Origin: Smithellaceae bacterium
Lineage (GTDB): Bacteria; Desulfobacterota; Syntrophia; Syntrophales; Smithellaceae
Direction: 5' to 3'
Length of the DNA stretch: 53,263 bases
NCBI GenBank assembly: GCA_028693285.1
Contig: JAQUVQ010000014.1
Location: 1 to 53,263, forward strand
This document shows positions 1 through 53,263 of this stretch, piece after piece. The notes below the pieces were generated by a model that saw only the letters and a program-made list of their open reading frames with translations, did not search any database and had not been told where the DNA came from. Position numbers and translations under genes: made by a program. How positions within the stretch are numbered: position 1 is the first letter of the stretch; each line of letters begins with the position of its first letter.

Positions 1-1430
1 GGCACAACAAACCGCCTCTGATCGGCTGCATTTCTCTGGACATCACAGGGCAGAAACAAGCAGAGGAGAACCTTCGCGAAAGCGAAAAACGGTATCGAGA
101 ATTGTATGATTTTCTGCCGATTCCGGTCTATGAAATGGATTTTCAATCCACGATCACATCTGTCAACCACGCGATTTATGAAACTTTCGGGGGCACAGAG
201 GAGGATTTCAAAAGAGGCTTTAAGGCCTGGCAGCTCTTGACGCCGGAAGCCGTTGAGCAATCGGTGGAAAACATTCAGCGGCTGCTGAATGGGGAACCGT
301 TAGGCGGCACGGAATACCGGTTAAAGCGGCTCGACGGGACCGAATTTCCCGCCATTGTCTTTTCCCGTTTGATTTTCGAGCAGGGAAAGCCCGTGGGCCT
401 TCGGGGGGCCGTCGTCAACATCACCGACCGCAAAAGGACGGAGGAGGTCATCCGGGAGAGCGAAGCGAATTTTCGCCGTTCCATGGACGATTCCCCGCTG
501 GGCATCCGGGTTGTTACCGCGGACGGTGAAACCCTTTACGCCAACCGGGCGATTCTGGACATGTACGGCTACGCCAGCATCGAAGAGTTTCAAGGCGTTC
601 CGTTGAAACAGCGCTATACACCGGAAAGCTATGCCGCGTATCTGGCCAGAAGGGCAAAAAGAGACCGGGGCGAAAGGGACCAGACCGAATATACGATCGA
701 TATTGTCACCCAGAACGGCGACATTCGAAATGTCCGGGCTTTCCGCAAACAGATTGTCTGGAACGGGCAACCCCATGATCAGATTATCTATCAGGACATT
801 ACCCGTCAAATCCAGGCCGAAGAAGCGCTGCGGGAAAGTGTCGGAAATCTGAGGAAAGCCCTGGGCGGGACCATTCGGGCCATTGCCTCCGTCGTGGAAA
901 CCAAAGATCCCTATACGGCGGGCCATCAGCGCCGGGTTGCCGATATCGCACGGGCCATCGCCCAGGAGATGAAGCTGCCGCGGGAGCGGATCGACGGCCT
1001 GCGGATGGCCGGCATCATTCACGACATCGGGAAAGTCTCCGTGCCTTCCGAGATCCTCAGTTCGCCGAGGAAACTGTCGTCTTTGGAATTCAGCCTGATC
1101 AAGACGCACGCGCAATCCGGCCATGACATCGTCCGGGAGATTGAATTTCCCTGGCCCATCGCGCGGATAATCATCGAGCATCATGAACGGATGGACGGCT
1201 CCGGGTATCCCAACGCCCTGACCGGGGATCAAATTCTACCGGAGTCGAGAATCCTGGCCGTGGCCGACGTTGTGGAAGCGATGGCGACGCATCGTCCCTA
1301 CCGCCCGTCCCTGGGGCTTGAGGCCGCCCTGGACGAGATAACCCAAAACCGGGGCCGGCTTTACGATCCGGAGGTTGTGGATGCCTGCCTGCGCCTTTTC
1401 CGGGAAAAGGACTACACCATCCGGGATTGA
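1..1430 (+). CDS. PAS-PAS HD-GYP domain signalling protein (5' end outside window)
   Basis: The reading frame is open from base 3, and the first visible residues are the end of a PAS domain (SLDITGQKQAEENLRESE), so the true start lies upstream. Two further PAS modules follow (from about residues 30 and 155 of the visible part), each ending in the usual D-I-T linker. The C-terminal half is an HD-GYP domain with HDIGK near visible residue 339 and HHERMDGSGYP near residue 393. HD-GYP proteins hydrolyse cyclic-di-GMP or related dinucleotides at a metal site, and both metal-binding motifs are intact here. No transmembrane segment is visible in this part. The role is inferred: a redox, ligand or light-sensing PAS array controlling second-messenger breakdown. 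No partner gene is adjacent. Confidence 0.9.
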   Translation, partial: HNKPPLIGCISLDITGQKQAEENLRESEKRYRELYDFLPIPVYEMDFQSTITSVNHAIYETFGGTEEDFKRGFKAWQLLTPEAVEQSVENIQRLLNGEPLGGTEYRLKRLDGTEFPAIVFSRLIFEQGKPVGLRGAVVNITDRKRTEEVIRESEANFRRSMDDSPLGIRVVTADGETLYANRAILDMYGYASIEEFQGVPLKQRYTPESYAAYLARRAKRDRGERDQTEYTIDIVTQNGDIRNVRAFRKQIVWNGQPHDQIIYQDITRQIQAEEALRESVGNLRKALGGTIRAIASVVETKDPYTAGHQRRVADIARAIAQEMKLPRERIDGLRMAGIIHDIGKVSVPSEILSSPRKLSSLEFSLIKTHAQSGHDIVREIEFPWPIARIIIEHHERMDGSGYPNALTGDQILPESRILAVADVVEAMATHRPYRPSLGLEAALDEITQNRGRLYDPEVVDACLRLFREKDYTIRD

Positions 1431-1479
1431 CGCTATCGTTTCAGGCGCTGCCCAAAAAATCAAAGGAGATATTTTTCAC

Positions 1480-2100
1480 ATGCGTCTTTTCCCGAAAGAA
1501 GAAAGTTTTTTTGAGCTCTTTGAAACGCTGGCCGAAAAGATTGAAGAGGGCGGATCTTTTTTCCTGGAGATGACCCGCGGGCGGAATTACACCGCGGCCC
1601 GGGTTTCCCGGCTGAAGGAAATCGAGCACGAAGCGGACGTCATCGCCCATAGAACCTACGAACGGATGCACAAAACCTTTCTGACGCCCATCGATCGCGA
1701 AGATATTTACGCGCTGGTCAATAAAATGGACGAAATTCTGGATCACATCGAAGGCACCGCCGTCCGCGTGTATATGTACAAGGTGAAAAAGCCGAACGAC
1801 GACATCGTGAAACAGGCGGAAATCCTTTTTTCGGCGATTCGGATCATCAAGAAGATTGTTCACGGGCTGCGCGACATGAAGAACAGCCGGATGATTCTCG
1901 ACGGCTGCGTCGAAATCAACACCCTGGAAAATGCCGGCGATGTTGCGATGCGGTCCATCATCACCAACCTCTTCAACACCGAGACGGACGCCATTGAACT
2001 CTTGAAATGGAAAGAAATCTTTGAACGAATCGAAGAGGCGATCGACGTCTGCGAAGACGTTTCCAACATTCTGGAAGGCATTGTCCTGAAGCATGCCTGA
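1480..2100 (+). CDS. DUF47 (PhoU-like, TIGR00153) family protein
   Basis: The protein has 206 residues starting at the ATG preceded by AAAGGAGA. It begins MRLFPKEESFFELFETLAE and continues as an all-helical, charged protein with the family's conserved heme-free helical repeats (for example EIEHEADVIAHRTYERM and DREDIYALVNKMDEILDHIE). DUF47 proteins are related to PhoU and usually sit next to a Pit-type phosphate transporter, whose activity they are thought to modulate. Here no Pit gene is next to it; the downstream neighbour is an acyltransferase 54 bases away, so the partner must be encoded elsewhere or the protein has another job. Length is typical for the family. The frame is open further upstream to 1375, but that part overlaps the preceding gene and has no ribosome-binding site. 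Confidence 0.85.
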   Translation: MRLFPKEESFFELFETLAEKIEEGGSFFLEMTRGRNYTAARVSRLKEIEHEADVIAHRTYERMHKTFLTPIDREDIYALVNKMDEILDHIEGTAVRVYMYKVKKPNDDIVKQAEILFSAIRIIKKIVHGLRDMKNSRMILDGCVEINTLENAGDVAMRSIITNLFNTETDAIELLKWKEIFERIEEAIDVCEDVSNILEGIVLKHA

Positions 2101-2154
2101 TCGGCGGAGCCCTTCACCGTTTTTCAGAGCTCTCGGGGCGAAAGGAGCGCGAAA

Positions 2155-3309
2155 ATGAAGTCGGAGCATCACGGCGTATTGTATGAATTCATTTTGTTCG
2201 GGTTTTTTCTGGCTTCCAAAATCATGCGCCACAAGGCCCATCTGATGGGGAAAGAGAATCTTTCCCGAATGCCCACTCCGGTCATGTTTGCCGTGACCCA
2301 CGACAGCTATTTCGAAGTTCCGTCCCTGTCGCGCATTTACTATGCACTGAAACCCCGGCCGGATTTCATGGTCATGGCCAAAAACGACTTTTTGAGCGGC
2401 CGGTATCTTTCCACAAACTACGCGAAAAAAAGCAAGTTTCTGAAAAGCATTCTGCTCATGATCGACCGACTGGGCCTTCCTCTGGCGATTTTCCGCAAGC
2501 TGAAAGTGGCGGCCATCGACCGTCCGTTCGTGGAGTCTTTCAACCGGAAGAAAGAGGACCTGCGGAGGGAAATCTCCGGCCAGTTGAATCAATTCAAGGA
2601 AAGCAGCGCGCGGGGGATATCGACGCTGATTTTTCCCGAGGGAACGACCTGGGGATACGGCGGCCTGAAAAAAATTCGCAGCTCCGTGTATCACGTCCTG
2701 GAAAATACTTTCCAGGGCACCGGGCGGAAAGTGTTTATTCTGCCCATCAACATCAAGGTGGACCGTCTCGTGAAGGGGGCGAAAGACGTTTTCATCCGCA
2801 TCGGTCAACCGGTGTTTTTTCGCAAGCCCAAGGATGAATTCAATCAGGCGCTCTTTGAGATCCTCCAGCAGCTTCACACCATCACCTTCAGTCAGGTCGC
2901 CGCCTACTACCTCAAGCGCCTCGCGGAGATGAAGCGGGACGCCGGCCGGACGGTCGTTTTTCGCAAAGAACTCTTTATGCGGAATCTGGAAGGGATTCTC
3001 CTGGAGATGAGCCGGCTGGTCCGCGAACGGGCGCTGCCCGGTTTTGACCCCGGCCTCACCAATCGGCGGTATCTTGCCGACAAGGTCGAACATTTTACAA
3101 AATACTGCCTGAAGATGCAGTATTTGCAGAAAAAGCGTTTGAGCGACCGGAAAGAGGCGCTGCTTCTCAACGTTGAAAAAATTCTGGCGAACTATTCCGC
3201 CCGGGAATTTCGTAAAGCCAATCCTCTGGGATTCTGCGCCAATGAACTGGCGTCACTGGGCGAACAAATCGTCCGCCCCATCTTTGACGCCCGCCTCCGT
3301 TTTCGTTAG
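2155..3309 (+). CDS. PlsC-like phospholipid/glycerol acyltransferase
   Basis: The protein has 384 residues, with AAAGGAG upstream of the ATG. The N-terminal 230 residues carry the acyltransferase block signature in slightly divergent form: THDSYFEVP (usual NHxxxxD) near residue 43 and IFPEGTTWGYGG (usual FPEGTRS) near residue 160. An acyl group is probably moved from acyl-ACP or acyl-CoA to a glycerophosphate or related alcohol at the inner membrane face. The Asp of the HX4D motif is replaced by Glu as read here. The C-terminal 150 residues are charged and helical and match no domain I can name; ordinary PlsC is about 240 residues, so this is an extended form. Substrate is unknown. Confidence 0.75.
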   Translation: MKSEHHGVLYEFILFGFFLASKIMRHKAHLMGKENLSRMPTPVMFAVTHDSYFEVPSLSRIYYALKPRPDFMVMAKNDFLSGRYLSTNYAKKSKFLKSILLMIDRLGLPLAIFRKLKVAAIDRPFVESFNRKKEDLRREISGQLNQFKESSARGISTLIFPEGTTWGYGGLKKIRSSVYHVLENTFQGTGRKVFILPINIKVDRLVKGAKDVFIRIGQPVFFRKPKDEFNQALFEILQQLHTITFSQVAAYYLKRLAEMKRDAGRTVVFRKELFMRNLEGILLEMSRLVRERALPGFDPGLTNRRYLADKVEHFTKYCLKMQYLQKKRLSDRKEALLLNVEKILANYSAREFRKANPLGFCANELASLGEQIVRPIFDARLRFR

Positions 3310-3328
3310 CGGCGGTTTTTTGCTTCTT

Positions 3329-4582
3329 TCACGTCTTCGTCTGCTCCCGGACAGCGGGCGTCTCTCTTCTCCCGTCGCCCATCTTTTCCATCAGGTGTGA
3401 TGCGCCCAGGTGCACAGTGTGCTTGCCGAATTTCTCCGCCAGTCCGTCGGCCGCGGCGTAAACGTCGCGGATTTTTCCCGCCTGCACCGGATCGTCGAAG
3501 AGCGAATACTGAATGCATTCATCGGCAATGAGGTCCGCAAGAATCACGCCCGTCGCCCGGTACAGTTCGTGCGGCCGCCGGCAGGCGTTAAAAAGTTTCC
3601 GGATGACGCCGGAAACCTCCAACGGGCAGGCGCAGGGGCGCGACAGAGCCGCTTCGCTCCCGGCCGTTTCGAAACGCCGGCTTTTCAGAAACACCACAAT
3701 TTTCCTCGGCGCGAGACCGTAGTGCCGGGCCTTGAGGCACGCCGACTCCAGATTGCGCGCAAGCTGCGCGAAAAGATAGTCGGCGTCGGAGGTCGGAGGA
3801 GAAAAGGTTTTGGTTTTGCTGATGGAGGCATAGGCGCTTTTTTCTTCGGACGTCACCGGATACACCGACTTGCCGCGCAGTTCCTGCCAGATTTCCACAC
3901 CCGGTTTGGTGAGCTTCTCCCGTACCGTTGTTTCCGGCATTTGCGCGAAGGCCAGCGCCGTGCGGATGCCGAGCTTGGCCAGATAGCTCGTCGTGGCCGG
4001 GCCGATTCCCCAGATGCTTCCCACCGGCAGGTCTTGCAGATAGCGGGCGATGTCCCGGCCGGCAATCACGGTTATGCCGGCGGGCTTCTGATGTTTGGAA
4101 GCCGTTTTGGCCAGAACCTTGGTGATGCTCAGCCCGGCCGACACGGTGATGCCCAGGTCCCGTTCGATTTCCGTTTTCATCCGCAGGGCGATGTCTTCGT
4201 AGGAAGCCTTCAGCGCCCGGCGCATGCCGGTGATGTCGGAAAACGCCTCGTCGATGGAATATTCCTCCACGTCGGGCGTGAAGCGGCGCATGACCGCAAA
4301 CATCCGCCGGGAAAAGAGGCTGTAGGTTTCGTAATCCGACGGCAGAATGATCAAGTCCGGACACATTTTGCGCGCATCGGAAAGCGGCACGCCGCGTTTG
4401 ACCCCCAGCCGCTTGGCCGCGTAGCTGGCGCAGGCGACGATTCCGCGCTCGCCGCCGGTAATGAGCGGCTTGCCCCGAAGCTCCGGGTGCACCGCCTCTT
4501 CACAGGACGTAAAAAAGGCGTCGCCGTCAATGTGGACAATGGCGCGCGGCCAGGAAACAAGAGAAAAAATTAAATCGGACAT
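3329..4582 (-). CDS. dinB: Y-family DNA polymerase (DinB/Pol IV-like)
   Basis: The protein has 417 residues. Catalytic metal ligands are visible as D19 and D21 in HIDGDAFF and D111/E112 in YSIDEAFSDITG; the helix-hairpin-helix thumb motif is DLPVGSIWGIGPATTSYL. The enzyme copies damaged DNA without proofreading. N-terminal motifs resemble DinB more than UmuC, but the C-terminal stretch (ATGVILADL, then QYSLFDD) also recalls UmuC, and the upstream gene on the same strand encodes a UmuD-like protein, so a Pol V-like role is possible. No clear ribosome-binding site precedes the ATG, and 158 bases of repeat-rich DNA separate it from umuD; co-transcription from the SOS promoter at 5336-5364 is inferred. 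Stops 19 bases from the converging acyltransferase. Confidence 0.85.
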   Translation of the reverse strand: MSDLIFSLVSWPRAIVHIDGDAFFTSCEEAVHPELRGKPLITGGERGIVACASYAAKRLGVKRGVPLSDARKMCPDLIILPSDYETYSLFSRRMFAVMRRFTPDVEEYSIDEAFSDITGMRRALKASYEDIALRMKTEIERDLGITVSAGLSITKVLAKTASKHQKPAGITVIAGRDIARYLQDLPVGSIWGIGPATTSYLAKLGIRTALAFAQMPETTVREKLTKPGVEIWQELRGKSVYPVTSEEKSAYASISKTKTFSPPTSDADYLFAQLARNLESACLKARHYGLAPRKIVVFLKSRRFETAGSEAALSRPCACPLEVSGVIRKLFNACRRPHELYRATGVILADLIADECIQYSLFDDPVQAGKIRDVYAAADGLAEKFGKHTVHLGASHLMEKMGDGRRETPAVREQTKT

Positions 4583-4740
4583 AAAAAATCAGACCATAGG
4601 TTAGGGGTCAGGGGTCAGGGACCATAGGTCATAGGTAATGGGTAATTGGGTAGTGGGTAAAAAGAGTGTCATGGTGAGCCAGTCGAACCATGACGGGGCA
4701 TCCACCATCCACCATTCACCATCCACCATCGCTTCTTGCC
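4583..4740. repeat. Repeat-rich spacer with a small palindrome between umuD and dinB
   Basis: This gap holds three kinds of simple repetition: GGGGTCA repeated at about 4603-4619, degenerate TAGGT and GGGTA units at 4622-4660, and CCATCCA/CCATTCA units at 4700-4730. At 4668-4694 the arms GTCATGGT and ACCATGAC form an 8-bp inverted repeat around an 11-base loop. Short palindromes of this sequence type occur as dispersed elements in several environmental bacterial genomes, as far as I recall. No coding frame here looks real. Confidence 0.55.
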
Positions 4741-5244
4741 TTATCGATGATACTTCCTCACCAGCGCCGTTACCACTCCCGCGATGCGCAGCTCCTCACG
4801 CGGGACCATCGGAGGATCTCCGGCGCCGGCCGTTTCCAGTGTGATGCGGGTTCCCTTTTTGCGGTAGTATTTTATCGTCCAGGCGCCGTCCACTTCCGCC
4901 AGAATGATATCCCCGTTTTTCGGCCGCCGGTTTTTTTCAATGATGACCCAGTCCTTGTCCATGATCCCGGCACCGGCCATGGAATCGCCCGTGACGGAGA
5001 GCAGAAACGAGGATTCCGGATGCGCCACCAGATACTCGTCAAAAGAAATATGACCGCGCAGCTCCTCTTCCGCGGGAGAAGGGAAGCCGGCGCAAACTTC
5101 CCCGCTGACCGGCAACCCCGCGATTTTGAAAAAAAGAGTCTGGCGGAAAGCGGCAGCATGCCTGCTCCGGTGTGATTTTAAGGTGATCCGTATGGGCGCG
5201 GCCTGAAGCCGGCCGCTGGACCGGTTGATAAAAATCTCAATCAT
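4741..5244 (-). CDS. umuD: UmuD-like S24 family self-cleaving protease
   Basis: The protein has 167 residues, starting at the ATG with AGGAAAG upstream. The C-terminal part is the LexA/UmuD serine-lysine dyad domain: S88 in VTGDSMAGAG and K125 in AWTIKYY. The cleavage region VCAGFPSPAEE places A52-G53 at the spot where E. coli UmuD has Cys-Gly. The distances (35 residues from cleavage Gly to Ser, 37 from Ser to Lys) equal those of E. coli UmuD. There is no helix-turn-helix, so it is not LexA. The processed form would assemble with a Y-family polymerase for mutagenic lesion bypass, which fits the dinB-like gene downstream. The N-terminal arm is about 28 residues longer than in E. coli. Controlled by the LexA-type operator at 5341-5358. 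Confidence 0.88.
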   Translation of the reverse strand: MIEIFINRSSGRLQAAPIRITLKSHRSRHAAAFRQTLFFKIAGLPVSGEVCAGFPSPAEEELRGHISFDEYLVAHPESSFLLSVTGDSMAGAGIMDKDWVIIEKNRRPKNGDIILAEVDGAWTIKYYRKKGTRITLETAGAGDPPMVPREELRIAGVVTALVRKYHR

Positions 5245-5335
5245 CTTCAATGCTTTCCTGTTTTTTTCTTCCCGGGGTGTAAGAGGGTGAAGCCGCTTCC
5301 ACGGCCGGGATTTCTTCGGATTTCTCCGGAAACTC

Positions 5336-5364
5336 TCTATATAGAACGTACGTTCTATTGTCAA
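5336..5364 (-). promoter_or_regulatory. SOS promoter of umuD with embedded LexA-type palindrome
   Basis: Read on the minus strand, -35 TTGACA (5364-5359), a 17-base spacer and -10 TATAGA (5341-5336) form a near-consensus sigma-70 promoter. The spacer and one edge base form a perfect 18-bp palindrome at 5341-5358 centred on GAACGTACGTTC. This fits the GAAC-N4-GTTC type of LexA box known from Gram-positive bacteria. A repressor bound there would cover both promoter elements. The predicted transcript starts about 85 bases before the umuD ATG. Confidence 0.8.
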
Positions 5365-5613
5365 GGCAAATCCACCCGCCGGTGCCGGGTGCGACCCTGT
5401 CCTCAAAGCGATGAAAATGCCTGAAAACCGCTTCGGTTTGTGGTAGATGCATCAGGTAAGGCGTCCTTCCCCGCTGCCGGCAAGTTGACGCCGGGCGTGC
5501 GGGTGGTTCCGGCGGACGTGATGCGTCGGGGAGAGGCCGGGGCGTCACGATTCGGGCTGTAGTTGTAGACGGACGTCCGCAACGCAAACGATTTTCGGCC
5601 GAAGGAGGAAGGG

Positions 5614-6336
5614 ATGAAGCAATGGACGACAAAAGGCGGGCAGGTTGTCCGCAGGCTTTCCCACGGCATGTACAACTGCTTTCTCGTTTCCTTGAACGGC
5701 CGGCATCTGCTGGTGGATGCCTGCAGAAAGGGAAGCTGGAAAAAGCTCTCCCGGGAATTGGATGAACTGGGCGTAAACGGCGGCTCGCTGGCCGGCCTGG
5801 TTCTGACGCACACCCATTATGACCACGCGGAGAACGCGGCGGCGATCAAAGATCGCTACAACCCAAAAATCATTGTCCACAAGAAAGAAGCGGACTACGT
5901 GCGCAGGGGCGAAAATCCCGTGATCCACGGAACGCTGCCGCTGACCGGATGGATCTCTGACCGCCTGTCGCACTGGTATCTTTCACAGTTCTTCCGCTAC
6001 CGGCCCGTCGACGGCGACCTGACGGTCGCGGAACGGTACGATTTAAAGCCTCTGGGGTTTCAAGGGTATCTTCTTTCCACGCCGGGTCATTCGCCCGGGT
6101 CCCTCAGCGTCATCCTTGAAAACGAAATCGCGATCGTCGGCGATGCCCTGTTCGGCGTCTTTAAGGGATCGGCGATTCCTCCCGTCGCGGCGGATGAGAA
6201 GCGCATGGTGGCAAGCTGGGAAAAGCTGCTGAAGACGGGCTGCTCTCTTTATCTTCCGGCGCACGGGTCGGAGCGCGGCAGAGAGATTCTCGAGCGGCAG
6301 CATGAAAAGTACAAACGGAAATATGACCGGCCGTAG
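5614..6336 (+). CDS. Metallo-beta-lactamase fold hydrolase
   Basis: The protein has 240 residues; AAGGAGG precedes the ATG. Zinc-binding motifs are in the expected order: THTHYDHAEN (residues 65-74), TPGHSPGS near residue 157, GDALFG near 177 and PAHGSE near 217. There is no signal peptide, so it is cytoplasmic. The family covers glyoxalase II, RNase Z-like, lactonase and many other hydrolases, and nothing here picks a substrate. It is a stand-alone domain; the following flavin reductase gene is 82 bases away on the same strand and may be co-transcribed. Confidence 0.85.
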   Translation: MKQWTTKGGQVVRRLSHGMYNCFLVSLNGRHLLVDACRKGSWKKLSRELDELGVNGGSLAGLVLTHTHYDHAENAAAIKDRYNPKIIVHKKEADYVRRGENPVIHGTLPLTGWISDRLSHWYLSQFFRYRPVDGDLTVAERYDLKPLGFQGYLLSTPGHSPGSLSVILENEIAIVGDALFGVFKGSAIPPVAADEKRMVASWEKLLKTGCSLYLPAHGSERGREILERQHEKYKRKYDRP

Positions 6337-6418
6337 CGCCGGGTCTTCGGCAATCCGGGTTTGAAAGACGGACGGCGTCGGCATGGTCGGGCCAACAGGG
6401 AAAGGAGCGTGTGCGCAC

Positions 6419-6961
6419 ATGAGAAAAATGCAGCTCGGTAAAGCGTTTACGTTGATCGAATCCGGTCCGGTTGTCCTCATTACGACACATGACGGAAAGA
6501 AGAACAACATCATGACGATCTCGTGGACCATGGTGGTGGACTTTACGCCGGTATTTGCCATCACCACCGGGCCCTGGAACTATTCCTTCGCCGCTCTTCA
6601 AAAAACGAAGGAGTGCGTTATGGCCGTTCCCACGGTTGATCTGCTGGATCGGGTCGTCGGCGCGGGAACCTGTTCCGGCGCCGACACGGACAAATTTGAA
6701 AAATTCCTGCTGACCCCCGTGAAGGGAAAGCATGTCCAGGCGCCCCTGATAAAAGAATGTCTGGCGAATATCGAATGCAAAGTCGTGGACATTGTCCGGA
6801 AGCACAATATCGTCGTTCTCGAAGCCGTTGCGGCGTACTTTGATCCTTCACGAAAGGAGAGGCGAACGCTTCACGCCGTCGGCGATGGAACTTTTATCGT
6901 GGATGGGCGCAAGTTGGACCGCAGGGAAATGATGCGCTCAAAAATTCCGGCCGGTCTCTGA
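6419..6961 (+). CDS. Flavin reductase / flavoredoxin-like protein
   Basis: The protein has 180 residues beginning MRKMQLGKAFTL, with AAAGGAG 11 bases upstream; an ATG 36 bases earlier lacks a binding site. The segment PVVLITTHDGKKNNIMTISW and the later CVMAVPTVDLLDRVVGAGTCSG match the FMN-binding split-barrel of the DIM6/NTAB flavin reductase family. Such proteins bind FMN and either pass electrons (flavoredoxin) or supply reduced flavin to a partner. The next gene on the strand is an HpaB/AbfD-superfamily flavoprotein, which makes a partnership worth considering, though 181 bases separate them. Confidence 0.8.
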   Translation: MRKMQLGKAFTLIESGPVVLITTHDGKKNNIMTISWTMVVDFTPVFAITTGPWNYSFAALQKTKECVMAVPTVDLLDRVVGAGTCSGADTDKFEKFLLTPVKGKHVQAPLIKECLANIECKVVDIVRKHNIVVLEAVAAYFDPSRKERRTLHAVGDGTFIVDGRKLDRREMMRSKIPAGL

Positions 6962-7068
6962 TGACAGCACATCCAGGGGGTCCGCCGGTTTCCGAACCTG
7001 TATGGAGGATGCCTGCTGCTGGTCCACCCGGTTGCATTACTATTTTGACATGCTTCATTGAAAGGAGC

Positions 7069-7140
7069 ATGGAGGAACAGGCATTTTGCTCATTAAAAAT
7101 ATTTTTTAAGCTTTCTCTCACAACGAATAAGGGAAAATAA
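7069..7140 (+). CDS. Possible 23-residue leader peptide
   Basis: A short frame (MEEQAFCSLKIFFKLSLTTN, then three more residues) starts at an ATG preceded by AAAGGAG at ideal spacing and stops 2 bases before the ATG of the AbfD-like gene. Ribosomes finishing here could re-initiate on that gene. No similarity to a known peptide is seen, and the frame could be chance; the good ribosome-binding site and tight abutment are the only support. Confidence 0.3.
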   Translation: MEEQAFCSLKIFFKLSLTTNKGK

Positions 7141-7142
7141 AA

Positions 7143-8684
7143 ATGATCAAGACCGTTGAGCAGTACCTGGAGAGCTTGAATGACGGCCGGGAAGTCTGGT
7201 GCCTGGGAGAAAAAGTCAAGGACGTGCGGACGCATCCGACCGTGAGCACGATTGTCCGCATGGCGGCGATGGACTATGTTCTGCCGAATCATCCCGATTT
7301 CCGGGATCTGTTTGTTACGAAAGACGCGGACGGAGAGGATATTAATTTTCTTCTCACCTCGCCGAAAACGCCGCAGGACATGCTGCGCCGGCGGGAGTGC
7401 TACATGGCCGGCATGCGAACGGGCGGCGGTGTGCTGGTGCACTGTATGGGCGCCGATGCCCTGGCCTCGTTCAGTGTTGCTGCGGAAGTCATGGACAAGA
7501 AAATGGGGACGGGCTACACGGAGCGCGTCGAGAATTACCGCCGGCATCTCCAGAAAAACGACCTGGCGCTGACCGGCGCGATCACCGACGTGAAAGGCGA
7601 CCGCAGCCTTCACCCCTCGCAGCAGAAGCAGCACAAGGATTTTTACCTGCGGATCGTCGACCGTCAGAAAGACGGCATTGTGGTGCGCGGCGCCAAGGTG
7701 CACATCAGCGCCTCGCCCTGCGCCAACGAGCTTTTGTGCCTGCCGTGCCGGACGCACGGGGAAGCGGACAAAGACTATGCGCTGGGCTTTGCGATTCCGG
7801 TCGCCGCAAAGGGCGTCAAACTCCTGGGGGTTGAGCCCAATGTCCGGTTGTACGGGGAAGAATGCGAATTCGATTACCCGACCTCGGATCATCTGCAGCC
7901 TTCGGAGTCCCTCATTGTGTTTGACGATGTGTTTGTTCCCTGGGAGCGGGTTTTCATGTGCGGCGAGTGGCAGTATTCGCAGGTGCTGGCGTATGCGTTT
8001 GCCAGCTATCATCGTCTGTTCGGCACCTGCAAGATGACGGGAACGCTGGAACTGATGACGGGCGCGGCCAGTCTCATCGCTGAATACAACGGCGTCCAGA
8101 ATATGCCGCATGTCCGCAAAAAACTGGCCTGGATGGCCTACATCACGGAAACCGTCCAGATGCTCGCCAAGCAGGCCTGTCTCGATCCCGTAACAGAGTT
8201 CGGCATGGACGTCATGATGCCCAACCGCATGGCGATCAACGCTTCAAAGTGGACCTACGCGAGCAACTTCCATACGATGTGCCAGCACATGCAAGATATC
8301 GGCGGCGGACTTACCACCACCGTTCCCGCTTTTCGGGATTGGGACAACCCGGAAATCAAACCGTTTATCGACAAGTATCTGGCGGCGAAAGACGGCGTTT
8401 CCACCGAAGAGAGGCTGCGCATATTGCGGCTGATCAAGGACGGTACGGGAAATCACTGGCAGGTCGATACGATTCACGGCGAAGGATCGATGGCGGCTCA
8501 GGAGATGTTTATCTACGGCAGCGCCAACTGGAAGAAATTCCAGGCGGCGGCAAAGCGGGCAGCGCACATGGACGGCTGGCAGGACGATACCACGTACGGC
8601 AAGCTGCCCCTGATGGATCAGTGCGTTCAAATGCCCCCGATCGACGAAACCTATAAAAGCTTCGCGCCGACGGCGAAAAAGTGA
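7143..8684 (+). CDS. 4-hydroxybutyryl-CoA dehydratase-like / HpaB-superfamily flavoprotein
   Basis: The protein has 513 residues and is co-linear with 4-hydroxybutyryl-CoA dehydratase (AbfD, about 490 residues): MIKTVEQYLESLNDGREVWC at the start, TDVKGDRSLHPSQQ, DGIVVRGAKVH, SLIVFDDVFVPWERVF, then the HGEGS motif near the end. AbfD dehydrates 4-hydroxybutyryl-CoA to crotonyl-CoA with FAD and a [4Fe-4S] cluster held by C99, C103, H292 and C299. Here C101, H290 and C296 match three of these, but the fourth position is V97. The catalytic Tyr between the His and Cys ligands reads as F293, and the His-to-Cys spacing is one residue shorter. Function as a dehydratase is therefore doubtful; a related acyl-CoA or aromatic flavoenzyme is equally possible. 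Confidence 0.75.
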   Translation: MIKTVEQYLESLNDGREVWCLGEKVKDVRTHPTVSTIVRMAAMDYVLPNHPDFRDLFVTKDADGEDINFLLTSPKTPQDMLRRRECYMAGMRTGGGVLVHCMGADALASFSVAAEVMDKKMGTGYTERVENYRRHLQKNDLALTGAITDVKGDRSLHPSQQKQHKDFYLRIVDRQKDGIVVRGAKVHISASPCANELLCLPCRTHGEADKDYALGFAIPVAAKGVKLLGVEPNVRLYGEECEFDYPTSDHLQPSESLIVFDDVFVPWERVFMCGEWQYSQVLAYAFASYHRLFGTCKMTGTLELMTGAASLIAEYNGVQNMPHVRKKLAWMAYITETVQMLAKQACLDPVTEFGMDVMMPNRMAINASKWTYASNFHTMCQHMQDIGGGLTTTVPAFRDWDNPEIKPFIDKYLAAKDGVSTEERLRILRLIKDGTGNHWQVDTIHGEGSMAAQEMFIYGSANWKKFQAAAKRAAHMDGWQDDTTYGKLPLMDQCVQMPPIDETYKSFAPTAKK

Positions 8685-8832
8685 AGAATACGGTTTTTCA
8701 ATCCATCAAAAGCGGCTGTTTTCCCGAACAAGATGCTATCCGTTTTGATCCATTGAACCGTGGGACATTCAACGCGCATCCCCGGGAAGCGGATGAAGCT
8801 CTCTTTCTTGATTGGCCTGTGTGAAGAAGGGC

Positions 8833-8859
8833 AAAAAACCCGCTACTCCTGGCGGGTTT
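8833..8859 (-). terminator. Intrinsic terminator downstream of tRNA-Arg
   Basis: Arms AAACCCGC (8836-8843) and GCGGGTTT (8852-8859) form an 8-bp stem with an 8-base loop. On the minus strand the stem is followed by a run of T (8838-8833), right for ending the tRNA transcript. A weaker effect on the plus strand, after the AbfD-like gene, is possible. Confidence 0.75.
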
Positions 8860-8893
8860 CGTGCACTTTCTTGGATTGTATCGGATGATGGCT

Positions 8894-8970
8894 TGGTGGG
8901 CAATGAGAGATTCGAACTCTCGGCCTATGGCTTCGGAGGCCAGCGCTCTATCCAGCTGAGCTAATTGCCC
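8894..8970 (-). tRNA. tRNA-Arg (anticodon CCG)
   Basis: On the minus strand the acceptor arm GGGCAAT pairs with ATTGCCC, followed by discriminator A and an encoded CCA. The D arm reads GCTCAGCTGGATAGAGC, the anticodon stem and loop CTGGC-CTCCGAA-GCCAT gives anticodon CCG (codon CGG), and the T arm is GAGAG-TTCGAAT-CTCTC. One C-T mismatch sits at the outer end of the anticodon stem. Length is 77 with CCA. Confidence 0.95.
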
Positions 8971-9048
8971 ACGCGGGTGCTTCTACACTATCCCCTCGGA
9001 ATCTTCAACGGTTAAATTCCTTTTCCTGAAAACGAGGGGAGAAGACTG

Positions 9049-10608
9049 TCAGGGAGCGCCGGGCGATCCCGCACCGCCTTGTTTTGCGGATGTATGGTCT
9101 TTCCCCAGATAGTAATTGATCCAGGAGGAGGTTTGATAAAGGTCCCAGTTGCAGGGCGGCACGATGTTCCCGGCCAGACGCGATTCCTCCCCGTGTTTTT
9201 TCAACCGGGCGTAAGCCCGGACGTAGATGCACAGCCTCTTTTGGGGATAGACCTCGCACCATCCCTGAAAACTTCCGCCGCAGGGGCCGTTGCGCTGATT
9301 TTTCGGGCATTGCGACATGGGGCACAGATAGGCCGCGTCGGGAAGGGCGCAGTCGCCGCAGTCGCGGCAGTCAAACAGGACGACCTTGGTTAAATGTTCC
9401 AGCTTGTGAAAAATCCCCTCCAGCCTGGTTCCCTGCACGGTCCGGCACAGCGCCTTCATCGCGCCGTAGAGGTTTTTTCCGGGTTCATACATCAGCCGGT
9501 GAAAAAAGCGGGAAAATCCGTACATCCACCCGACTTTCGCATCCGGCGGGCGGCACTGCCGATCGGTGGGGGTGTCCCGGTTCAGTCCGGTTGCCGGATC
9601 GGCTTCAAAGAAGTAAAACCCGTTGTCAATGGGATAATGAAAATACCGGACCAGATTGGTCCACTGCGGAACAAGCGCTTCTCCCTGCCGAATGATCTCT
9701 TCCACCTGTTCGTATCGAATGTTGTGGCCGCCGATGTGAACGCCGCTGTAGCCCATTCCCTTCAGAATGGCGTACATTCTTGCCGCGCGAAGGATTCTTG
9801 CGCCTTCCCCCTTGTCCGGGTCGCTTCGCTCTCTATCGATGTCCGCAAGCAGTTGATCCGTGACGACGGATCCCGGCAGGTCATTGCGGTTCATCATTTT
9901 CGCCGCGCCGAAGGGAAGGATGTAAATGTTTCCCACCAGGGGGATCTGCGGATAATTCTGCTTTATGAAGAGGAGCGCTTCATGGAATTTCCGTGCGTCG
10001 TATCCCAGTTGCGTGACGATGAACTTTGCGCCGGCGTCGATTTTCTTTTTCAGCTTGTCGTATTGCCCCACCTGCTCGGATTCTGTCGCCTTGAAGGGGG
10101 AGACGACCGCGCCCGGAAAAAAATCGGAAGGCTGATGGGTGACGGCTCCTTTGATGCCGGGATAGGCAAGCCCCCGGTTCATATTCGAGATCAATTGCAG
10201 CGTATGAATGGGATCCAGGTCGAAAACCGGCGCGGGCCTTCCCTGAAAACCGGACACGGGATAATCGCCGCTCATGACGAGGAGATTCCGGACGCCTGCG
10301 CGATCCAGCGCGTAAAGCTGGCTTTCAGACTGGTTGCGGTTTTTGTCCTTGCCGGTAAAATGGACGAGGGGTTCGATGCCCAGCCGGAGGATTTCGGCGC
10401 CCATGAAGTCGGCGGACATGGCCGGGGTTCCGCCCGGATTGTCCGTGAGCGTGAGCGCGCAGACCTTGTCTCCCCCGGCTGCCTGCCTTGCCTGGGCCAG
10501 GCACTTTTCCTGCGCGGCCTCTTTCGCTCCTCTGCCCGGCACCAGTTCCCAGGTCACGGGGAATTTGGAGGGATTCAGCAGGGCCTCTTTGAACCGGTTT
10601 TCCGGCAT
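9049..10608 (-). CDS. Methylenetetrahydrofolate reductase fused to MTHFR C-terminal (MetV-like) domain
   Basis: The protein has 519 residues, starting at an ATG with GAGGA six bases upstream. The first 300 residues are a MetF-type barrel: PVTWELVPGRG, ALTLTDNPGGTPAMS, EPLVHFTGKDKNR, LVMSGDYPV, KFIVTQLGYD and PLVGNIYILP are typical of the 5,10-methylene-THF reductase family. The C-terminal 120 residues form the cysteine-rich MTHFR_C domain (CRDCGDCALPDAAYLCP, then CPKNQRNGPCGG). In acetogens and syntrophs the two parts are often separate proteins (MetF and MetV) of an electron-bifurcating or ferredoxin-linked reductase in the Wood-Ljungdahl pathway; here one chain carries both. A role in methyl-branch one-carbon metabolism is inferred. 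It is transcribed divergently from the amidase gene. Confidence 0.85.
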   Translation of the reverse strand: MPENRFKEALLNPSKFPVTWELVPGRGAKEAAQEKCLAQARQAAGGDKVCALTLTDNPGGTPAMSADFMGAEILRLGIEPLVHFTGKDKNRNQSESQLYALDRAGVRNLLVMSGDYPVSGFQGRPAPVFDLDPIHTLQLISNMNRGLAYPGIKGAVTHQPSDFFPGAVVSPFKATESEQVGQYDKLKKKIDAGAKFIVTQLGYDARKFHEALLFIKQNYPQIPLVGNIYILPFGAAKMMNRNDLPGSVVTDQLLADIDRERSDPDKGEGARILRAARMYAILKGMGYSGVHIGGHNIRYEQVEEIIRQGEALVPQWTNLVRYFHYPIDNGFYFFEADPATGLNRDTPTDRQCRPPDAKVGWMYGFSRFFHRLMYEPGKNLYGAMKALCRTVQGTRLEGIFHKLEHLTKVVLFDCRDCGDCALPDAAYLCPMSQCPKNQRNGPCGGSFQGWCEVYPQKRLCIYVRAYARLKKHGEESRLAGNIVPPCNWDLYQTSSWINYYLGKDHTSAKQGGAGSPGAP

Positions 10609-10847
10609 GCTTTTCCTCAAGAATGGATTCGCTGTTTTTGCGCGCTGAAAATCGCATTTACGAAAAAGCTTGTCAACTGTTTTTAGCGCTTGAAGACAAC
10701 CTTTCCTTGCAGTTGCCCCTGAAATTTGTTACTCAAATCGGCATGAATCCGGCAACGAGCGCATTTTCCGCCGCCCGCGGCGGGATGGACGGGCGGCACT
10801 CCATTTCCATCGGCTCCCCGCGAACCGCGCGGGAGAGTTCCGTCCTT

Positions 10848-12575
10848 GTGTGTCTTAGGGCCTGGCGGCTCTGGTGCTGCCTGGCCTTTTTCCTGCCGGC
10901 ATTTTTCCCCGCTCCGGGGTATTCGCTAACGGAGATATCCAATGTGAGGCATTGGGCGGCGCCCGATCAGACGCGCATTGTTTTCGATCTCAGCGACGAA
11001 CCCGCATACCGGTTTGAGATTCAGCAGGACAGGATCATCCTGGAATTCTCCGACGCCTCCTTTTCTCCCTCTCTGCCGTCTGAAAAAATCGTCCGAAAGC
11101 CGGGCGTCGCCAAAATTCTTTTTATACGCGGGGAGGATCAGCTCTGCACGGTTCAGATTCATCTGAAAGATCATTTGCGCGCGGAAGTTTTCCCGCTGAA
11201 GAAGTTCATGGACAAGCCGGACCGCGTCGTGGTGGATGTTTTTCTGGCGGAGGCTGAAAAAGCTCCTGCCGTTGTGAAACGCAAGGCCGTCTCGGCCCCC
11301 AGGCGGGTCATCGTGATCGATCCCGGCCACGGCGGAGAAGATCCCGGCGCCATCGGCAAAAACGGGACGTACGAAAAGCATGTTGTGCTGGCCATCAGCC
11401 GGGAGATCAAGAAAACCATCGACAAGATGCCCGGGTATCGGGCGGTCCTGACCCGCGACGGAGATTATTACGTATCCTTCAGCAAGCGCCTCGGCGTGGC
11501 GCGCAAGCACCAGGCAAGCCTCTTTATCAGTGTCCACGCGGATGCAGCCCGCAACCGTGAGGCCCAGGGCAGCTCCGTTTATTGTCTGTCCACGGGAGCG
11601 GCCAGCAACGAAGCCGCCAAATTGCTGGCCCGGAATGAAAACCTCTCCGACATCATCGGCGGCGTGCCCGGGGGCGAAGGCAACAATCAATCCGACGAAA
11701 TCATCCTGAACATGTTTCAAACCAACACCATCAACCTGTCCAAGACCTACGCGGCCGATCTGCTGGACCAAATCGGCCGCGTACAGATGCTGAAATATCC
11801 CACGTTTCACGAGGCGCCCTTCCGTGTGCTGAAGCTGCCGGATACCCCCGCCGTGCTTCTGGAAACCGCCTACCTTTCCAATCCGCAGGAAGAGAAGCTG
11901 TTCAAAACGCAATCCTTCAGGAAAAACATCGCCAGGGCGGTGGCTTCGTCCGTTGACCGCTATTTTGCCGGATCGAATGCGGTTGCCGAGAGTGGCGGCG
12001 AAGACGCGGGGGAAAGCCGGGATGCAAAGCAGCCCAAGAAGGCCGCCGGGGCGGCGGGCGCCGAAGGCAGGATGAAAACGGCCGCGTACACGGTCGTGCG
12101 GGGCGACACGATGCAGAAGATTGCGCAGAAGCACGAGACCGACCTCGCCGCCCTTTTGACACTGAACAATATGAAGATCCACGATCCTCTTTTTGCCGGG
12201 CGGAAAATCCGCGTTCCGGCCGCCGGGGCGGCGGGCGCCGAAGGCAGGATGAAAACGGCCGCGTACACGGTTGTGCGGGGGGACACGCTGCAGAAGATTG
12301 CGCAAAAGCACGAGACCGACCTTGCCGCCCTTTTGACACTGAACAACATGAAGATCCACGATCCTCTTTTTGCCGGGCGGAAAATCCGCGTTCCGGCCGC
12401 CGGGGCGCAAACGGACGGCAAAAGACGCCTGAAAAAATACACAGTCCAAAAAGGCGACACGCTGTTTTCGCTGGCGAAGAGCCGTTCCACGACCATGGAA
12501 GAATTGCGGCGCATCAATCAGATGACGGACGCCGATGTGTTGCGGGTGGGGCAGAGCATTCGGCTGCCGGAGTAA
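10848..12575 (+). CDS. amiC: N-acetylmuramoyl-L-alanine amidase with AMIN and three LysM domains
   Basis: The enzyme cleaves the amide bond between MurNAc and the peptide stem in the periplasm. The GTG start (GGGAGAG ten bases upstream) gives an immediate signal peptide, MCLRAWRLWCCLAFFLPAFF; the frame stays open to an ATG at 10623, and ATGs at 10743 and 10785 are alternatives, so the start is uncertain. An AMIN domain (roughly residues 27-130) follows. Then comes an Amidase_3 catalytic domain with zinc ligands in VIDPGHGGEDPGA, GTYEKH, SVHAD and the general base Glu in LLETAYLSN. Three C-terminal LysM motifs (YTVVRGDTMQKIAQKH, its near copy, and YTVQKGDTLFSLAK) bind peptidoglycan. The first two LysM units are a 177-base tandem duplication. 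Confidence 0.88.
   Translation: MCLRAWRLWCCLAFFLPAFFPAPGYSLTEISNVRHWAAPDQTRIVFDLSDEPAYRFEIQQDRIILEFSDASFSPSLPSEKIVRKPGVAKILFIRGEDQLCTVQIHLKDHLRAEVFPLKKFMDKPDRVVVDVFLAEAEKAPAVVKRKAVSAPRRVIVIDPGHGGEDPGAIGKNGTYEKHVVLAISREIKKTIDKMPGYRAVLTRDGDYYVSFSKRLGVARKHQASLFISVHADAARNREAQGSSVYCLSTGAASNEAAKLLARNENLSDIIGGVPGGEGNNQSDEIILNMFQTNTINLSKTYAADLLDQIGRVQMLKYPTFHEAPFRVLKLPDTPAVLLETAYLSNPQEEKLFKTQSFRKNIARAVASSVDRYFAGSNAVAESGGEDAGESRDAKQPKKAAGAAGAEGRMKTAAYTVVRGDTMQKIAQKHETDLAALLTLNNMKIHDPLFAGRKIRVPAAGAAGAEGRMKTAAYTVVRGDTLQKIAQKHETDLAALLTLNNMKIHDPLFAGRKIRVPAAGAQTDGKRRLKKYTVQKGDTLFSLAKSRSTTMEELRRINQMTDADVLRVGQSIRLPE
12041..12394 (+). repeat. Two tandem 177-bp copies encoding a LysM unit
   Basis: Copy 1 is 12041-12217 and copy 2 is 12218-12394; a partial third begins at 12395 with the shared GGCCGCCGGGGCG. 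The copies differ at only a few mostly synonymous positions (for example GTCGTGCGG against GTTGTGCGG, and ATG against CTG in one codon). The period is 59 codons, so the reading frame is kept. The close identity points to a recent duplication. Confidence 0.9.
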
Positions 12576-12604
12576 GACAACCAGATATTTGAAAGGAGGC
12601 TTTC

Positions 12605-13258
12605 ATGACGGCAGCAACCCAACAGGCTCTAAGCGGTCTTCGCGACCTTTCCACTATTCAATGGTATGTGATTCCGCTTCTGGCGATTGTGATTTACATT
12701 TACGCCCGGGAAATCAGGGAAGCCAGGAAAACGGCGGACTGGAACGCCGTTCTGGCCGGTTTGACCATCTTTGGCGTCGATTTCTTCAACGAGACCTGGA
12801 ACGGCTGGGTCCTTCATTTCACGGGCCGGTCCGCTTTCTGGACCACGCCCGGCGAAACGGCGCTGCGCACAATGGTCGGCTGGAACATTGAAATCATGTT
12901 CATGTTTCTGCTGGTGGGCATCATCTTCTACAATACCCTGTCGGAGAGCAAAAAAGAGAAAATTCTGGGAATGCCGGAAAAATGGTTCTGGGCGATCGGC
13001 TACAGCGTTTTCTGCGTCTTCGTTGAATGCCTGCTGAACATCGGCGGACACCTGGTCTGGGAGTATCCTTTCTGGTATCTCTCGTTTCAGGGGGTGTGGC
13101 TGATTTTTCTCATCGGCTATTTCCACTTTTTCTGTTTTGCCATTCTGGTCATCAGCCTCAAAACCATGAAGGCCAAACTGGCAACGGTGGGCATCATTTA
13201 CGCCGTGCCCGTAATCATGAACGTGCTGGCCTTCGGCTTCTGGGGCTGGAATTATTGA
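12605..13258 (+). CDS. Polytopic membrane protein of unknown function
   Basis: The protein has 217 residues with GAAAGGAGG before the ATG. I do not recognise the family. About six hydrophobic segments can be seen (near residues 20-36, 49-62, 92-110, 126-150, 158-182 and 193-212). Conserved-looking features are DFFNETWNGW between the second and third segments, ECLLNIGGHLVWEYPFW in the middle and YFHFFCF later, all rich in His, Trp and acidic residues that could bind a metal or cofactor in the membrane. Its stop lies only about 40 bases before the likely start of the zinc-binding lipoprotein, with an out-of-signal ATG overlapping the stop as TGATG, so it is probably co-transcribed with the ZnuABC-type importer. 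Confidence 0.7.
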   Translation: MTAATQQALSGLRDLSTIQWYVIPLLAIVIYIYAREIREARKTADWNAVLAGLTIFGVDFFNETWNGWVLHFTGRSAFWTTPGETALRTMVGWNIEIMFMFLLVGIIFYNTLSESKKEKILGMPEKWFWAIGYSVFCVFVECLLNIGGHLVWEYPFWYLSFQGVWLIFLIGYFHFFCFAILVISLKTMKAKLATVGIIYAVPVIMNVLAFGFWGWNY

Positions 13259-13299
13259 TGCCGGCGAGCCTTCAGGCCGCCCGGCTGCGGAGTAGGCGA

Positions 13300-14274
13300 A
13301 TGCGCCTGTGTGCAAAAAAAATGCGTTTGATGTTGTTCATCGGACTGGTGTTTTTCCTGTCCTGCGCGCCGGCCGAAGAACCGGCAGCGAAGGACGGCCG
13401 GCTGACCGTGATCGCCACGATTTTTCCCCTGTACGACTTTGCCCGCAATGTCGGCGGGGATAAGGTGGCGGTATCCATGCTGCTGCCGCCCGGCTCGGAC
13501 GCCCATCACTACGAATTAAAGCCCAGAGACATCGTTCGGGTCAGCAAGGCGGACATTTTTCTGTTTACCAGCTTTGAACTGGAGCAGTGGGCCTATAAGA
13601 TCATCAACGCCGCCGCCGAGAAAACAAACATGCTGGCGGTTGAAACCGGCCGGGGCGCGTTTCTGCTGCCCCTGCCGGAGTCGCCGGATCATGACCACGG
13701 CGCCGGGGCGGCCGGGGGGATCGACGAAGCGGAGTACGCGTCGCGATACGATCCGCACATCTGGCTGGACGCCGCCAACGCGCAGAAAATGATCGACAAC
13801 ATCGCGGCGGCTTTCATCACCCGGGACCCGAAAAACAGCGAGACCTATCGGAAAAATGCCGAAGGCTACAAACGCCGGCTGATGGACCTGGATGAAAAAT
13901 ATCGCGAGGGGCTTTCCGCGTGCAGCACCAGAACCCTTTTGCATGCGGGGCACTGGGCTTTCGCGTATCTGGCCAACCGGTACCGGCTTCACTACCGGTC
14001 GGCGTCCAACAGTTCCGCGGACGCGGAGCCTTCCCCTCAGCAGATCTTGTCGCTGATGGAACAGATCAGGAAAGAGAAGCTGCGCTATATTTTTTACGAA
14101 GACTTCACGGCGCCGAAGCTCGCGGCGGTGATGGCTGACGAAACGGGCGTGGGTCTGCTCAAGCTCAACAACGGACACGATGTCGGCAGGAAAGACTTTC
14201 AGTCCGGCGAAACGTATCTGACGCTTATGGAAAAAAATCTGGCTCATCTCAGAGAAGGTTTGCGATGCCGGTAA
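13300..14274 (+). CDS. znuA: Zinc/manganese ABC transporter substrate-binding lipoprotein (ZnuA/TroA type)
   Basis: The ATG at 13300 has GGAG eight bases upstream; an in-frame ATG at 13258 overlaps the previous stop and is an alternative. The signal peptide ends in lipobox FFLSC, so the protein is membrane-anchored. TroA-family metal ligands are visible: the His in GSDAHHYELKP, DPHIWLDAANA, LLHAGHWAFAYL, and an acidic residue in the C-terminal lobe (FYEDFTAPKLA region). A short acidic/His loop (PDHDHGAG) before the second ligand suggests zinc, but manganese is not excluded. It captures metal outside the inner membrane and passes it to the permease encoded downstream. The 3' end overlaps znuC by 10 bases. 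Confidence 0.9.
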   Translation: MRLCAKKMRLMLFIGLVFFLSCAPAEEPAAKDGRLTVIATIFPLYDFARNVGGDKVAVSMLLPPGSDAHHYELKPRDIVRVSKADIFLFTSFELEQWAYKIINAAAEKTNMLAVETGRGAFLLPLPESPDHDHGAGAAGGIDEAEYASRYDPHIWLDAANAQKMIDNIAAAFITRDPKNSETYRKNAEGYKRRLMDLDEKYREGLSACSTRTLLHAGHWAFAYLANRYRLHYRSASNSSADAEPSPQQILSLMEQIRKEKLRYIFYEDFTAPKLAAVMADETGVGLLKLNNGHDVGRKDFQSGETYLTLMEKNLAHLREGLRCR

Positions 14275-15002
14275 TTCGCGTAGAAGATTTGACCTACCGC
14301 TACAACGGGGCGGAAGTGCTGAGCGGGATCCATTTTACCGTGGAAAGGGGCGTCTATCTGGCCATCGTGGGTCCCAACGGATCGGGGAAAACCACGCTCG
14401 TCAAAAATATTCTGGGGATCCTGAAGCCGCAGCAGGGAAGGGTGGATCTGTTCGGCACAAGGATCGAGGATTTCAACCAATGGGAAAAAATCGGCTATCT
14501 GCCCCAGCGGCTCAGCGGTTTGAATACACACTTTCCCGGCACGGTGACGGAAGTCGTGCAGATGGGCCTGCCGAAAAAAGACCCGGGTCTGCTGTCGCGC
14601 ACACTGGACGCGATGGCGATCGGCCACCTGGCCCGGCGTTTGATCGGCGAGCTGTCCTATGGCGAACAGCAGCGGGCCATGCTGGCGCGGGCGCTGATCC
14701 GGCGGCCGCAGTTGCTGATCTTTGACGAACCGACCACCGCGCTGGACCCCGAAACCCGGGGCATTTTCTACGGGCTGACCCAGGAGCTGAGCCGGAAAGA
14801 AGGCGCAACGGTGGTGCTGGTGACCCATGACAGCGGCGTGGTCGGTCAATACGCTCAGCATCTGCTGTATCTGGACAAGAAATTGATCTTTTCCGGAACA
14901 TTCCGGGACTTCTGCGCTTCGGTGGACATGGAGGGATTTTTCGGCCCGGCCAGTCAGCACATCATCTGCCACCAGCATGATTTGAAGGGGAGCGGCCGCT
15001 GA
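14265..15002 (+). CDS. znuC: Zinc/manganese ABC transporter ATP-binding protein
   Basis: The protein has 245 residues. It carries Walker A (GPNGSGKTTL, near residue 38), the Q-loop LPQRLSG, the signature LSYGEQQR near residue 128 and Walker B LLIFDEPT near residue 151, with the switch His in LVTHD. It energises metal import through the ZnuB-type channel. The ATG lies inside the end of znuA, and its own TGA overlaps the ATG of the permease gene (ATGA arrangement), so the three are translationally coupled. Confidence 0.93.
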   Translation: MPVIRVEDLTYRYNGAEVLSGIHFTVERGVYLAIVGPNGSGKTTLVKNILGILKPQQGRVDLFGTRIEDFNQWEKIGYLPQRLSGLNTHFPGTVTEVVQMGLPKKDPGLLSRTLDAMAIGHLARRLIGELSYGEQQRAMLARALIRRPQLLIFDEPTTALDPETRGIFYGLTQELSRKEGATVVLVTHDSGVVGQYAQHLLYLDKKLIFSGTFRDFCASVDMEGFFGPASQHIICHQHDLKGSGR

Positions 15003-15832
15003 TGGATCTGCTCGATGTTTTCACGTATGGATTCGTTCAGCGGGCGATGCTTGCCGGTTCCCTGATTGCCGCGGTTTCGGCGCTGCTGGGCCTGTTTCTC
15101 GTTCTGAGGCGCTTCTCCCTGATCGGGGACGGCCTGGCGCATACCACCTTCGGCAGCGTGGCGGTCGTGCTGCTCGTCGGCATCAGCCCGTTTTACGTTA
15201 CGCTGGCGGCTCTGCCGCTGGTGATGATTTCCTCGCTCGCCATCTACCGGCTGACCCAATCGAGAAAGATTCATGCCGATGCCGCCATCGGCATCGTTTC
15301 TTCCCTGGGAATCGCGGCGGGCATCATTCTGTCCAGCCTTTCGGGCGGCTTCAACGTGGATTTGTTCAGTTATCTTTTTGGAAATATTCTGACCGTGAAC
15401 CAGACCGAACTGTTGCTTTCCGTGATCGTCTTTGCCCTTGTCGCGGCGGCGGTTGTTTATTGCTACGAAGATCTGTTCGCGGTGACCTTTGACCAGGAGC
15501 TTGCCCGCACCATGGGCGTTCAAACCGGCAGGATCAACTTCGTTCTTTTTCTTCTGACGGCCGTATCCGCGGTTCTGGCCATGAAAGTTGCCGGGATCAT
15601 GCTGGTTTCGGCGCTCTTGATTCTGCCCGCTCTCACCGCGCTGCAGCTCTCGGTCAGTTTCCGAAAGACGATGATGTCCGCCGTGGGGTTTGCGGTCGGG
15701 GCGGTGCTCCTGGGAATTGTGTTTGCCTTTGTCCTGAATTTGCCGGCAGGCGCCATGATTGTCCTGTTCAATATCGTTTTTCTTCTGCTGGTTGCCGGTG
15801 TCCGGAAATTTTGCGCCGGGCGCAAGGCATGA
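15002..15832 (+). CDS. znuB: Zinc/manganese ABC transporter permease (ABC-3 family)
   Basis: The protein has 276 residues of mostly hydrophobic sequence with about eight membrane segments. The family signature is seen in FLVLRRFSLIGDGLAHTTFG (residues about 35-54), followed by the conserved ADAAIGIVSSLGIAAG and AVSAVLAMKVAGIMLVSALL stretches. It forms the inner-membrane channel for the metal delivered by ZnuA. The start codon overlaps the stop of the ATPase gene. No Zur-type operator was recognised upstream of this cluster. Confidence 0.92.
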   Translation: MDLLDVFTYGFVQRAMLAGSLIAAVSALLGLFLVLRRFSLIGDGLAHTTFGSVAVVLLVGISPFYVTLAALPLVMISSLAIYRLTQSRKIHADAAIGIVSSLGIAAGIILSSLSGGFNVDLFSYLFGNILTVNQTELLLSVIVFALVAAAVVYCYEDLFAVTFDQELARTMGVQTGRINFVLFLLTAVSAVLAMKVAGIMLVSALLILPALTALQLSVSFRKTMMSAVGFAVGAVLLGIVFAFVLNLPAGAMIVLFNIVFLLLVAGVRKFCAGRKA

Positions 15833-15842
15833 TCCCGCTCCG

Positions 15843-16763
15843 ATGAGGACGGCCATGAGGGTATCCCCTTTTCTTTACATGCTTGCCATTGTGGCGGGCC
15901 TTTTGCTGCCTCAGGCGGCCCCCTGGGCTTCGCTTCTCGTTCTGCCGGCGTTGACGATTGCCCTCACGGTTGCGCTGCTTCGCTTTCCGGGGGGATTCTT
16001 CAAAAATCCGCGGACGCTGCTTCCCGGGGCTCTCTGGGGCTGCCTGATGAACTACCTGGTTCTGGGGAACCTGATGATTCTGGGCGGAATTTTCCTGATC
16101 AAGAATGAGAATTTCTGGATCGGCCTGGTTATCCTGGCCGCCGTTCCTTCCGCTCTGGCGGCTCTTCCCTGGAGCGAAAAGCTCGGCGCGGATCACAGGC
16201 TGACGCTGACCGGTTTTGCCGGGACCTACCTGGGCGCGCTCATCCTGATTCCGCTTCTCGCGGCGGCTTTTCTCCGGTACATCCCCGTGTGCTGCGAAAA
16301 GCTGATCATCATGGCCGCCGCGCTGATATTCCTTCCGCTGTTGCTGTCCAGGGTCGCGGTTGACCGCAACTGGGATGAACGGTTTCACCAGCGCATGGGG
16401 ACCGTTTCTGATGTCTGCTTTTTTATCGTGTTTTACGCCGCCGCTTCCGCCAATTCCGTCCTGATCCGGCAGGGGAGCCTGGACATGCTTTTCATTCTGG
16501 CGCTGGCTTTTGTTTCCACGGCCCTGATCGCCGCCGCGCTCATCGCGGCCGGCAGGGTTTTCAAACTGTCCCGCCCCGTGGTTTCATCGCTTCTGCTTCT
16601 GGGAACCATGAAAAATTGCGGCCTTGCCGCCGGCATCGCCCTGTATGCCGTGAACGACGAAGCTGCCGTTCCGGCTTTGATTTTTTCCATTTTTATATTT
16701 CTGAACGGATTGTGGCTGTGGCTTTGGCGCAAAGGCCTGGAAAGGAGATTTTATCGGGCCTGA
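15843..16763 (+). CDS. Bile acid:sodium symporter/ACR3-like membrane transporter
   Basis: The protein has about 306 residues with nine or ten hydrophobic segments. The stretch LAAVPSALAALPWSEKLGAD followed by TGFAGTYLGALILIPL corresponds to the crossover region of the BASS/SBF fold, which typically couples sodium flow to organic anion transport or, in the ACR3 branch, exports arsenite. No ACR3 cysteine in the usual position was noted, and substrate is unknown. The ATG at 15855, with GAGGA just upstream, is a good alternative start. The gene follows the permease by 10 bases and may be part of the metal-transport operon. Ends before a hairpin at 16802-16835. Confidence 0.68.
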   Translation: MRTAMRVSPFLYMLAIVAGLLLPQAAPWASLLVLPALTIALTVALLRFPGGFFKNPRTLLPGALWGCLMNYLVLGNLMILGGIFLIKNENFWIGLVILAAVPSALAALPWSEKLGADHRLTLTGFAGTYLGALILIPLLAAAFLRYIPVCCEKLIIMAAALIFLPLLLSRVAVDRNWDERFHQRMGTVSDVCFFIVFYAAASANSVLIRQGSLDMLFILALAFVSTALIAAALIAAGRVFKLSRPVVSSLLLLGTMKNCGLAAGIALYAVNDEAAVPALIFSIFIFLNGLWLWLWRKGLERRFYRA

Positions 16764-16801
16764 ACTGAAACGCAAGGAGAGCTCATCATTTGGCAAACCA
16801 A

Positions 16802-16835
16802 AATGAAGGGGGCTTGTTTCCAAGTCCCCTTCATT
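16802..16835. terminator. Hairpin between convergent genes
   Basis: AATGAAGGGG (16802-16811) pairs with CCCCTTCATT (16826-16835), a perfect 10-bp stem with a 14-base loop. It sits between the plus-strand transporter and the minus-strand IHF-like gene, where it could end both transcripts. T-rich tails are weak on both sides. Confidence 0.6.
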
Positions 16836-16861
16836 AAGTATAACAAACACTTGCAGGATTT

Positions 16862-17143
16862 CTATTTGTTTTTGTCGACCCTGTCCTTCAGCTCTTTGCC
16901 CACTTTGAAAAAGGGCAGTTTTTTTGGTTCAACCTTGATTTTTGTTCCGGTTTTGGGATTTCTTCCCGTGTAGGATCCGTATTCTTTCACCACAAAGCTG
17001 CCGAATCCGCGAATTTCGATGCGGCCTCCTTTTTTCAACTCATCGTTGAAGCCTTTGAAAACCAGATTGACCACGTCAATGGCTTTTTTCTCCGTCAGAT
17101 TCATCTTCTTGCTTAAAGCTTCAATAAGACCGGATTTATTCAT
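16862..17143 (-). CDS. ihfB: Integration host factor beta-like / HU family DNA-binding protein
   Basis: The protein has 93 residues. RIEIRGFGSFVVKEYGSYTG followed by RNPKTGTKIKVEPKKLPFFK and GKELKDRV closely follows the beta arm and C-terminal helix of IHF-beta rather than HU. It bends DNA as a dimer in the nucleoid; the alpha partner is not in this window. It is the last gene of the minus-strand group that begins with an HU gene at 20824, and starts 9 bases after the rluB stop. Confidence 0.85.
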   Translation of the reverse strand: MNKSGLIEALSKKMNLTEKKAIDVVNLVFKGFNDELKKGGRIEIRGFGSFVVKEYGSYTGRNPKTGTKIKVEPKKLPFFKVGKELKDRVDKNK

Positions 17144-17152
17144 AGATCCTCC

Positions 17153-17977
17153 TTAAGACTGCTGCTTGAAACCCGAGTATTTATGATGCCGATTATCCCG
17201 TACGGCGCGACTATTATTTATTTTTGGATGATTGTCAAGAATATTTTTACCTTTTTTCCCCTGCGGCGGCGCCTGCAGCTCGCGGACTTCCCGGTCCGAA
17301 AGCGGGCGCCATGAGCCTTCCGACAGGCCCGAAAGCGTTATGTTTCCGATGGAGGTGCGCACCAGGCGCGTAACCGTGAAACCGGCAGCCTCAAACCCTC
17401 TGCGGATGATCCGGTTTCTGCCCTCGTGCAGGGTCAGGCTGATCCAGGCGCTTTTGTCGTTGACCTTTTCCTGCTTCAGATTTTCCGGTTTGAAAACACC
17501 GTCCGGCAGCAAAATCCCCTTGCTGATTTCCTTTAATTTCTCAAGGCTTATGCGACCGGCAATCTTTGCCCGGTAGGTTTTGGGGACCCGGAAGCCAGGG
17601 TGGGAAATTTTTTGAGCAAACGCTCCGTCATTGGTCAGAAGCAGCAGGCCCGCGGAATCATAATCGAGCCGGCCTACCGGATATACCCTTTCCGGAACAT
17701 CCCGGACCAGATCGACAACCGTCGGTCTTTTCTGCGGATCGGACAGCGTGGTGACGTAGCCCGCCGGTTTGTACAACGCAATGTAGCAGCCCGGATTTTC
17801 AATGGAGATGATTTTGCCGTCAATGCGGATCACGTCTTTTTGCGGATCGGCTTTAGAGCCCAGTTCGCGCACGATCTCTCCGTTGACGCTCACCCGGCCC
17901 TCCGTGATCATGGCTTCGGCATGACGGCGGGAATCGATGCCCGCGGCGGAGATGATTTTCTGAAGGCGTTCTTTCAT
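17153..17977 (-). CDS. rluB: 23S rRNA pseudouridine synthase, RsuA/RluB family
   Basis: The protein has 274 residues. An N-terminal S4 RNA-binding domain (RLQKIISAAGIDSRRHAE) is followed by the catalytic domain with the nucleophilic Asp in GRLDYDSAGLLLLTNDG, and the conserved LHEGRNRIIRR. The family isomerises a uridine in rRNA; RluB-type action on 23S rRNA is the likeliest given the S4 domain and its position after scpB, which is conserved in many bacteria. The ATG overlaps the scpB stop (TGATG). The C-terminal 30 residues are basic and low in complexity. Confidence 0.88.
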   Translation of the reverse strand: MKERLQKIISAAGIDSRRHAEAMITEGRVSVNGEIVRELGSKADPQKDVIRIDGKIISIENPGCYIALYKPAGYVTTLSDPQKRPTVVDLVRDVPERVYPVGRLDYDSAGLLLLTNDGAFAQKISHPGFRVPKTYRAKIAGRISLEKLKEISKGILLPDGVFKPENLKQEKVNDKSAWISLTLHEGRNRIIRRGFEAAGFTVTRLVRTSIGNITLSGLSEGSWRPLSDREVRELQAPPQGKKGKNILDNHPKINNSRAVRDNRHHKYSGFKQQS

Positions 17978-18702
17978 CAAACGGCATCGTCCCCGGGGTT
18001 TGGCTCAACCCCATGTTCTTCCTGTTCTTCCGCGTCGGCTGCGGGGTCCTCTTCGGGGGTTTTTTCCGCCTGCTTTGCTTCCGGACCCGAAGGCGTCTCA
18101 GGAGCCTTTGGCATTTCCCCTGCAGGCGTCTCCGGCAGAAGGTCTTCAAAGGAAATGGCTTCCTGTTCGGGCGATTCCTGAGGTTCGGTAAGCTCCCGAA
18201 GCTCTCTCATCGTCGGCAGGTCCGAAAGCTCCCTGAGATTGAAAACTTCCAGAAATTTTTTGGTCGTTCCGTAAATGATCGGCTTTCCCGGCACGTCCTT
18301 GCGCCCGAGGATGCGCACCAGCTTTTTGTCCAGCAGGCCCTTGAGCGGAGCGCTGACGTCAACGCCGCGAATGCTTTCAATCTCCGACTTGACGATCGGC
18401 TGCCGGTAGGCCACGATGGCCAGTGTTTCCATTGCCGCGGGCGACAGCGAGGCCGGTTTGACTCCCTTGAGTTTTTTGATCCAGGAGGCCATTTCCGGCC
18501 GGGTGCGAAACTGAAAACCGCCCGCGACTTCCTGGATGCCGATTCCGCTTTCGCGCTCGTCGTATTCCGTGATCAGACGATCCAGGGCGCTTTTGATTTC
18601 CTCCTTGTCCCCGCTTCCGAGCGCGGCGCAGATTTTCTCCAGCGGCAGGGGCGACTCCGACGACAGGATCAGGGCTTCGAGAACGGCTGAAAGGTTTTCC
18701 AT
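17977..18702 (-). CDS. scpB: Segregation and condensation protein B
   Basis: The protein has 241 residues. Two winged-helix modules are evident, with the family hallmark LSPAAMETLAIVAYRQPIVK near residue 85 and KPIIYGTTKKFLEVFNLREL near residue 142. ScpB binds the ScpA kleisin and SMC to form the bacterial condensin that compacts and separates chromosomes. The last 60 residues are acidic and Pro/Glu-rich and look disordered. It starts immediately after the scpA stop and overlaps rluB. Confidence 0.93.
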   Translation of the reverse strand: MENLSAVLEALILSSESPLPLEKICAALGSGDKEEIKSALDRLITEYDERESGIGIQEVAGGFQFRTRPEMASWIKKLKGVKPASLSPAAMETLAIVAYRQPIVKSEIESIRGVDVSAPLKGLLDKKLVRILGRKDVPGKPIIYGTTKKFLEVFNLRELSDLPTMRELRELTEPQESPEQEAISFEDLLPETPAGEMPKAPETPSGPEAKQAEKTPEEDPAADAEEQEEHGVEPNPGDDAV

Positions 18703-19449
18703 TTACAACTCCACGGCCGGGAAGATTCGAATGACGCCGAAGGCCGCCGTCTGATAGGCCTTGATCATCTTCAGCTTGATGAGCTCCAGCAGGGCCAGAA
18801 AAGTGTAAACGATCCGGCGGCGGTCTCTTTTTTCCCCCAGCAATTCGTCAAAGGTGAGATTTTTTTCGCGCGTAAGGCGCTCCATCACGTCGTTGATGAT
18901 ATCCGAAAGCGACAGTTTTTCCAGGTCAATTTCCATCAGATCCTTTTTGTCCATGCGGGAAACAATCTGGTGAAAGGCTTCGATCAATTCAAAAATGCTG
19001 ACTTCCACCAGCTCCTCATCGTCTGCCGCCCCGGGGCGTTCGTTGCCGACAATCGCCGCGGAGCGCTTGAACACGTCCCGCTCCAGGATGGGCCTCTGGG
19101 TCAGCAGGGAGGCGGCTTCCTTGAAGGCCTGGTGCTCCAGGAGCTGGCGGACCAGTTCCGCGCGCGGGTCGTCTTCCATTTCTTCGGGCGACGGCTCTTC
19201 CGGAACCGGCAGAAGCATGCGGGACTTGATGTGAATCAGCGTGGAGGCCATGACGAGATATTCGCCCGCCAGGTCCAGATTGAGCGACTTGATGAGGTTC
19301 AGATAATCCAGGTACTGGCGGGTGACCAGAGCAATGGGAATGTTGTAAATGTCAATCTCATTTTTTTTGATCAGATACAGCAGCAGGTCCAGCGGACCTT
19401 CGAAAATATCCAGCTTGATCGCATAATCTGTGGAGGTCTCTTCGTTCAT
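18703..19449 (-). CDS. scpA: Segregation and condensation protein A (kleisin)
   Basis: The protein has 248 residues. The N-terminal signature KLDIFEGPLDLLLYLIKKNE followed by IDIYNIPIALVTRQYLDYL is diagnostic of ScpA, and the C-terminal winged helix (VYTFLALLELIKLKMIKAYQ) closes the protein. It bridges the SMC heads and recruits ScpB. The gene lies 8 bases after trpS and directly abuts scpB; the SMC gene is not in the window. Confidence 0.94.
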   Translation of the reverse strand: MNEETSTDYAIKLDIFEGPLDLLLYLIKKNEIDIYNIPIALVTRQYLDYLNLIKSLNLDLAGEYLVMASTLIHIKSRMLLPVPEEPSPEEMEDDPRAELVRQLLEHQAFKEAASLLTQRPILERDVFKRSAAIVGNERPGAADDEELVEVSIFELIEAFHQIVSRMDKKDLMEIDLEKLSLSDIINDVMERLTREKNLTFDELLGEKRDRRRIVYTFLALLELIKLKMIKAYQTAAFGVIRIFPAVEL

Positions 19450-19457
19450 AGGTCGCT

Positions 19458-20450
19458 TCAGATTTTGACGGCTTCGCGAACTTCCGCCATGGTCCGGCGG
19501 GCGATCGCCGCGGCCTCGTCGTTGCCTTTTTGGATCATCTCCTCAATTTCCGCGATGTTGCGCTGATAGTAATCCATGCGCTCATGAACGGGCGCCAGCG
19601 CTTCCTCAACGCGCGCCGCCAGCATTTTCTTGCAGTCGGTGCAGCCGATGCCGGCTGTGCGGCATTCCCGGTTGATTTCGGCCACGTCCGGAGCGGGGGA
19701 GTAAAGGCCGTGGAAGGTGAATACGTTGCAGATGTCGGGATCGCCCGGGTCTTTTTTCCGCATTCGCTGAGGATCGGTGAACATGGAGGCGATTTTCCGG
19801 TGAAGCGTTTTGCCCCGGTCGGACAGGTAAACGGCATTATCGTAGGATTTGCTCATTTTCCTGCCGTCGATGCCCAGCAGCTTCGGCACCTGGGTCAAAA
19901 GCGGCTCCGGAACGGGAAAGACGTCTTTCTGGTAAAGGTAGTTGAAGCGCCGGGCGATTTCGCGGGTCAGCTCAATGTGGGGAAGCTGGTCCACGCCGAC
20001 CGGAACGCCGTAGGCCTTGTACATGACAATGTCGGCCGCCTGCAGAACGGGGTAGCCCAGAAAGCCGAAGGTGGAAAGATCTTTGGAGCTCAATTCCGTC
20101 TGCATTTCCTTGTAGGTGGGATTGCGCGTGAGCCAGGCCAGCGGCGTGATCATGGAAAGCAGCAGGAACAATTCGGCGTGTTCCTTGACCGCCGATTGCA
20201 CAAAGAGGGTGCTTTTGGCCGGATCGAGGCCGGCGGCCAGCCAGTCCATCACCATATACAGGCTGTTTTGCCGAATGTCCTGTGTCGATGCGTATTCACT
20301 GGTGATCGCATGCCAATCGGCGACGAAGTAAAAGCAGTCGTAGTTGCCGCTGTTCTGCAGTTCGACCCAGTTCCCCAACGCGCCGTGCAAATTTCCAAGG
20401 TGCAGCCTTCCTGTGGGCCGCATCCCGCTGAGAATCCTTTTTCGTGTCAA
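19458..20450 (-). CDS. trpS: Tryptophanyl-tRNA synthetase
   Basis: The protein has 330 residues. The start is TTG with GAGGAG eight bases upstream; using the first ATG would remove the conserved KRILSG before MRPTGRLHLGN. Class I signatures are HLGNLHGAL (residues about 17-25, HIGH equivalent) and GRKMSKSYDNA near residue 196. It charges tRNA-Trp in the cytoplasm. The placement of trpS ahead of scpA-scpB-rluB is common in deltaproteobacteria, as far as I recall. Confidence 0.94.
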   Translation of the reverse strand: MTRKRILSGMRPTGRLHLGNLHGALGNWVELQNSGNYDCFYFVADWHAITSEYASTQDIRQNSLYMVMDWLAAGLDPAKSTLFVQSAVKEHAELFLLLSMITPLAWLTRNPTYKEMQTELSSKDLSTFGFLGYPVLQAADIVMYKAYGVPVGVDQLPHIELTREIARRFNYLYQKDVFPVPEPLLTQVPKLLGIDGRKMSKSYDNAVYLSDRGKTLHRKIASMFTDPQRMRKKDPGDPDICNVFTFHGLYSPAPDVAEINRECRTAGIGCTDCKKMLAARVEEALAPVHERMDYYQRNIAEIEEMIQKGNDEAAAIARRTMAEVREAVKI

Positions 20451-20486
20451 GCCAGACGCTCCTCGTTTCCAAAATGGATAAATGCA

Positions 20487-20527
20487 CCAAGGCCTCCGGT
20501 GTTTCGAAAAGCTGACGGAGGCCTTGG
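20487..20527 (-). terminator. Strong hairpin after the HU gene
   Basis: CCAAGGCCTCCG (20487-20498) and CGGAGGCCTTGG (20516-20527) make a perfect 12-bp stem with a 17-base loop, 25 bases beyond the HU stop and ahead of trpS. No long T tract follows, so it may act as a partial terminator or an mRNA-stabilising structure that raises HU output relative to trpS. Confidence 0.6.
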
Positions 20528-20551
20528 TTAAAAGGATGACTTAAAAAAGCC

Positions 20552-20824
20552 CTATTTCACTTTGTCCGACAAAGTCTTGCCGGCCTTGAATTTAACCACT
20601 TTCTTCGCAGGAATCTTGATCGTCTTGCCGGTCTGAGGATTCCTGCCCTCTCTTGCTTTTCTCTTGACGACGGAGAACGTGCCGAAACCGACCAATCCCA
20701 GCTTGCCGGTTTTTTTCAGTTCTTTCCCCACCGCGGCGATGTACGCATCCAGCGCTTTGGCCGCCGCCGCCTGGGATATTTCCGCCTCGTCCGCCATTAC
20801 TCCGATCAATTCTGCTTTCGTCAT
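20552..20824 (-). CDS. hup: HU family DNA-binding protein
   Basis: The protein has 90 residues, the standard HU length. It starts MTKAELIGVMADEAEIS and contains the beta-arm motif GFGTFSVVKRKAREGRNPQTG and the end FKAGKTLSDKVK. It binds and bends DNA non-specifically as part of the nucleoid. A TATAAA sequence upstream on the minus strand (near 20850) could be its -10 element. It opens the minus-strand group that ends with the IHF-beta-like gene. Confidence 0.93.
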   Translation of the reverse strand: MTKAELIGVMADEAEISQAAAAKALDAYIAAVGKELKKTGKLGLVGFGTFSVVKRKAREGRNPQTGKTIKIPAKKVVKFKAGKTLSDKVK

Positions 20825-21276
20825 GCTCCAGTCCCCCTTTCCTGAATTTATATGGTTAAATTTTCATTAGCCGCCCGGCGCGGCTGTGATTTGCCTCTGG
20901 GATCCGGGCTCCCGTGCTTGACGCCCTGATGAAGGTCAAGGGGCGCGATCTTCAGGACCGGGGCCGAATGCTTCATGGGAATGAATGGAACCCTGTTGTT
21001 TGTACTGTTGACGAAGCGCGGCACGCCTCAAACCGGCGCTAGGGCTAACACAAAAAAAAACAACAATCAAGAAAAAAGTATTTTTGCGGCCGGTTTTCAC
21101 GGGCGATTTCGCGGGCGGCAGGGCGCTTTGCAGACGGCGGTGAAACAGGCGCATGCCGTGCGTGAACGCCGTCTCCGGCCCGAGCCGTCTTCTTTGACAA
21201 GCACTCCCGCCTGTGCTACGAATCCACACGCGCCGCAGATGAACGAATGCCGGCGAGCCGAAGGGGAGCAAGGGCG
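20825..21276. other. Intergenic region between divergent HU and DUF255 genes
   Basis: No convincing gene is seen in these 452 bases. The left side should hold the HU promoter; the right side holds a candidate promoter at 21194-21222. An A-rich tract occupies about 21050-21080. Short open frames on both strands lack ribosome-binding sites and recognisable motifs. Confidence 0.5.
21194..21222 (+). promoter_or_regulatory. Candidate promoter of the DUF255 gene
   Basis: A consensus -35 TTGACA (21194-21199) is followed after 17 bases by TACGAA (21217-21222), a weak -10 match. It lies 55 bases before the ATG at 21277. Confidence 0.4.
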
Positions 21277-23346
21277 ATGAAAGACAACCACTTGAAAAAC
21301 GAAAAAAGCCCCTACCTCCTGCAGCACGCGCAAAATCCGGTGGACTGGCATCCCTGGGGTGATGAGGCTTTCACCCGGGCGCGCCTTGAAGATAAACCCA
21401 TATTTCTTTCCATTGGTTATTCCACCTGCCACTGGTGCCACGTCATGGAACGGGAGTCGTTTGAGGATGAAGACGTCGCCCGAATGCTCAATGAAACGTT
21501 TGTGAACGTCAAAGTGGACCGCGAAGAGCGCCCCGACATTGACGCGGTTTATATGGAGGTCTGCAAACTTTTGACGCAAAGCGGCGGCTGGCCGCTGACG
21601 ATCATGATGACGCCGGATCGAAAGCCTTTCTTCGCCGCCACCTACCTTCCCCCCCGATCGAAATACGGGCGGGCCGGCCTGACGGACATCGTCGGCCGGG
21701 TCGGGGTTCTGTGGCGCACAAGGCGCGCGGAGCTGCTTTCCTCGGCTGAGGAGATTGTAAACGCCCTTCAGAAACCTTCCGCAGGCAGCGCGCGGGACGC
21801 GGGGGAAGAAGAGCTGCACCGGGCCTACCGATTGTTTTCCATGAGCTTTGATGCAGCCTTCGGCGGATTCGGGCAGGCGCCGAAATTTCCGTCGCCGCAT
21901 CAGCTCTTTTTCCTGCTGCGCTACTGGAAGCGGACCGGCGAGGCGCAGGCCCTGCGCATGGCGGAATGGACGGTGCGGAACATGCGCCGCGGAGGCATCT
22001 TTGATCAGATCGGCTTCGGATTTCACCGATATTCGACGGACGAGCGCTGGATCGTGCCGCATTTTGAAAAGATGCTGTACGACCAGGCGCTCATGGCGCT
22101 GGCCTGTGCCGAGCTATATCAGGCGACAGGCAGCGGGGAGTACGCGGCGGCCGCGCGGGAAACCGCCGCCTATGTTTTGCGGGACCTGACGGATGCCGGA
22201 GGAGGATTCTACTGCGCCGAAGATGCGGACAGCGAGGCTGTGGAGGGAAAGTTCTATCTGTGGACCGAAAAGGAGATTCGCGCCGTCCTTGACGCCGAAG
22301 AGGCGGACTTCTTTCTTACGCACTACCGTCATGCAAGCGACCGGTCCGTGCCGGGCATGCGGGAAATTCCCGAAGGGCATTTCATTGCGCACGCAAAACC
22401 GCTGACGGATGAGCCCGGGCCGGGCCAGACTGCTTTTTGGCCGGTCCTGACGGAAGCAATCCGGGAAAAGCTTTTCGCGGTTCGGGAAAAACGGGTGCGC
22501 CCTCACCGGGACGACAAGATTCTCACCGACTGGAACGGCCTCATGATCGCCGCGCTGGCGCGCCTGGCGCAGGTGCTGAAGGAACCGGCCTATGCAGCGG
22601 CCGCGGTCCGCGCCATGGATTTCATCCTGCGATCGCTCAGAACCCCCGACGGCCGCCTGCTGCACCGTTTTCGCGGCGGGCATAGCGCCTTTGCCGCGAA
22701 CCTTGACGACTATGCCTTCATCATCTGGGCGCTTCTGGAGCTTTACGAAGCAACTTTTGACCCTGCGTATCTGACCAGGGCGCTGGAGTTGCATTCGCAC
22801 CTGAGGGGTTTTTTCCGCGATGAAAAGGACGGCGGCTTCTTTTTTACTCCGAAAGACGCAGAGCCGCTTCCGGTCCGTCCAAAGGAGCTTTACGACGGCG
22901 CAATCCCGTCCGGAAATTCCGTCGCTTTTCTCAATACGCTGCGTCTGTCCCGGATCACCGGGGATGACGCGCTGGAAAAAGAAGCGCGCGAGATTGCCGG
23001 GGCCTTCGGCGGGCCGGCCGGGGCTTCCCCGACGGCCTTTGCGCACTTTCTTTGCGGCCTTGATTTTGCCGTGGGTCCGGCAAGCGAAGTGATTCTTGCG
23101 GGGAAGGAGGGCGCGCCGGATGCGCAGGCTCTGCTTGGGGCGCTGCGGCGAAGCTTTACACCGAACAAAGTGGTCATCTTTCGGCCGGAAGACACGGGAG
23201 GGGCGGACATTGAAGCCATCTCGCCCCGGGTTCGGTCGCGCGTCTGCATCGGCGGACGGGCGACCGCCTATGTCTGCTCCGGCTTTGCCTGCCGTCTTCC
23301 GGCAACGGACCCGGAACAGATGATGGCTTTGCTCAATGGAAAATAG
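21277..23346 (+). CDS. DUF255 thioredoxin-domain protein (YyaL/SSP411 family)
   Basis: The protein has 689 residues, preceded by AAGGGGAG. The N-terminal domain is a thioredoxin-like fold with [20 protein letters not shown] and the CxxC motif STCHWCHVM near residue 50, then [12 protein letters not shown] and [12 protein letters not shown]. The remainder is an alpha/alpha toroid related to N-acylglucosamine epimerases and cellobiose epimerases ([42 protein letters not shown]). Family length and domain order are normal. The molecular function has not been settled in bacteria; a redox-linked or sugar-linked role is a guess. It is a single gene with its own probable promoter and converges on the DUF2845 genes. 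Confidence 0.88.
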
Positions 23347-23379
23347 AAAACGGCCGCGGTTCCTTTCCGCTTCCGGCCG
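23341..23379 (-). terminator. Intrinsic terminator after the DUF2845 pair
   Basis: Directly after the minus-strand stop at 23380 the RNA can form a stem of CGGCC with GGCCG enclosing GCGG paired to CCGC, with a 7-base loop and a 4-base bulge. The tail reads GTTTTCTATTTT. It may also serve the converging DUF255 gene. Confidence 0.6.
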
Positions 23380-23733
23380 CTACTTTCCCATACAGTCGGA
23401 TTTACCGCTCCCTTTTCCTTCCGTGTCCTCTTTTTTCAGAACGCCGTCTTCAAAGGTCAGGGCGTAAATGTAGTCCTGGCTGCCGCAGTTGTAGTACCAG
23501 ACCTCCGACTTGCTGCCGCTTTTCTTTGCTGTTTTGTTCTTGACGGCGGTTGCGGAAGTCTTGTTTTTCTCGCTGACTCTTTCCTTGGCGGTCGGCTTTC
23601 CGCAAGTGATCAAAACCCGCGCCTTGGTGTCGCCGGCGGAAACCATGCCGGATCCGCAGCGAAAAGCGGAAGCGTCGGCGGCCGCCAGGCAAAGGATGAG
23701 CAGCGCGATGAAGCCGGTCTGAATCCGTATCAT
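23380..23733 (-). CDS. Secreted DUF2845 family protein (four-cysteine form)
   Basis: The protein has 117 residues with a clear signal peptide ending ADASA-F. The mature part begins FRCGSGMVSAGDTKARVLITCG and ends with YYNCGSQDYIYALTFEDGVL and a last Cys (DCMGK), giving four cysteines that could form two disulfides. DUF2845 proteins are small periplasmic or secreted proteins of unknown function, common in proteobacteria. A basic, Lys/Thr-rich insert (residues about 58-75) separates the halves. It is the second of two tandem paralogues; GAGGGGGAAG precedes the ATG. Confidence 0.82.
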   Translation of the reverse strand: MIRIQTGFIALLILCLAAADASAFRCGSGMVSAGDTKARVLITCGKPTAKERVSEKNKTSATAVKNKTAKKSGSKSEVWYYNCGSQDYIYALTFEDGVLKKEDTEGKGSGKSDCMGK

Positions 23734-23758
23734 ATTTCTTCCCCCTCTCGAGTGATGT

Positions 23759-24079
23759 TTATCTGCCCAGGCAGTAGGAATTGCCCACTCCGCCGCCCTC
23801 CGTGGTTTCTTTCGTCAGAACGCCGTCTTCAAACGTCAGCGCGTAAATGTAGTCGTTGTCGCCGCAGTTGTAGTACCAGATTTCCAGAGTCGCGGGGCAG
23901 ACGCTGCTTTTCCTGGGACAGATGATTTCCTTGGTGGTCGGAAGGCCGCAGGTTCCCTGAACTTTAACCTTTTTGTCTCCGGTGGAAACCAGGCCGGACC
24001 CGCAGCGAAAGGCCGCTGCCGGAACGGCGTTTGCGCAAAGCAGGATTACGGCCAGCCCGATGATTCGAAGCTTTTTCAT
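23759..24079 (-). CDS. Secreted DUF2845 family protein (six-cysteine form)
   Basis: The protein has 106 residues with signal peptide MKKLRIIGLAVILLCANAVP ending at AAA-F. The mature sequence FRCGSGLVSTGDKKVKVQGTCG and YYNCGDNDYIYALTFEDGVL matches its neighbour closely; an additional Cys pair (IICPRKSSVCP) sits where the paralogue has the basic insert. Function is unknown. The ATG lies 3 bases after the stop of the methyltransferase-like gene, so it belongs to the same transcript. Confidence 0.82.
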   Translation of the reverse strand: MKKLRIIGLAVILLCANAVPAAAFRCGSGLVSTGDKKVKVQGTCGLPTTKEIICPRKSSVCPATLEIWYYNCGDNDYIYALTFEDGVLTKETTEGGGVGNSYCLGR

Positions 24080-24082
24080 ATT

Positions 24083-25018
24083 CTATCCTTTCCCTGCCGG
24101 AGCGGATGCCAGCAGAAGATACTCGTATTTATACAGATCGTAAAGAAACTGCCGGAGAATTTCCTGCCTGTCCGACAGCGGAGACGGCGTCCGAAGGGCG
24201 GCCGTCACCCGGTCGTTGAACGAGATCGGCAGAATATCGGTGTAGGGGCCGCGAAACACCTTGTAGCCAAAGGCCCGGGCCATTTTTTCCAGTGCGGAGA
24301 ATTTGACGGTGAATTCCGCATGGCCTTTGAGTGAAATCTTTTCGGGGTTTCCCGAAGGTGAAAAATTCATGCCGGGAAACGCCGGATCGGAGTGAGACGA
24401 TTCGCAGCTGTGTTCGCTCAGATAGATGCAGGGAACGCCGGCCCGGCAAAGCCGCTCCAGGGCTTCGAGCGCCCCGATGTTGATGTTCTCGGCGGGATCG
24501 AAGCGCAGGTTGTAGTCTGCCTCGAAATCCGCGATTCTGGCCGCGAAGCGGGCGGCTTCCGGGGATGACGGACCGTCCACGGCTCTCAGCGTGGGGAAAT
24601 CCCCCAGGACTTCGTTGAGGATCACGAGGTCAAAGGCGCGCAGATCCGTGAGAGGGATTTTGAAAAAATCCGTTTCGAGAAAGACCGCGGAAAATCCCGC
24701 GAGAGATCCCTTTTGTTTTTGCAGAAGAACGGGGGAGATGTCCGCCATGGTCGCGTGAAGGCGGGGGGCCAGGGTCAAAAGATCCTTCATCAGATACCCC
24801 ATGCCGCCGCCGATTTCCAGAACGGTTTTTAAATGCGTCAGGTGAATTTTCTCATTCAGAAAGTGAAAAAGATGTTCGCCGAAGGATGCCTCCCGCACCA
24901 GCGCGCCGCGGCAGGGACTGTTTTTGGGGAAAAGCGCGTTGCACAGCGTAAGCTCCCAGCCCAGGGAGGTCAGCCCGTGAAGGTGGTAGTCATCCGTGGT
25001 GTTTAATGCGTAGCCCAT
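24083..25018 (-). CDS. SAM-dependent methyltransferase-like protein
   Basis: The protein has 311 residues. A Rossmann methyltransferase motif I is clear, TVLEIGGGMGYLMKDLL near residue 65, with a likely acidic motif II in HATMADISPVLL and post-motifs in DLVILNEVLGDFPTL. The NEVLGDFP segment recalls MidA-type protein arginine methyltransferases, but overall assignment is loose and the substrate unknown. There is no signal peptide. It lies between the VKOR fusion (107 bases upstream) and the two DUF2845 genes, all in one direction. Confidence 0.7.
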   Translation of the reverse strand: MGYALNTTDDYHLHGLTSLGWELTLCNALFPKNSPCRGALVREASFGEHLFHFLNEKIHLTHLKTVLEIGGGMGYLMKDLLTLAPRLHATMADISPVLLQKQKGSLAGFSAVFLETDFFKIPLTDLRAFDLVILNEVLGDFPTLRAVDGPSSPEAARFAARIADFEADYNLRFDPAENINIGALEALERLCRAGVPCIYLSEHSCESSHSDPAFPGMNFSPSGNPEKISLKGHAEFTVKFSALEKMARAFGYKVFRGPYTDILPISFNDRVTAALRTPSPLSDRQEILRQFLYDLYKYEYLLLASAPAGKG

Positions 25019-25125
25019 TGACGAAAGCCGTTCAGCGATTCCCGGAGTTCTTTTCCGTTCTGATCATCGATTTCCCGGATACCGGCCTGCGACGGCAGGA
25101 CAATTAGGCGGGCATCTCTCCGGCC

Positions 25126-26166
25126 TTACCCTTTTCTTTTGGAACCGGGGAATCTTTTCTGAAGCTCCGGAACCAGTTGGTCGCGAATTTGGTCCGAACC
25201 GGTAAATTTCCGGGAATAGGTGCTGGAGAAGCGCAGGATGCAGGTCGGCGTCTGATCAATTTCAAACCGCTTGATCATGGCCAGCCATTGCTGGAAGACC
25301 GGTTTGGGGTCCACCGTCCGCAGTGCGATATTTTTTGATTTCAGGACGGCGGCCAGAACGCTTTCCTGGTCGACTTTTTTCTGCACGGCCAGCGCAAAGA
25401 GAAGGTTCCTGGCCTTCAGGCTGTTGGCGTGGCCCTTGTTCGCGGCGACGGAAAAAAGAAAGTATTTCGCGTACAGCGAACTGCTTTTGTGGCCGGGAAA
25501 ATCCACGAAAGTGATTTTAACGTCTCCTCCGGCCAGCAGTCTTTCCAGCTGGGGCTCCAGGTCTTTTTCCGCGGCCTGGCAGGGAGGACAAAAGTAATCC
25601 GTAAAGATCATCAGCTCCCACGGTCCACTGCCGTAGGAAGGCGCCGCGGCCTGGTCGGCCGCATAGGCGGGCGTTGCCGATCCGGAAAAGGTAAGGACGA
25701 CAAAAATATATCCGGCGATCATCATGGACAGCAGGGGAAGGCGCCGGCCGCCGGTGAATGGAATCCTGGCGTCTCCGAAAACATAGAGCCATTTTTGATG
25801 CCGCGCATTGGTCATATGAAGCCTTTCATAGTTGATCAGATACATCAGGATCACCAGAGCCCCGAACGCAAGGCAGAAGGGGCAGAAGACCTCCTCCCTG
25901 AACTGGAAGGAGATCAGAAACGCTTCCACGCCGATTCCCGCCGCGACCAGCATTCTCAGCAGGTCCGCCTGCCGAAACAGGGCCAGCAAAATGATAACGC
26001 CCATGTATCCCACGCCGACGTATTTCAGGTCGATGCCCAGAATGTCTCCCCGAAGATAGGAGCAGCCCGTATTGCACGTCGCGTAATACGCCATGATGCC
26101 GATGCCGGCAAGCGCAGCGGCAACGGTGATGGGCAGACGATGCTGAAGAATCTTTCGATAAAACAT
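25126..26166 (-). CDS. Vitamin K epoxide reductase - thioredoxin (DsbA-like) fusion
   Basis: The protein has 346 residues. The ATG at 26166 is chosen because the 25 in-frame codons upstream coincide with a perfect promoter. The N-terminal half is a VKOR domain with four or five membrane segments, the loop cysteine pair in ATCNTGCSYL (about residues 29-38) and the quinone-site CxxC in VFCPFCLAF near residue 94. After a further membrane segment or signal-like stretch comes a periplasmic DsbA-like domain with the active site FCPPCQAAEKDL near residue 193 and a cis-Pro in DQTPTCILRF. Such fusions make protein disulfides using quinone as oxidant. Its co-directional neighbours include two secreted cysteine-rich proteins, plausible substrates. 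Confidence 0.88.
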   Translation of the reverse strand: MFYRKILQHRLPITVAAALAGIGIMAYYATCNTGCSYLRGDILGIDLKYVGVGYMGVIILLALFRQADLLRMLVAAGIGVEAFLISFQFREEVFCPFCLAFGALVILMYLINYERLHMTNARHQKWLYVFGDARIPFTGGRRLPLLSMMIAGYIFVVLTFSGSATPAYAADQAAAPSYGSGPWELMIFTDYFCPPCQAAEKDLEPQLERLLAGGDVKITFVDFPGHKSSSLYAKYFLFSVAANKGHANSLKARNLLFALAVQKKVDQESVLAAVLKSKNIALRTVDPKPVFQQWLAMIKRFEIDQTPTCILRFSSTYSRKFTGSDQIRDQLVPELQKRFPGSKRKG

Positions 26167-26200
26167 GGGCTCGAGTCTTTCGGCTTTTTTAATGGGCGGA

Positions 26201-26229
26201 ATTATAGAGAGGGATGATGAGGTTGTCAA
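26201..26229 (-). promoter_or_regulatory. Consensus sigma-70 promoter of the VKOR operon
   Basis: On the minus strand, TTGACA (26229-26224), a 17-base spacer and TATAAT (26206-26201) match the consensus at all twelve positions. The transcript would start about 25-30 bases before the ATG at 26166. Confidence 0.85.
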
Positions 26230-26390
26230 TAAAATGTTCACGGCTGTTCAGGGGGGGAAGTAACGATACTGAAATCCGGGGATTCAATTGGGTATTGACA
26301 AGGCCCGCTCGCTTCTTCATAGTCATGGCCGGGCGGAAACGCCTTCGTCAAAGACTAAAGAACAGACCTTCACATTCAAAGGAAGACCGG

Positions 26391-28778
26391 ATGGATCAGG
26401 ATTTGGACAATCTCATGGCGCTTCTGCGGAAGGATCACCCCGACCTTTCGGCCTGGATCGTGGTTTGCGCAAACGACAGAGCGGTCGATCCGGTGCGTCT
26501 ACTGATTCATGACCGGCTGGGCGGCATTCTTCCCCGGGTGGAGGGAATCCAGTCCTACCTCAACCGGAAGATCGGCGAAAAAGAGCCATTGCATCCGGTG
26601 CCGGCCGACGAAGAGCTCCTGTACCTGATCCAGTTCATCGCGGAGGAATTTCCCGGTGAAAAGACGCCCGCCCGTCTCGCCGCGAACATGCTGCCCCTGA
26701 TCACCCGGCTTGCGGAATATCAGGTCGGAAAAGAGACGATCGCGGGGTCCGAGCGGTTCACCTCCGAGCAGTGGGATCAGCTTGAGCAATACCTCGAGAC
26801 GGCGAAGGCGTTTCGCCGGTGGCTTTCCCGGAAACATTTGTTTCTGGCGGCGCTCGAAGCCTCCCGGTTTGACGAAATCCTTCCCGGCGACCGGGAGATA
26901 TTCATCGGTCTGCCCGAATTGACGCCGTCCAGGGAGCGGTTTTACAGAAAGATCAGAAACGAAAGACTGTTTATCGATCCGCCGCTGTTCGGGCCCGAAA
27001 CGGCCGCGGGAGGCCCTCTGCCGTTTGATTCCGCGAAAAACCTTGTTTTGTCCTTTGGCAAAACGGTCCGGGCGGCCCAAAACGCGGACATCGAATTTCT
27101 GCGCCTGGCCGGACTTCATGCAGCGGCGGATTGGGTGACGCTGGAGGTTTCCCGCTTTTTGAACGACCGATCGGAATCGGACCGCCTGATGATCTGCCTG
27201 CTGGATGAGTCGCTGACCCCGATGCTGTGGAACCGTTCGCTTCGTTGGTTCGGAAATGCCGTCAACCTTGCCGTCTGGCTGCCGTTTTCCGTAACGTCGG
27301 CCGGAATAAGGCTTTCAGCGGAGATTCACCGGGCCGGGCAAACCGGCCGGATGCCGGATTTCAGGAAATTTGCGGCCGGCCAGGCGGCGGAATTGTTCGC
27401 AAACCGGCAGCGCTACGTTCGCGAGGAAAGTGAGGCGCTGGAAGCCGCCGTATCGATCAGCACGCTGTTGGACGACTGGAAGGGAAGACTGGGGCGGCAT
27501 TTTGCCGCGGCAGCGGGCAAATTTCTCGAGACGAAAAAATTCCGCGTCACGGGCGGCAGGTCCGCCCCGGTGCAGGTGGTCGGATTCGGCCAGGCATCGG
27601 GGGAAAACTTCAGCAGGGGCCTGATACTTCCCGTGGACAGCGGCATCATGCCGGCGCAGCCCTTTGAAGGCCCCTTTATCAATCCGGTGCATGTTCCCTT
27701 CATGCGCAAAAACGTATTTGAATGCCAGGATCTTCTTTTCCGGCAGATTCTGGCGCAGTGCCGAAAGGCCGCCGTCGCGGCGGTGGACGACGCCATCCGC
27801 GAACGAACGCCCGGCTATTACATGAGCCTTCTTTCCGAGGAGTTTGGAAAACCGCCGGTGAAGGTCGCCTTCCGTCGGCCGAAACCGGACCCGCGAGATG
27901 AAATTCGTTGTGCCGTCCCGGTGGACGAGGCTCTGAGAGCCAGGCTCAAAGCGTTCACCTTTTCGTATTCGAGCCTCTCCAAAATTCTGGCCTGCCCCTT
28001 TTTATTCTACCATCAATACATCCTCGGAGTGTCTTCCCCTTCCTTCATGGACGACGATGAAAAAATCAATCTGCAGATGGGGATTTTCGTCCACCGGTTT
28101 CTCCAGCAGCTCTCGACCGTCGGGCACGACAGGCTCGACGACTGGGAGACGTTTTTTGACGAACTGTGGGAAAGCCGCGAAAACACGGAGCTCAGAAATA
28201 CGGAAGGCGTGGAGATCTATCGGCTGAACGCGAAGCTCATTCTGCGGGAAATCGATGAAGACGAACGAGCGTCCGGAAGAAGGGTCCTGTTTGCCGCGAA
28301 CGCGATCTCGTGCGAAGAAAAATTCACCGGCACGCTCGCCGGTCGCTACAGCATCACCGGACGTTCGGACCGGCTGGCCCTGCTTTCCGGGCGCGCCGAG
28401 GTGCTGGATTTCAAATATTCCAAAAAGAAAAGCGGCTTTGCCCTTCCCGCGAGGGAAACCGTTCTGGAACGATTTACGGAAAAAGGAATCCTGCATCCCG
28501 CGGCGCAGTTGATCCTGTACAGTCATTTTATTCCGGACGTAAAAGGCGCCCGCTTTTATTTTCTCAAGGAGACCGCAAAGGACCGCATGATGGAGCTTCC
28601 GAAGGAGGCGCTTGACGAAGCGGGCGACCTGGCGTCCGCCATCGGGGAGAGTCTCGACAGGATCGTGCACGGCGCGGCGCTTGCGCCGGGGGATGATTCC
28701 CGGCAGTGCGAATTCTGCCGGCTTCAGTCTCTGTGCGGGAAAGAAGGCTATTACCGGGCGGCCGGAGGGAGGCGCTGA
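26391..28778 (+). CDS. addB: AddB-like PD-(D/E)XK nuclease subunit
   Basis: The protein has 795 residues, starting at the ATG with AAAGGAAG upstream. The N-terminal two thirds resemble the inactive helicase part of AddB, and no Walker A is present. The C-terminal nuclease domain shows FSYSSLSKILACPFLFYHQY, GIFVHRFLQQL, TGRSDRLALL and the catalytic VLDFKYSKKK. The Cys in LACPF together with CEFCRLQSLC at the end supplies the four cysteines of the AddB iron-sulfur staple. With the next gene it should form a helicase-nuclease that resects double-strand breaks and loads RecA. It is shorter than Bacillus AddB (about 1,160 residues). Its TGA overlaps the ATG of the AddA-like gene. Confidence 0.8.
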   Translation: MDQDLDNLMALLRKDHPDLSAWIVVCANDRAVDPVRLLIHDRLGGILPRVEGIQSYLNRKIGEKEPLHPVPADEELLYLIQFIAEEFPGEKTPARLAANMLPLITRLAEYQVGKETIAGSERFTSEQWDQLEQYLETAKAFRRWLSRKHLFLAALEASRFDEILPGDREIFIGLPELTPSRERFYRKIRNERLFIDPPLFGPETAAGGPLPFDSAKNLVLSFGKTVRAAQNADIEFLRLAGLHAAADWVTLEVSRFLNDRSESDRLMICLLDESLTPMLWNRSLRWFGNAVNLAVWLPFSVTSAGIRLSAEIHRAGQTGRMPDFRKFAAGQAAELFANRQRYVREESEALEAAVSISTLLDDWKGRLGRHFAAAAGKFLETKKFRVTGGRSAPVQVVGFGQASGENFSRGLILPVDSGIMPAQPFEGPFINPVHVPFMRKNVFECQDLLFRQILAQCRKAAVAAVDDAIRERTPGYYMSLLSEEFGKPPVKVAFRRPKPDPRDEIRCAVPVDEALRARLKAFTFSYSSLSKILACPFLFYHQYILGVSSPSFMDDDEKINLQMGIFVHRFLQQLSTVGHDRLDDWETFFDELWESRENTELRNTEGVEIYRLNAKLILREIDEDERASGRRVLFAANAISCEEKFTGTLAGRYSITGRSDRLALLSGRAEVLDFKYSKKKSGFALPARETVLERFTEKGILHPAAQLILYSHFIPDVKGARFYFLKETAKDRMMELPKEALDEAGDLASAIGESLDRIVHGAALAPGDDSRQCEFCRLQSLCGKEGYYRAAGGRR

Positions 28779-31573
28779 TGGAAAACGTTCTGCTGAAAGC
28801 GTCGGCAGGCTCCGGGAAAACCACGCAATTGACCCGGGAGGTATTCGAACGGATCTCCGCGGGAGGGAAATTCATTCTGGCGCTGACCTTTACCCGCGCC
28901 GCCACCGCCGAGATGCGCTCCCGCATCATGGATCAGATCGCGTCAACAAAGGGAATGCCGCTGCTCGACCGGATGAGGCTGATCCTGGAGGCGGGCCGCG
29001 TCGGATACTCGACGATCGACTCGTTTTTCTACCGGCTTTTCGCCGCCCTGGGCGAAGCGCCGAAGATGGCCGACGAAAAAGCGCAGATCGATCTGTCCCG
29101 GGATATCGAAAAGCGTTTTCGCGACGGCATCGCGCGAAGCGGCCGGGAAAAGCGGCTGATCATCGCGTCCCGTATCCTGAACACGGATCTGGATTCGCTC
29201 TGGGGCTCCCTCGGGGAAGAGCAGACGCTGGAGCGCTGCGCGGCGGATATGGAGAGGCTTGACGATCTGGAGGACCTGATGAAAGAGAACGTCCTCCTGC
29301 TTCGGGAGCTGGAGTCTCTGAGCCGCGCGGCAAACGGCCTTGCCGATCTGCCGGACGGACTGAAAACCCGAGTCGTCGCCAACCTGGGGGATTACGACCG
29401 GTTTATGTCCAGGGCGCTTTGCGGCTATTCCGATCTGGAACAGTCGCGGGGGCTCGGCAAAAATATTGCGTGGCATTCGAGCCCGTACTCGGATCTCAAC
29501 GCGATTTTCAAAAACTACCGAAAGACGGCCGAAAAGCTTGCGCTAAACAAGGCCCTCTTGCGGGAACTGGCCCTTGCGTTTCTTTGCGAAATTTATCTCG
29601 ATGCGGCAAAAGCCGTCAAGGAAGAGAAAGGGCTGATTTTTTTTGCCGATGTGCGAAAAGCGCTTCTCGCCCTCGACCCAATCGCGTCGCGCGAAAGGCC
29701 AAAGCTCATGGGCGGCTACTTCTCGCTTGGCCTGGACCGGACGGAGCACCTCCTGGTGGATGAATTCCAGGACACCTCGACTCGCGACATGGCGATTCTC
29801 CTGCCGCTCATCGACGACATTTTATCCGGCCCCGGCGAACGGGGCGAACGGTCGTTTTTTGCCGTGGGCGATTGGAAGCAGATGATCTACGGCTGGCGCG
29901 GCGCGAACCGCGAGGCGCTGGAGACGGCCATCGGCGGCTACCTTCAAAACGGCGTCATCCGGGAGCGGTCGCTTTCCCGCAACTACCGGAGCACGCCGCT
30001 TCTGGTTTCATTTTTCAACCGGCTGGTCGAAAATCTTTTCGAGGGCAGGGAGAAAACGGAGACGCAAAAGCCCCCGGAGAAAAGCGGCGGGCACCGGGAC
30101 GCGCTCCGGTGCGTTTCGGAAGTGAGTCTTGTCGAGCTGGAAAAGGACGGCGCGTCGGAAGCTTCCTGGTATCCGGCCATCGCCGAATATCTTCAGAAAA
30201 AAAAGGAGGAGTACGGCTGTGCATGGGGGGAGATGGCCGTCCTTGCCCTCACCAACAACCACGTTCAGAAAATCGAGGCGGAGCTCGCCTCGCGAGGCAT
30301 TGGCGTCTCCTCGGTCAAAGGCCGCCAGTTGCTGGCAACGGAGGAAGGGGTTGCGGTCATGCTTTTTCTGACGATCGCTCTTTCCCGCGAAGGCGAAACC
30401 GCCTTCGCCGCCGCAGCCGCCCGGTCGCCCCTGTGGAAAGATTGGTTCGAAGACGCGCCGGGAATTCGGGAAGAATTCGCCGCTCAGTTTCCCCGGCCCT
30501 TCGGCCTTTCCGCGGTAAGCCTCGCCGTCGAGCGTTTGCGCGGGAAGCTGTCCGCGACCGTTCTCGATATATGGCAGGATGAGGCGCACGCGTTTTTCAG
30601 CGAAGGCGGCGCGGATGTCGATGAATTTCTCGCCCGAATGTTCAGGGTTCGCTGGAGCGTGAGGGTTCCGGAGGGCGAAAACCGGGATTCGATCAAGGTC
30701 GATACGATTCACGGGACCAAGGGGCTTCAGTTTGCGCATGTTTTCATTTTCTGGAACGAGGATGAGAAATCCACACCGTTCTATCTTCCTTCGCAGAAGT
30801 GTCATGTCCGGTTTTCAGCGGCCGAGACAAAGTGTCTTCAGGCTGGAGAATCGACCCTGGCCGGGGAAATCCTGGAGAAGCGGGACGCCCGCCTGATGCA
30901 ACTGAGGCGCGAGAGAGCCAATGTGTTTTACGTCGCCGCCACGCGGGCCGTTCGAACCCTCGCGGTTTTTCTGCCGGTCAGCAAAAGCGGCGAATACAAG
31001 GCGGTTCATCAGGCCGTTCTGAATACGTTTGCGCAATTTGCGCCGGAAGGGAGCAAATCGGAGATGGTCCGCTTCTCCCGTTTGCCGGAAGAGGCAAAGG
31101 GGTCCGCCGTGTGGGATGCGCCGTCGCGGCACTTTGGCAAACCGGACCCCGCGGGCGAGATCGACCCGGCGCTGATTTCCGAATCCATCCAGGCCGGCAT
31201 CGCGCGGGGCGAGCGGCTGCACCGCTGGCTGGCCAGGGTTCTTGATCCCGGGCGCCTGCCTCCCCCCGGGGAGCTCGGCAGGGAGGAGTATGGCGCGGTT
31301 GTCCGTTTTGTCCGCAGAAAAGAGGTTTTTGAACTCCTGTTCAGGCCGGGCCGTCTCTATGTTGAACAGCCCATATCGGATCAAAAGGATTTCGGCGTCG
31401 TGGACAGAATGATCGTTTCGGATCATGCCGTGACCATTATGGATTACAAGTCGGGCTCCCTGCGAGGGCTGAGGCGGAAGTACGACGAGCAAAGAGAGCG
31501 CTATACCCGCATTATGAAATCTCTTTATCCGCAGCGAAACGTGGAGTATCATGTCCTGCCCATTGATGAATAG
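28778..31573 (+). CDS. addA: AddA-like UvrD-family helicase-nuclease
   Basis: The protein has 931 residues. Superfamily 1 motifs are intact: Walker A KASAGSGKTTQLTRE (residues about 7-21), LALTFTRAATAEMRSRI, Walker B LLVDEFQDTSTRD, GDWKQMIYGWRGA, VDTIHGTKGLQF and FYVAATRAV. A C-terminal PD-(D/E)XK nuclease domain shows GERLHRWLARVL and DRMIVSDHAVTIMDYKSG. This is the motor and second nuclease of an AddAB complex. It is about 300 residues shorter than Bacillus AddA. The start codon overlaps the stop of the AddB-like gene, so the subunits are made in coupled fashion. Confidence 0.85.
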   Translation: MENVLLKASAGSGKTTQLTREVFERISAGGKFILALTFTRAATAEMRSRIMDQIASTKGMPLLDRMRLILEAGRVGYSTIDSFFYRLFAALGEAPKMADEKAQIDLSRDIEKRFRDGIARSGREKRLIIASRILNTDLDSLWGSLGEEQTLERCAADMERLDDLEDLMKENVLLLRELESLSRAANGLADLPDGLKTRVVANLGDYDRFMSRALCGYSDLEQSRGLGKNIAWHSSPYSDLNAIFKNYRKTAEKLALNKALLRELALAFLCEIYLDAAKAVKEEKGLIFFADVRKALLALDPIASRERPKLMGGYFSLGLDRTEHLLVDEFQDTSTRDMAILLPLIDDILSGPGERGERSFFAVGDWKQMIYGWRGANREALETAIGGYLQNGVIRERSLSRNYRSTPLLVSFFNRLVENLFEGREKTETQKPPEKSGGHRDALRCVSEVSLVELEKDGASEASWYPAIAEYLQKKKEEYGCAWGEMAVLALTNNHVQKIEAELASRGIGVSSVKGRQLLATEEGVAVMLFLTIALSREGETAFAAAAARSPLWKDWFEDAPGIREEFAAQFPRPFGLSAVSLAVERLRGKLSATVLDIWQDEAHAFFSEGGADVDEFLARMFRVRWSVRVPEGENRDSIKVDTIHGTKGLQFAHVFIFWNEDEKSTPFYLPSQKCHVRFSAAETKCLQAGESTLAGEILEKRDARLMQLRRERANVFYVAATRAVRTLAVFLPVSKSGEYKAVHQAVLNTFAQFAPEGSKSEMVRFSRLPEEAKGSAVWDAPSRHFGKPDPAGEIDPALISESIQAGIARGERLHRWLARVLDPGRLPPPGELGREEYGAVVRFVRRKEVFELLFRPGRLYVEQPISDQKDFGVVDRMIVSDHAVTIMDYKSGSLRGLRRKYDEQRERYTRIMKSLYPQRNVEYHVLPIDE

Positions 31574-31660
31574 GAAACGCGGCTGGGACTTCTCCAGGCG
31601 CGGAAGCGCCGCGGAGGAAGTCACCCGCATCATTCCGGCCGCAAAGGGGGAGAAAAGATC

Positions 31661-33823
31661 ATGGCTGAAAGGAAACCGTCGCAGATATTTTTGTCCCGGG
31701 GCGGTGTGCTGATTCCGACGTCCGGCGGAAATCTCCAGCTCGGCATTCCGCCGGAGACCATCAAGGACACCATGCGGATCGAGGGCGGCGTGCCCCGCAC
31801 GTTCATCGTGCCCAAAGCGATGTTTGACGTGCAGCACGGCGTAGCACTGGCCGAGATGGAGTTTCCCGTCTATTACAATTTCTTTTTCCGGAAGAGCAAA
31901 ACCAGAATCGTCTGCAGCGAAAAACAGCGCAAAAGGATCGAAACGGTCATAGCCGAGGCCCTGTTCGGACCGGCGGAGGTGGACCCGGTTTTGGAATTTG
32001 CCTGCGGGGAATATACGCCGGGATTTACCGATCTCAAAGCGGAAATGAGCTATTTCAGGAAGTCCATGATCGAGGGACGCTGTGCTGACCTTGGCGACCT
32101 CATCGAATTCTGTGTGCCGGACCGGCGCGGGAAAGCGGCGTTTGGAGAAACGGAGGTGCGGTTCGACCGGCGCGGGAATATCCGCGTTTACGATCGGGGA
32201 AAGAAGATTGCCTCGTTTGGCGGGGACGCTCCCGTGATGGTCCGCAAGACCCCTCTGGCAAGAGTCAGCCTCGGCTTTCAGCCGCCCATATTCGGCGTCA
32301 CGACCCTCGGCGCCGGACACGGCTTCGATCCCGGCGCCGACACATCGGGCCTGATCCTCTGGGTGAACCGTCGCGGGATTATGGTGGACCCGCCCGTCAA
32401 TTCCACCGAAAAACTGGCCGCTCTCGGCGTCAGCCCGAAGCGGATCGACAAAATCATTTTGACGCACTGCCATGCCGATCACGATGCGGGAACTCTTCAG
32501 AAAATATTCCAGGAGGGGAAAATTCACCTGTACACCACACGCACCATTTACGGGAGCTTCATGAAGAAGGCCGCGGCCCTGACCGGCATTGAGGCGGGCC
32601 TGCTCGAACGGCTGGTGGATTTTTATCCCGTCTGCATCGGAAAGCCCGTGATCATCGGCGGGGGAGCCTTTCATTTCCATTACACCCTCCATACGATTCC
32701 GACCATCGCCATTCAGGCGTCTCTGTCCGGAAAAAGCCTGGTGTACAGTTCGGATACGATGAACGATCCGAACTTTATTCAACAGTTGTATGCCGACGGC
32801 GTTTTGACGAAAAACCGCCGTGACTTTCTTCTGAATTTTCCGTGGGACCGGGACCTGGTGTTCCATGAGGCGGGGGTTCCGCCCATTCACACGCCGATGA
32901 GCTATCTGTGCAGTCTGCCGGAAGACGTTCGCAAGCGGATGTATCTGGTCCATGTAAATCCGGATTCCGTTCCCGATGGCTGCGGATTGAGGATCGCTCC
33001 CACGGGGCTCGCGAACACCGTGGATCTGGGCGCTTCTCCGATGCCCCGTGAGGAGGCCGTCGAAATGCTGGAGGCCTTCTCCGGCGTTGAATGGTTCGGC
33101 CAGATGCCGCTCACGAAGGCGAGAGAATTTCTGCTGGCCGCCAGTGTGACGCACCACCGGGCTTCCGACATTATTTTCAGCAAGGGAGATGCGGGGGAGG
33201 CCTTCTGCATTGTCATGAGCGGCGAGATTGATATTGTTTTGGAGGACAGGATCCTCACGACGTATGATGCCGGCGGGTATTTCGGAGAAAAATGCCTGTT
33301 TTCCGATGAAGCCCGGACGGCAACGGCCAGGGCGAAAACGGACGTGAAGCTTCTTTCCATTCGGAAGGAGGAAATGCTGAACCTGATTCGGGGAACCGCC
33401 GCGGAAAGCCTGCTTCGTCAGATTGCCGATTTTCAGAATGTGGAATTGCGCGACGCCGTGAAAGACAACCAGATTCTCGATTCGCTTTCCTCCACGCAAA
33501 AAACCCGGCTTCACGGGCTGATCCGTCCTTTTCCCGGCACCCTGCACACAGGGGACGTTATCGCCTCCAAAGGGTCGGACGCCCGATGCGTCTATATGAT
33601 CCGGGAGGGCCGCGTCGATGTTTACCATCGCCGGTCACGCATCGCGACATTGTCCAGAGGAGACCTGTTCGGCGTGAAAAAAATCTTCCGCCCGAAAGAG
33701 AAAAACTTTTCATTTGTCGCAGGGGAAAAGACCGCTCTGTATTTTATTGAACAAGACGGGCTCAGGCGCTACATGGAAGACAATCCGGGCGTGTACGTCA
33801 AGCTGTACCACAGCCCCTATTGA
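31661..33823 (+). CDS. Metallo-beta-lactamase protein with two C-terminal cyclic-nucleotide-binding domains
   Basis: The protein has 720 residues. Residues 1-200 match nothing I know. A metallo-beta-lactamase domain follows with LTHCHADHDAGT near residue 268, a third-site His in the HTIPTIAIQ region, Asp in VYSSDTMND and His in LVHVNPDSVPDG, so the metal site looks complete. The first cNMP domain (about 480-590) has a good phosphate-binding cassette, GGYFGEKCLFSDEARTATA. The second (about 605-715) is degenerate, with FGVKKIF in place of FGE and no RTA. The fold arrangement suggests a hydrolase regulated by cyclic nucleotide; substrate is unknown. No membrane segment or signal is visible. It is followed after 109 bases by a kinase with the same type of sensor domain. 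Confidence 0.82.
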   Translation: MAERKPSQIFLSRGGVLIPTSGGNLQLGIPPETIKDTMRIEGGVPRTFIVPKAMFDVQHGVALAEMEFPVYYNFFFRKSKTRIVCSEKQRKRIETVIAEALFGPAEVDPVLEFACGEYTPGFTDLKAEMSYFRKSMIEGRCADLGDLIEFCVPDRRGKAAFGETEVRFDRRGNIRVYDRGKKIASFGGDAPVMVRKTPLARVSLGFQPPIFGVTTLGAGHGFDPGADTSGLILWVNRRGIMVDPPVNSTEKLAALGVSPKRIDKIILTHCHADHDAGTLQKIFQEGKIHLYTTRTIYGSFMKKAAALTGIEAGLLERLVDFYPVCIGKPVIIGGGAFHFHYTLHTIPTIAIQASLSGKSLVYSSDTMNDPNFIQQLYADGVLTKNRRDFLLNFPWDRDLVFHEAGVPPIHTPMSYLCSLPEDVRKRMYLVHVNPDSVPDGCGLRIAPTGLANTVDLGASPMPREEAVEMLEAFSGVEWFGQMPLTKAREFLLAASVTHHRASDIIFSKGDAGEAFCIVMSGEIDIVLEDRILTTYDAGGYFGEKCLFSDEARTATARAKTDVKLLSIRKEEMLNLIRGTAAESLLRQIADFQNVELRDAVKDNQILDSLSSTQKTRLHGLIRPFPGTLHTGDVIASKGSDARCVYMIREGRVDVYHRRSRIATLSRGDLFGVKKIFRPKEKNFSFVAGEKTALYFIEQDGLRRYMEDNPGVYVKLYHSPY

Positions 33824-33932
33824 AGCGGCGGGCGGCATCGCGAAAGCAGGCGGGCCGACGGACGGGAAACCGTGGTCCGGCTCCGCCGGAAGACATTGTT
33901 GATGTTTCAGGAATCGAAAGGGGAAAGGCTTC

Positions 33933-35084
33933 ATGCAATCATCGGACATTCAGCGTTTGTTCCACGAGCACGGCCGGAAAGTCGTTCTGCAGGAGGGTGA
34001 CGTGTTGTTTTGCCAGGGAGAGGAGAGCGACGCGGTGTATTTTGTGGCCGGAGGACGTCTGGGAGTCTTCGCGGCGCAGAGCTCGTCGGAAGATGTTCAG
34101 ATCAACACGATCGAAGCCGGAGAGATGGTGGGTGAGCTGGGAGCCATCACCCGTCACCCGCGTACCGCCACGCTGAAAGCCGCCTCGCCGCGGGTGGAGC
34201 TTTTATCCATCGCGACGCCCGATTTCCGGGCGCTCCTGTCCGACAGCCTGTCCCTGGTCGAGGCCATGACCCTGACCAACCGGGAGCATTTGATGGACGC
34301 GGACAGGGCGCGAATTCAATTCGGAACCTCCAACCTTCAAATGCGGAAGCGCGTTGCCAGTCTGGGGCAGGAGAAGGCGCAGCTGCAGGAGCTCCTGCAG
34401 CTGCGCGAAGAGCTGGAAGCCATGGTGGTGCATGATTTGCGAAATCCGCTCAACACCGTCATCATGGCCCTCGGCCTCGTGGAGCGCATGAAGGATGAAG
34501 TGAAAGATCCCGAGACCTTCGCGCTGGCCATGCGCCTGGCGAAGGGAGCCGCGAACCGCATGAACAGGCTGATTGCCACGCTGCTGGACATCGCCCGGCT
34601 GGAGGCCGGGAAACTGGCGCTGAGCATCGCGCAGGTTGATCTGAATACGCTCTTTGAAGAAGTGATTGAAATGGAAAAGGCGGGAGTGACGAAATCCGTT
34701 GAGATTAAGGCGGCTGCGGTTCCGGGGCTGACGGTAAAAGCCGACCGGGAGGTGTTGTGGCGCGTGATGTCCAATCTGCTGGGCAATGCCCTGAAATTCG
34801 CGCCGGAAGCGAGCACCATCGTGGTTGAGGCACAGCGCGGAGATGACCGGAAGATTCTCATCAGCGTGACGGACGCGGGGCCGGGCATTCCGGAAGGTGA
34901 GCGCGAAAGAATCTTTGAAAAGTTTACCAGGGTCAAGAACGCGGACGGCGGAGCTTACAGCGGGACGGGTCTGGGCCTGACCTTTTGCCGAATGGCCGTG
35001 GAAGCCCACGGCGGCTGCATCTGGGTTGAGGAGGGGCCTTCGGGCGTCGGAAGCCGCTTCTGCTTTCAGCTTCCCCAGGATTAA
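33933..35084 (+). CDS. Cyclic-nucleotide-binding sensor histidine kinase
   Basis: The protein has 383 residues and no membrane segments. Residues 1-115 are a cNMP-binding domain with an intact cassette, GEMVGELGAITRHPRTATL. A coiled linker (about 125-160) leads to the HisKA domain with phospho-acceptor H167 in MVVHDLRNPLNT. The HATPase_c domain shows NLLGNALKFAPE, DAGPGIP and GTGLGLTFC. It should autophosphorylate in response to a cytoplasmic cyclic nucleotide and pass phosphate to a response regulator, none of which is encoded nearby. AAAGG precedes the ATG. It converges on the cyclase-FecR-OmpA operon, with 23 bases between the stops. Confidence 0.88.
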   Translation: MQSSDIQRLFHEHGRKVVLQEGDVLFCQGEESDAVYFVAGGRLGVFAAQSSSEDVQINTIEAGEMVGELGAITRHPRTATLKAASPRVELLSIATPDFRALLSDSLSLVEAMTLTNREHLMDADRARIQFGTSNLQMRKRVASLGQEKAQLQELLQLREELEAMVVHDLRNPLNTVIMALGLVERMKDEVKDPETFALAMRLAKGAANRMNRLIATLLDIARLEAGKLALSIAQVDLNTLFEEVIEMEKAGVTKSVEIKAAAVPGLTVKADREVLWRVMSNLLGNALKFAPEASTIVVEAQRGDDRKILISVTDAGPGIPEGERERIFEKFTRVKNADGGAYSGTGLGLTFCRMAVEAHGGCIWVEEGPSGVGSRFCFQLPQD

Positions 35085-35107
35085 TCCGCCTGCCCCGGGC
35101 GGCCGGG

Positions 35108-35704
35108 TTACCGGACGGTGATCTCCACCCTTCGATTTCTGGGCTCCGGCGTGTTGTCCGGCGTGGGAATGAGCAGATTCCTTTCGCCGTGGGACTCGAT
35201 CGTCAGGTCATGCACTTGAATGCCCGCGTCGCGGATGATTTGCGCCACGGTCCTCGCCCGCTGCAGAGAGATCTGTTCATTGTAATCTCTGTTTCCCATG
35301 GTGTCGGTATGGCCGATGACGGATACGTCCGGCGCGGGATATTTCATTGCCGCCTCCACGATGGACGGGATCAGGGCCTTTGAGTCGTTTGTCAGCAGCG
35401 CTCCGCCCGCTTCGAAGTACAGCATGAAACTGACCGGCAGCGGCGGCTGGGCGGCCAGCGCCACGGCGAAGTCTTTCTGAATCTTCTGTTCATCCACCAA
35501 AAAGGGCTTTTCCGATTTGCCGTCCAGCGAGGCGGCGGTTCGGGGCTGGTTCAGAAGCGTTTCCTTTTTTTCACCGCTGACCGCCAGCTTTCCCGTCGTT
35601 CCGTCCTGATTTTCCATCAGAACGACATAAGACTTGGGTGAACAGCCGGCCAGCGCCAGCCACACGGCAAGAAGCACCAGACCTGCCTTTGCAAAAGCCT
35701 TCAT
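35108..35704 (-). CDS. OmpA-family lipoprotein
   Basis: The protein has 198 residues. The signal peptide ends in lipobox LALAGC, so the mature protein is lipid-anchored, probably at the outer membrane. The C-terminal 100 residues are an OmpA peptidoglycan-binding domain: LYFEAGGALLTNDSK, DVSVIGHTDTMGNRDYNEQ, LQRARTVAQII and EPRNRRVEI. It tethers outer membrane to the cell wall. It is the last gene of a three-gene operon with a CHASE2 cyclase and a FecR-domain protein; AGGAGG sits upstream of the ATG, 18 bases after the FecR stop. Confidence 0.88.
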   Translation of the reverse strand: MKAFAKAGLVLLAVWLALAGCSPKSYVVLMENQDGTTGKLAVSGEKKETLLNQPRTAASLDGKSEKPFLVDEQKIQKDFAVALAAQPPLPVSFMLYFEAGGALLTNDSKALIPSIVEAAMKYPAPDVSVIGHTDTMGNRDYNEQISLQRARTVAQIIRDAGIQVHDLTIESHGERNLLIPTPDNTPEPRNRRVEITVR

Positions 35705-35722
35705 GCGATGGTCCTCCTGATG

Positions 35723-36160
35723 TTACGGCTCCACTTTGACCAGAAAGCGGGTTCCTCGGCATCCGATCACGGCGGCCGGCGTCTTCATTTGGACGGCCTC
35801 CGGCTTGAGTTTGGCGATCACGCCCGAAATAACCTGCAGGGTGCCTTTCGTCATGCTGGTGCCGAATTTCAGCCGGTCTTTCCCCGGTTCATAGAGGTAT
35901 TCATCCACCGTCAGCTCCGTGTCCGGCCCGAACGACATTACAGTATTGTCCCTGAAAGTGATGCCCAGAGATCCGTCCGGTCCGGTTTTCAATAGGTTGC
36001 CCATCTGAATCGGCGTGCCGACCCGGGCGCTGACGGCCTTTCCGGCGTCGATCACTTCCGCTTTGCCTGAAGCGGTTTTGACGTAGCCGATGGTGTCCGC
36101 GGCCCAGGCGGGCGTCAGAGTCCAAAACAATGCAATAAAGACTGCCGCAAATCGCTTCAT
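35723..36160 (-). CDS. Periplasmic FecR-domain protein
   Basis: The protein has 145 residues with signal peptide MKRFAAVFIALFWTLTPAWA and AAGGAGG upstream. The mature part is a FecR domain: GYVKTASGKAEVIDAG, ARVGTPIQMGNLLKTGPDGS, LGITFRDNTVMSFGPDTELTV and KTPAAVIGCRGTRFLV. Unlike the anti-sigma factor FecR it has no membrane anchor or N-terminal cytoplasmic part, so it is a free periplasmic domain. Its placement between a CHASE2 cyclase and an OmpA lipoprotein suggests it relays an envelope signal to the extracytoplasmic CHASE2 domain, which is an inference. Confidence 0.87.
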   Translation of the reverse strand: MKRFAAVFIALFWTLTPAWAADTIGYVKTASGKAEVIDAGKAVSARVGTPIQMGNLLKTGPDGSLGITFRDNTVMSFGPDTELTVDEYLYEPGKDRLKFGTSMTKGTLQVISGVIAKLKPEAVQMKTPAAVIGCRGTRFLVKVEP

Positions 36161-36188
36161 GGTATTTCCTCCTTGGCAACAGGTTCGG

Positions 36189-38330
36189 TTACTTTTCTTC
36201 CAGAATGATCGTATCACCCTTTTTCCCCGAGCGCAACCGGTCCCGGTGGAGACGGACCAGTTCGTCGGCCGGTCTTTCCGCGGCCAGCCGCTCGAACGCT
36301 TCAAGGGCGAGCGGCTCCCGCCTTTTGAGGAGTTCAAAGGCCTTCTCGTAAGCCGTGTCCCGTTCCGGCTTTCCGCCGTTTGCCTCTGGCGCCGCGAGGG
36401 GTTCATAGACGCTGATGGGCTGTGTTTTGCCTTTCAGCACCAGGGAGGCTGCGGGCCGGACGACGGCTTCGGGACAGCCTTGAAGCGTCGCTTCCGACAC
36501 GCAGATCAGCGTGCCCAGGTATTTGTTCGCGCCTTCCAGGCGGGAGGCCGTATTGACGGCGTCTCCCAGCGCCCGGTAGTCAAACAGGGTTTTGCCGCCG
36601 AAATTTCCAACAATGACCTCGCCTGAGTGGACGCCGATGCGGGTCTGTCCCAACTCGATGCCTTTTGCCCGGCAGTCCGCCGCGTAGCCGAAGGCAAAGG
36701 CATGCATTTCCAGTGCGCACGACAGGGCCCGGGCGCGGTGGTCCGGCTGCGCGACCGGCGCCGAAAACATGATCGCGACGGAATCTCCCACGATCCGGTC
36801 CAGTGTCCCGCCCCGGCCAAAGGCGATGGTCACCATCGCGTCCAGATAGGCGTTGAGAACCGAAACCGCGTCCGCGGGGTCCATCTTTTCCATCAGGCCT
36901 GTAAACCCGGCAAGGTCGGTGAAAACAAAACTGCATTCCTGCCGCCGCCCTCCCAGCTCGAGCTGGTCGGGGTGGCGGACAAGATAATCGACGCGGTTGG
37001 GGGAAATGTAGCGCGAAAAAGCCTCGCGCACCCACCGGTGGCGTCTTTCGCTGGTCCGGTGGTGGATGATGCTGCCCAGAATGAACGCGGCCAGCAGCGC
37101 CAGACCCGGCGTTACGGGGTCCAGAAGCAGGTGGTATCGGACAAAAGCAATCCACGCGCCCCATCCGGCGGCGAAAAGAATCGCGGCGGTGATGCAGGCC
37201 GAGACGAGCGCGGGAGCCGAAAGCGCAATGATTCCGACTGCGAGCCCTCCGGCCAGAATGGTCAGGCCCTCGATGGCCGCCGCCCAGGAAGGCCTTGAAA
37301 TATACGTTTTTGTCAAAATCTGTTCCAGGGCCTGGGCGTGCGCTTCCACGCCGGGCATCACCGTTCCCATCGGACTGAACCGGATGTCCATGAGCCCCTG
37401 CGCCGAGGCGCCGACCAGGACGATGTGGCCGTCGAGCTTTTCCCGCGGCGCCTCTTCCGTCAGCACTTTCCAGGCCGGAATGCGCCTCTCCGGCACGGGT
37501 TTTGTGTAGTGCACCCAGATTTCTCCCCGGGGGGTGGTGGGCGCCGTGATGGAGCCGATCCGGATTTCCTGAATCCCGGCGCCCTTTTCCGGAAGGGTTT
37601 TGACGATGTAATTGCGCGCGCGCTGGGCCACCCTGAGGGATTCGGCGGCAAGGGAGGCGACGGCCTGCCCCTGAATCTGTATGGCCAGGGGCACCCGGCG
37701 GACAACGCCGTCCGAATCCGGGATGAAGTTCATGGCGCCGTTTCCCGCCGCCGCTTTTTCCAGAAGAGGAATCGAAGTCACCGCGCCGGAAAAGGAATGA
37801 AGGTGGGGCAGGGGAGATTCTCCGGAAAAAACGAAGCGAAAGGGGAGCTTCGGCAAACGCCTTGTGACGGGGTTGTTTTCGGCGGCAAAGCCGAGAACAA
37901 CTTGCCCTTCGGCCAGCGTTTCGGCCAGAATCTCATCGTGGCCGGGCATGCTTTCCAGGCGGCGGCGGATATCCGCGGGCAGTTCCCAGTCGGTGGTGAC
38001 CCGCTCCGGCGATGTTCGATCCGGCTCGGCAAACATGATATCCAGGGCCACGACGCTTGCGCCTGAATCCCGCAGCTTATCAACCAGTCCGGCCATTCTT
38101 GTGCGTGGCCAGGGCCACTGGCCGATTTTTTGAAGGCTTTCCTCGTCGATGTCGATGATGCGCACGGGGGCGCTTTGATAAGGACGGGGGCTCCAGCGCT
38201 GGTACTGATCGAAAACAGCGTTGCGCAGCACCTGCAGCGGCAGCGGTTCCGCGAGGAAAACGGCCAGGCCCAGAAAAACGGCGAAAAAGGGAGCCAGCAG
38301 GCCGGGGGACAATTTGGGGAAAAACGTCAT
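36189..38330 (-). CDS. CHASE2-domain class III nucleotide cyclase
   Basis: The protein has 713 residues. One N-terminal membrane segment precedes a periplasmic CHASE2 domain (about 40-330: VRIIDIDEESLQKIGQWPWP, VVALDIMFAEPDRTSPE, GVVRRVPLAI). Three membrane segments (about 340-415) follow, then a cytoplasmic cyclase domain. Metal-binding aspartates are in FVFTDLAGFTGL (about 470) and IVGDSVAIMF, and the transition-state Asn/Arg in GDAVNTASRLE. The usual base-selecting Lys of the DKxxGD motif is Arg (LDRIVGD), and the second selector position reads Arg in FDYRALGD. It should make a cyclic nucleotide in response to an envelope signal; whether cAMP or another product is open. First gene of the cyclase-fecR-ompA operon. 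Confidence 0.88.
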   Translation of the reverse strand: MTFFPKLSPGLLAPFFAVFLGLAVFLAEPLPLQVLRNAVFDQYQRWSPRPYQSAPVRIIDIDEESLQKIGQWPWPRTRMAGLVDKLRDSGASVVALDIMFAEPDRTSPERVTTDWELPADIRRRLESMPGHDEILAETLAEGQVVLGFAAENNPVTRRLPKLPFRFVFSGESPLPHLHSFSGAVTSIPLLEKAAAGNGAMNFIPDSDGVVRRVPLAIQIQGQAVASLAAESLRVAQRARNYIVKTLPEKGAGIQEIRIGSITAPTTPRGEIWVHYTKPVPERRIPAWKVLTEEAPREKLDGHIVLVGASAQGLMDIRFSPMGTVMPGVEAHAQALEQILTKTYISRPSWAAAIEGLTILAGGLAVGIIALSAPALVSACITAAILFAAGWGAWIAFVRYHLLLDPVTPGLALLAAFILGSIIHHRTSERRHRWVREAFSRYISPNRVDYLVRHPDQLELGGRRQECSFVFTDLAGFTGLMEKMDPADAVSVLNAYLDAMVTIAFGRGGTLDRIVGDSVAIMFSAPVAQPDHRARALSCALEMHAFAFGYAADCRAKGIELGQTRIGVHSGEVIVGNFGGKTLFDYRALGDAVNTASRLEGANKYLGTLICVSEATLQGCPEAVVRPAASLVLKGKTQPISVYEPLAAPEANGGKPERDTAYEKAFELLKRREPLALEAFERLAAERPADELVRLHRDRLRSGKKGDTIILEEK

Positions 38331-38416
38331 GATTTCACCGTCCGGTTGAAAAAAGGATACGACAGGCGGCGGGATATGTCAATCCCTGCATTGGCAGGCC
38401 GGTTTGTCGATAAATC

Positions 38417-38434
38417 TTGACAATTACTTGTCAA
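38417..38434. promoter_or_regulatory. Perfect dyad in the divergent cyclase/PTS spacer
   Basis: TTGACAA and TTGTCAA form a perfect 7-bp inverted repeat around TTAC, midway between the divergent cyclase and PTS IIA genes. Each arm is also a consensus -35 hexamer on its strand, but the -10 elements at the right distance are poor. It could be an operator or back-to-back promoters. The sequence TGTCAATCC occurs twice here, at about 38376 and 38430. Confidence 0.45.
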
Positions 38435-38533
38435 TCCATTAGCCTCCAAATTTGTTTTTGAGGATCGCGGCAGGTGTGCGGATCGGTTTTTCCAGGCCGC
38501 CGCCGCGTTGCCTTTTTAAAAGGGGGGAAGATC

Positions 38534-38944
38534 ATGATCGGTGTGCTTATCACAACCCACGGGAATCTGGGCAATGAGCTGATTCACGCGGCGGAATCCA
38601 TCAAAGGTCCGCTCAAAGACGTGATGCATGTCTGCATTGAACAGACGAAGGGCCTGGAAGACATGAAGAAAGAAATCCAGAACGCCCTCAAGAAACTGGA
38701 TCGCGGCAAGGGTGTTCTGATTCTGACCGATCTTTTCGGAGGCACGCCTTCGAATATTTCTCTGTCTTTTATGAAAGAGGGCAAGGTGGAGGTGGTGACG
38801 GGCGTCAATCTGCCCATGCTGCTGAAACTGTCCGACGTCAAAGAAGAAACCACGCTCAAGGAGTTTGCCGGCTTCATCAAGGATTACGGCAAAAAAAACA
38901 TCTCTCTGGCCAGTGAAATTTTGAGCAAAAAAGCAATCGGGTGA
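38534..38944 (+). CDS. PTS mannose-family IIA component
   Basis: The protein has 136 residues, starting after AGGGGGGAAG. It begins MIGVLITTHGNLGNELIHAA, with H9 the expected phosphorylation site, and contains LILTDLFGGTPSNIS, which is diagnostic of EIIA-Man. It accepts phosphate from HPr in the cytoplasm. Genes for IIB and IIC follow immediately. In many deltaproteobacteria such sets act in regulation rather than sugar uptake; that is suggested here by the absence of IID. Confidence 0.92.
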   Translation: MIGVLITTHGNLGNELIHAAESIKGPLKDVMHVCIEQTKGLEDMKKEIQNALKKLDRGKGVLILTDLFGGTPSNISLSFMKEGKVEVVTGVNLPMLLKLSDVKEETTLKEFAGFIKDYGKKNISLASEILSKKAIG

Positions 38945-38948
38945 TCCC

Positions 38949-39461
38949 TTGGCGGAATCGTACGACATCGCGCTGGTGCGGGTGGACAACAGGCTGGTTC
39001 ACGGTCAGATTCTGGAAGCCTGGGTGCCGTTTGTCGAAGCCAGGTGCATCATGGTGGTGGACGACAATTCCGCCAGCGATTTCTTCTGCGAGACGGTGAT
39101 CCGCATGGCCGTCCCCAGCGACATTGAGGTCAATATCTGCTCCGTGGATGATTTTGCCGCCAATTACGCGTATGTCCGGGGAAGCGGCAAAAAGACCATC
39201 GTCCTGTTTGGCAGGATTGCCGATGCCTTGAAGGCCTACGAGCAGGGATTTCATTTTGAAGCGCTCAACATCGGCAATATCTATCACGAAGATTACAAAG
39301 TCTGCTGCGCGCCGTCCGTGTTTCTGTGCGAGCCGGAAATTGCGGACATTATCAGGTTGCAGCGGGAAAAGGGCGTGGCCGTCGAGGTGAAAAGGGTTCC
39401 CCGGGAGAAGGCCGTGGATATACAGGACGCCCTCAAAGCGTCCTGCGATTCGAAACCGTAG
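38949..39461 (+). CDS. PTS mannose/sorbose-family IIB component
   Basis: The protein has 170 residues. The start appears to be TTG, 4 bases after the IIA stop. DIALVRVDNRLVHGQILEAW carries the phospho-acceptor H18, and ALNIGNIYHEDYK matches the family. It would receive phosphate from IIA and hand it to a sugar or keep it as a signal. Tight spacing on both sides shows co-translation with IIA and IIC. Confidence 0.9.
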   Translation: MAESYDIALVRVDNRLVHGQILEAWVPFVEARCIMVVDDNSASDFFCETVIRMAVPSDIEVNICSVDDFAANYAYVRGSGKKTIVLFGRIADALKAYEQGFHFEALNIGNIYHEDYKVCCAPSVFLCEPEIADIIRLQREKGVAVEVKRVPREKAVDIQDALKASCDSKP

Positions 39462-39473
39462 CGGGGGGATCGC

Positions 39474-40169
39474 GTGCTGACACAAATCGTCATCCTGTCC
39501 CTGGTCGGAGGGCTGCTGTGCCTGGACCGGATCTTCCTTCAGGCCATGCTGTCGCGGCCGATCATCATCGCTCCGGTCATGGGGCTTCTTCTCGGCGATG
39601 CCTACACCGGCCTCATCATCGGAGCGATTTTCGAGCTGTTCTGGATGGACCGCGCCCCCATCGGCATTTACATTCCCCCCAACGACTCCATTGCCTCCGC
39701 GTTCGCCGCCGCCCTGGCGATTCTGGCCGGCCAGTCCCTGGGCGCCGTCACGAAAGAACTGACGGCTCTCTCGGTTCTGCTGGCTGTTCCTTTCGGTATT
39801 CTGGCAAAAAAAATGGATGTCCGAATGATGGCCGCAAACGACCTTCTTTCCGACCGGGCGCTGGAAGCGGCCCGTTCACGGGATCTTCGCGCGATAGAAA
39901 ACATGACCTGCCTCGCGCTGGGCCGCGCGTTTGTTCTTTATGCCGGCCTGCTGTTTATTCTCCAGGTGATTTTCATTCCCCTCGTGATTAATTTGTACCC
40001 GAAGCTTCCGGTGCAGGCAGGCGGCGCGCTGACCCTTACCTACTATTTTCTGCCGGTTCTCGGGACCGCCGTTGCGCTCAGCACCATCAAGCTGCGCGGA
40101 GCGGTTCCCGTTTTTTGCGCGATCTTCCTGGCGGCCGTCCTGGCCATGGACTATTTTCATGTCTTCTGA
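39474..40169 (+). CDS. PTS mannose/sorbose-family IIC membrane component
   Basis: The protein has 231 residues starting at GTG after GGGGGGAT. It has about six or seven membrane segments; APVMGLLLGDAYTGLIIGAI followed by FELFWMDRAPIGIYIPPNDS is the EII-Sor signature. Normally IIC works with IID as the sugar channel, but the next gene is rimI, not IID. Either IID lies elsewhere, or IIC here works alone or as a sensor. The last 11 bases overlap the rimI start. Confidence 0.87.
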   Translation: MLTQIVILSLVGGLLCLDRIFLQAMLSRPIIIAPVMGLLLGDAYTGLIIGAIFELFWMDRAPIGIYIPPNDSIASAFAAALAILAGQSLGAVTKELTALSVLLAVPFGILAKKMDVRMMAANDLLSDRALEAARSRDLRAIENMTCLALGRAFVLYAGLLFILQVIFIPLVINLYPKLPVQAGGALTLTYYFLPVLGTAVALSTIKLRGAVPVFCAIFLAAVLAMDYFHVF

Positions 40170-40653
40170 CAAGACCGGACAGCTCTTCAGCGTTGATCTG
40201 ATGAAAGAGGAAGATCTGCCGGAGATCCTCGCGATCGAGGCCGCGTCGTTTGTGACGCCCTGGACCAGGGGCATGTTTCAAGACGAGCTTCGCCTGCCCC
40301 ATGCCCAGTGCCTGGTGATCCGGGCGCGGCAGGCGGAGAAAACGCAGGTTGCCGCCTACATCATTTTCTGGCTGGTGGCCGACGAGGTTCATTTGCATAA
40401 TATCGCCGTCCGCGGCGAGTTTCGCAGGAAGGGGCTGGCGTCCGGCCTGATGAACCTCATGCGCGACATCGCGGGGCAGGCGGGGGCGGACCGTCAGACG
40501 CTGGAGGTCCGGGAATCCAACACCGGGGCAATAAACCTTTACCGCCGGTGCGGTTTTGTAGTAAAAGGGAAGCGCCCCCGTTACTATGATGACACGCGGG
40601 AAGACGCGCTGGTGATGTGGGCGGAGGTCCGGCAGAATGGCCATCATGAATAA
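40159..40653 (+). CDS. rimI: Ribosomal protein S18 alanine N-acetyltransferase-like GNAT protein
   Basis: The protein has 164 residues. GNAT-fold motifs are present: LHNIAVRGEFRRKGLASGLM binds acetyl-CoA, and LEVRESNTGAINLYRRCGFV is the RimI family signature, with YYDDTREDALVM at the end. It acetylates protein N-termini, classically S18. The ATG lies inside the 3' end of the PTS IIC gene, and its own end overlaps pyrK by 17 bases, so it is translated as part of a continuous operon. Confidence 0.88.
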   Translation: MSSDKTGQLFSVDLMKEEDLPEILAIEAASFVTPWTRGMFQDELRLPHAQCLVIRARQAEKTQVAAYIIFWLVADEVHLHNIAVRGEFRRKGLASGLMNLMRDIAGQAGADRQTLEVRESNTGAINLYRRCGFVVKGKRPRYYDDTREDALVMWAEVRQNGHHE

Positions 40654-41461
40654 ACAGATCACCATCGGCAGCGTTTCCGGAAATGACGAAATCCGGCCCG
40701 GCTATGTTTTGATGACGATTCATGTGCACCGGTCGTTTCCCGAACCCCGGCCCGGACAGTTCGTTATGATCCGCATCGCCGGTTTGCAGGAGCCCTTTCT
40801 GTCCCGTCCTCTCAGCATCTTCTCGTTTTCGCGCGGCCGATCGCATGGCCTTGTAAAGCTGCTGTACCGCGTGGCCGGCAAGGGAACACAGATTCTCGCC
40901 GGGCTGATTCGTGGATCGCAGGTGGAAATAGTAGGGCCGCTGGGCAAAGGCTACACCGTGGATCCATCACGGGAAAACCGTGTGCTGATTGCCGGGGGCA
41001 TCGGCGTGGCGCCTCTGTCGCTTTTGGCGCAGCATCTCTGCCGACTGTCGGGCCGCGGCGCAAATCCCGCTGTCGTGTATCTGGGCGCGAAGACGGCGGA
41101 TGAGCTCGTGGGCCTTGATCAGCTTCACAAATATTGCAACAGCATTCGGGTCTGCACGGACGACGGCTCTTTGGGCGAGAAATCCCTTGTTACGAGGACG
41201 TTTCAGAAAGACATGAAAAAACACGATCCGGCAAGGACGTCCATCTATGCCTGCGGGCCGAAGCCGATGCTTCAGTCGCTGGCGGGCATTCTGAAAGATC
41301 GCTACTTCTGTCAGGTGTCGCTGGAAGAACGCATGGCCTGCGGTGTCGGCGCCTGCATGGGCTGCGCCGTGGCCGTGAGAGATGAAAATGGAGACAAGAC
41401 TTACCGGCGCGTATGCGCGGACGGGCCGGTCTTTGATCTTCAGAAAGTGATTTGGGAATAG
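40637..41461 (+). CDS. pyrK: Dihydroorotate dehydrogenase electron-transfer subunit
   Basis: The protein has 274 residues, with GGAGG upstream inside rimI. FAD-binding RPLSIFSFSRG, the NAD-binding stretch VLIAGGIGVAPLSLLAQ, and C-terminal [2Fe-2S] cysteines in MACGVGACMGCAVAV plus a later Cys (RRVCADGP) are all present. PyrK passes electrons from PyrD to NAD in pyrimidine synthesis. The pyrD gene follows after 66 bases. Confidence 0.93.
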   Translation: MAIMNKQITIGSVSGNDEIRPGYVLMTIHVHRSFPEPRPGQFVMIRIAGLQEPFLSRPLSIFSFSRGRSHGLVKLLYRVAGKGTQILAGLIRGSQVEIVGPLGKGYTVDPSRENRVLIAGGIGVAPLSLLAQHLCRLSGRGANPAVVYLGAKTADELVGLDQLHKYCNSIRVCTDDGSLGEKSLVTRTFQKDMKKHDPARTSIYACGPKPMLQSLAGILKDRYFCQVSLEERMACGVGACMGCAVAVRDENGDKTYRRVCADGPVFDLQKVIWE

Positions 41462-41527
41462 TTTTTTGCCTTTTGCAATGGAAACACTCATTGGTTTTCC
41501 CATGAACCAGCATTCGGGGGTCGTCAG

Positions 41528-42460
41528 TTGAAACGTACGCCTACAACAGATGCAGCAATGGTTGTGGAAATCGCCGGCCTCAAATTGAAAAATCCGGTCA
41601 TGACGGCCTCCGGCACCTTCGGCTGCGGAGAAGAGTATGCCGGTTATGTGGATTTGAACCGGCTGGGCGGCATCGTCGTGAAAGGTTTGTCGCTGAAACC
41701 CCGCCTGGGCAATCCTCCGCCCCGCATCATGGAAACCGCCGGCGGGATGCTCAACGCCGTGGGACTGCAGAATATCGGCGTGGATGCGTTCATCGAGGAA
41801 AAGCTTCCCTTTTTGCGAACGTATGACGTGGCCGTCATCGCCAACATCTACGGCGAGAGCTGCGCGGAGTATGCGCAGGTTGCCCGAAAACTCAGCGCCG
41901 CGCCGGGTGTTCACGCGCTGGAAGTCAATGTTTCCTGCCCCAATGTCAAAAAAGGCGGCCTGAGCTTCGGCGCAGACCCGAAAGCGGCGGCGGAAGTGAC
42001 AAAGCGCGTCAAGGCCGAAACGCATCTGCCCGTGATCGTGAAACTCACCCCCAACGTTACGGATATTACGGTTATTGCGAGGGCTGTGGAAGAAGCGGGC
42101 GCGGATGCCGTCTCCCTTATCAACACACTGACCGGCATGTCCATTGATCTTAAAACCAGAACCCCTCATTTGAAAAACATTACCGGAGGCTTGTCGGGCC
42201 CGGCCATCAAGCCCGTGGCGCTTCGCATGGTCTGGCAGGCGGCGCAAAAGGTGACGATTCCGGTCATCGGCATGGGCGGCATCATGACGGCCGAAGACGC
42301 TCTGGAATTTATGGTGGCCGGGGCAAAAGCCGTGCAGGTCGGCACAGCCAATTTCATCAATCCCCTCGCCACAAGTGAAATCGTGCAAGGGATGAGGCAA
42401 TATGTCAAACATCACAAACTGAAAAACATTACGGAAATCGTCGGAACGTTGAAAGTTTAA
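41528..42460 (+). CDS. pyrD: Dihydroorotate dehydrogenase (type 1B) catalytic subunit
   Basis: The protein has 310 residues from a TTG preceded by GGGGG; an ATG at 41558 (MVVEIAGLKLKNPVMTASG) is an alternative that also fits the family N-terminus. Catalytic Cys is in LEVNVSCPNVKKGG, with FMN-site motifs VKLTPNVTDIT, SLINTLTGMSID and GMGGIMTAEDALEFMVAGA. It oxidises dihydroorotate to orotate with FMN, working with PyrK in an NAD-linked complex suited to anaerobes. Confidence 0.93.
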   Translation: MKRTPTTDAAMVVEIAGLKLKNPVMTASGTFGCGEEYAGYVDLNRLGGIVVKGLSLKPRLGNPPPRIMETAGGMLNAVGLQNIGVDAFIEEKLPFLRTYDVAVIANIYGESCAEYAQVARKLSAAPGVHALEVNVSCPNVKKGGLSFGADPKAAAEVTKRVKAETHLPVIVKLTPNVTDITVIARAVEEAGADAVSLINTLTGMSIDLKTRTPHLKNITGGLSGPAIKPVALRMVWQAAQKVTIPVIGMGGIMTAEDALEFMVAGAKAVQVGTANFINPLATSEIVQGMRQYVKHHKLKNITEIVGTLKV

Positions 42461-42585
42461 TTTGCCGCGACAACCTGGGGCATGTGGAGCAGCCAATGCG
42501 GTTTGAAAACACCGTTGATTGCAGGGCGGGTCTATAGTAATCTTCAGGTTATCGGATTCGCTAAACATCGACTTCATAGGCGAAT

Positions 42586-42656
42586 GTAGGGCGGGTCTTC
42601 AGACCCGCCGAGCCATTGCGCCGTTCTCATTTGGCGCGCCTGAAGGCACGCCCTAC
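42586..42656. repeat. 71-bp MITE-like element with 24-bp imperfect inverted ends
   Basis: The left end GTAGGGCGGGTCTTCAG plus seven bases (42586-42609) and the right end (42633-42656) are inverted copies that match at about 20 of 24 positions, with GTAGGGCG/CGCCCTAC at the tips. A degraded relative (GCAGGGCGGGTCT) occurs just upstream near 42523. There is no coding capacity. Related palindromes are, as far as I recall, dispersed in many environmental genomes. Confidence 0.6.
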
Positions 42657-42701
42657 GTTTAGTGGGGCGCCGTCAAAACCAGGGGAAAATGGAAATAGGC
42701 A

Positions 42702-43388
42702 ATGCGCAGGGGAACTGAAGAAATCCTGTCTGGTGTTTATCTGATCGGCGGGCCGAATGTAACGCAGGCGGACGATGCGGCCGTTTATCTGATCGATTTT
42801 AAAGGCGAGCTGGTGTTGATCGACGCGGGGGCGGGCGGAAGTGCTTCGCAGCTCGTCCGCAATATTGAAATGCTGGGGCTGAATCCTGCGCTGGTCTCTC
42901 ATGTGATTCTGACGCACTGCCACATCGATCACATCGGCGCTGCGCCATTCTTCCGCGAAAAATACAAAGCGAAAATCGTCATTCACGAGATGGATGCAAA
43001 AGCGCTGGAAACGGGCGATTCCGTCCGAACCGCGGCCAACTGGTACGGCACGACATTTCCGCCGACGAAGATCGACCGGAAATTAACCGGCGCACGGGAG
43101 ACGTTGAAATTCGACAATGATGAACTGCACTGTCTGCACACCCCCGGACATACGCCCGGTTCCATTGCCGTCTATCTGGACCGGTCGGGCCAACGGGTCT
43201 TATTCGGTCAGGATATTCACGGTCCGTTCCATAAAGCCTTTGGTTCGAATATTGAGGCCTGGAAGAAATCCATGCAAACCCTGCTTGCCCTTGAAGCCGA
43301 CATCCTGTGCGAAGGCCATTTCGGTATTTTTCGGCCTAAAAATAAAGCAAGAGCCTATATCGAAAGATATCTTGAAGAGTACGAGTAA
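42702..43388 (+). CDS. Metallo-beta-lactamase fold hydrolase
   Basis: The protein has 228 residues. Metal-binding motifs are ILTHCHIDHIGAAPFF (residues about 69-84), HTPGHTPGSIAVY near residue 146, FGQDIHG near 168 and EGHFG near 203, so the two-metal site looks complete. It is cytoplasmic and single-domain; substrate is unknown (glyoxalase II-like or lactonase-like are both possible). It is only distantly similar to the hydrolase at 5614. A GGGGAAAATGG stretch lies upstream of the ATG. The DUF4197 gene follows after 47 bases. Confidence 0.85.
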   Translation: MRRGTEEILSGVYLIGGPNVTQADDAAVYLIDFKGELVLIDAGAGGSASQLVRNIEMLGLNPALVSHVILTHCHIDHIGAAPFFREKYKAKIVIHEMDAKALETGDSVRTAANWYGTTFPPTKIDRKLTGARETLKFDNDELHCLHTPGHTPGSIAVYLDRSGQRVLFGQDIHGPFHKAFGSNIEAWKKSMQTLLALEADILCEGHFGIFRPKNKARAYIERYLEEYE

Positions 43389-43435
43389 GTACTGTGCGAT
43401 TGACGCTTTGGCGAAATTCAAAGGTGGGTGAGAAA

Positions 43436-44170
43436 ATGAGAAAGACACTGTTTGTTTTCTTCATGCTGTTTTGGGCTGCAGGCATTACCGGTGCGGCACA
43501 AGCTGGAATATTTGACGATATTCTGAAAAAGCTTCCGGCGGCCAAGAGCGCCGCACCTTCAGCCGGTCTGGATCAGAAAACGACGATTTCCGGGTTAAAG
43601 GAAGCTCTGGTCATCAGCTCAAAGAATGCCGTCAAAGCCGTGTCAAAAAAAGACGGCTATTTCGGCAATCAAGTGGTGAAAATACTACTTCCCGATAATA
43701 TTCAGAAAGCTGCCGATGTGGTTGCCAAACTGGGCTATCAGAAACAGGTTGATCATTTGATTCTCAGCATGAATCGCGCAGCGGAGGCGGCTGCCCCTAA
43801 GGCCATTCCTCTTTTTGCGGATGCCATCAAGTCCATGTCCATCGATGATGCAAGAAAGATTCTTCAGGGGGGTGATGCGGCCGCCACCGAGTATTTCAAA
43901 GAAAAGACGTCGGCAAAACTCTATGAGGAGTTCAAGCCTGTGGTCGTGGCAAATATGAACAAAGTCGGGGTGGCGAAAGCCTACAAGAATATGACGGCTC
44001 CCTATGAAGCGCTTCCCCTTGTATCCAGCAAGTCAATCGATCTTGATCGCTATGTGACCAGCAAAGCCCTGGACGGCCTGTTTCTGATCATCGCAGAAGA
44101 AGAGAAGAAGATACGCACCGATCCCGCGGCGAGAGTGACGGATCTTCTCAAGACTGTTTTCGGCAAATGA
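43436..44170 (+). CDS. DUF4197 family secreted protein
   Basis: The protein has 244 residues with a signal peptide (MRKTLFVFFMLFWAAGITGA, then AQA-G). The mature part is helical: ISGLKEALVISSKNAVKAVS, GYFGNQVVKILLPDNIQKAA, LILSMNRAAEAAAPKAIPLF and KALDGLFLIIAEEEKKIRTD are the usual family landmarks. The function of DUF4197 proteins is unknown; they are exported to the periplasm. GGTGGGTGAG precedes the ATG. Length is as expected. Confidence 0.85.
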   Translation: MRKTLFVFFMLFWAAGITGAAQAGIFDDILKKLPAAKSAAPSAGLDQKTTISGLKEALVISSKNAVKAVSKKDGYFGNQVVKILLPDNIQKAADVVAKLGYQKQVDHLILSMNRAAEAAAPKAIPLFADAIKSMSIDDARKILQGGDAAATEYFKEKTSAKLYEEFKPVVVANMNKVGVAKAYKNMTAPYEALPLVSSKSIDLDRYVTSKALDGLFLIIAEEEKKIRTDPAARVTDLLKTVFGK

Positions 44171-44355
44171 GGGACAGCACCCGTTTATTGACGGCGCCCC
44201 AAAAGGAGCGAAGAATGGAGAGCCACTTTGCAAGGCTGTCATGGATCCGTCAATTTCCGTGATGAGTTCCCTTTAACGGATATATCCTGAACAGCATCGC
44301 CGACAAGAATCAAAAGGATCCTTTCCGGTTCATCGAAGGTTGCTTTTGACGCTTC

Positions 44356-45165
44356 CTAATTTCCTTTTTCTCTTAAAACCAAAGAAGGCACGTAGCTCGC
44401 CAGGCGACGCGGAAATACTCTGGTCAAAACAGATGCGGCAAACCAGTTTTGAATGCCGGGAATGTAGATGGGTTTCCCCTTTTTGAAAGCCTTTACTCCC
44501 TTGCGGGCGATATTCTCCGGGGAACTGAGGCCGCTGATAGAATACCACCAGAGTTTTTTTGGAAATCCTTTCCCGCGAAGCATCGGCGTATCCGTATAGG
44601 AGGGATTAAGGGTGCAGATTTTGATGCCGGAAGATTTTATCTCCTGGCCTACCGCCTCACTCAGGCTCTGCACAAATGCCTTGGTGGCGCCGTAAACGGC
44701 ATGGTGCGGTGTGGGTTGAAAGGCCGAGGCGGAAACGACGTTAAGGATTCTGCCGGATTTTTTCTCTATCAGCCCGGGTAAAAATAACCGCATCAGTTTA
44801 AGGTAGGCAATGGCGTTTACCGTGATGACCTCAAGCTGTCCATCCAGGGGTAGATTTGCAAAATCTCCGTAGAGCATGATTCCGGCGTTGTTGACCAGAA
44901 TGTCAATAGTCTTGCCGGTTTGTTCAACCTGTCTATAAAGCAGTTCCGGTCCCGAAGCCAGGGAGAGGTCAACGGGGAATTTTTTTGTTTTGATATGATA
45001 TTGATGTTCCAGATAGTCGGCCCAACGACAAAGCTGATCCTCTTCACGGGGATGGGAACCGAGAAAGAGATTGGATCCTTCACGGGCAAAACACTCTGCA
45101 AGAGCCTTTCCAATGCCGGAGGCGGCACCGGTAATCAGGACGTTTTTACCTTTGAGTATCAGCAT
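44356..45165 (-). CDS. Short-chain dehydrogenase/reductase
   Basis: The protein has 269 residues from the ATG with GAAAGAGG upstream (an ATG 15 bases earlier lacks one). The NAD(P)-binding motif is TGAASGIGKALAE (about residues 13-25), NNAG is at about 92, catalytic Ser in VVSASAF and Tyr/Lys in YGATK near residue 158. It belongs to the classical SDR family; the C-terminal tail with hydrophobic and basic residues resembles membrane-associated members acting on lipids or steroids. It lies downstream of the thiolase in the same direction, but a hairpin at 45236-45271 separates them, so it may be partly uncoupled. It could supply the 3-hydroxyacyl dehydrogenase step otherwise missing from the cluster. 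Confidence 0.85.
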   Translation of the reverse strand: MLILKGKNVLITGAASGIGKALAECFAREGSNLFLGSHPREEDQLCRWADYLEHQYHIKTKKFPVDLSLASGPELLYRQVEQTGKTIDILVNNAGIMLYGDFANLPLDGQLEVITVNAIAYLKLMRLFLPGLIEKKSGRILNVVSASAFQPTPHHAVYGATKAFVQSLSEAVGQEIKSSGIKICTLNPSYTDTPMLRGKGFPKKLWWYSISGLSSPENIARKGVKAFKKGKPIYIPGIQNWFAASVLTRVFPRRLASYVPSLVLREKGN

Positions 45166-45235
45166 TTTGCCTCTTTCCATTAGCCGAATCGTAAGCCCCT
45201 TTTTTCTCATCGACTGGCGACTCGTCGTGCAAGGG

Positions 45236-45271
45236 GAGCAGGCGGGTTTAGAGGGATAACCCCGCCTGCTC
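45236..45271 (-). terminator. Hairpin between thiolase and SDR genes
   Basis: GAGCAGGCGGG (45236-45246) and CCCGCCTGCTC (45261-45271) form a perfect 11-bp stem with a 14-base loop, 35 bases after the thiolase stop. No T tract follows on the minus strand, so it may attenuate rather than end transcription. Confidence 0.55.
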
Positions 45272-45305
45272 ATGGGAAAACAGCGTATGCAACCTTGTCG
45301 GGGGC

Positions 45306-46550
45306 TTACATTTTTTCCAGGATGTGAATGCACATGGCCGCTTCTTCAACGCCGATGTTGCCGCCGCCGTTTTCCGCCAGACCAATCTTTGCCCCTTCAA
45401 CCTGCCTCTTCCCTGCCTCGCCGCGGAGCTGCATAACAAGCTCATGGATCTGGGAGAGTCCCGAGGCGCCAATGGGATGCCCTTTGCATTCGAGCCCTCC
45501 GCTGGTGTTGATGGGTTTTTTGCCGCCCAGCGTTGTCGCTCCCGATTCGGCGAAAGGTCCTCCCTCGCCCATGGGACAGAAACCCATGGACTCCGTTTGA
45601 TGCAGTTCGCCCCAGGATGTGGCATCGTGGAGTTCTGCCAGATCGATATCCTCGGGTCCCACTCCAGCCATATGGTATGCCTGCTTTGCCAGACGCTCGC
45701 CGATGTCCGGAGCGTTCAAATCGCGATCGGCGCCGGTGCCCAGGACGGAAGCCCGGATTTGCACGGGCCGGGCAGACGTCATTTTTTTCAGGAATTTTTC
45801 GGAACAAATGATCGTGGCAGCGGACCCGTCCCCGACCGGTGCACACATGGCGCGCGTCAGGGGATAGGCCACCATCTTGTCGGCCAGAACCTCTTCCGCC
45901 GTCATGACTTGCTGATACTGAGAAAGGGGATTGAGGGATCCGTGCAAGTGGTTTTTCGCGCAAATCACGGCAAGCTGCTGCTGTGTTGAGTTGAAGCGAC
46001 TCATATGCCAGCGAGCCCCCATGGCGTATGCATCCATGAAGATGCTCCTTCCTTCCCCGGGCGCCGATTGACCGGCAGGGATTTTCACGGTGAAGGTTTT
46101 GCTGATTTCCATCAGATTTTGGATATGCTGCTCGAAATTGCCCACGTCCATGCAGGTTCCGTAAGCGCTCAGTGAAAGCATTTTGTTCGGGTTGGTGATT
46201 TTTTCCGAACCGATTGCCATAGCCACGTCATACATCCCTGAACGGATTCCCGTGTACGCAAGGTGCAGCGCGGTAGAACCTCCGGCACAGGCGTTTTCAA
46301 CATTGACGACCGGCACCTTGCCAACACCCATGCGCCGCATGACAACCTCACCCCGGATGGAATGCTGATTGTCGAACATTCCCCAGAAAGTGTTAGAGAA
46401 GAAGACGGCATCGAGGTCTTCCCTCGCAAGCCCTGCATCCTTAAGCGCCAAGTCCGTGGCCTCATGGGCCATAGAAATTACGGTTTTGTCGGGATATTTG
46501 TTGAACCGGATCATCCCCACACCGATGATATAGACATTACCCATTTGCAT
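45306..46550 (-). CDS. Thiolase family protein (SCP2/SCP-x type)
   Basis: The protein has 414 residues, starting MQMGNVYIIGVGMIRF with AAGGAGGAAT upstream. The nucleophilic Cys is in VVNVENACAGGSTAL (about residue 90), with a catalytic His in LAELHDATSWGE and a second in GGLECKGHPIGASG. The HDATS motif places it in the SCP-x/archaeal-type thiolase group rather than classical acetyl-CoA acetyltransferases. It would cleave or form a 3-ketoacyl-CoA. It overlaps the acyl-CoA dehydrogenase gene by 14 bases, showing co-translation. Confidence 0.88.
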   Translation of the reverse strand: MQMGNVYIIGVGMIRFNKYPDKTVISMAHEATDLALKDAGLAREDLDAVFFSNTFWGMFDNQHSIRGEVVMRRMGVGKVPVVNVENACAGGSTALHLAYTGIRSGMYDVAMAIGSEKITNPNKMLSLSAYGTCMDVGNFEQHIQNLMEISKTFTVKIPAGQSAPGEGRSIFMDAYAMGARWHMSRFNSTQQQLAVICAKNHLHGSLNPLSQYQQVMTAEEVLADKMVAYPLTRAMCAPVGDGSAATIICSEKFLKKMTSARPVQIRASVLGTGADRDLNAPDIGERLAKQAYHMAGVGPEDIDLAELHDATSWGELHQTESMGFCPMGEGGPFAESGATTLGGKKPINTSGGLECKGHPIGASGLSQIHELVMQLRGEAGKRQVEGAKIGLAENGGGNIGVEEAAMCIHILEKM

Positions 46551-47781
46551 ATTCCTCCTTGAGCAGCGCAGTACCGATTCCGATTGCCAGAGAATCGTTG
46601 GAGCCATCTTCGATCATTGAGGCCCTTGCATCGCGAAAGAGTTTTTCGATGGGATATTCCTTGCTGACGCCGTTGCCGCCGAATAACTGCACGGCGTCGC
46701 TTGCTACCTCAAAAGCGGCATTCGTACAGAAAACCTTTGCGGCGACCGAGTAGGGAACAGCAGGCGGGGTGGTGTTCATATTGTAAATCATCGCCGCTCT
46801 GGATAATTGTCTGGCCGCCTGAACCTTCGAAAACATGTCGAAGATTTTCTTTTGCACCCATTGGTGATTGGAGATGGTTTTACCGCCCTGTACCCTTTCT
46901 TTGCAGTACTGCACGGCCAAATCGTAGGCGGCCTGGGCGACGCCGGTAAAAAAGGCGCCCATGCAGGCATTGGCTGTTGCCAGCGTGATGTCCGTCATCA
47001 TCTCGTAGCTTTCGGGGTCTATAATCATGTCTTCGCCGGGGCAGATGGCGTCGTCGAAGAATATCTCTCCCTGAGGAAGTTCTCTCTGCCCCATTTTGTC
47101 CAAAGGCTTTCCTCTGGTAACCCCCGGCTGTGTCAGGTCTATGAGGCAAATGCCGCCTCCGCTCATGCCCTGGGCGCTGTCTATGTTGACGAAGAGGGCG
47201 GCATTGCTCGCAATGGGACCATTGGAGACCCAGGCCGCTTTCTGACCGTTGATGATCCAGTCCCCGTTTTTCTTTTTGGCTTTGACCTGCTGGGTGATCT
47301 TGGGATCATGAAAGAAAGGCGTGCCCGGCATGAGAATATCGGAACCGTGTTCCGGTTCAGTGATCGACCAGCAGCTCATGATGCTGGCGTCTTCGCATTC
47401 GACAAAGGGGATAATGAATTTATTTACCAGATGATCATCAGGCACCATGCAGGCGTAAAAGGCCGAAAAAATGCTGACGCCCAAAGATACGGTGAAGCCG
47501 GCGCTTCCATAGGCCAGTTCTTCAAAAAAGATATGCACGGACAGGGGATCCAGGCCCATGCCGCCGTACGCATCGGAAATCAGGGCGGTATGGTATTTAT
47601 TCTTGTACATTTGCCGCATGCACTTCCAATAGAGAGAATCCTTCGCGATCACTTCCTCCGGCGACAGCTTGTCAAGCTCAATGGACGCCGGCCGCAGCAC
47701 TTCCATGGAAAACTTGTGTACGGATTCTTTCAGGGCAATATGCTCGTCTGTTAAGTCCAGGTTTAAATCTCTATAAGCCAT
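46537..47781 (-). CDS. Acyl-CoA dehydrogenase
   Basis: The protein has 414 residues. FAD and substrate motifs are SCWSITEPEHGSD, NGQKAAWVSNGPIASNAALF, GMGQRELPQGEIFFDDA-like context, and VQLFGGNGVSKEYPIEKLFR. The C-terminal RDARASMIEDGSND holds a Glu where the catalytic base of the common family sits, though followed by Asp-Gly instead of Gly-Thr. It introduces the alpha-beta double bond in an acyl-CoA and passes electrons to an electron-transfer flavoprotein, not encoded here. It is sandwiched between acyl-CoA ligase and thiolase genes. Confidence 0.9.
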   Translation of the reverse strand: MAYRDLNLDLTDEHIALKESVHKFSMEVLRPASIELDKLSPEEVIAKDSLYWKCMRQMYKNKYHTALISDAYGGMGLDPLSVHIFFEELAYGSAGFTVSLGVSIFSAFYACMVPDDHLVNKFIIPFVECEDASIMSCWSITEPEHGSDILMPGTPFFHDPKITQQVKAKKKNGDWIINGQKAAWVSNGPIASNAALFVNIDSAQGMSGGGICLIDLTQPGVTRGKPLDKMGQRELPQGEIFFDDAICPGEDMIIDPESYEMMTDITLATANACMGAFFTGVAQAAYDLAVQYCKERVQGGKTISNHQWVQKKIFDMFSKVQAARQLSRAAMIYNMNTTPPAVPYSVAAKVFCTNAAFEVASDAVQLFGGNGVSKEYPIEKLFRDARASMIEDGSNDSLAIGIGTALLKEEYANG

Positions 47782-47855
47782 GGTTTTCTCCTTTAATGAT
47801 CATAAAGCTTCATGGGGTTCATTGCGTCCGCAATTTCGTTGGCATGATAATGCGG

Positions 47856-49469
47856 CTATTTGAAATCTTCGTATTTGTAGATGTCGCCTTCCTTTTTCTC
47901 GAACATCTCCCTCAATACCCTCGTCAGCGCCTTTTCGGTGATCGTCTTCGGTATCTCTTTCACCACGTGCAGGTACGACGGGATGAAATTGCCCTGCAGC
48001 TCGTTTTTGCATTTCTGATAGACGGAAGCAGGATCGATGACGCTGTCTTCAAAAGGAGCAATGGCCGCCACCAGATCGCTTTCGCCCGGGGAGCCGGAAG
48101 CGGCCGGGATGCCGTAAACGCAGGCTTCGCTCACATCCGGGTGCCGTCCAATGATGGACTCCACGAAATCGGGCTGGATGAAATCGCCAAAGCGTCGCAG
48201 CTCCGTACCCTTCCTGAAGTCGAAGAAGTACCATCCGTTTTCGTCCTTGTGGACCATATCGCCCGATCTCAGCCATCCTCCCTTGGTCTTGTCCTGTGAC
48301 TCCTCCGGCAGTCCCAGGTAATCCACTTTCGTATCGCCCCGGATCATACGGGAAATGAGTTCACCGGTCTTTCCTGCCGGAACCGGGTTGTCATGATCGT
48401 CGACGACCTTGAATTCCATTACGCCGGGGACCGGCTTGCCGAACGATCCGACAGGACCCTGGCCTGTGGGTTTGTAGGCAAACCCCCCCTCCACTGCGCC
48501 GTACCACTCGAGAATCTGGACGTTGAAGCGCTTTTCAAAGCCTTCCCAAATGGCCATGGGCGTTCCGGCACTGATAACAACCTTGACGGGATTGTCTCCG
48601 TCATCGTGTTTTTCCGGCTCGTTATAGATGCCCGCCGCCATCCCTCCCAGGAGAGAGAAGGACGTGCATCCATACTTGCGGCAGATGTCCCAGATTCTGC
48701 TTTTGGTGAATCTCGGGCTGAAAACGGCCTTGACCCCCAGACTGAGGGCGGGAAAAAGAGTTACGGCCTGGGCGTTCCCATGGGTGAGCGAAAGACCATT
48801 ATAGAGGATGTCGTCGGATTTGTATTTCCAGACGATACTGTTCAGGATGTTAAACAGCCCCGTGCGATTGTTCCTGATCATGACCCCCTTGGGATCTCCG
48901 GTTGTTCCGGAAGTGTAAATAATCTGCATGGGATGACGCACATCCATGATCTGCTGCTCCACCGGTTTCCAGGTGTCCTTTTCCATCACCTCGTTCAAGG
49001 CATGATGCTTTGCGGAAACGGCTGCATTCTGCCCCGGCTGATAGGCGACGGTGATGAACCGCAGGGTCGGCACATCGGTGATGACCGCCTCCAGGTCTTC
49101 CAGACATTCACCGGAAACAATGACCGCCCGGGCCTTGCAGTTGTTAAGGAGGAACTTAAGCCGCTGTCGCTTGTTGCGGGGATCCACGGGAACGGCAATG
49201 GCGCCCAGAGTGATCCCCGCCATCATTCCGCAGACGAACTCCGGATGATTTCTCATGTAGATGGCGAACGTATCGCCTTTGCCGATTCCTTTGTCCATAA
49301 AAAGCCGGGCTATTTTATTGGAACGCTCATGAAGGATGCGATAGGTGAGGATGTCTTCACCGTGTTCGCCGTTTTCAAAAATGTAGATCTCCTTGTCCGG
49401 CATTTCATCCGCCCGAATTTCGATCAAATGGGAAGCGATAACCTGATTAAGATGTGCTTTTGATGCCAT
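47856..49469 (-). CDS. AMP-forming acyl-CoA synthetase (CaiC-like)
   Basis: The protein has 537 residues. The ATP-binding P-loop IIYTSGTTGDPKGVMIR is near residue 185, followed by EWYGAVEGGFAYKP, GWLRSGDMVHKDENGWYFF and the C-terminal PKTITEKALTRVL with the expected catalytic Lys. The closest named group by motif is crotonobetaine/carnitine and related carboxylate-CoA ligases; substrate is not determined. It would activate the acid that feeds the acyl-CoA dehydrogenase and thiolase encoded downstream. It starts 16 bases after the second DUF2148 gene. Confidence 0.9.
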   Translation of the reverse strand: MASKAHLNQVIASHLIEIRADEMPDKEIYIFENGEHGEDILTYRILHERSNKIARLFMDKGIGKGDTFAIYMRNHPEFVCGMMAGITLGAIAVPVDPRNKRQRLKFLLNNCKARAVIVSGECLEDLEAVITDVPTLRFITVAYQPGQNAAVSAKHHALNEVMEKDTWKPVEQQIMDVRHPMQIIYTSGTTGDPKGVMIRNNRTGLFNILNSIVWKYKSDDILYNGLSLTHGNAQAVTLFPALSLGVKAVFSPRFTKSRIWDICRKYGCTSFSLLGGMAAGIYNEPEKHDDGDNPVKVVISAGTPMAIWEGFEKRFNVQILEWYGAVEGGFAYKPTGQGPVGSFGKPVPGVMEFKVVDDHDNPVPAGKTGELISRMIRGDTKVDYLGLPEESQDKTKGGWLRSGDMVHKDENGWYFFDFRKGTELRRFGDFIQPDFVESIIGRHPDVSEACVYGIPAASGSPGESDLVAAIAPFEDSVIDPASVYQKCKNELQGNFIPSYLHVVKEIPKTITEKALTRVLREMFEKKEGDIYKYEDFK

Positions 49470-49485
49470 GATTTATTTTCCCCTG

Positions 49486-50154
49486 CTAAATTTTGAATGT
49501 GCCTTCGTCTTCCACGGCGCCTATGAATCCCCTCGTGAAGGTGGGAAATTCTTTCTGGAAGGTTTCATCCCAGTGTTCTTTTGTCCAATACTTGTGCCGG
49601 TCAAAATAAGGATCGCTCTTCGCGGCGCTTACCGACACACTGACGATCAAATCCACATCCTCAATCATCTTCAGGGCGAAGGCGCCCATCCCCAGGGTGC
49701 TGAAGACGCGGCAGTGAAGTCCCAATTTCCAGGCCATGGAGGCCGCCGCGTTGGTCGCGATGTTGATATTGATGTTTTTAAACTGACAACTGGGGCCCCA
49801 TGCCGTCAGCGATTCCACTACTTCGGCCTTGTTCAGTTCCGCGCAGGTTTTATAACCGCAGGCGCCGCAGTTGTAGTTGAAATCAGATTTCCTTTTATCC
49901 CCCAGGAGAAGGAGTCCGCAGGGCTCCTTGATCAGCTCCATGACAAAACGACCGTCACGAGCGGCTAAAGGTGACATATCGGCCAGGGAATAACAAAACT
50001 CGCCGATGGAAGCGATCTCCTCCTTCCCCAGGGATACGATCTTTACCGTATTCTTGTTGTTAAACCTGAAGCTGTTGTGAGCGGCGACGGTCATCAATTC
50101 TATGGACCTGTCCAAGCCGCTTTGCACCAGATCATTCATGTCTCGAATTGCCAT
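49486..50154 (-). CDS. DUF2148 ferredoxin-domain protein (copy 2)
   Basis: The protein has 222 residues from the ATG with GGAGG upstream. The family signature is FNYNCGACGYKTCAELNKAE with a following WGPSCQFKNINI, giving a CxxCxxxxC...C set that should hold a [4Fe-4S] cluster. The C-terminal region (LGLHCRVFSTLGMGAFALKM) is typical of DUF2148 (COG4739). These proteins are of unknown role and frequent in anaerobes. It has an extended C-terminus (PYFDRHKYWTKEHWDETF). It is a paralogue of the gene 28 bases upstream and lies in an acyl-CoA operon, where an electron-transfer or assembly role can be imagined but is unproven. Confidence 0.83.
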   Translation of the reverse strand: MAIRDMNDLVQSGLDRSIELMTVAAHNSFRFNNKNTVKIVSLGKEEIASIGEFCYSLADMSPLAARDGRFVMELIKEPCGLLLLGDKRKSDFNYNCGACGYKTCAELNKAEVVESLTAWGPSCQFKNININIATNAAASMAWKLGLHCRVFSTLGMGAFALKMIEDVDLIVSVSVSAAKSDPYFDRHKYWTKEHWDETFQKEFPTFTRGFIGAVEDEGTFKI

Positions 50155-50182
50155 TTTTGCCTCCTGCCATTTGTTGATATCA

Positions 50183-50860
50183 TTAGCTATAGATGGATCT
50201 GAACTGCGGCCACAGCCTCTTGATGATCCGGTCATTCATAGTGTGTTCGTTGATCTCCCCGTACTTCAGCGGGATGTCCCGGAAGGGACTCTTTTCCGTG
50301 ATGGAGACGGCTACCGCCAAAGCGAATCCAGTGGCATGAGGCAAAATCTTCATCCTCATGGCGGCGGCCCCGACAGACCAGAAAACGCCATAGTCGATCC
50401 CCAGATTTCTTGCCTGGGAAATGATGCCGTCGATGGCATAGGAAATATTGTTGGCCCGGAAGATACAAAGGGGACCTTTGAAAGCGACATCGGCGTCATC
50501 GGGTAGCCTTTCCGTTTCTCTCAGCGATTCACAGGTCATCTTGCCGCACATATTGCAGTTGATATCGGCCGGATCGTTGACACAGCGAAGGGATGTAACC
50601 ACCAGCACCGCATCGGCGTCCCGCAGCATGGCGGCATCTCTTTTGAAAAAATCCCAAGCCTTGTTTTCACGGGACATGCTTTCCATGCCCAGACAAAGGT
50701 CTTCTATGGCGCATGGATCATCGATGATATGGATCGTACATTCACCGACGCCTCCCACACGGGGTGTCGTTGTTCCGGAAGCCAGCAGAAGCCGCGAGGC
50801 AATTCTTACCGCTTCCAGCCTGTCTTGCTCGAATTGTTTCATGCTCTTTTCTATGCTCAT
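50183..50860 (-). CDS. DUF2148 ferredoxin-domain protein (copy 1)
   Basis: The protein has 225 residues; a G-rich binding site (GGGGGGG) precedes the ATG. Its cluster motif is DINCNMCGKMTCESLRETER, followed by KGPLCIFRANNISYA, the same CxxCxxxxC...C pattern as its neighbour. The N-terminal part (EAVRIASRLLLASGTTTPRV, then CTIHIIDD) matches DUF2148 family members, and the end is IDYGVFWSVGAAAMRMKILP. The two copies differ enough to be ancient paralogues and may form a heterodimer. It lies 28 bases after the SCP-2 gene. Confidence 0.83.
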   Translation of the reverse strand: MSIEKSMKQFEQDRLEAVRIASRLLLASGTTTPRVGGVGECTIHIIDDPCAIEDLCLGMESMSRENKAWDFFKRDAAMLRDADAVLVVTSLRCVNDPADINCNMCGKMTCESLRETERLPDDADVAFKGPLCIFRANNISYAIDGIISQARNLGIDYGVFWSVGAAAMRMKILPHATGFALAVAVSITEKSPFRDIPLKYGEINEHTMNDRIIKRLWPQFRSIYS

Positions 50861-50888
50861 ACCCCCCCCTTGCTTGAGTGAAACGTTT

Positions 50889-51275
50889 TTATAGACCGTA
50901 CTTTCGGGAGATTTCCGGGTAGGCCTCGTAGGCCGGTTTCAAAAGTGGAAGCAGCTTCAATACTTTGGGAAGAGGCCCTTTAGCCTTGATCAAACCCTTA
51001 GCCAGGGCGATGGGCATCGATACTTCCTGCAGCCAGAACTGATGGCAGGTATCTCCGCTCAGGGTCATGTCAATCGTCGGTTTAAGATCGGCATCTCCGC
51101 AGATAACGCCTTTTTCTGGCGTCAGCCAGATGGTTCCGCCGGGATCGTTGATGGTAAATTTGATGGTGATGTTGGACTCGATGAATTTCGGTCCGACAGA
51201 AGGGTGGTTCATGAGCGTGTTAAAAAGGGTGCCGAGAACTTCATACATTTTTTCGGTATTTGCGAATACTGCCAT
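50889..51275 (-). CDS. SCP-2 sterol-binding fold protein
   Basis: The protein has 128 residues, beginning MAVFANTEKMYEVLGTLFNT with AAGGAGGGAAG upstream (an in-frame start 18 bases earlier has none). The segment ITIKFTINDPGGTIWLTPEK and DMTLSGDTCHQFWLQEVSMP fit the SCP-2 lipid-binding fold: a beta sheet with a hydrophobic tunnel for acyl chains, sterols or acyl-CoA. It would present a lipid substrate to the enzymes encoded after it. First gene of the catabolic operon, presumed target of the TetR regulator 418 bases upstream. Confidence 0.8.
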   Translation of the reverse strand: MAVFANTEKMYEVLGTLFNTLMNHPSVGPKFIESNITIKFTINDPGGTIWLTPEKGVICGDADLKPTIDMTLSGDTCHQFWLQEVSMPIALAKGLIKAKGPLPKVLKLLPLLKPAYEAYPEISRKYGL

Positions 51276-51693
51276 AATACTTCCCTCCTTCATCTGTCTT
51301 TTATTGGTGGTTAAGTAAAAACAATCGTTCGCTTCATCCGCCTCTGAAACAACTACCCCTCCTTGATTTATTTTTCAGTTATGGACGCACAATCAAAGAT
51401 CTGTGATCTGTTGTGCAATAGCCTTTGCTGATAGACAAAACAAAAAAACAATGGAACTAAAATTCTTGAGATCCGGCAATGAACTTGCTGAAGAAATTTA
51501 TAATCCGTTTAACGTGAGAGGGAAGGGAGATCCAGAGATCCGAAGGAGATAGGTGTTGTCTTAGACCGTGGAGGAAATCAGCCCTGAGGTCAGAGCAATA
51601 TCGTGTGAAAAATGGCAGACAGGAACTATTTTGGGCGTTCTGAATCACGATATTCTCCCTGGCAAATATTATGGCAAACATTGAGCCGCGAAG
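51276..51693. other. AT-rich regulatory spacer between TetR and SCP-2 genes
   Basis: No convincing gene is seen in these 418 bases. A dyad at 51387-51416 has outer arms GCACAA and TTGTGC and inner arms AGATC and GATCT around TGT, which could be an operator or a hairpin in the leader. A 74-codon minus-strand frame at 51457-51681 has no ribosome-binding site or recognised motif and is not called. Confidence 0.5.
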
Positions 51694-52305
51694 TTATATT
51701 TTGTTCAGACTGCCGGTTAATAAACCGTTAATTGCATCCGTGAATGATGTTATTGTCCACTGCGTTGAATGACTGTCCCGGTCAAGATACCAGCGAACGG
51801 CTAATCCATGGTATACGGCTGATATGGCCTTTGCTGTTGCATCGGGATCCGAACAATTGAAGGTGCCATCATTATTGCCTTCAATGATGGCATCTTTGAG
51901 GAGAGCCACCCAATTATTTACCCATTCGTGGAATATTGCCCTGTAGCTTTCTTTGTGGCATGCCTCAGCCATGAAATCGAAGAGCAGCGGGTAGCCGGTC
52001 GAAACATCGGGATCTCCCCAATTATAGAGCCAGCCAAAGGAAAGCAATTTGGAGAGAGGATCTGAATATAAATCTATGTTATGTTTGCTTCTCTGAAAAA
52101 TGAAATCAAAAAATGATTGAAAAACGGCTTCGCAGATATCATCCTTGGATTTAAAGTAATGGGTGACGCCTCCCTTTGAAAGCCCCGCTGCTTTAGCAAT
52201 GGACTCGACCGTGATATTATTCATTCCTTTGGCCGAAATTTCCCGTAAAGCTGCGTCAACAATCTGAGCCCGTCTGAGGACTTCTCGTTGTGCATTGGAA
52301 GACAT
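51694..52305 (-). CDS. TetR family transcriptional regulator
   Basis: The protein has 203 residues. The N-terminal helix-turn-helix is evident: RAQIVDAALREISAKGMNN, ITVESIAKAAGLSKGGVTHY and FKSKDDICEAVFQSF, with the usual Tyr-Phe after recognition helix 3. The ligand-binding domain is hydrophobic and Trp-rich (HEWVNNWVALLKDAI), suitable for an acyl-CoA or lipid effector. It probably represses the SCP-2/DUF2148/acyl-CoA operon downstream and its own gene through the palindrome at 52335-52346. AAGGAAGGAGG precedes the ATG. Confidence 0.9.
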   Translation of the reverse strand: MSSNAQREVLRRAQIVDAALREISAKGMNNITVESIAKAAGLSKGGVTHYFKSKDDICEAVFQSFFDFIFQRSKHNIDLYSDPLSKLLSFGWLYNWGDPDVSTGYPLLFDFMAEACHKESYRAIFHEWVNNWVALLKDAIIEGNNDGTFNCSDPDATAKAISAVYHGLAVRWYLDRDSHSTQWTITSFTDAINGLLTGSLNKI

Positions 52306-52334
52306 AAAACCTCCTTCCTTGCTAAACCAAAAAA

Positions 52335-52346
52335 CCGACCAGTCGG
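52335..52346 (-). promoter_or_regulatory. Likely TetR autoregulatory operator with promoter upstream
   Basis: CCGAC-CA-GTCGG is a 5-bp inverted repeat 30 bases before the TetR ATG, a half-site type common for TetR-family operators. It is flanked by TAAACCAAA direct repeats and outer GCTAAA/TTTAGC arms. On the minus strand a possible promoter is TTGACT (52395-52390), 17 bases, TATTCG (52372-52367), which would place the palindrome just past the start point. Confidence 0.5.
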
Positions 52347-52494
52347 ACTAAACCAAACTGATTTAGCGAATATGCCATGCAAAATATATAGTCAATACTA
52401 CTTTATGTTCATTTTTTATAAAAAGGTGCTGTACCGTCAAGGGGGTCGATCGACGTCTGTCAAGCTGCAATCCGGGTCATGACGGAAAAGATCG

Positions 52495-53262
52495 CTACAT
52501 AAGCGCCAGGCTGTCCGCCACGGCCATGCCGGCCAAGGTCGGTTGAAGGCGGCCGTCTTTCAGCTCCAGAAGACCGTTTTCCATCAGTTCATCGATGACT
52601 TGCTTCTTGCCCACAAGAAGGTCCGCGCCAAAGCGATTTTTATATTGCTGGAGATGGATTCCGTCATTAGTGCGCATACTCAGGAAGAGCGCCTCAAGGG
52701 CGAGCTGCTCCGCAGAGAGGGATTCTGATTTGTCCACAGGCTTTTTCCCTCCGCCGACCTCGTTCAGATAAGCCTTCACGTCTGCCTTGTTCCACCAGCG
52801 CCTGGAATCGAGGAAAGAATGCGCGGCCGGCCCCAAACCCAGATAAGGCGCGTGCCGCCAGTATTTCATGTTGTGTCTGGATTTTAAGGAATCGGAGCGG
52901 GCGAAGTTGGATACCTCGTAATGAATTAAACCGGCATCCGTCAGGATTTTCGATGTGTTCATAAAGAAATCCAGTGCTTCATTTTCCGCGGGCAGTTGCA
53001 GGCTTTCTTTACTATATTGTTTATACAGAGGCGTTTTCTCCTCCAGGGAGAGCTGATAGCAGGAAAGATGCTCCGGTGCAAATGACAGGGCTTGCTCCAG
53101 GGTTTTGAGCCAAAGGCGAATATCCTGGCCGGAAACGCCGTAGATCAGATCGAGGCCGATATTTTGAAATCCGGCGTTTCTGGCTTCGTCGATCGCTGCC
53201 AGGGCTTCCTTTGCGGAATGCCTTCGTCCAAGGAACTTCAAAATCCGGTCGTCAAAGGACTG
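52495..53262 (-). CDS. hemW: HemW-like radical SAM protein (5' end outside window)
   Basis: The visible 255 residues run off the window edge; the frame is open to base 53262, with QSFDDRILKFLGRRHSAKEA as the first residues, so the N-terminal CxxxCxxC motif is beyond the window. The rest is typical HemW (formerly annotated as an oxygen-independent coproporphyrinogen oxidase homologue): FQNIGLDLIYGVSGQ, HLSCYQLSLEEKTPLYK, HYEVSNFAR, HNMKYWRHAPYLGLGPAAHS and the winged-helix tail. HemW is thought to be a heme chaperone for respiratory proteins. It is upstream of, and in the same direction as, the TetR gene. Confidence 0.93.
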   Translation of the reverse strand, partial: QSFDDRILKFLGRRHSAKEALAAIDEARNAGFQNIGLDLIYGVSGQDIRLWLKTLEQALSFAPEHLSCYQLSLEEKTPLYKQYSKESLQLPAENEALDFFMNTSKILTDAGLIHYEVSNFARSDSLKSRHNMKYWRHAPYLGLGPAAHSFLDSRRWWNKADVKAYLNEVGGGKKPVDKSESLSAEQLALEALFLSMRTNDGIHLQQYKNRFGADLLVGKKQVIDELMENGLLELKDGRLQPTLAGMAVADSLALM

Positions 53263-53263
53263 C

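Follow-up and report, generated by a model that had tools for sequence, protein, structure and literature searches.

A putative LexA operator shared by lexA, the recA row and a umuD-like gene in a Smithellaceae genome, and the probable descent of the umuD-like gene from a lexA paralog

The window, i.e., the whole stretch of 53,263 nucleotides analyzed here, is contig 29 of a 95-contig, 2.68 Mb genome. Among named records, those of Syntrophaceae, Smithella and Syntrophus come nearest to it, in keeping with the deltaproteobacterial host assumed in the original prediction. In E. coli, the umuDC genes are under LexA control. In the window, the following features lie side by side:

3329-4582, minus strand: Y-family polymerase gene of the dinB/Pol IV type, 417 aa (PF00817, 1.4e-46)
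4583-4740, minus strand: intergenic gap of 158 nt that separates the two genes and contains short tandem repeats (7-base units)
4741-5244, minus strand: umuD-like gene, a 167-aa S24 auto-peptidase without a DNA-binding domain (PF00717, 1.8e-24)
5245-5335, minus strand: leader; the frame of relatives starts here, right past the -10 hexamer (CCATGGAA), and here that ATG is lost (TTCCGGAG)
5336-5341, minus strand: -10 hexamer TATAGA, 17-nt spacing, one base in common with the box
5341-5358, no strand assigned: putative LexA operator ATAGAACGTACGTTCTAT, core GAAC-N4-GTTC, with no second match in the window; the other two genomic copies of its 16-mer stand at lexA and the recA row
5359-5364, minus strand: -35 hexamer TTGACA, from sequence reading; TTGAC is likewise found at 101 of 108 related lexA promoters

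The palindrome was predicted to be perfect and to fill the spacer of a promoter, and both the sequence reading and shuffling bear this out, with exact coordinates. The palindrome at 5341-5358 is the sole match in the window at up to three mismatches, and 100 shuffles produced 0 matches. On the minus strand, the promoter reads TTGACA (5364-5359), a 17-nt spacer (5358-5342) and TATAGA (5341-5336). It should be noted that the bare 12-mer GAACNNNNGTTC alone is unremarkable (two occurrences in the window versus 0.95 expected). The description of this promoter as near-consensus is correct for the -35 hexamer (six of six positions) but too generous for the -10 hexamer (four of six); the promoter scanner, which demands T as the final -10 base, did not list it. 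The assignment of the core to the Gram-positive type agrees with the motif given in the accessible part of PMC3323433 for B. subtilis, M. tuberculosis and, by extension, Gram-positives.

The window protein keeps the Ser, the Lys and the Ala-Gly site (GDSM, WTIK, CAGFPSPAEEE) and is an S24 auto-protease without a DNA-binding domain beside a Y-family polymerase. A structure prediction for this protein alone was unusable (mean pLDDT 32.8). The label "UmuD-like" holds for the type of peptidase and for its place before the polymerase; by descent, however, the gene groups as a LexA paralog that is devoid of the DNA-binding domain. A tree of 68 S24 domains places the seven UmuDs of the genus (including that of the window) in one group (100/97), within a 12-row clade (100/99) shared with Syntrophales LexAs of two kinds, MKVKRT and GGAC. 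Common descent of the genus UmuDs with E. coli-type UmuD, apart from LexA, was not supported: their union was rejected (p = 0.0013). A single clade of all 18 rows without a DNA-binding domain was rejected as well (p = 7e-5), and a single loss of this domain common to the genus UmuDs and family f4 (L080/L081) was not rejected (p = 0.37). The tree is unrooted, and Syntrophales LexA and E. coli-type UmuD may or may not be sisters according to where the root lies; the deep forks are weak because S24 domains are short (128 columns). Long rows had disturbed an earlier tree; the tree of 68 domains therefore omits SynCanLexA_L082, SynCanLexA_L087, umuD_L314 and canLexA_L284 and uses newly trimmed versions of L313 and L310.

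An alternative is that the operator and repressor are the same, and the gene is an ordinary UmuD that was acquired and placed behind a LexA promoter. The absence of a DNA-binding domain and the location before a Y-family polymerase, as for E. coli umuD before umuC, are what this explanation would predict. However, the rejected union with E. coli-type UmuD, the position of the window gene inside Syntrophales LexA and a score under the cut-off of the UmuD model NF007621 (94.6 versus 110) make it improbable. The window protein may work like UmuD without being UmuD by descent.

The 5' part of the gene is consistent with its descent from a lexA paralog. The copies of the window and of G005 have lost the start codon right past the -10 hexamer, and the next in-frame ATG in the window is at 5244, approximately 90 nt past the -10 hexamer; the leader can be understood as the decayed 5' end of the paralog. 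In the eight genus copies that start right past the -10 hexamer, the part before the cleavage site (63-89 aa) is 26% identical (17-56%), versus 91% (86-95%) for the rest of the protein. Among 23 distinct intact lexA paralogs of the MKVKRT kind, all of 195 aa, both parts are 78% identical. No significant likeness to the winged helix is left in the decayed N-terminus of 12 copies (-1.6 to 3.3 bits). The Ser, Lys and Ala-Gly site are intact in the genus copies, and Lys is replaced by Arg in family f4 (G037, G056). The f4 proteins L080 and L081 are short UmuD-like S24 proteins with a deleted DNA-binding domain and Arg at the Lys position (WLLRYF); judging by this replacement, they are possibly unable to self-cut. 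S24 proteins without a DNA-binding domain are also found inside canonical LexA (L265, L267 and L268 in G106, G135 and G070; 96/85), where the winged helix has apparently been lost once more.

The neighborhood of lexA in related species points in the same direction. The polymerase is probably encoded by the second gene of the umuD-like operon; its best NCBIfam models are those of Pol IV, all under their cut-offs. We examined the 75 intact lexA loci with at least 600 nt of downstream sequence: a dinB homolog (64-77% identical to the window polymerase) lies within 350 nt behind lexA at 15 loci, is farther off at five, and is absent from the examined stretch at 55. Outside the order, a relative of the polymerase (52-57%) stands beside lexA at six of seven loci. 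In addition, G022 keeps the box and dinB with a dead paralog start, ACGAAAGTCAAGAGAACTTTG, where MKVKRTL would read. Several short 7-base tandem repeats (GGTCAGG, GGTAATG, CATCCAC) are located between the umuD-like gene and dinB (4592-4730). At L209 (contig C9 of G008), the box is followed by an apparent broken umuD, a short frame with a 36-aa match to the window UmuD; this species has a lexA2-dinB pair elsewhere.

The original prediction proposed a search for the same box in front of lexA and recA, and the lexA gene and the recA row of this genome do carry the identical box, with the GAAC-N4-GTTC core before both. The 16-mer TAGAACNNNNGTTCTA (TAGAAC-N4-GTTCTA) has exactly three sites in 2.68 Mb, each at an SOS promoter, versus none for the reversed control pattern. 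The second site (C95:46378) is directly before lexA in the layout TTGACA-17-TATAAG; the ATG follows 7 nt past the -10 hexamer, and by its position the lexA start would be leaderless or nearly so. The third site (C23:6648) overlaps the -10 hexamer before pgpA, the head of a pgpA-cinA-thpR-recA row (recA at C23:9205). A site with one mismatch (C39:17335) was dropped as a chance match inside an acyl-CoA dehydrogenase gene. Eight of the 11 places with two mismatches were inspected (C37:11097, C55:25631 and C76:923 were left out); thus, the number of three sites refers to exact matches only. Five of these places (C22, C44, C47, C52, C83) are inside long open frames, two (C55:29010, C89) resemble terminator stems, and one (C59) is intergenic without a promoter layout. 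Only two S24 peptidases were found in the genome, the host LexA and the window's UmuD.

We also studied the box across Syntrophales, using 137 LexA loci with a start codon (117 distinct proteins) and excluding partial, split, DNA-binding-less and canonical entries. In the 110 nt upstream, GAAC-N4-GTTC is present for 94 of the 117 LexAs, 13 have GGAC-N4-GTCC, one has GTAC-N4-GTAC and nine have none. Six of these nine have a box farther off, which brings the total to 114 of 117; the remaining three are L048 with 1 nt of upstream sequence, L021 with an N gap, and L064 with no box in 500 nt. The layout is also conserved: at the 101 promoters noted above, TTGAC plus one base is followed by the box, and the start codon is 12-14 nt past the box at 100 of 108 lexA loci. 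A set of 44 genomes contains 99 exact copies of the box (counted on one strand) versus 18 of the reversed pattern, and 41 of these genomes have the box. Seven genomes outside the order have full-length LexA members, and four of their seven loci carry a perfect GTGAAC-N4-GTTCAC at the same promoter position; L300 and L303 have an imperfect box (GTAAAC/GTTCAC), and the stretch of L297 excluded the promoter. Among the sites listed, the box of relatives precedes lexA, pgpA(-cinA-recA), umuD-dinB or dinB, and also a dCTP-deaminase-like gene (L170).

The box varies together with the recognition helix of LexA. All 13 LexAs with the A-A helix have the GGAC-N4-GTCC box, whereas the 98 LexAs with the V-V helix have GAAC-N4-GTTC (89) or no box within 110 nt (nine); six LexAs have other helices. 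When the helix columns are excluded from the alignment, the resulting tree has two operator changes and unites the LexAs with GGAC in one clade. The helix-box pairs are therefore not independent, and the covariation rests on two changes. G021, G029 and G032 each have both a GAAC-type and a GGAC-type LexA. Separately, two species of the same genus (G019, G006) have a second LexA of the canonical type (L085, L084), and a different palindrome, CCTGATGTGCATCAGG, lies before the L085 copy.

Instead of LexA, some other dimeric regulator could recognize the box, or the S24 protein encoded in its own operon could do so, as UmuDAb does in Acinetobacter, since a palindrome could serve any dimer. This is very unlikely, given that the box precedes lexA itself and varies with the LexA helix, that SOS genes follow all three exact sites, and that the window S24 protein has no remaining winged helix. 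The palindrome is most likely the binding site of the host's own LexA, which is of a non-canonical kind characteristic of Syntrophales.

The host LexA (P0001, C95) passes the NCBIfam model TIGR00498 (126.6 versus a cut-off of 110.95) and has an S24 domain (PF00717, 101.6 bits) in which VAAG, GDSM and WTMK provide the Ala-Gly site, the Ser and the Lys. It falls under the cut-off of the Pfam LexA DNA-binding model PF01726 (14.8 versus 23.7); the search of the host genome with this model gave no match, whereas B. subtilis and Corynebacterium do match. PF01726 is the mark of canonical LexA, and we therefore call the host protein non-canonical. An N-terminal winged helix was nevertheless recognized through the predicted structure of a relative, L094 (43 sequences, mean pLDDT 77.2, residues 70-98 unreliable), in which a three-helix N-terminal domain is joined to an S24 domain. 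The best Foldseek matches of this model are LexAs over the full length, namely, LexA of T. maritima and E. coli LexA in complex with DNA. VIA-align comparisons gave Z = 15.9 (rmsd 6.7, 106 aligned) and 15.7 (rmsd 2.2, 98 aligned) with E. coli UmuD', and Z = 14.3 (rmsd 6.7, 164 aligned) with T. maritima LexA. In the S24 tree, canonical LexA (including that of E. coli) is split from Syntrophales-type LexA and UmuD (100/99). A single clade of canonical and non-canonical LexA was rejected (p = 2.3e-5), although the nested DNA-binding-less rows were placed outside it, which eases rejection. As regards a possible phage origin, 140 phage records match P0001, all at less than 60% identity, and seven viral contigs match at 34-45%.

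The Gram-positive core does not make this a Gram-positive LexA. Acquisition of lexA from a Gram-positive donor together with the box, which the shared core (PMC3323433, accessible part) and the S-x-S-x-V pattern common to the helices might suggest, was rejected on the PF01726 profile results and the S24 tree and is highly improbable: the LexAs of Nocardia, Streptomyces and Vescimonas group with canonical LexA (100/99.9), away from the host LexA, and their clade with it was rejected (p = 0.033; three Gram-positive rows only). These three control loci were used for the tree and not as a box control; their available stretch showed no GAAC-N4-GTTC.

Overall, we consider it likely that the palindrome is an operator of the host LexA, and that the umuD-like gene is a former lexA paralog that has lost its winged helix and now serves as a polymerase helper. 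Weighing against this reading are the two changes behind the covariation, the weak deep forks, the 55 loci without a dinB homolog, the lack of winged-helix likeness in the decayed N-terminus and the score of the repressor under the PF01726 cut-off. A LexA dimer bound in the promoter spacer would keep RNA polymerase out and repress the umuD-dinB transcript; upon DNA damage, RecA filaments would stimulate the self-cleavage of LexA, and umuD-dinB, lexA and the recA row would be derepressed. The ancestral state would have been an autoregulated lexA2-dinB operon, the paralog of which lost the winged helix while retaining the operator and the auto-protease. The present S24 protein would then be a RecA-triggered helper of the neighboring polymerase, controlled by the remaining LexA. 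Intact lexA-dinB, copies with a decayed N-terminus and the box-dinB arrangement of G022 suggest a transition from lexA2-dinB to umuD-dinB or, through loss of the whole gene, to box-dinB; we infer these steps from living species. The nesting in LexAs, the N-terminal decay and the lexA-dinB neighbors together make it probable that the palindrome originally was the operator of a second lexA and is now recognized by the LexA that remains.

Several known systems are similar in part. Canonical Gram-positive LexA (B. subtilis, M. tuberculosis), as far as the available descriptions go, shares with the host LexA the core box, the winged helix with an S24 domain, and control of lexA and recA; the host protein differs by the outer bases TA/TA of its box, a DNA-binding domain under the Pfam cut-off and another S24 branch. 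According to the accessible part of PMC8565304, non-canonical LexA of Bacteroidetes likewise functions as a LexA while being missed by the usual model, with duplication and motif divergence, but its N-terminus is CI-like and wingless, whereas the Syntrophales model predicts a LexA-like winged helix. The same text describes Acinetobacter UmuDAb, in which, comparably to the window gene, a UmuD-type S24 domain is linked with DNA binding; UmuDAb, however, has a DNA-binding domain and represses, whereas the window protein has none and a separate LexA is present. E. coli umuDC (NC_000913), for which the accessible part of PMC8565304 also gives LexA control, has, as in the window, a gene for an S24 auto-protease followed by one for a Y-family polymerase. 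Unlike E. coli UmuD, the window UmuD probably descends from Syntrophales LexA, and the window polymerase is 27% identical to E. coli UmuC and nearer to Pol IV models. The operators of Geobacter (GGTT-N10-AACC) and Bdellovibrio (TTAC-N3-GTAA), members of the same former class, are unrelated in sequence; that source, as far as it could be accessed, lists 17 LexA motifs in all and proposes a model of duplication followed by divergence.

The literature searched, mostly without subscription papers, contains no Syntrophales LexA box and no UmuD born from LexA. The LexA variant with a known core box is new, and the conversion of lexA to umuD is apparently unreported. For a largely uncultured order of anaerobes, these results define an SOS regulon whose box is simple; they also show that an operator of the Gram-positive type can go with a LexA from outside the Gram-positive lineage. 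The series of intact lexA-dinB, decayed N-terminus, moved start codon and box-dinB relic represents a possible natural route from repressor to helper. The two helix-operator states within one genome (G021, G029, G032) fit the duplication-then-divergence model in the accessible text of PMC8565304. It is conceivable, although we advance this only tentatively, that UmuD-type helpers arise repeatedly from autoregulated repressor-polymerase operons, when the winged helix is lost, the operator is kept and the remaining LexA reads it. The window would be a recent case of such a birth, and a protein of G164 hints that classical UmuD may have arisen likewise. This protein (L272/L307) combines a helix domain at the N-terminus with a UmuD-type S24 domain and branches at the base of the group of E. 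coli-type UmuDs; a GAGTAC-N4-GTACTC palindrome lies upstream and a polymerase downstream.

LexA-type boxes were also found at mobile elements. In G010, G025 and G006 (L194, L204, L218), they lie in TTGACA promoters before IS91-type (Y2) transposase genes, and the SOS response may induce these elements in Syntrophales; for ISCR transposases in E. coli, SOS control is reported in the accessible part of PMC13393415. At L207 (G014), and probably at L193 (G001), a box is located 18 nt ahead of a 396-codon frame, and the L207 frame is TnpB/IS605 OrfB-like.

Follow-up and report, generated by a model that had tools for sequence, protein, structure and literature searches.

A putative five-gene cassette for making, reading and erasing a cyclic-nucleotide messenger in a Smithellaceae genome

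Five adjacent genes of a Smithellaceae bacterium encode a CHASE2 nucleotide cyclase, a FecR-domain protein, an OmpA-domain lipoprotein, a histidine kinase with a cyclic-nucleotide-binding (cNMP) domain, and an MBL protein with two such domains. Judged from their sequences, it is rather probable that these genes constitute a complete portable cassette, which would contain the maker, the reader and the eraser of one cyclic-nucleotide messenger. They are located in the window, that is, the whole stretch of DNA analysed (53,263 nucleotides), which is one contig of a 2.68-Mb assembly. If this reading is right, a compact set of five genes would encode the means to make one second messenger, to read it and to destroy it by feedback, and one of the five would specify a bacterial equivalent of the cNMP-stimulated phosphodiesterases known from Dictyostelium. 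It would also connect cNMP with two-component signalling and, among relatives, with HD_5 (HD-GYP-like) proteins. In addition, the unusual base pocket of the cyclase raises a testable question, namely, which cyclic nucleotide these CHASE2 cyclases make.

Genes and layout of the locus

The features of the locus are listed in Table 1. Analyses of open reading frames and Pfam domains confirmed the five genes, all of them intact, with their domains, their convergent arrangement and the gap of 23 bases as described in the earlier note; the likely start of the FecR gene was refined to 36160 (MKRFAAVF), which gives a product with a signal peptide, as the 227-aa open reading frame starts too early. The cyclase, FecR and OmpA genes on the minus strand, with intergenic gaps of 28 and 18 bases, look like an operon. 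On the plus strand, the MBL and kinase genes are separated by 109 bases, and therefore their co-transcription is not certain. Four matches to the sigma70-like consensus were found in the region, where 2.0 were expected, and terminator-like sites were no more frequent than in shuffled sequences. A search for RNA elements returned only a tRNA.

Table 1. Features of the five-gene locus (positions in the window) and loci of GAF-HD_5 proteins
Feature	Position	Strand	Basis
MBL-cNMP-cNMP protein, 720 aa, probable cNMP-regulated class II phosphodiesterase	31661..33823	+	ORFs, Pfam, alignments
Soluble cNMP-HisKA-HATPase_c histidine kinase, 383 aa, probable messenger reader	33933..35084	+	ORFs, Pfam, alignment
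Gap between convergent stops, 23 bases	35085..35107	.	ORFs
OmpA-domain lipoprotein, 198 aa, lipobox LALAGC, probable peptidoglycan-anchored partner	35108..35704	-	Pfam
FecR-domain periplasmic protein, 145 aa, signal peptide	35723..36160	-	Pfam
CHASE2 + class III nucleotide cyclase, 713 aa	36189..38330	-	ORFs, Pfam
Sigma70-like promoter match, TTGACA-17-TATCCT, 10/12, just upstream of cyclase start	38354..38382	-	consensus only
GAF-HD_5 locus L132 (G000 contig C88)	246-3266		
GAF-HD_5 locus L092	4019-7033		
GAF-HD_5 locus L037	11630-13747		
GAF-HD_5 locus L112	71-3136		

The locus is flanked by genes of other kinds. Mannose/sorbose-family PTS genes (EIIA, EIIB and EIIC; 38474-40169) are divergent from the cyclase operon, a flank that only the closest relatives share. 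The MBL gene is preceded by a PDDEXK nuclease gene and, after it, a UvrD-type helicase gene (26214-31573), which together resemble an AddAB-like pair. A 937-aa open reading frame on the minus strand (30815-33628), antisense to the helicase and MBL genes, is probably a composition effect and not a gene.

Domains and predicted roles of the products

In the MBL protein, Pfam identified Lactamase_B and two cNMP_binding stretches (E 2e-31), and the MBL domain, cNB1 and cNB2 occupy about residues 205-440, 495-580 and 610-700, respectively. The MBL fold with the HxHxDH motif and the remaining di-metal ligands, as expected of a class II cNMP phosphodiesterase, is found, and the ligands H269, H271, D273, H274, H344, D365 and H431 are invariant in 12-13 relatives. 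When a profile of the MBL domain with 12 relatives was compared with solved structures, the top match was Apyc1 (E 6e-14, nearly full length), followed by 7t28, 1zkp and 6kns, the last of which we take to be B. subtilis YhfI; all of them were ahead of the RNases, and RNase-type structures matched with E 4e-8 and weaker. Apyc1 and B. subtilis YhfI, the nearest solved-structure relatives of the domain, are class II cNMP phosphodiesterases (PMC9117128) that share the HxHxDH motif but stand alone, without cNMP domains. The MBL protein does not reach the cut-off of the Apyc1 family (PF23023), with 19-23 bits vs. 50. AlphaFold2, run with an alignment of three sequences, gave a mean pLDDT of 30 for the MBL protein, and this model was set aside.

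The MBL domain is followed by two cNMP domains, and this is the arrangement of GbpA and GbpB of Dictyostelium, which are class IIb phosphodiesterases whose hydrolysis is activated by cNMP binding; the proteins are likened here by domain layout alone, and they differ in that GbpA and GbpB are eukaryotic and that the second cNMP domain is degenerate at this locus (PMC11988041). While cNB1 keeps the phosphate-binding cassette (FGE...RTAT), the canonical Glu and Arg of the cassette are absent from cNB2 in 7/7 orthologs. In distant MBL-cNMP-cNMP relatives in G377 and G154 (genomes are denoted by G numbers), the second cNMP domain has the full motif instead. Since the MBL domain is closest to Apyc1, the metal ligands are invariant and the architecture is that of GbpA/GbpB, the MBL protein is most likely a messenger-activated signal eraser, that is, a cNMP-regulated class II phosphodiesterase, and not the output effector that the earlier note had taken it for. 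Of the three cNMP domains counted in the same note, probably only two, cNB1 and the intact domain of the kinase, bind ligand in the usual way.

Distant MBL-cNMP-cNMP proteins (25% identity) were also observed directly before large PAS/GAF hybrid histidine kinases in the loci L058:1-5408 and L059:178-8216. In L059, genes for a response regulator and for a fusion of HisKA, receiver and cyclase domains come next.

For the cyclase, both CHASE2 (E 1e-62) and Guanylate_cyc (E 2e-15) were identified by Pfam. The CHASE2 sensor domain scores 212 bits vs. a Pfam cut-off of 26.3, and the residues of a class III cyclase are conserved, including the metal-binding Asp residues D472 and D516 and the transition-state residues N593 and R597. 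In characterised class III cyclases, Lys with Asp or Thr is associated with ATP, and Glu with GTP (PMC4215837). Here, the base-selecting positions are R512 and R586 in 12/12 aligned relatives, two of which are at 48% identity, so that neither the adenylate cyclase signature (Lys with Asp/Thr) nor the guanylate cyclase signature (Glu at the first position) is present. Other CHASE2 cyclases in Syntrophales have Lys/Thr at these positions. In a set of six CHASE2 cyclases from alphaproteobacteria, Lys is paired with Ser or Thr in five, and the sixth carries Gly and Thr. For the cytidylate cyclase EaPycC, an Arg has been reported at the first of the two positions (R142, which precedes the metal Asp D146 by four residues), in addition to F100 and Q144; the Arg is in common with R512, but the cyclase at this locus is without the Gln (PMC11224242). 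Owing to R512 and R586, the product of the cyclase is uncertain: the sequence suggests that it may be other than cAMP, and the Arg pocket may yet bind adenine. We regard it as unlikely, though worth stating, that the Arg/Arg pocket defines a CHASE2 subfamily making a non-cAMP, non-cGMP messenger (e.g., a cyclic pyrimidine) with a dedicated kinase and phosphodiesterase, in which case a non-canonical cyclic mononucleotide would serve ordinary envelope signalling outside phage defence.

The kinase contains cNMP_binding, HisKA and HATPase_c domains according to Pfam. Its cNMP domain is intact (GE..., R[T/S]AT), and HisKA and HATPase_c with intact boxes identify a two-component sensor kinase. No response regulator gene is adjacent to it in this genome. 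In G123 and G126, a gene with two receiver domains and HD_5 adjoins the cyclase gene. A GAF-HD_5 protein is encoded after OmpA in G126, G023 and G003, with a Cache domain added in G023, and its ortholog is located beside the kinase in G053 and on contig C88 in the window's own genome (71%). The presence of these HD_5/HD-GYP proteins hints at a possible connection with c-di-GMP turnover. The GAF-HD_5 (HD-GYP-like) protein, which has a Cache domain in several cases, co-occurs with the cyclase ortholog in 5/9 genomes, and is also present in G027 and, as a weaker one, in G067.

Distribution and linkage of the genes

Orthologs were surveyed in 149 Syntrophales genomes. The MBL protein has an ortholog in six of them, and the other four genes adjoin the MBL gene in 6/6. 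The flanks in G133 and G125 are as in the window, with the UvrD-type helicase on one side and the PTS genes on the other; the same basic layout recurs in G126 and G123, where the surroundings differ. All five genes are also present in G020, which belongs to another family, in changed order and orientation; consequently, the arrangement that the earlier note had read as two convergent operons, though found here, is not essential. Outside the order, G373 has the cyclase-FecR-OmpA genes convergent with the MBL gene, without the kinase ortholog. The adjacency, which might have been peculiar to this genome, thus extends to five genes in six genomes and four in G373, and because the clustering recurs in other genomes, it is not due to chance.

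The cyclase ortholog occurs in nine of the 149 genomes with 65-89% identity, and the next match drops to 46%. The kinase ortholog was found in eight genomes, all of which are among the nine with the cyclase ortholog, although in G053 and G023 it lies on a different contig from the cyclase. The cyclase-FecR-OmpA triad occurs without the MBL gene in G053, G023 and G003. The uncorrected hypergeometric probabilities (kinase, 2e-12; MBL protein, 6e-9) overstate the association, as the genomes are related. Nevertheless, the rearranged and unlinked instances argue for a functional coupling of the five genes. In another class, five homologs of the predicted MBL phosphodiesterase, with about 45% identity, stand alone, and therefore it is a separable module.

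A search of genome contigs returned two near relatives, which are the loci of two whole-genome matches, and no relatives of the MBL protein were found on plasmids. Among named records that contain this locus, the nearest are Smithella and Smithellaceae MAGs. Between G126 and G373, RecA is 70% identical (RecA identities were obtained by tblastn) and the cyclase 80%. Within the genus of G126, RecA is 94-99% identical to that of G126, and the cyclases outside the G126/G123 pair are 68-72% identical. In the cyclase tree, for which only a midpoint root is available, G053 of the same genus branches apart, and G373 falls among the others. Horizontal movement of the putative cassette is evident from these comparisons.

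Proposed circuit, alternatives and known systems

In the proposed circuit, an envelope cue would be received by the periplasmic CHASE2 domain with the FecR protein and the peptidoglycan-anchored OmpA lipoprotein, and would make the membrane-bound class III cyclase more or less active. The 3',5'-cNMP product would bind the cNMP domain of the kinase and change its autophosphorylation, and a response regulator whose gene lies elsewhere would then receive the phosphoryl group. Binding of the cyclase product to cNB1 of the MBL protein would, in turn, switch on the di-metal phosphodiesterase domain, which would hydrolyse the messenger and end the signal, i.e., a negative feedback. The likely output would be the control of another nucleotide signal, probably c-di-GMP, because the receiver-HD_5 and GAF-HD_5 genes join the cluster in some relatives. 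The circuit sketched from the first inspection of the DNA is largely upheld, in that the kinase tracks the cyclase ortholog even when unlinked, except that the MBL protein is now assigned the task of ending the signal. Counting against it are the lack of a neighbouring response regulator, G373 without the kinase, the separable parts, the degenerate cNB2 and the uncertain product. Moreover, the FecR protein SMc02177 and the TPR protein SMb20495 of S. meliloti are targets and are not required for signal perception (PMC5498481).

Some of the same observations could be accommodated by other readings. The MBL protein may be an output effector after all, a hydrolase of RNA or of a metabolite that is switched on through its cNMP domains, since MBL enzymes are diverse, RNase-type structures match its profile too and its Apyc1 score is under the Pfam cut-off. 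However, its best, full-length structural relatives are cNMP phosphodiesterases, characterised proteins of the same architecture are cNMP-stimulated phosphodiesterases (PMC11988041), and no RNase-type extra domain was found by Pfam, which makes an effector unlikely. It is also quite improbable that the triad, the phosphodiesterase and the kinase share a mobile segment while serving separate pathways that draw on a general cNMP pool. The parts are separable in other genomes, horizontal spread is evident, and the genomes carry other CHASE2 cyclases and cNMP proteins, as would fit such a loose association; yet the kinase ortholog is confined to genomes with the cyclase ortholog even if the two are not linked, the G020 cluster is rearranged but kept, and clustering of phosphodiesterase and cyclase has been described independently in another phylum (PMC9239204).

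An anti-phage system of the Pycsar kind, whose defence effector would be set off by a cyclic nucleotide, would be in keeping with the patchy, mobile distribution and with the Arg at the R512 position, which also occurs in EaPycC (PMC11224242). The PADLOC profiles PycC and PycTIR match the cyclase and cNMP domains as well, but these matches are at the superfamily level. Against it, no toxic effector is encoded (neither TIR nor a membrane effector), the sensor domain of the cyclase is periplasmic, a histidine kinase acts as the reader, and no defence genes were recognised among the neighbours scanned, so that we consider this reading highly improbable. The PADLOC and Apyc1 matches had raised the question of membership in Pycsar, which takes a pyrimidine cyclase and an adjacent toxic cNMP-gated effector; it was rejected, the PADLOC matches being only in shared domains.

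The cassette reading may be compared with several known systems. In Campylobacterota, clusters of CHASE2 adenylate cyclase, phosphodiesterase, FecR and TPR genes have spread horizontally (PMC9239204). Such clusters resemble this locus in the CHASE2 cyclase, the FecR protein and the phosphodiesterase, which is there said to hydrolyse cAMP and here has a predicted activity, but they have a TPR protein where an OmpA lipoprotein and no TPR protein is found here, and no cNMP-sensing histidine kinase is mentioned for them (PMC9239204). The earlier note knew of no described pairing of CHASE2 sets with these two partners, but the combination of CHASE2 cyclase, phosphodiesterase and FecR is already known. 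No paper describing the set of MBL-cNMP-cNMP protein, cNMP-sensing kinase, OmpA lipoprotein and Arg/Arg pocket was found among the open-access papers searched, and these four are what the locus adds to the known CHASE2 clusters.

CHASE2 cyclases of S. meliloti receive their input from a protein of the outer membrane (PMC13001267). The CyaD1/CyaD2/CyaK-NsrA-Clr system has in common with this locus the CHASE2 cyclases, the input from an envelope protein and a cNMP-binding reader, but its reader is a CRP-family transcription factor and its envelope partner is a beta-barrel (PMC13001267, PMC5498481). In the BiofilmReg operon of Burkholderia, a CHASE2 sensor protein is likewise co-encoded with a FecR-domain protein; the operon differs in that the CHASE2 domain belongs to a histidine kinase, neither a cyclase nor a phosphodiesterase is present, and LysM-FecR replaces the separate FecR and OmpA proteins (PMC5192318).

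The CHASE2-FecR pairing is found beside cyclases on alphaproteobacterial plasmids too. For example, on the Ensifer sp. PDNC004 plasmid NZ_CP070354.1 (L139:4779-8833), a CHASE2 cyclase gene is overlapped by a different MBL hydrolase gene, and the FecR and TPR genes are divergent, which is the same kind of kit built from other parts. This MBL gene was rejected as a member of the MBL-cNMP-cNMP family (pairwise E 0.08). On pAMI5 of Paracoccus aminophilus (L140:197-8097), there are TPR, FecR and CHASE2 cyclase genes, with a gene for a cNMP-binding patatin-like phospholipase close by.
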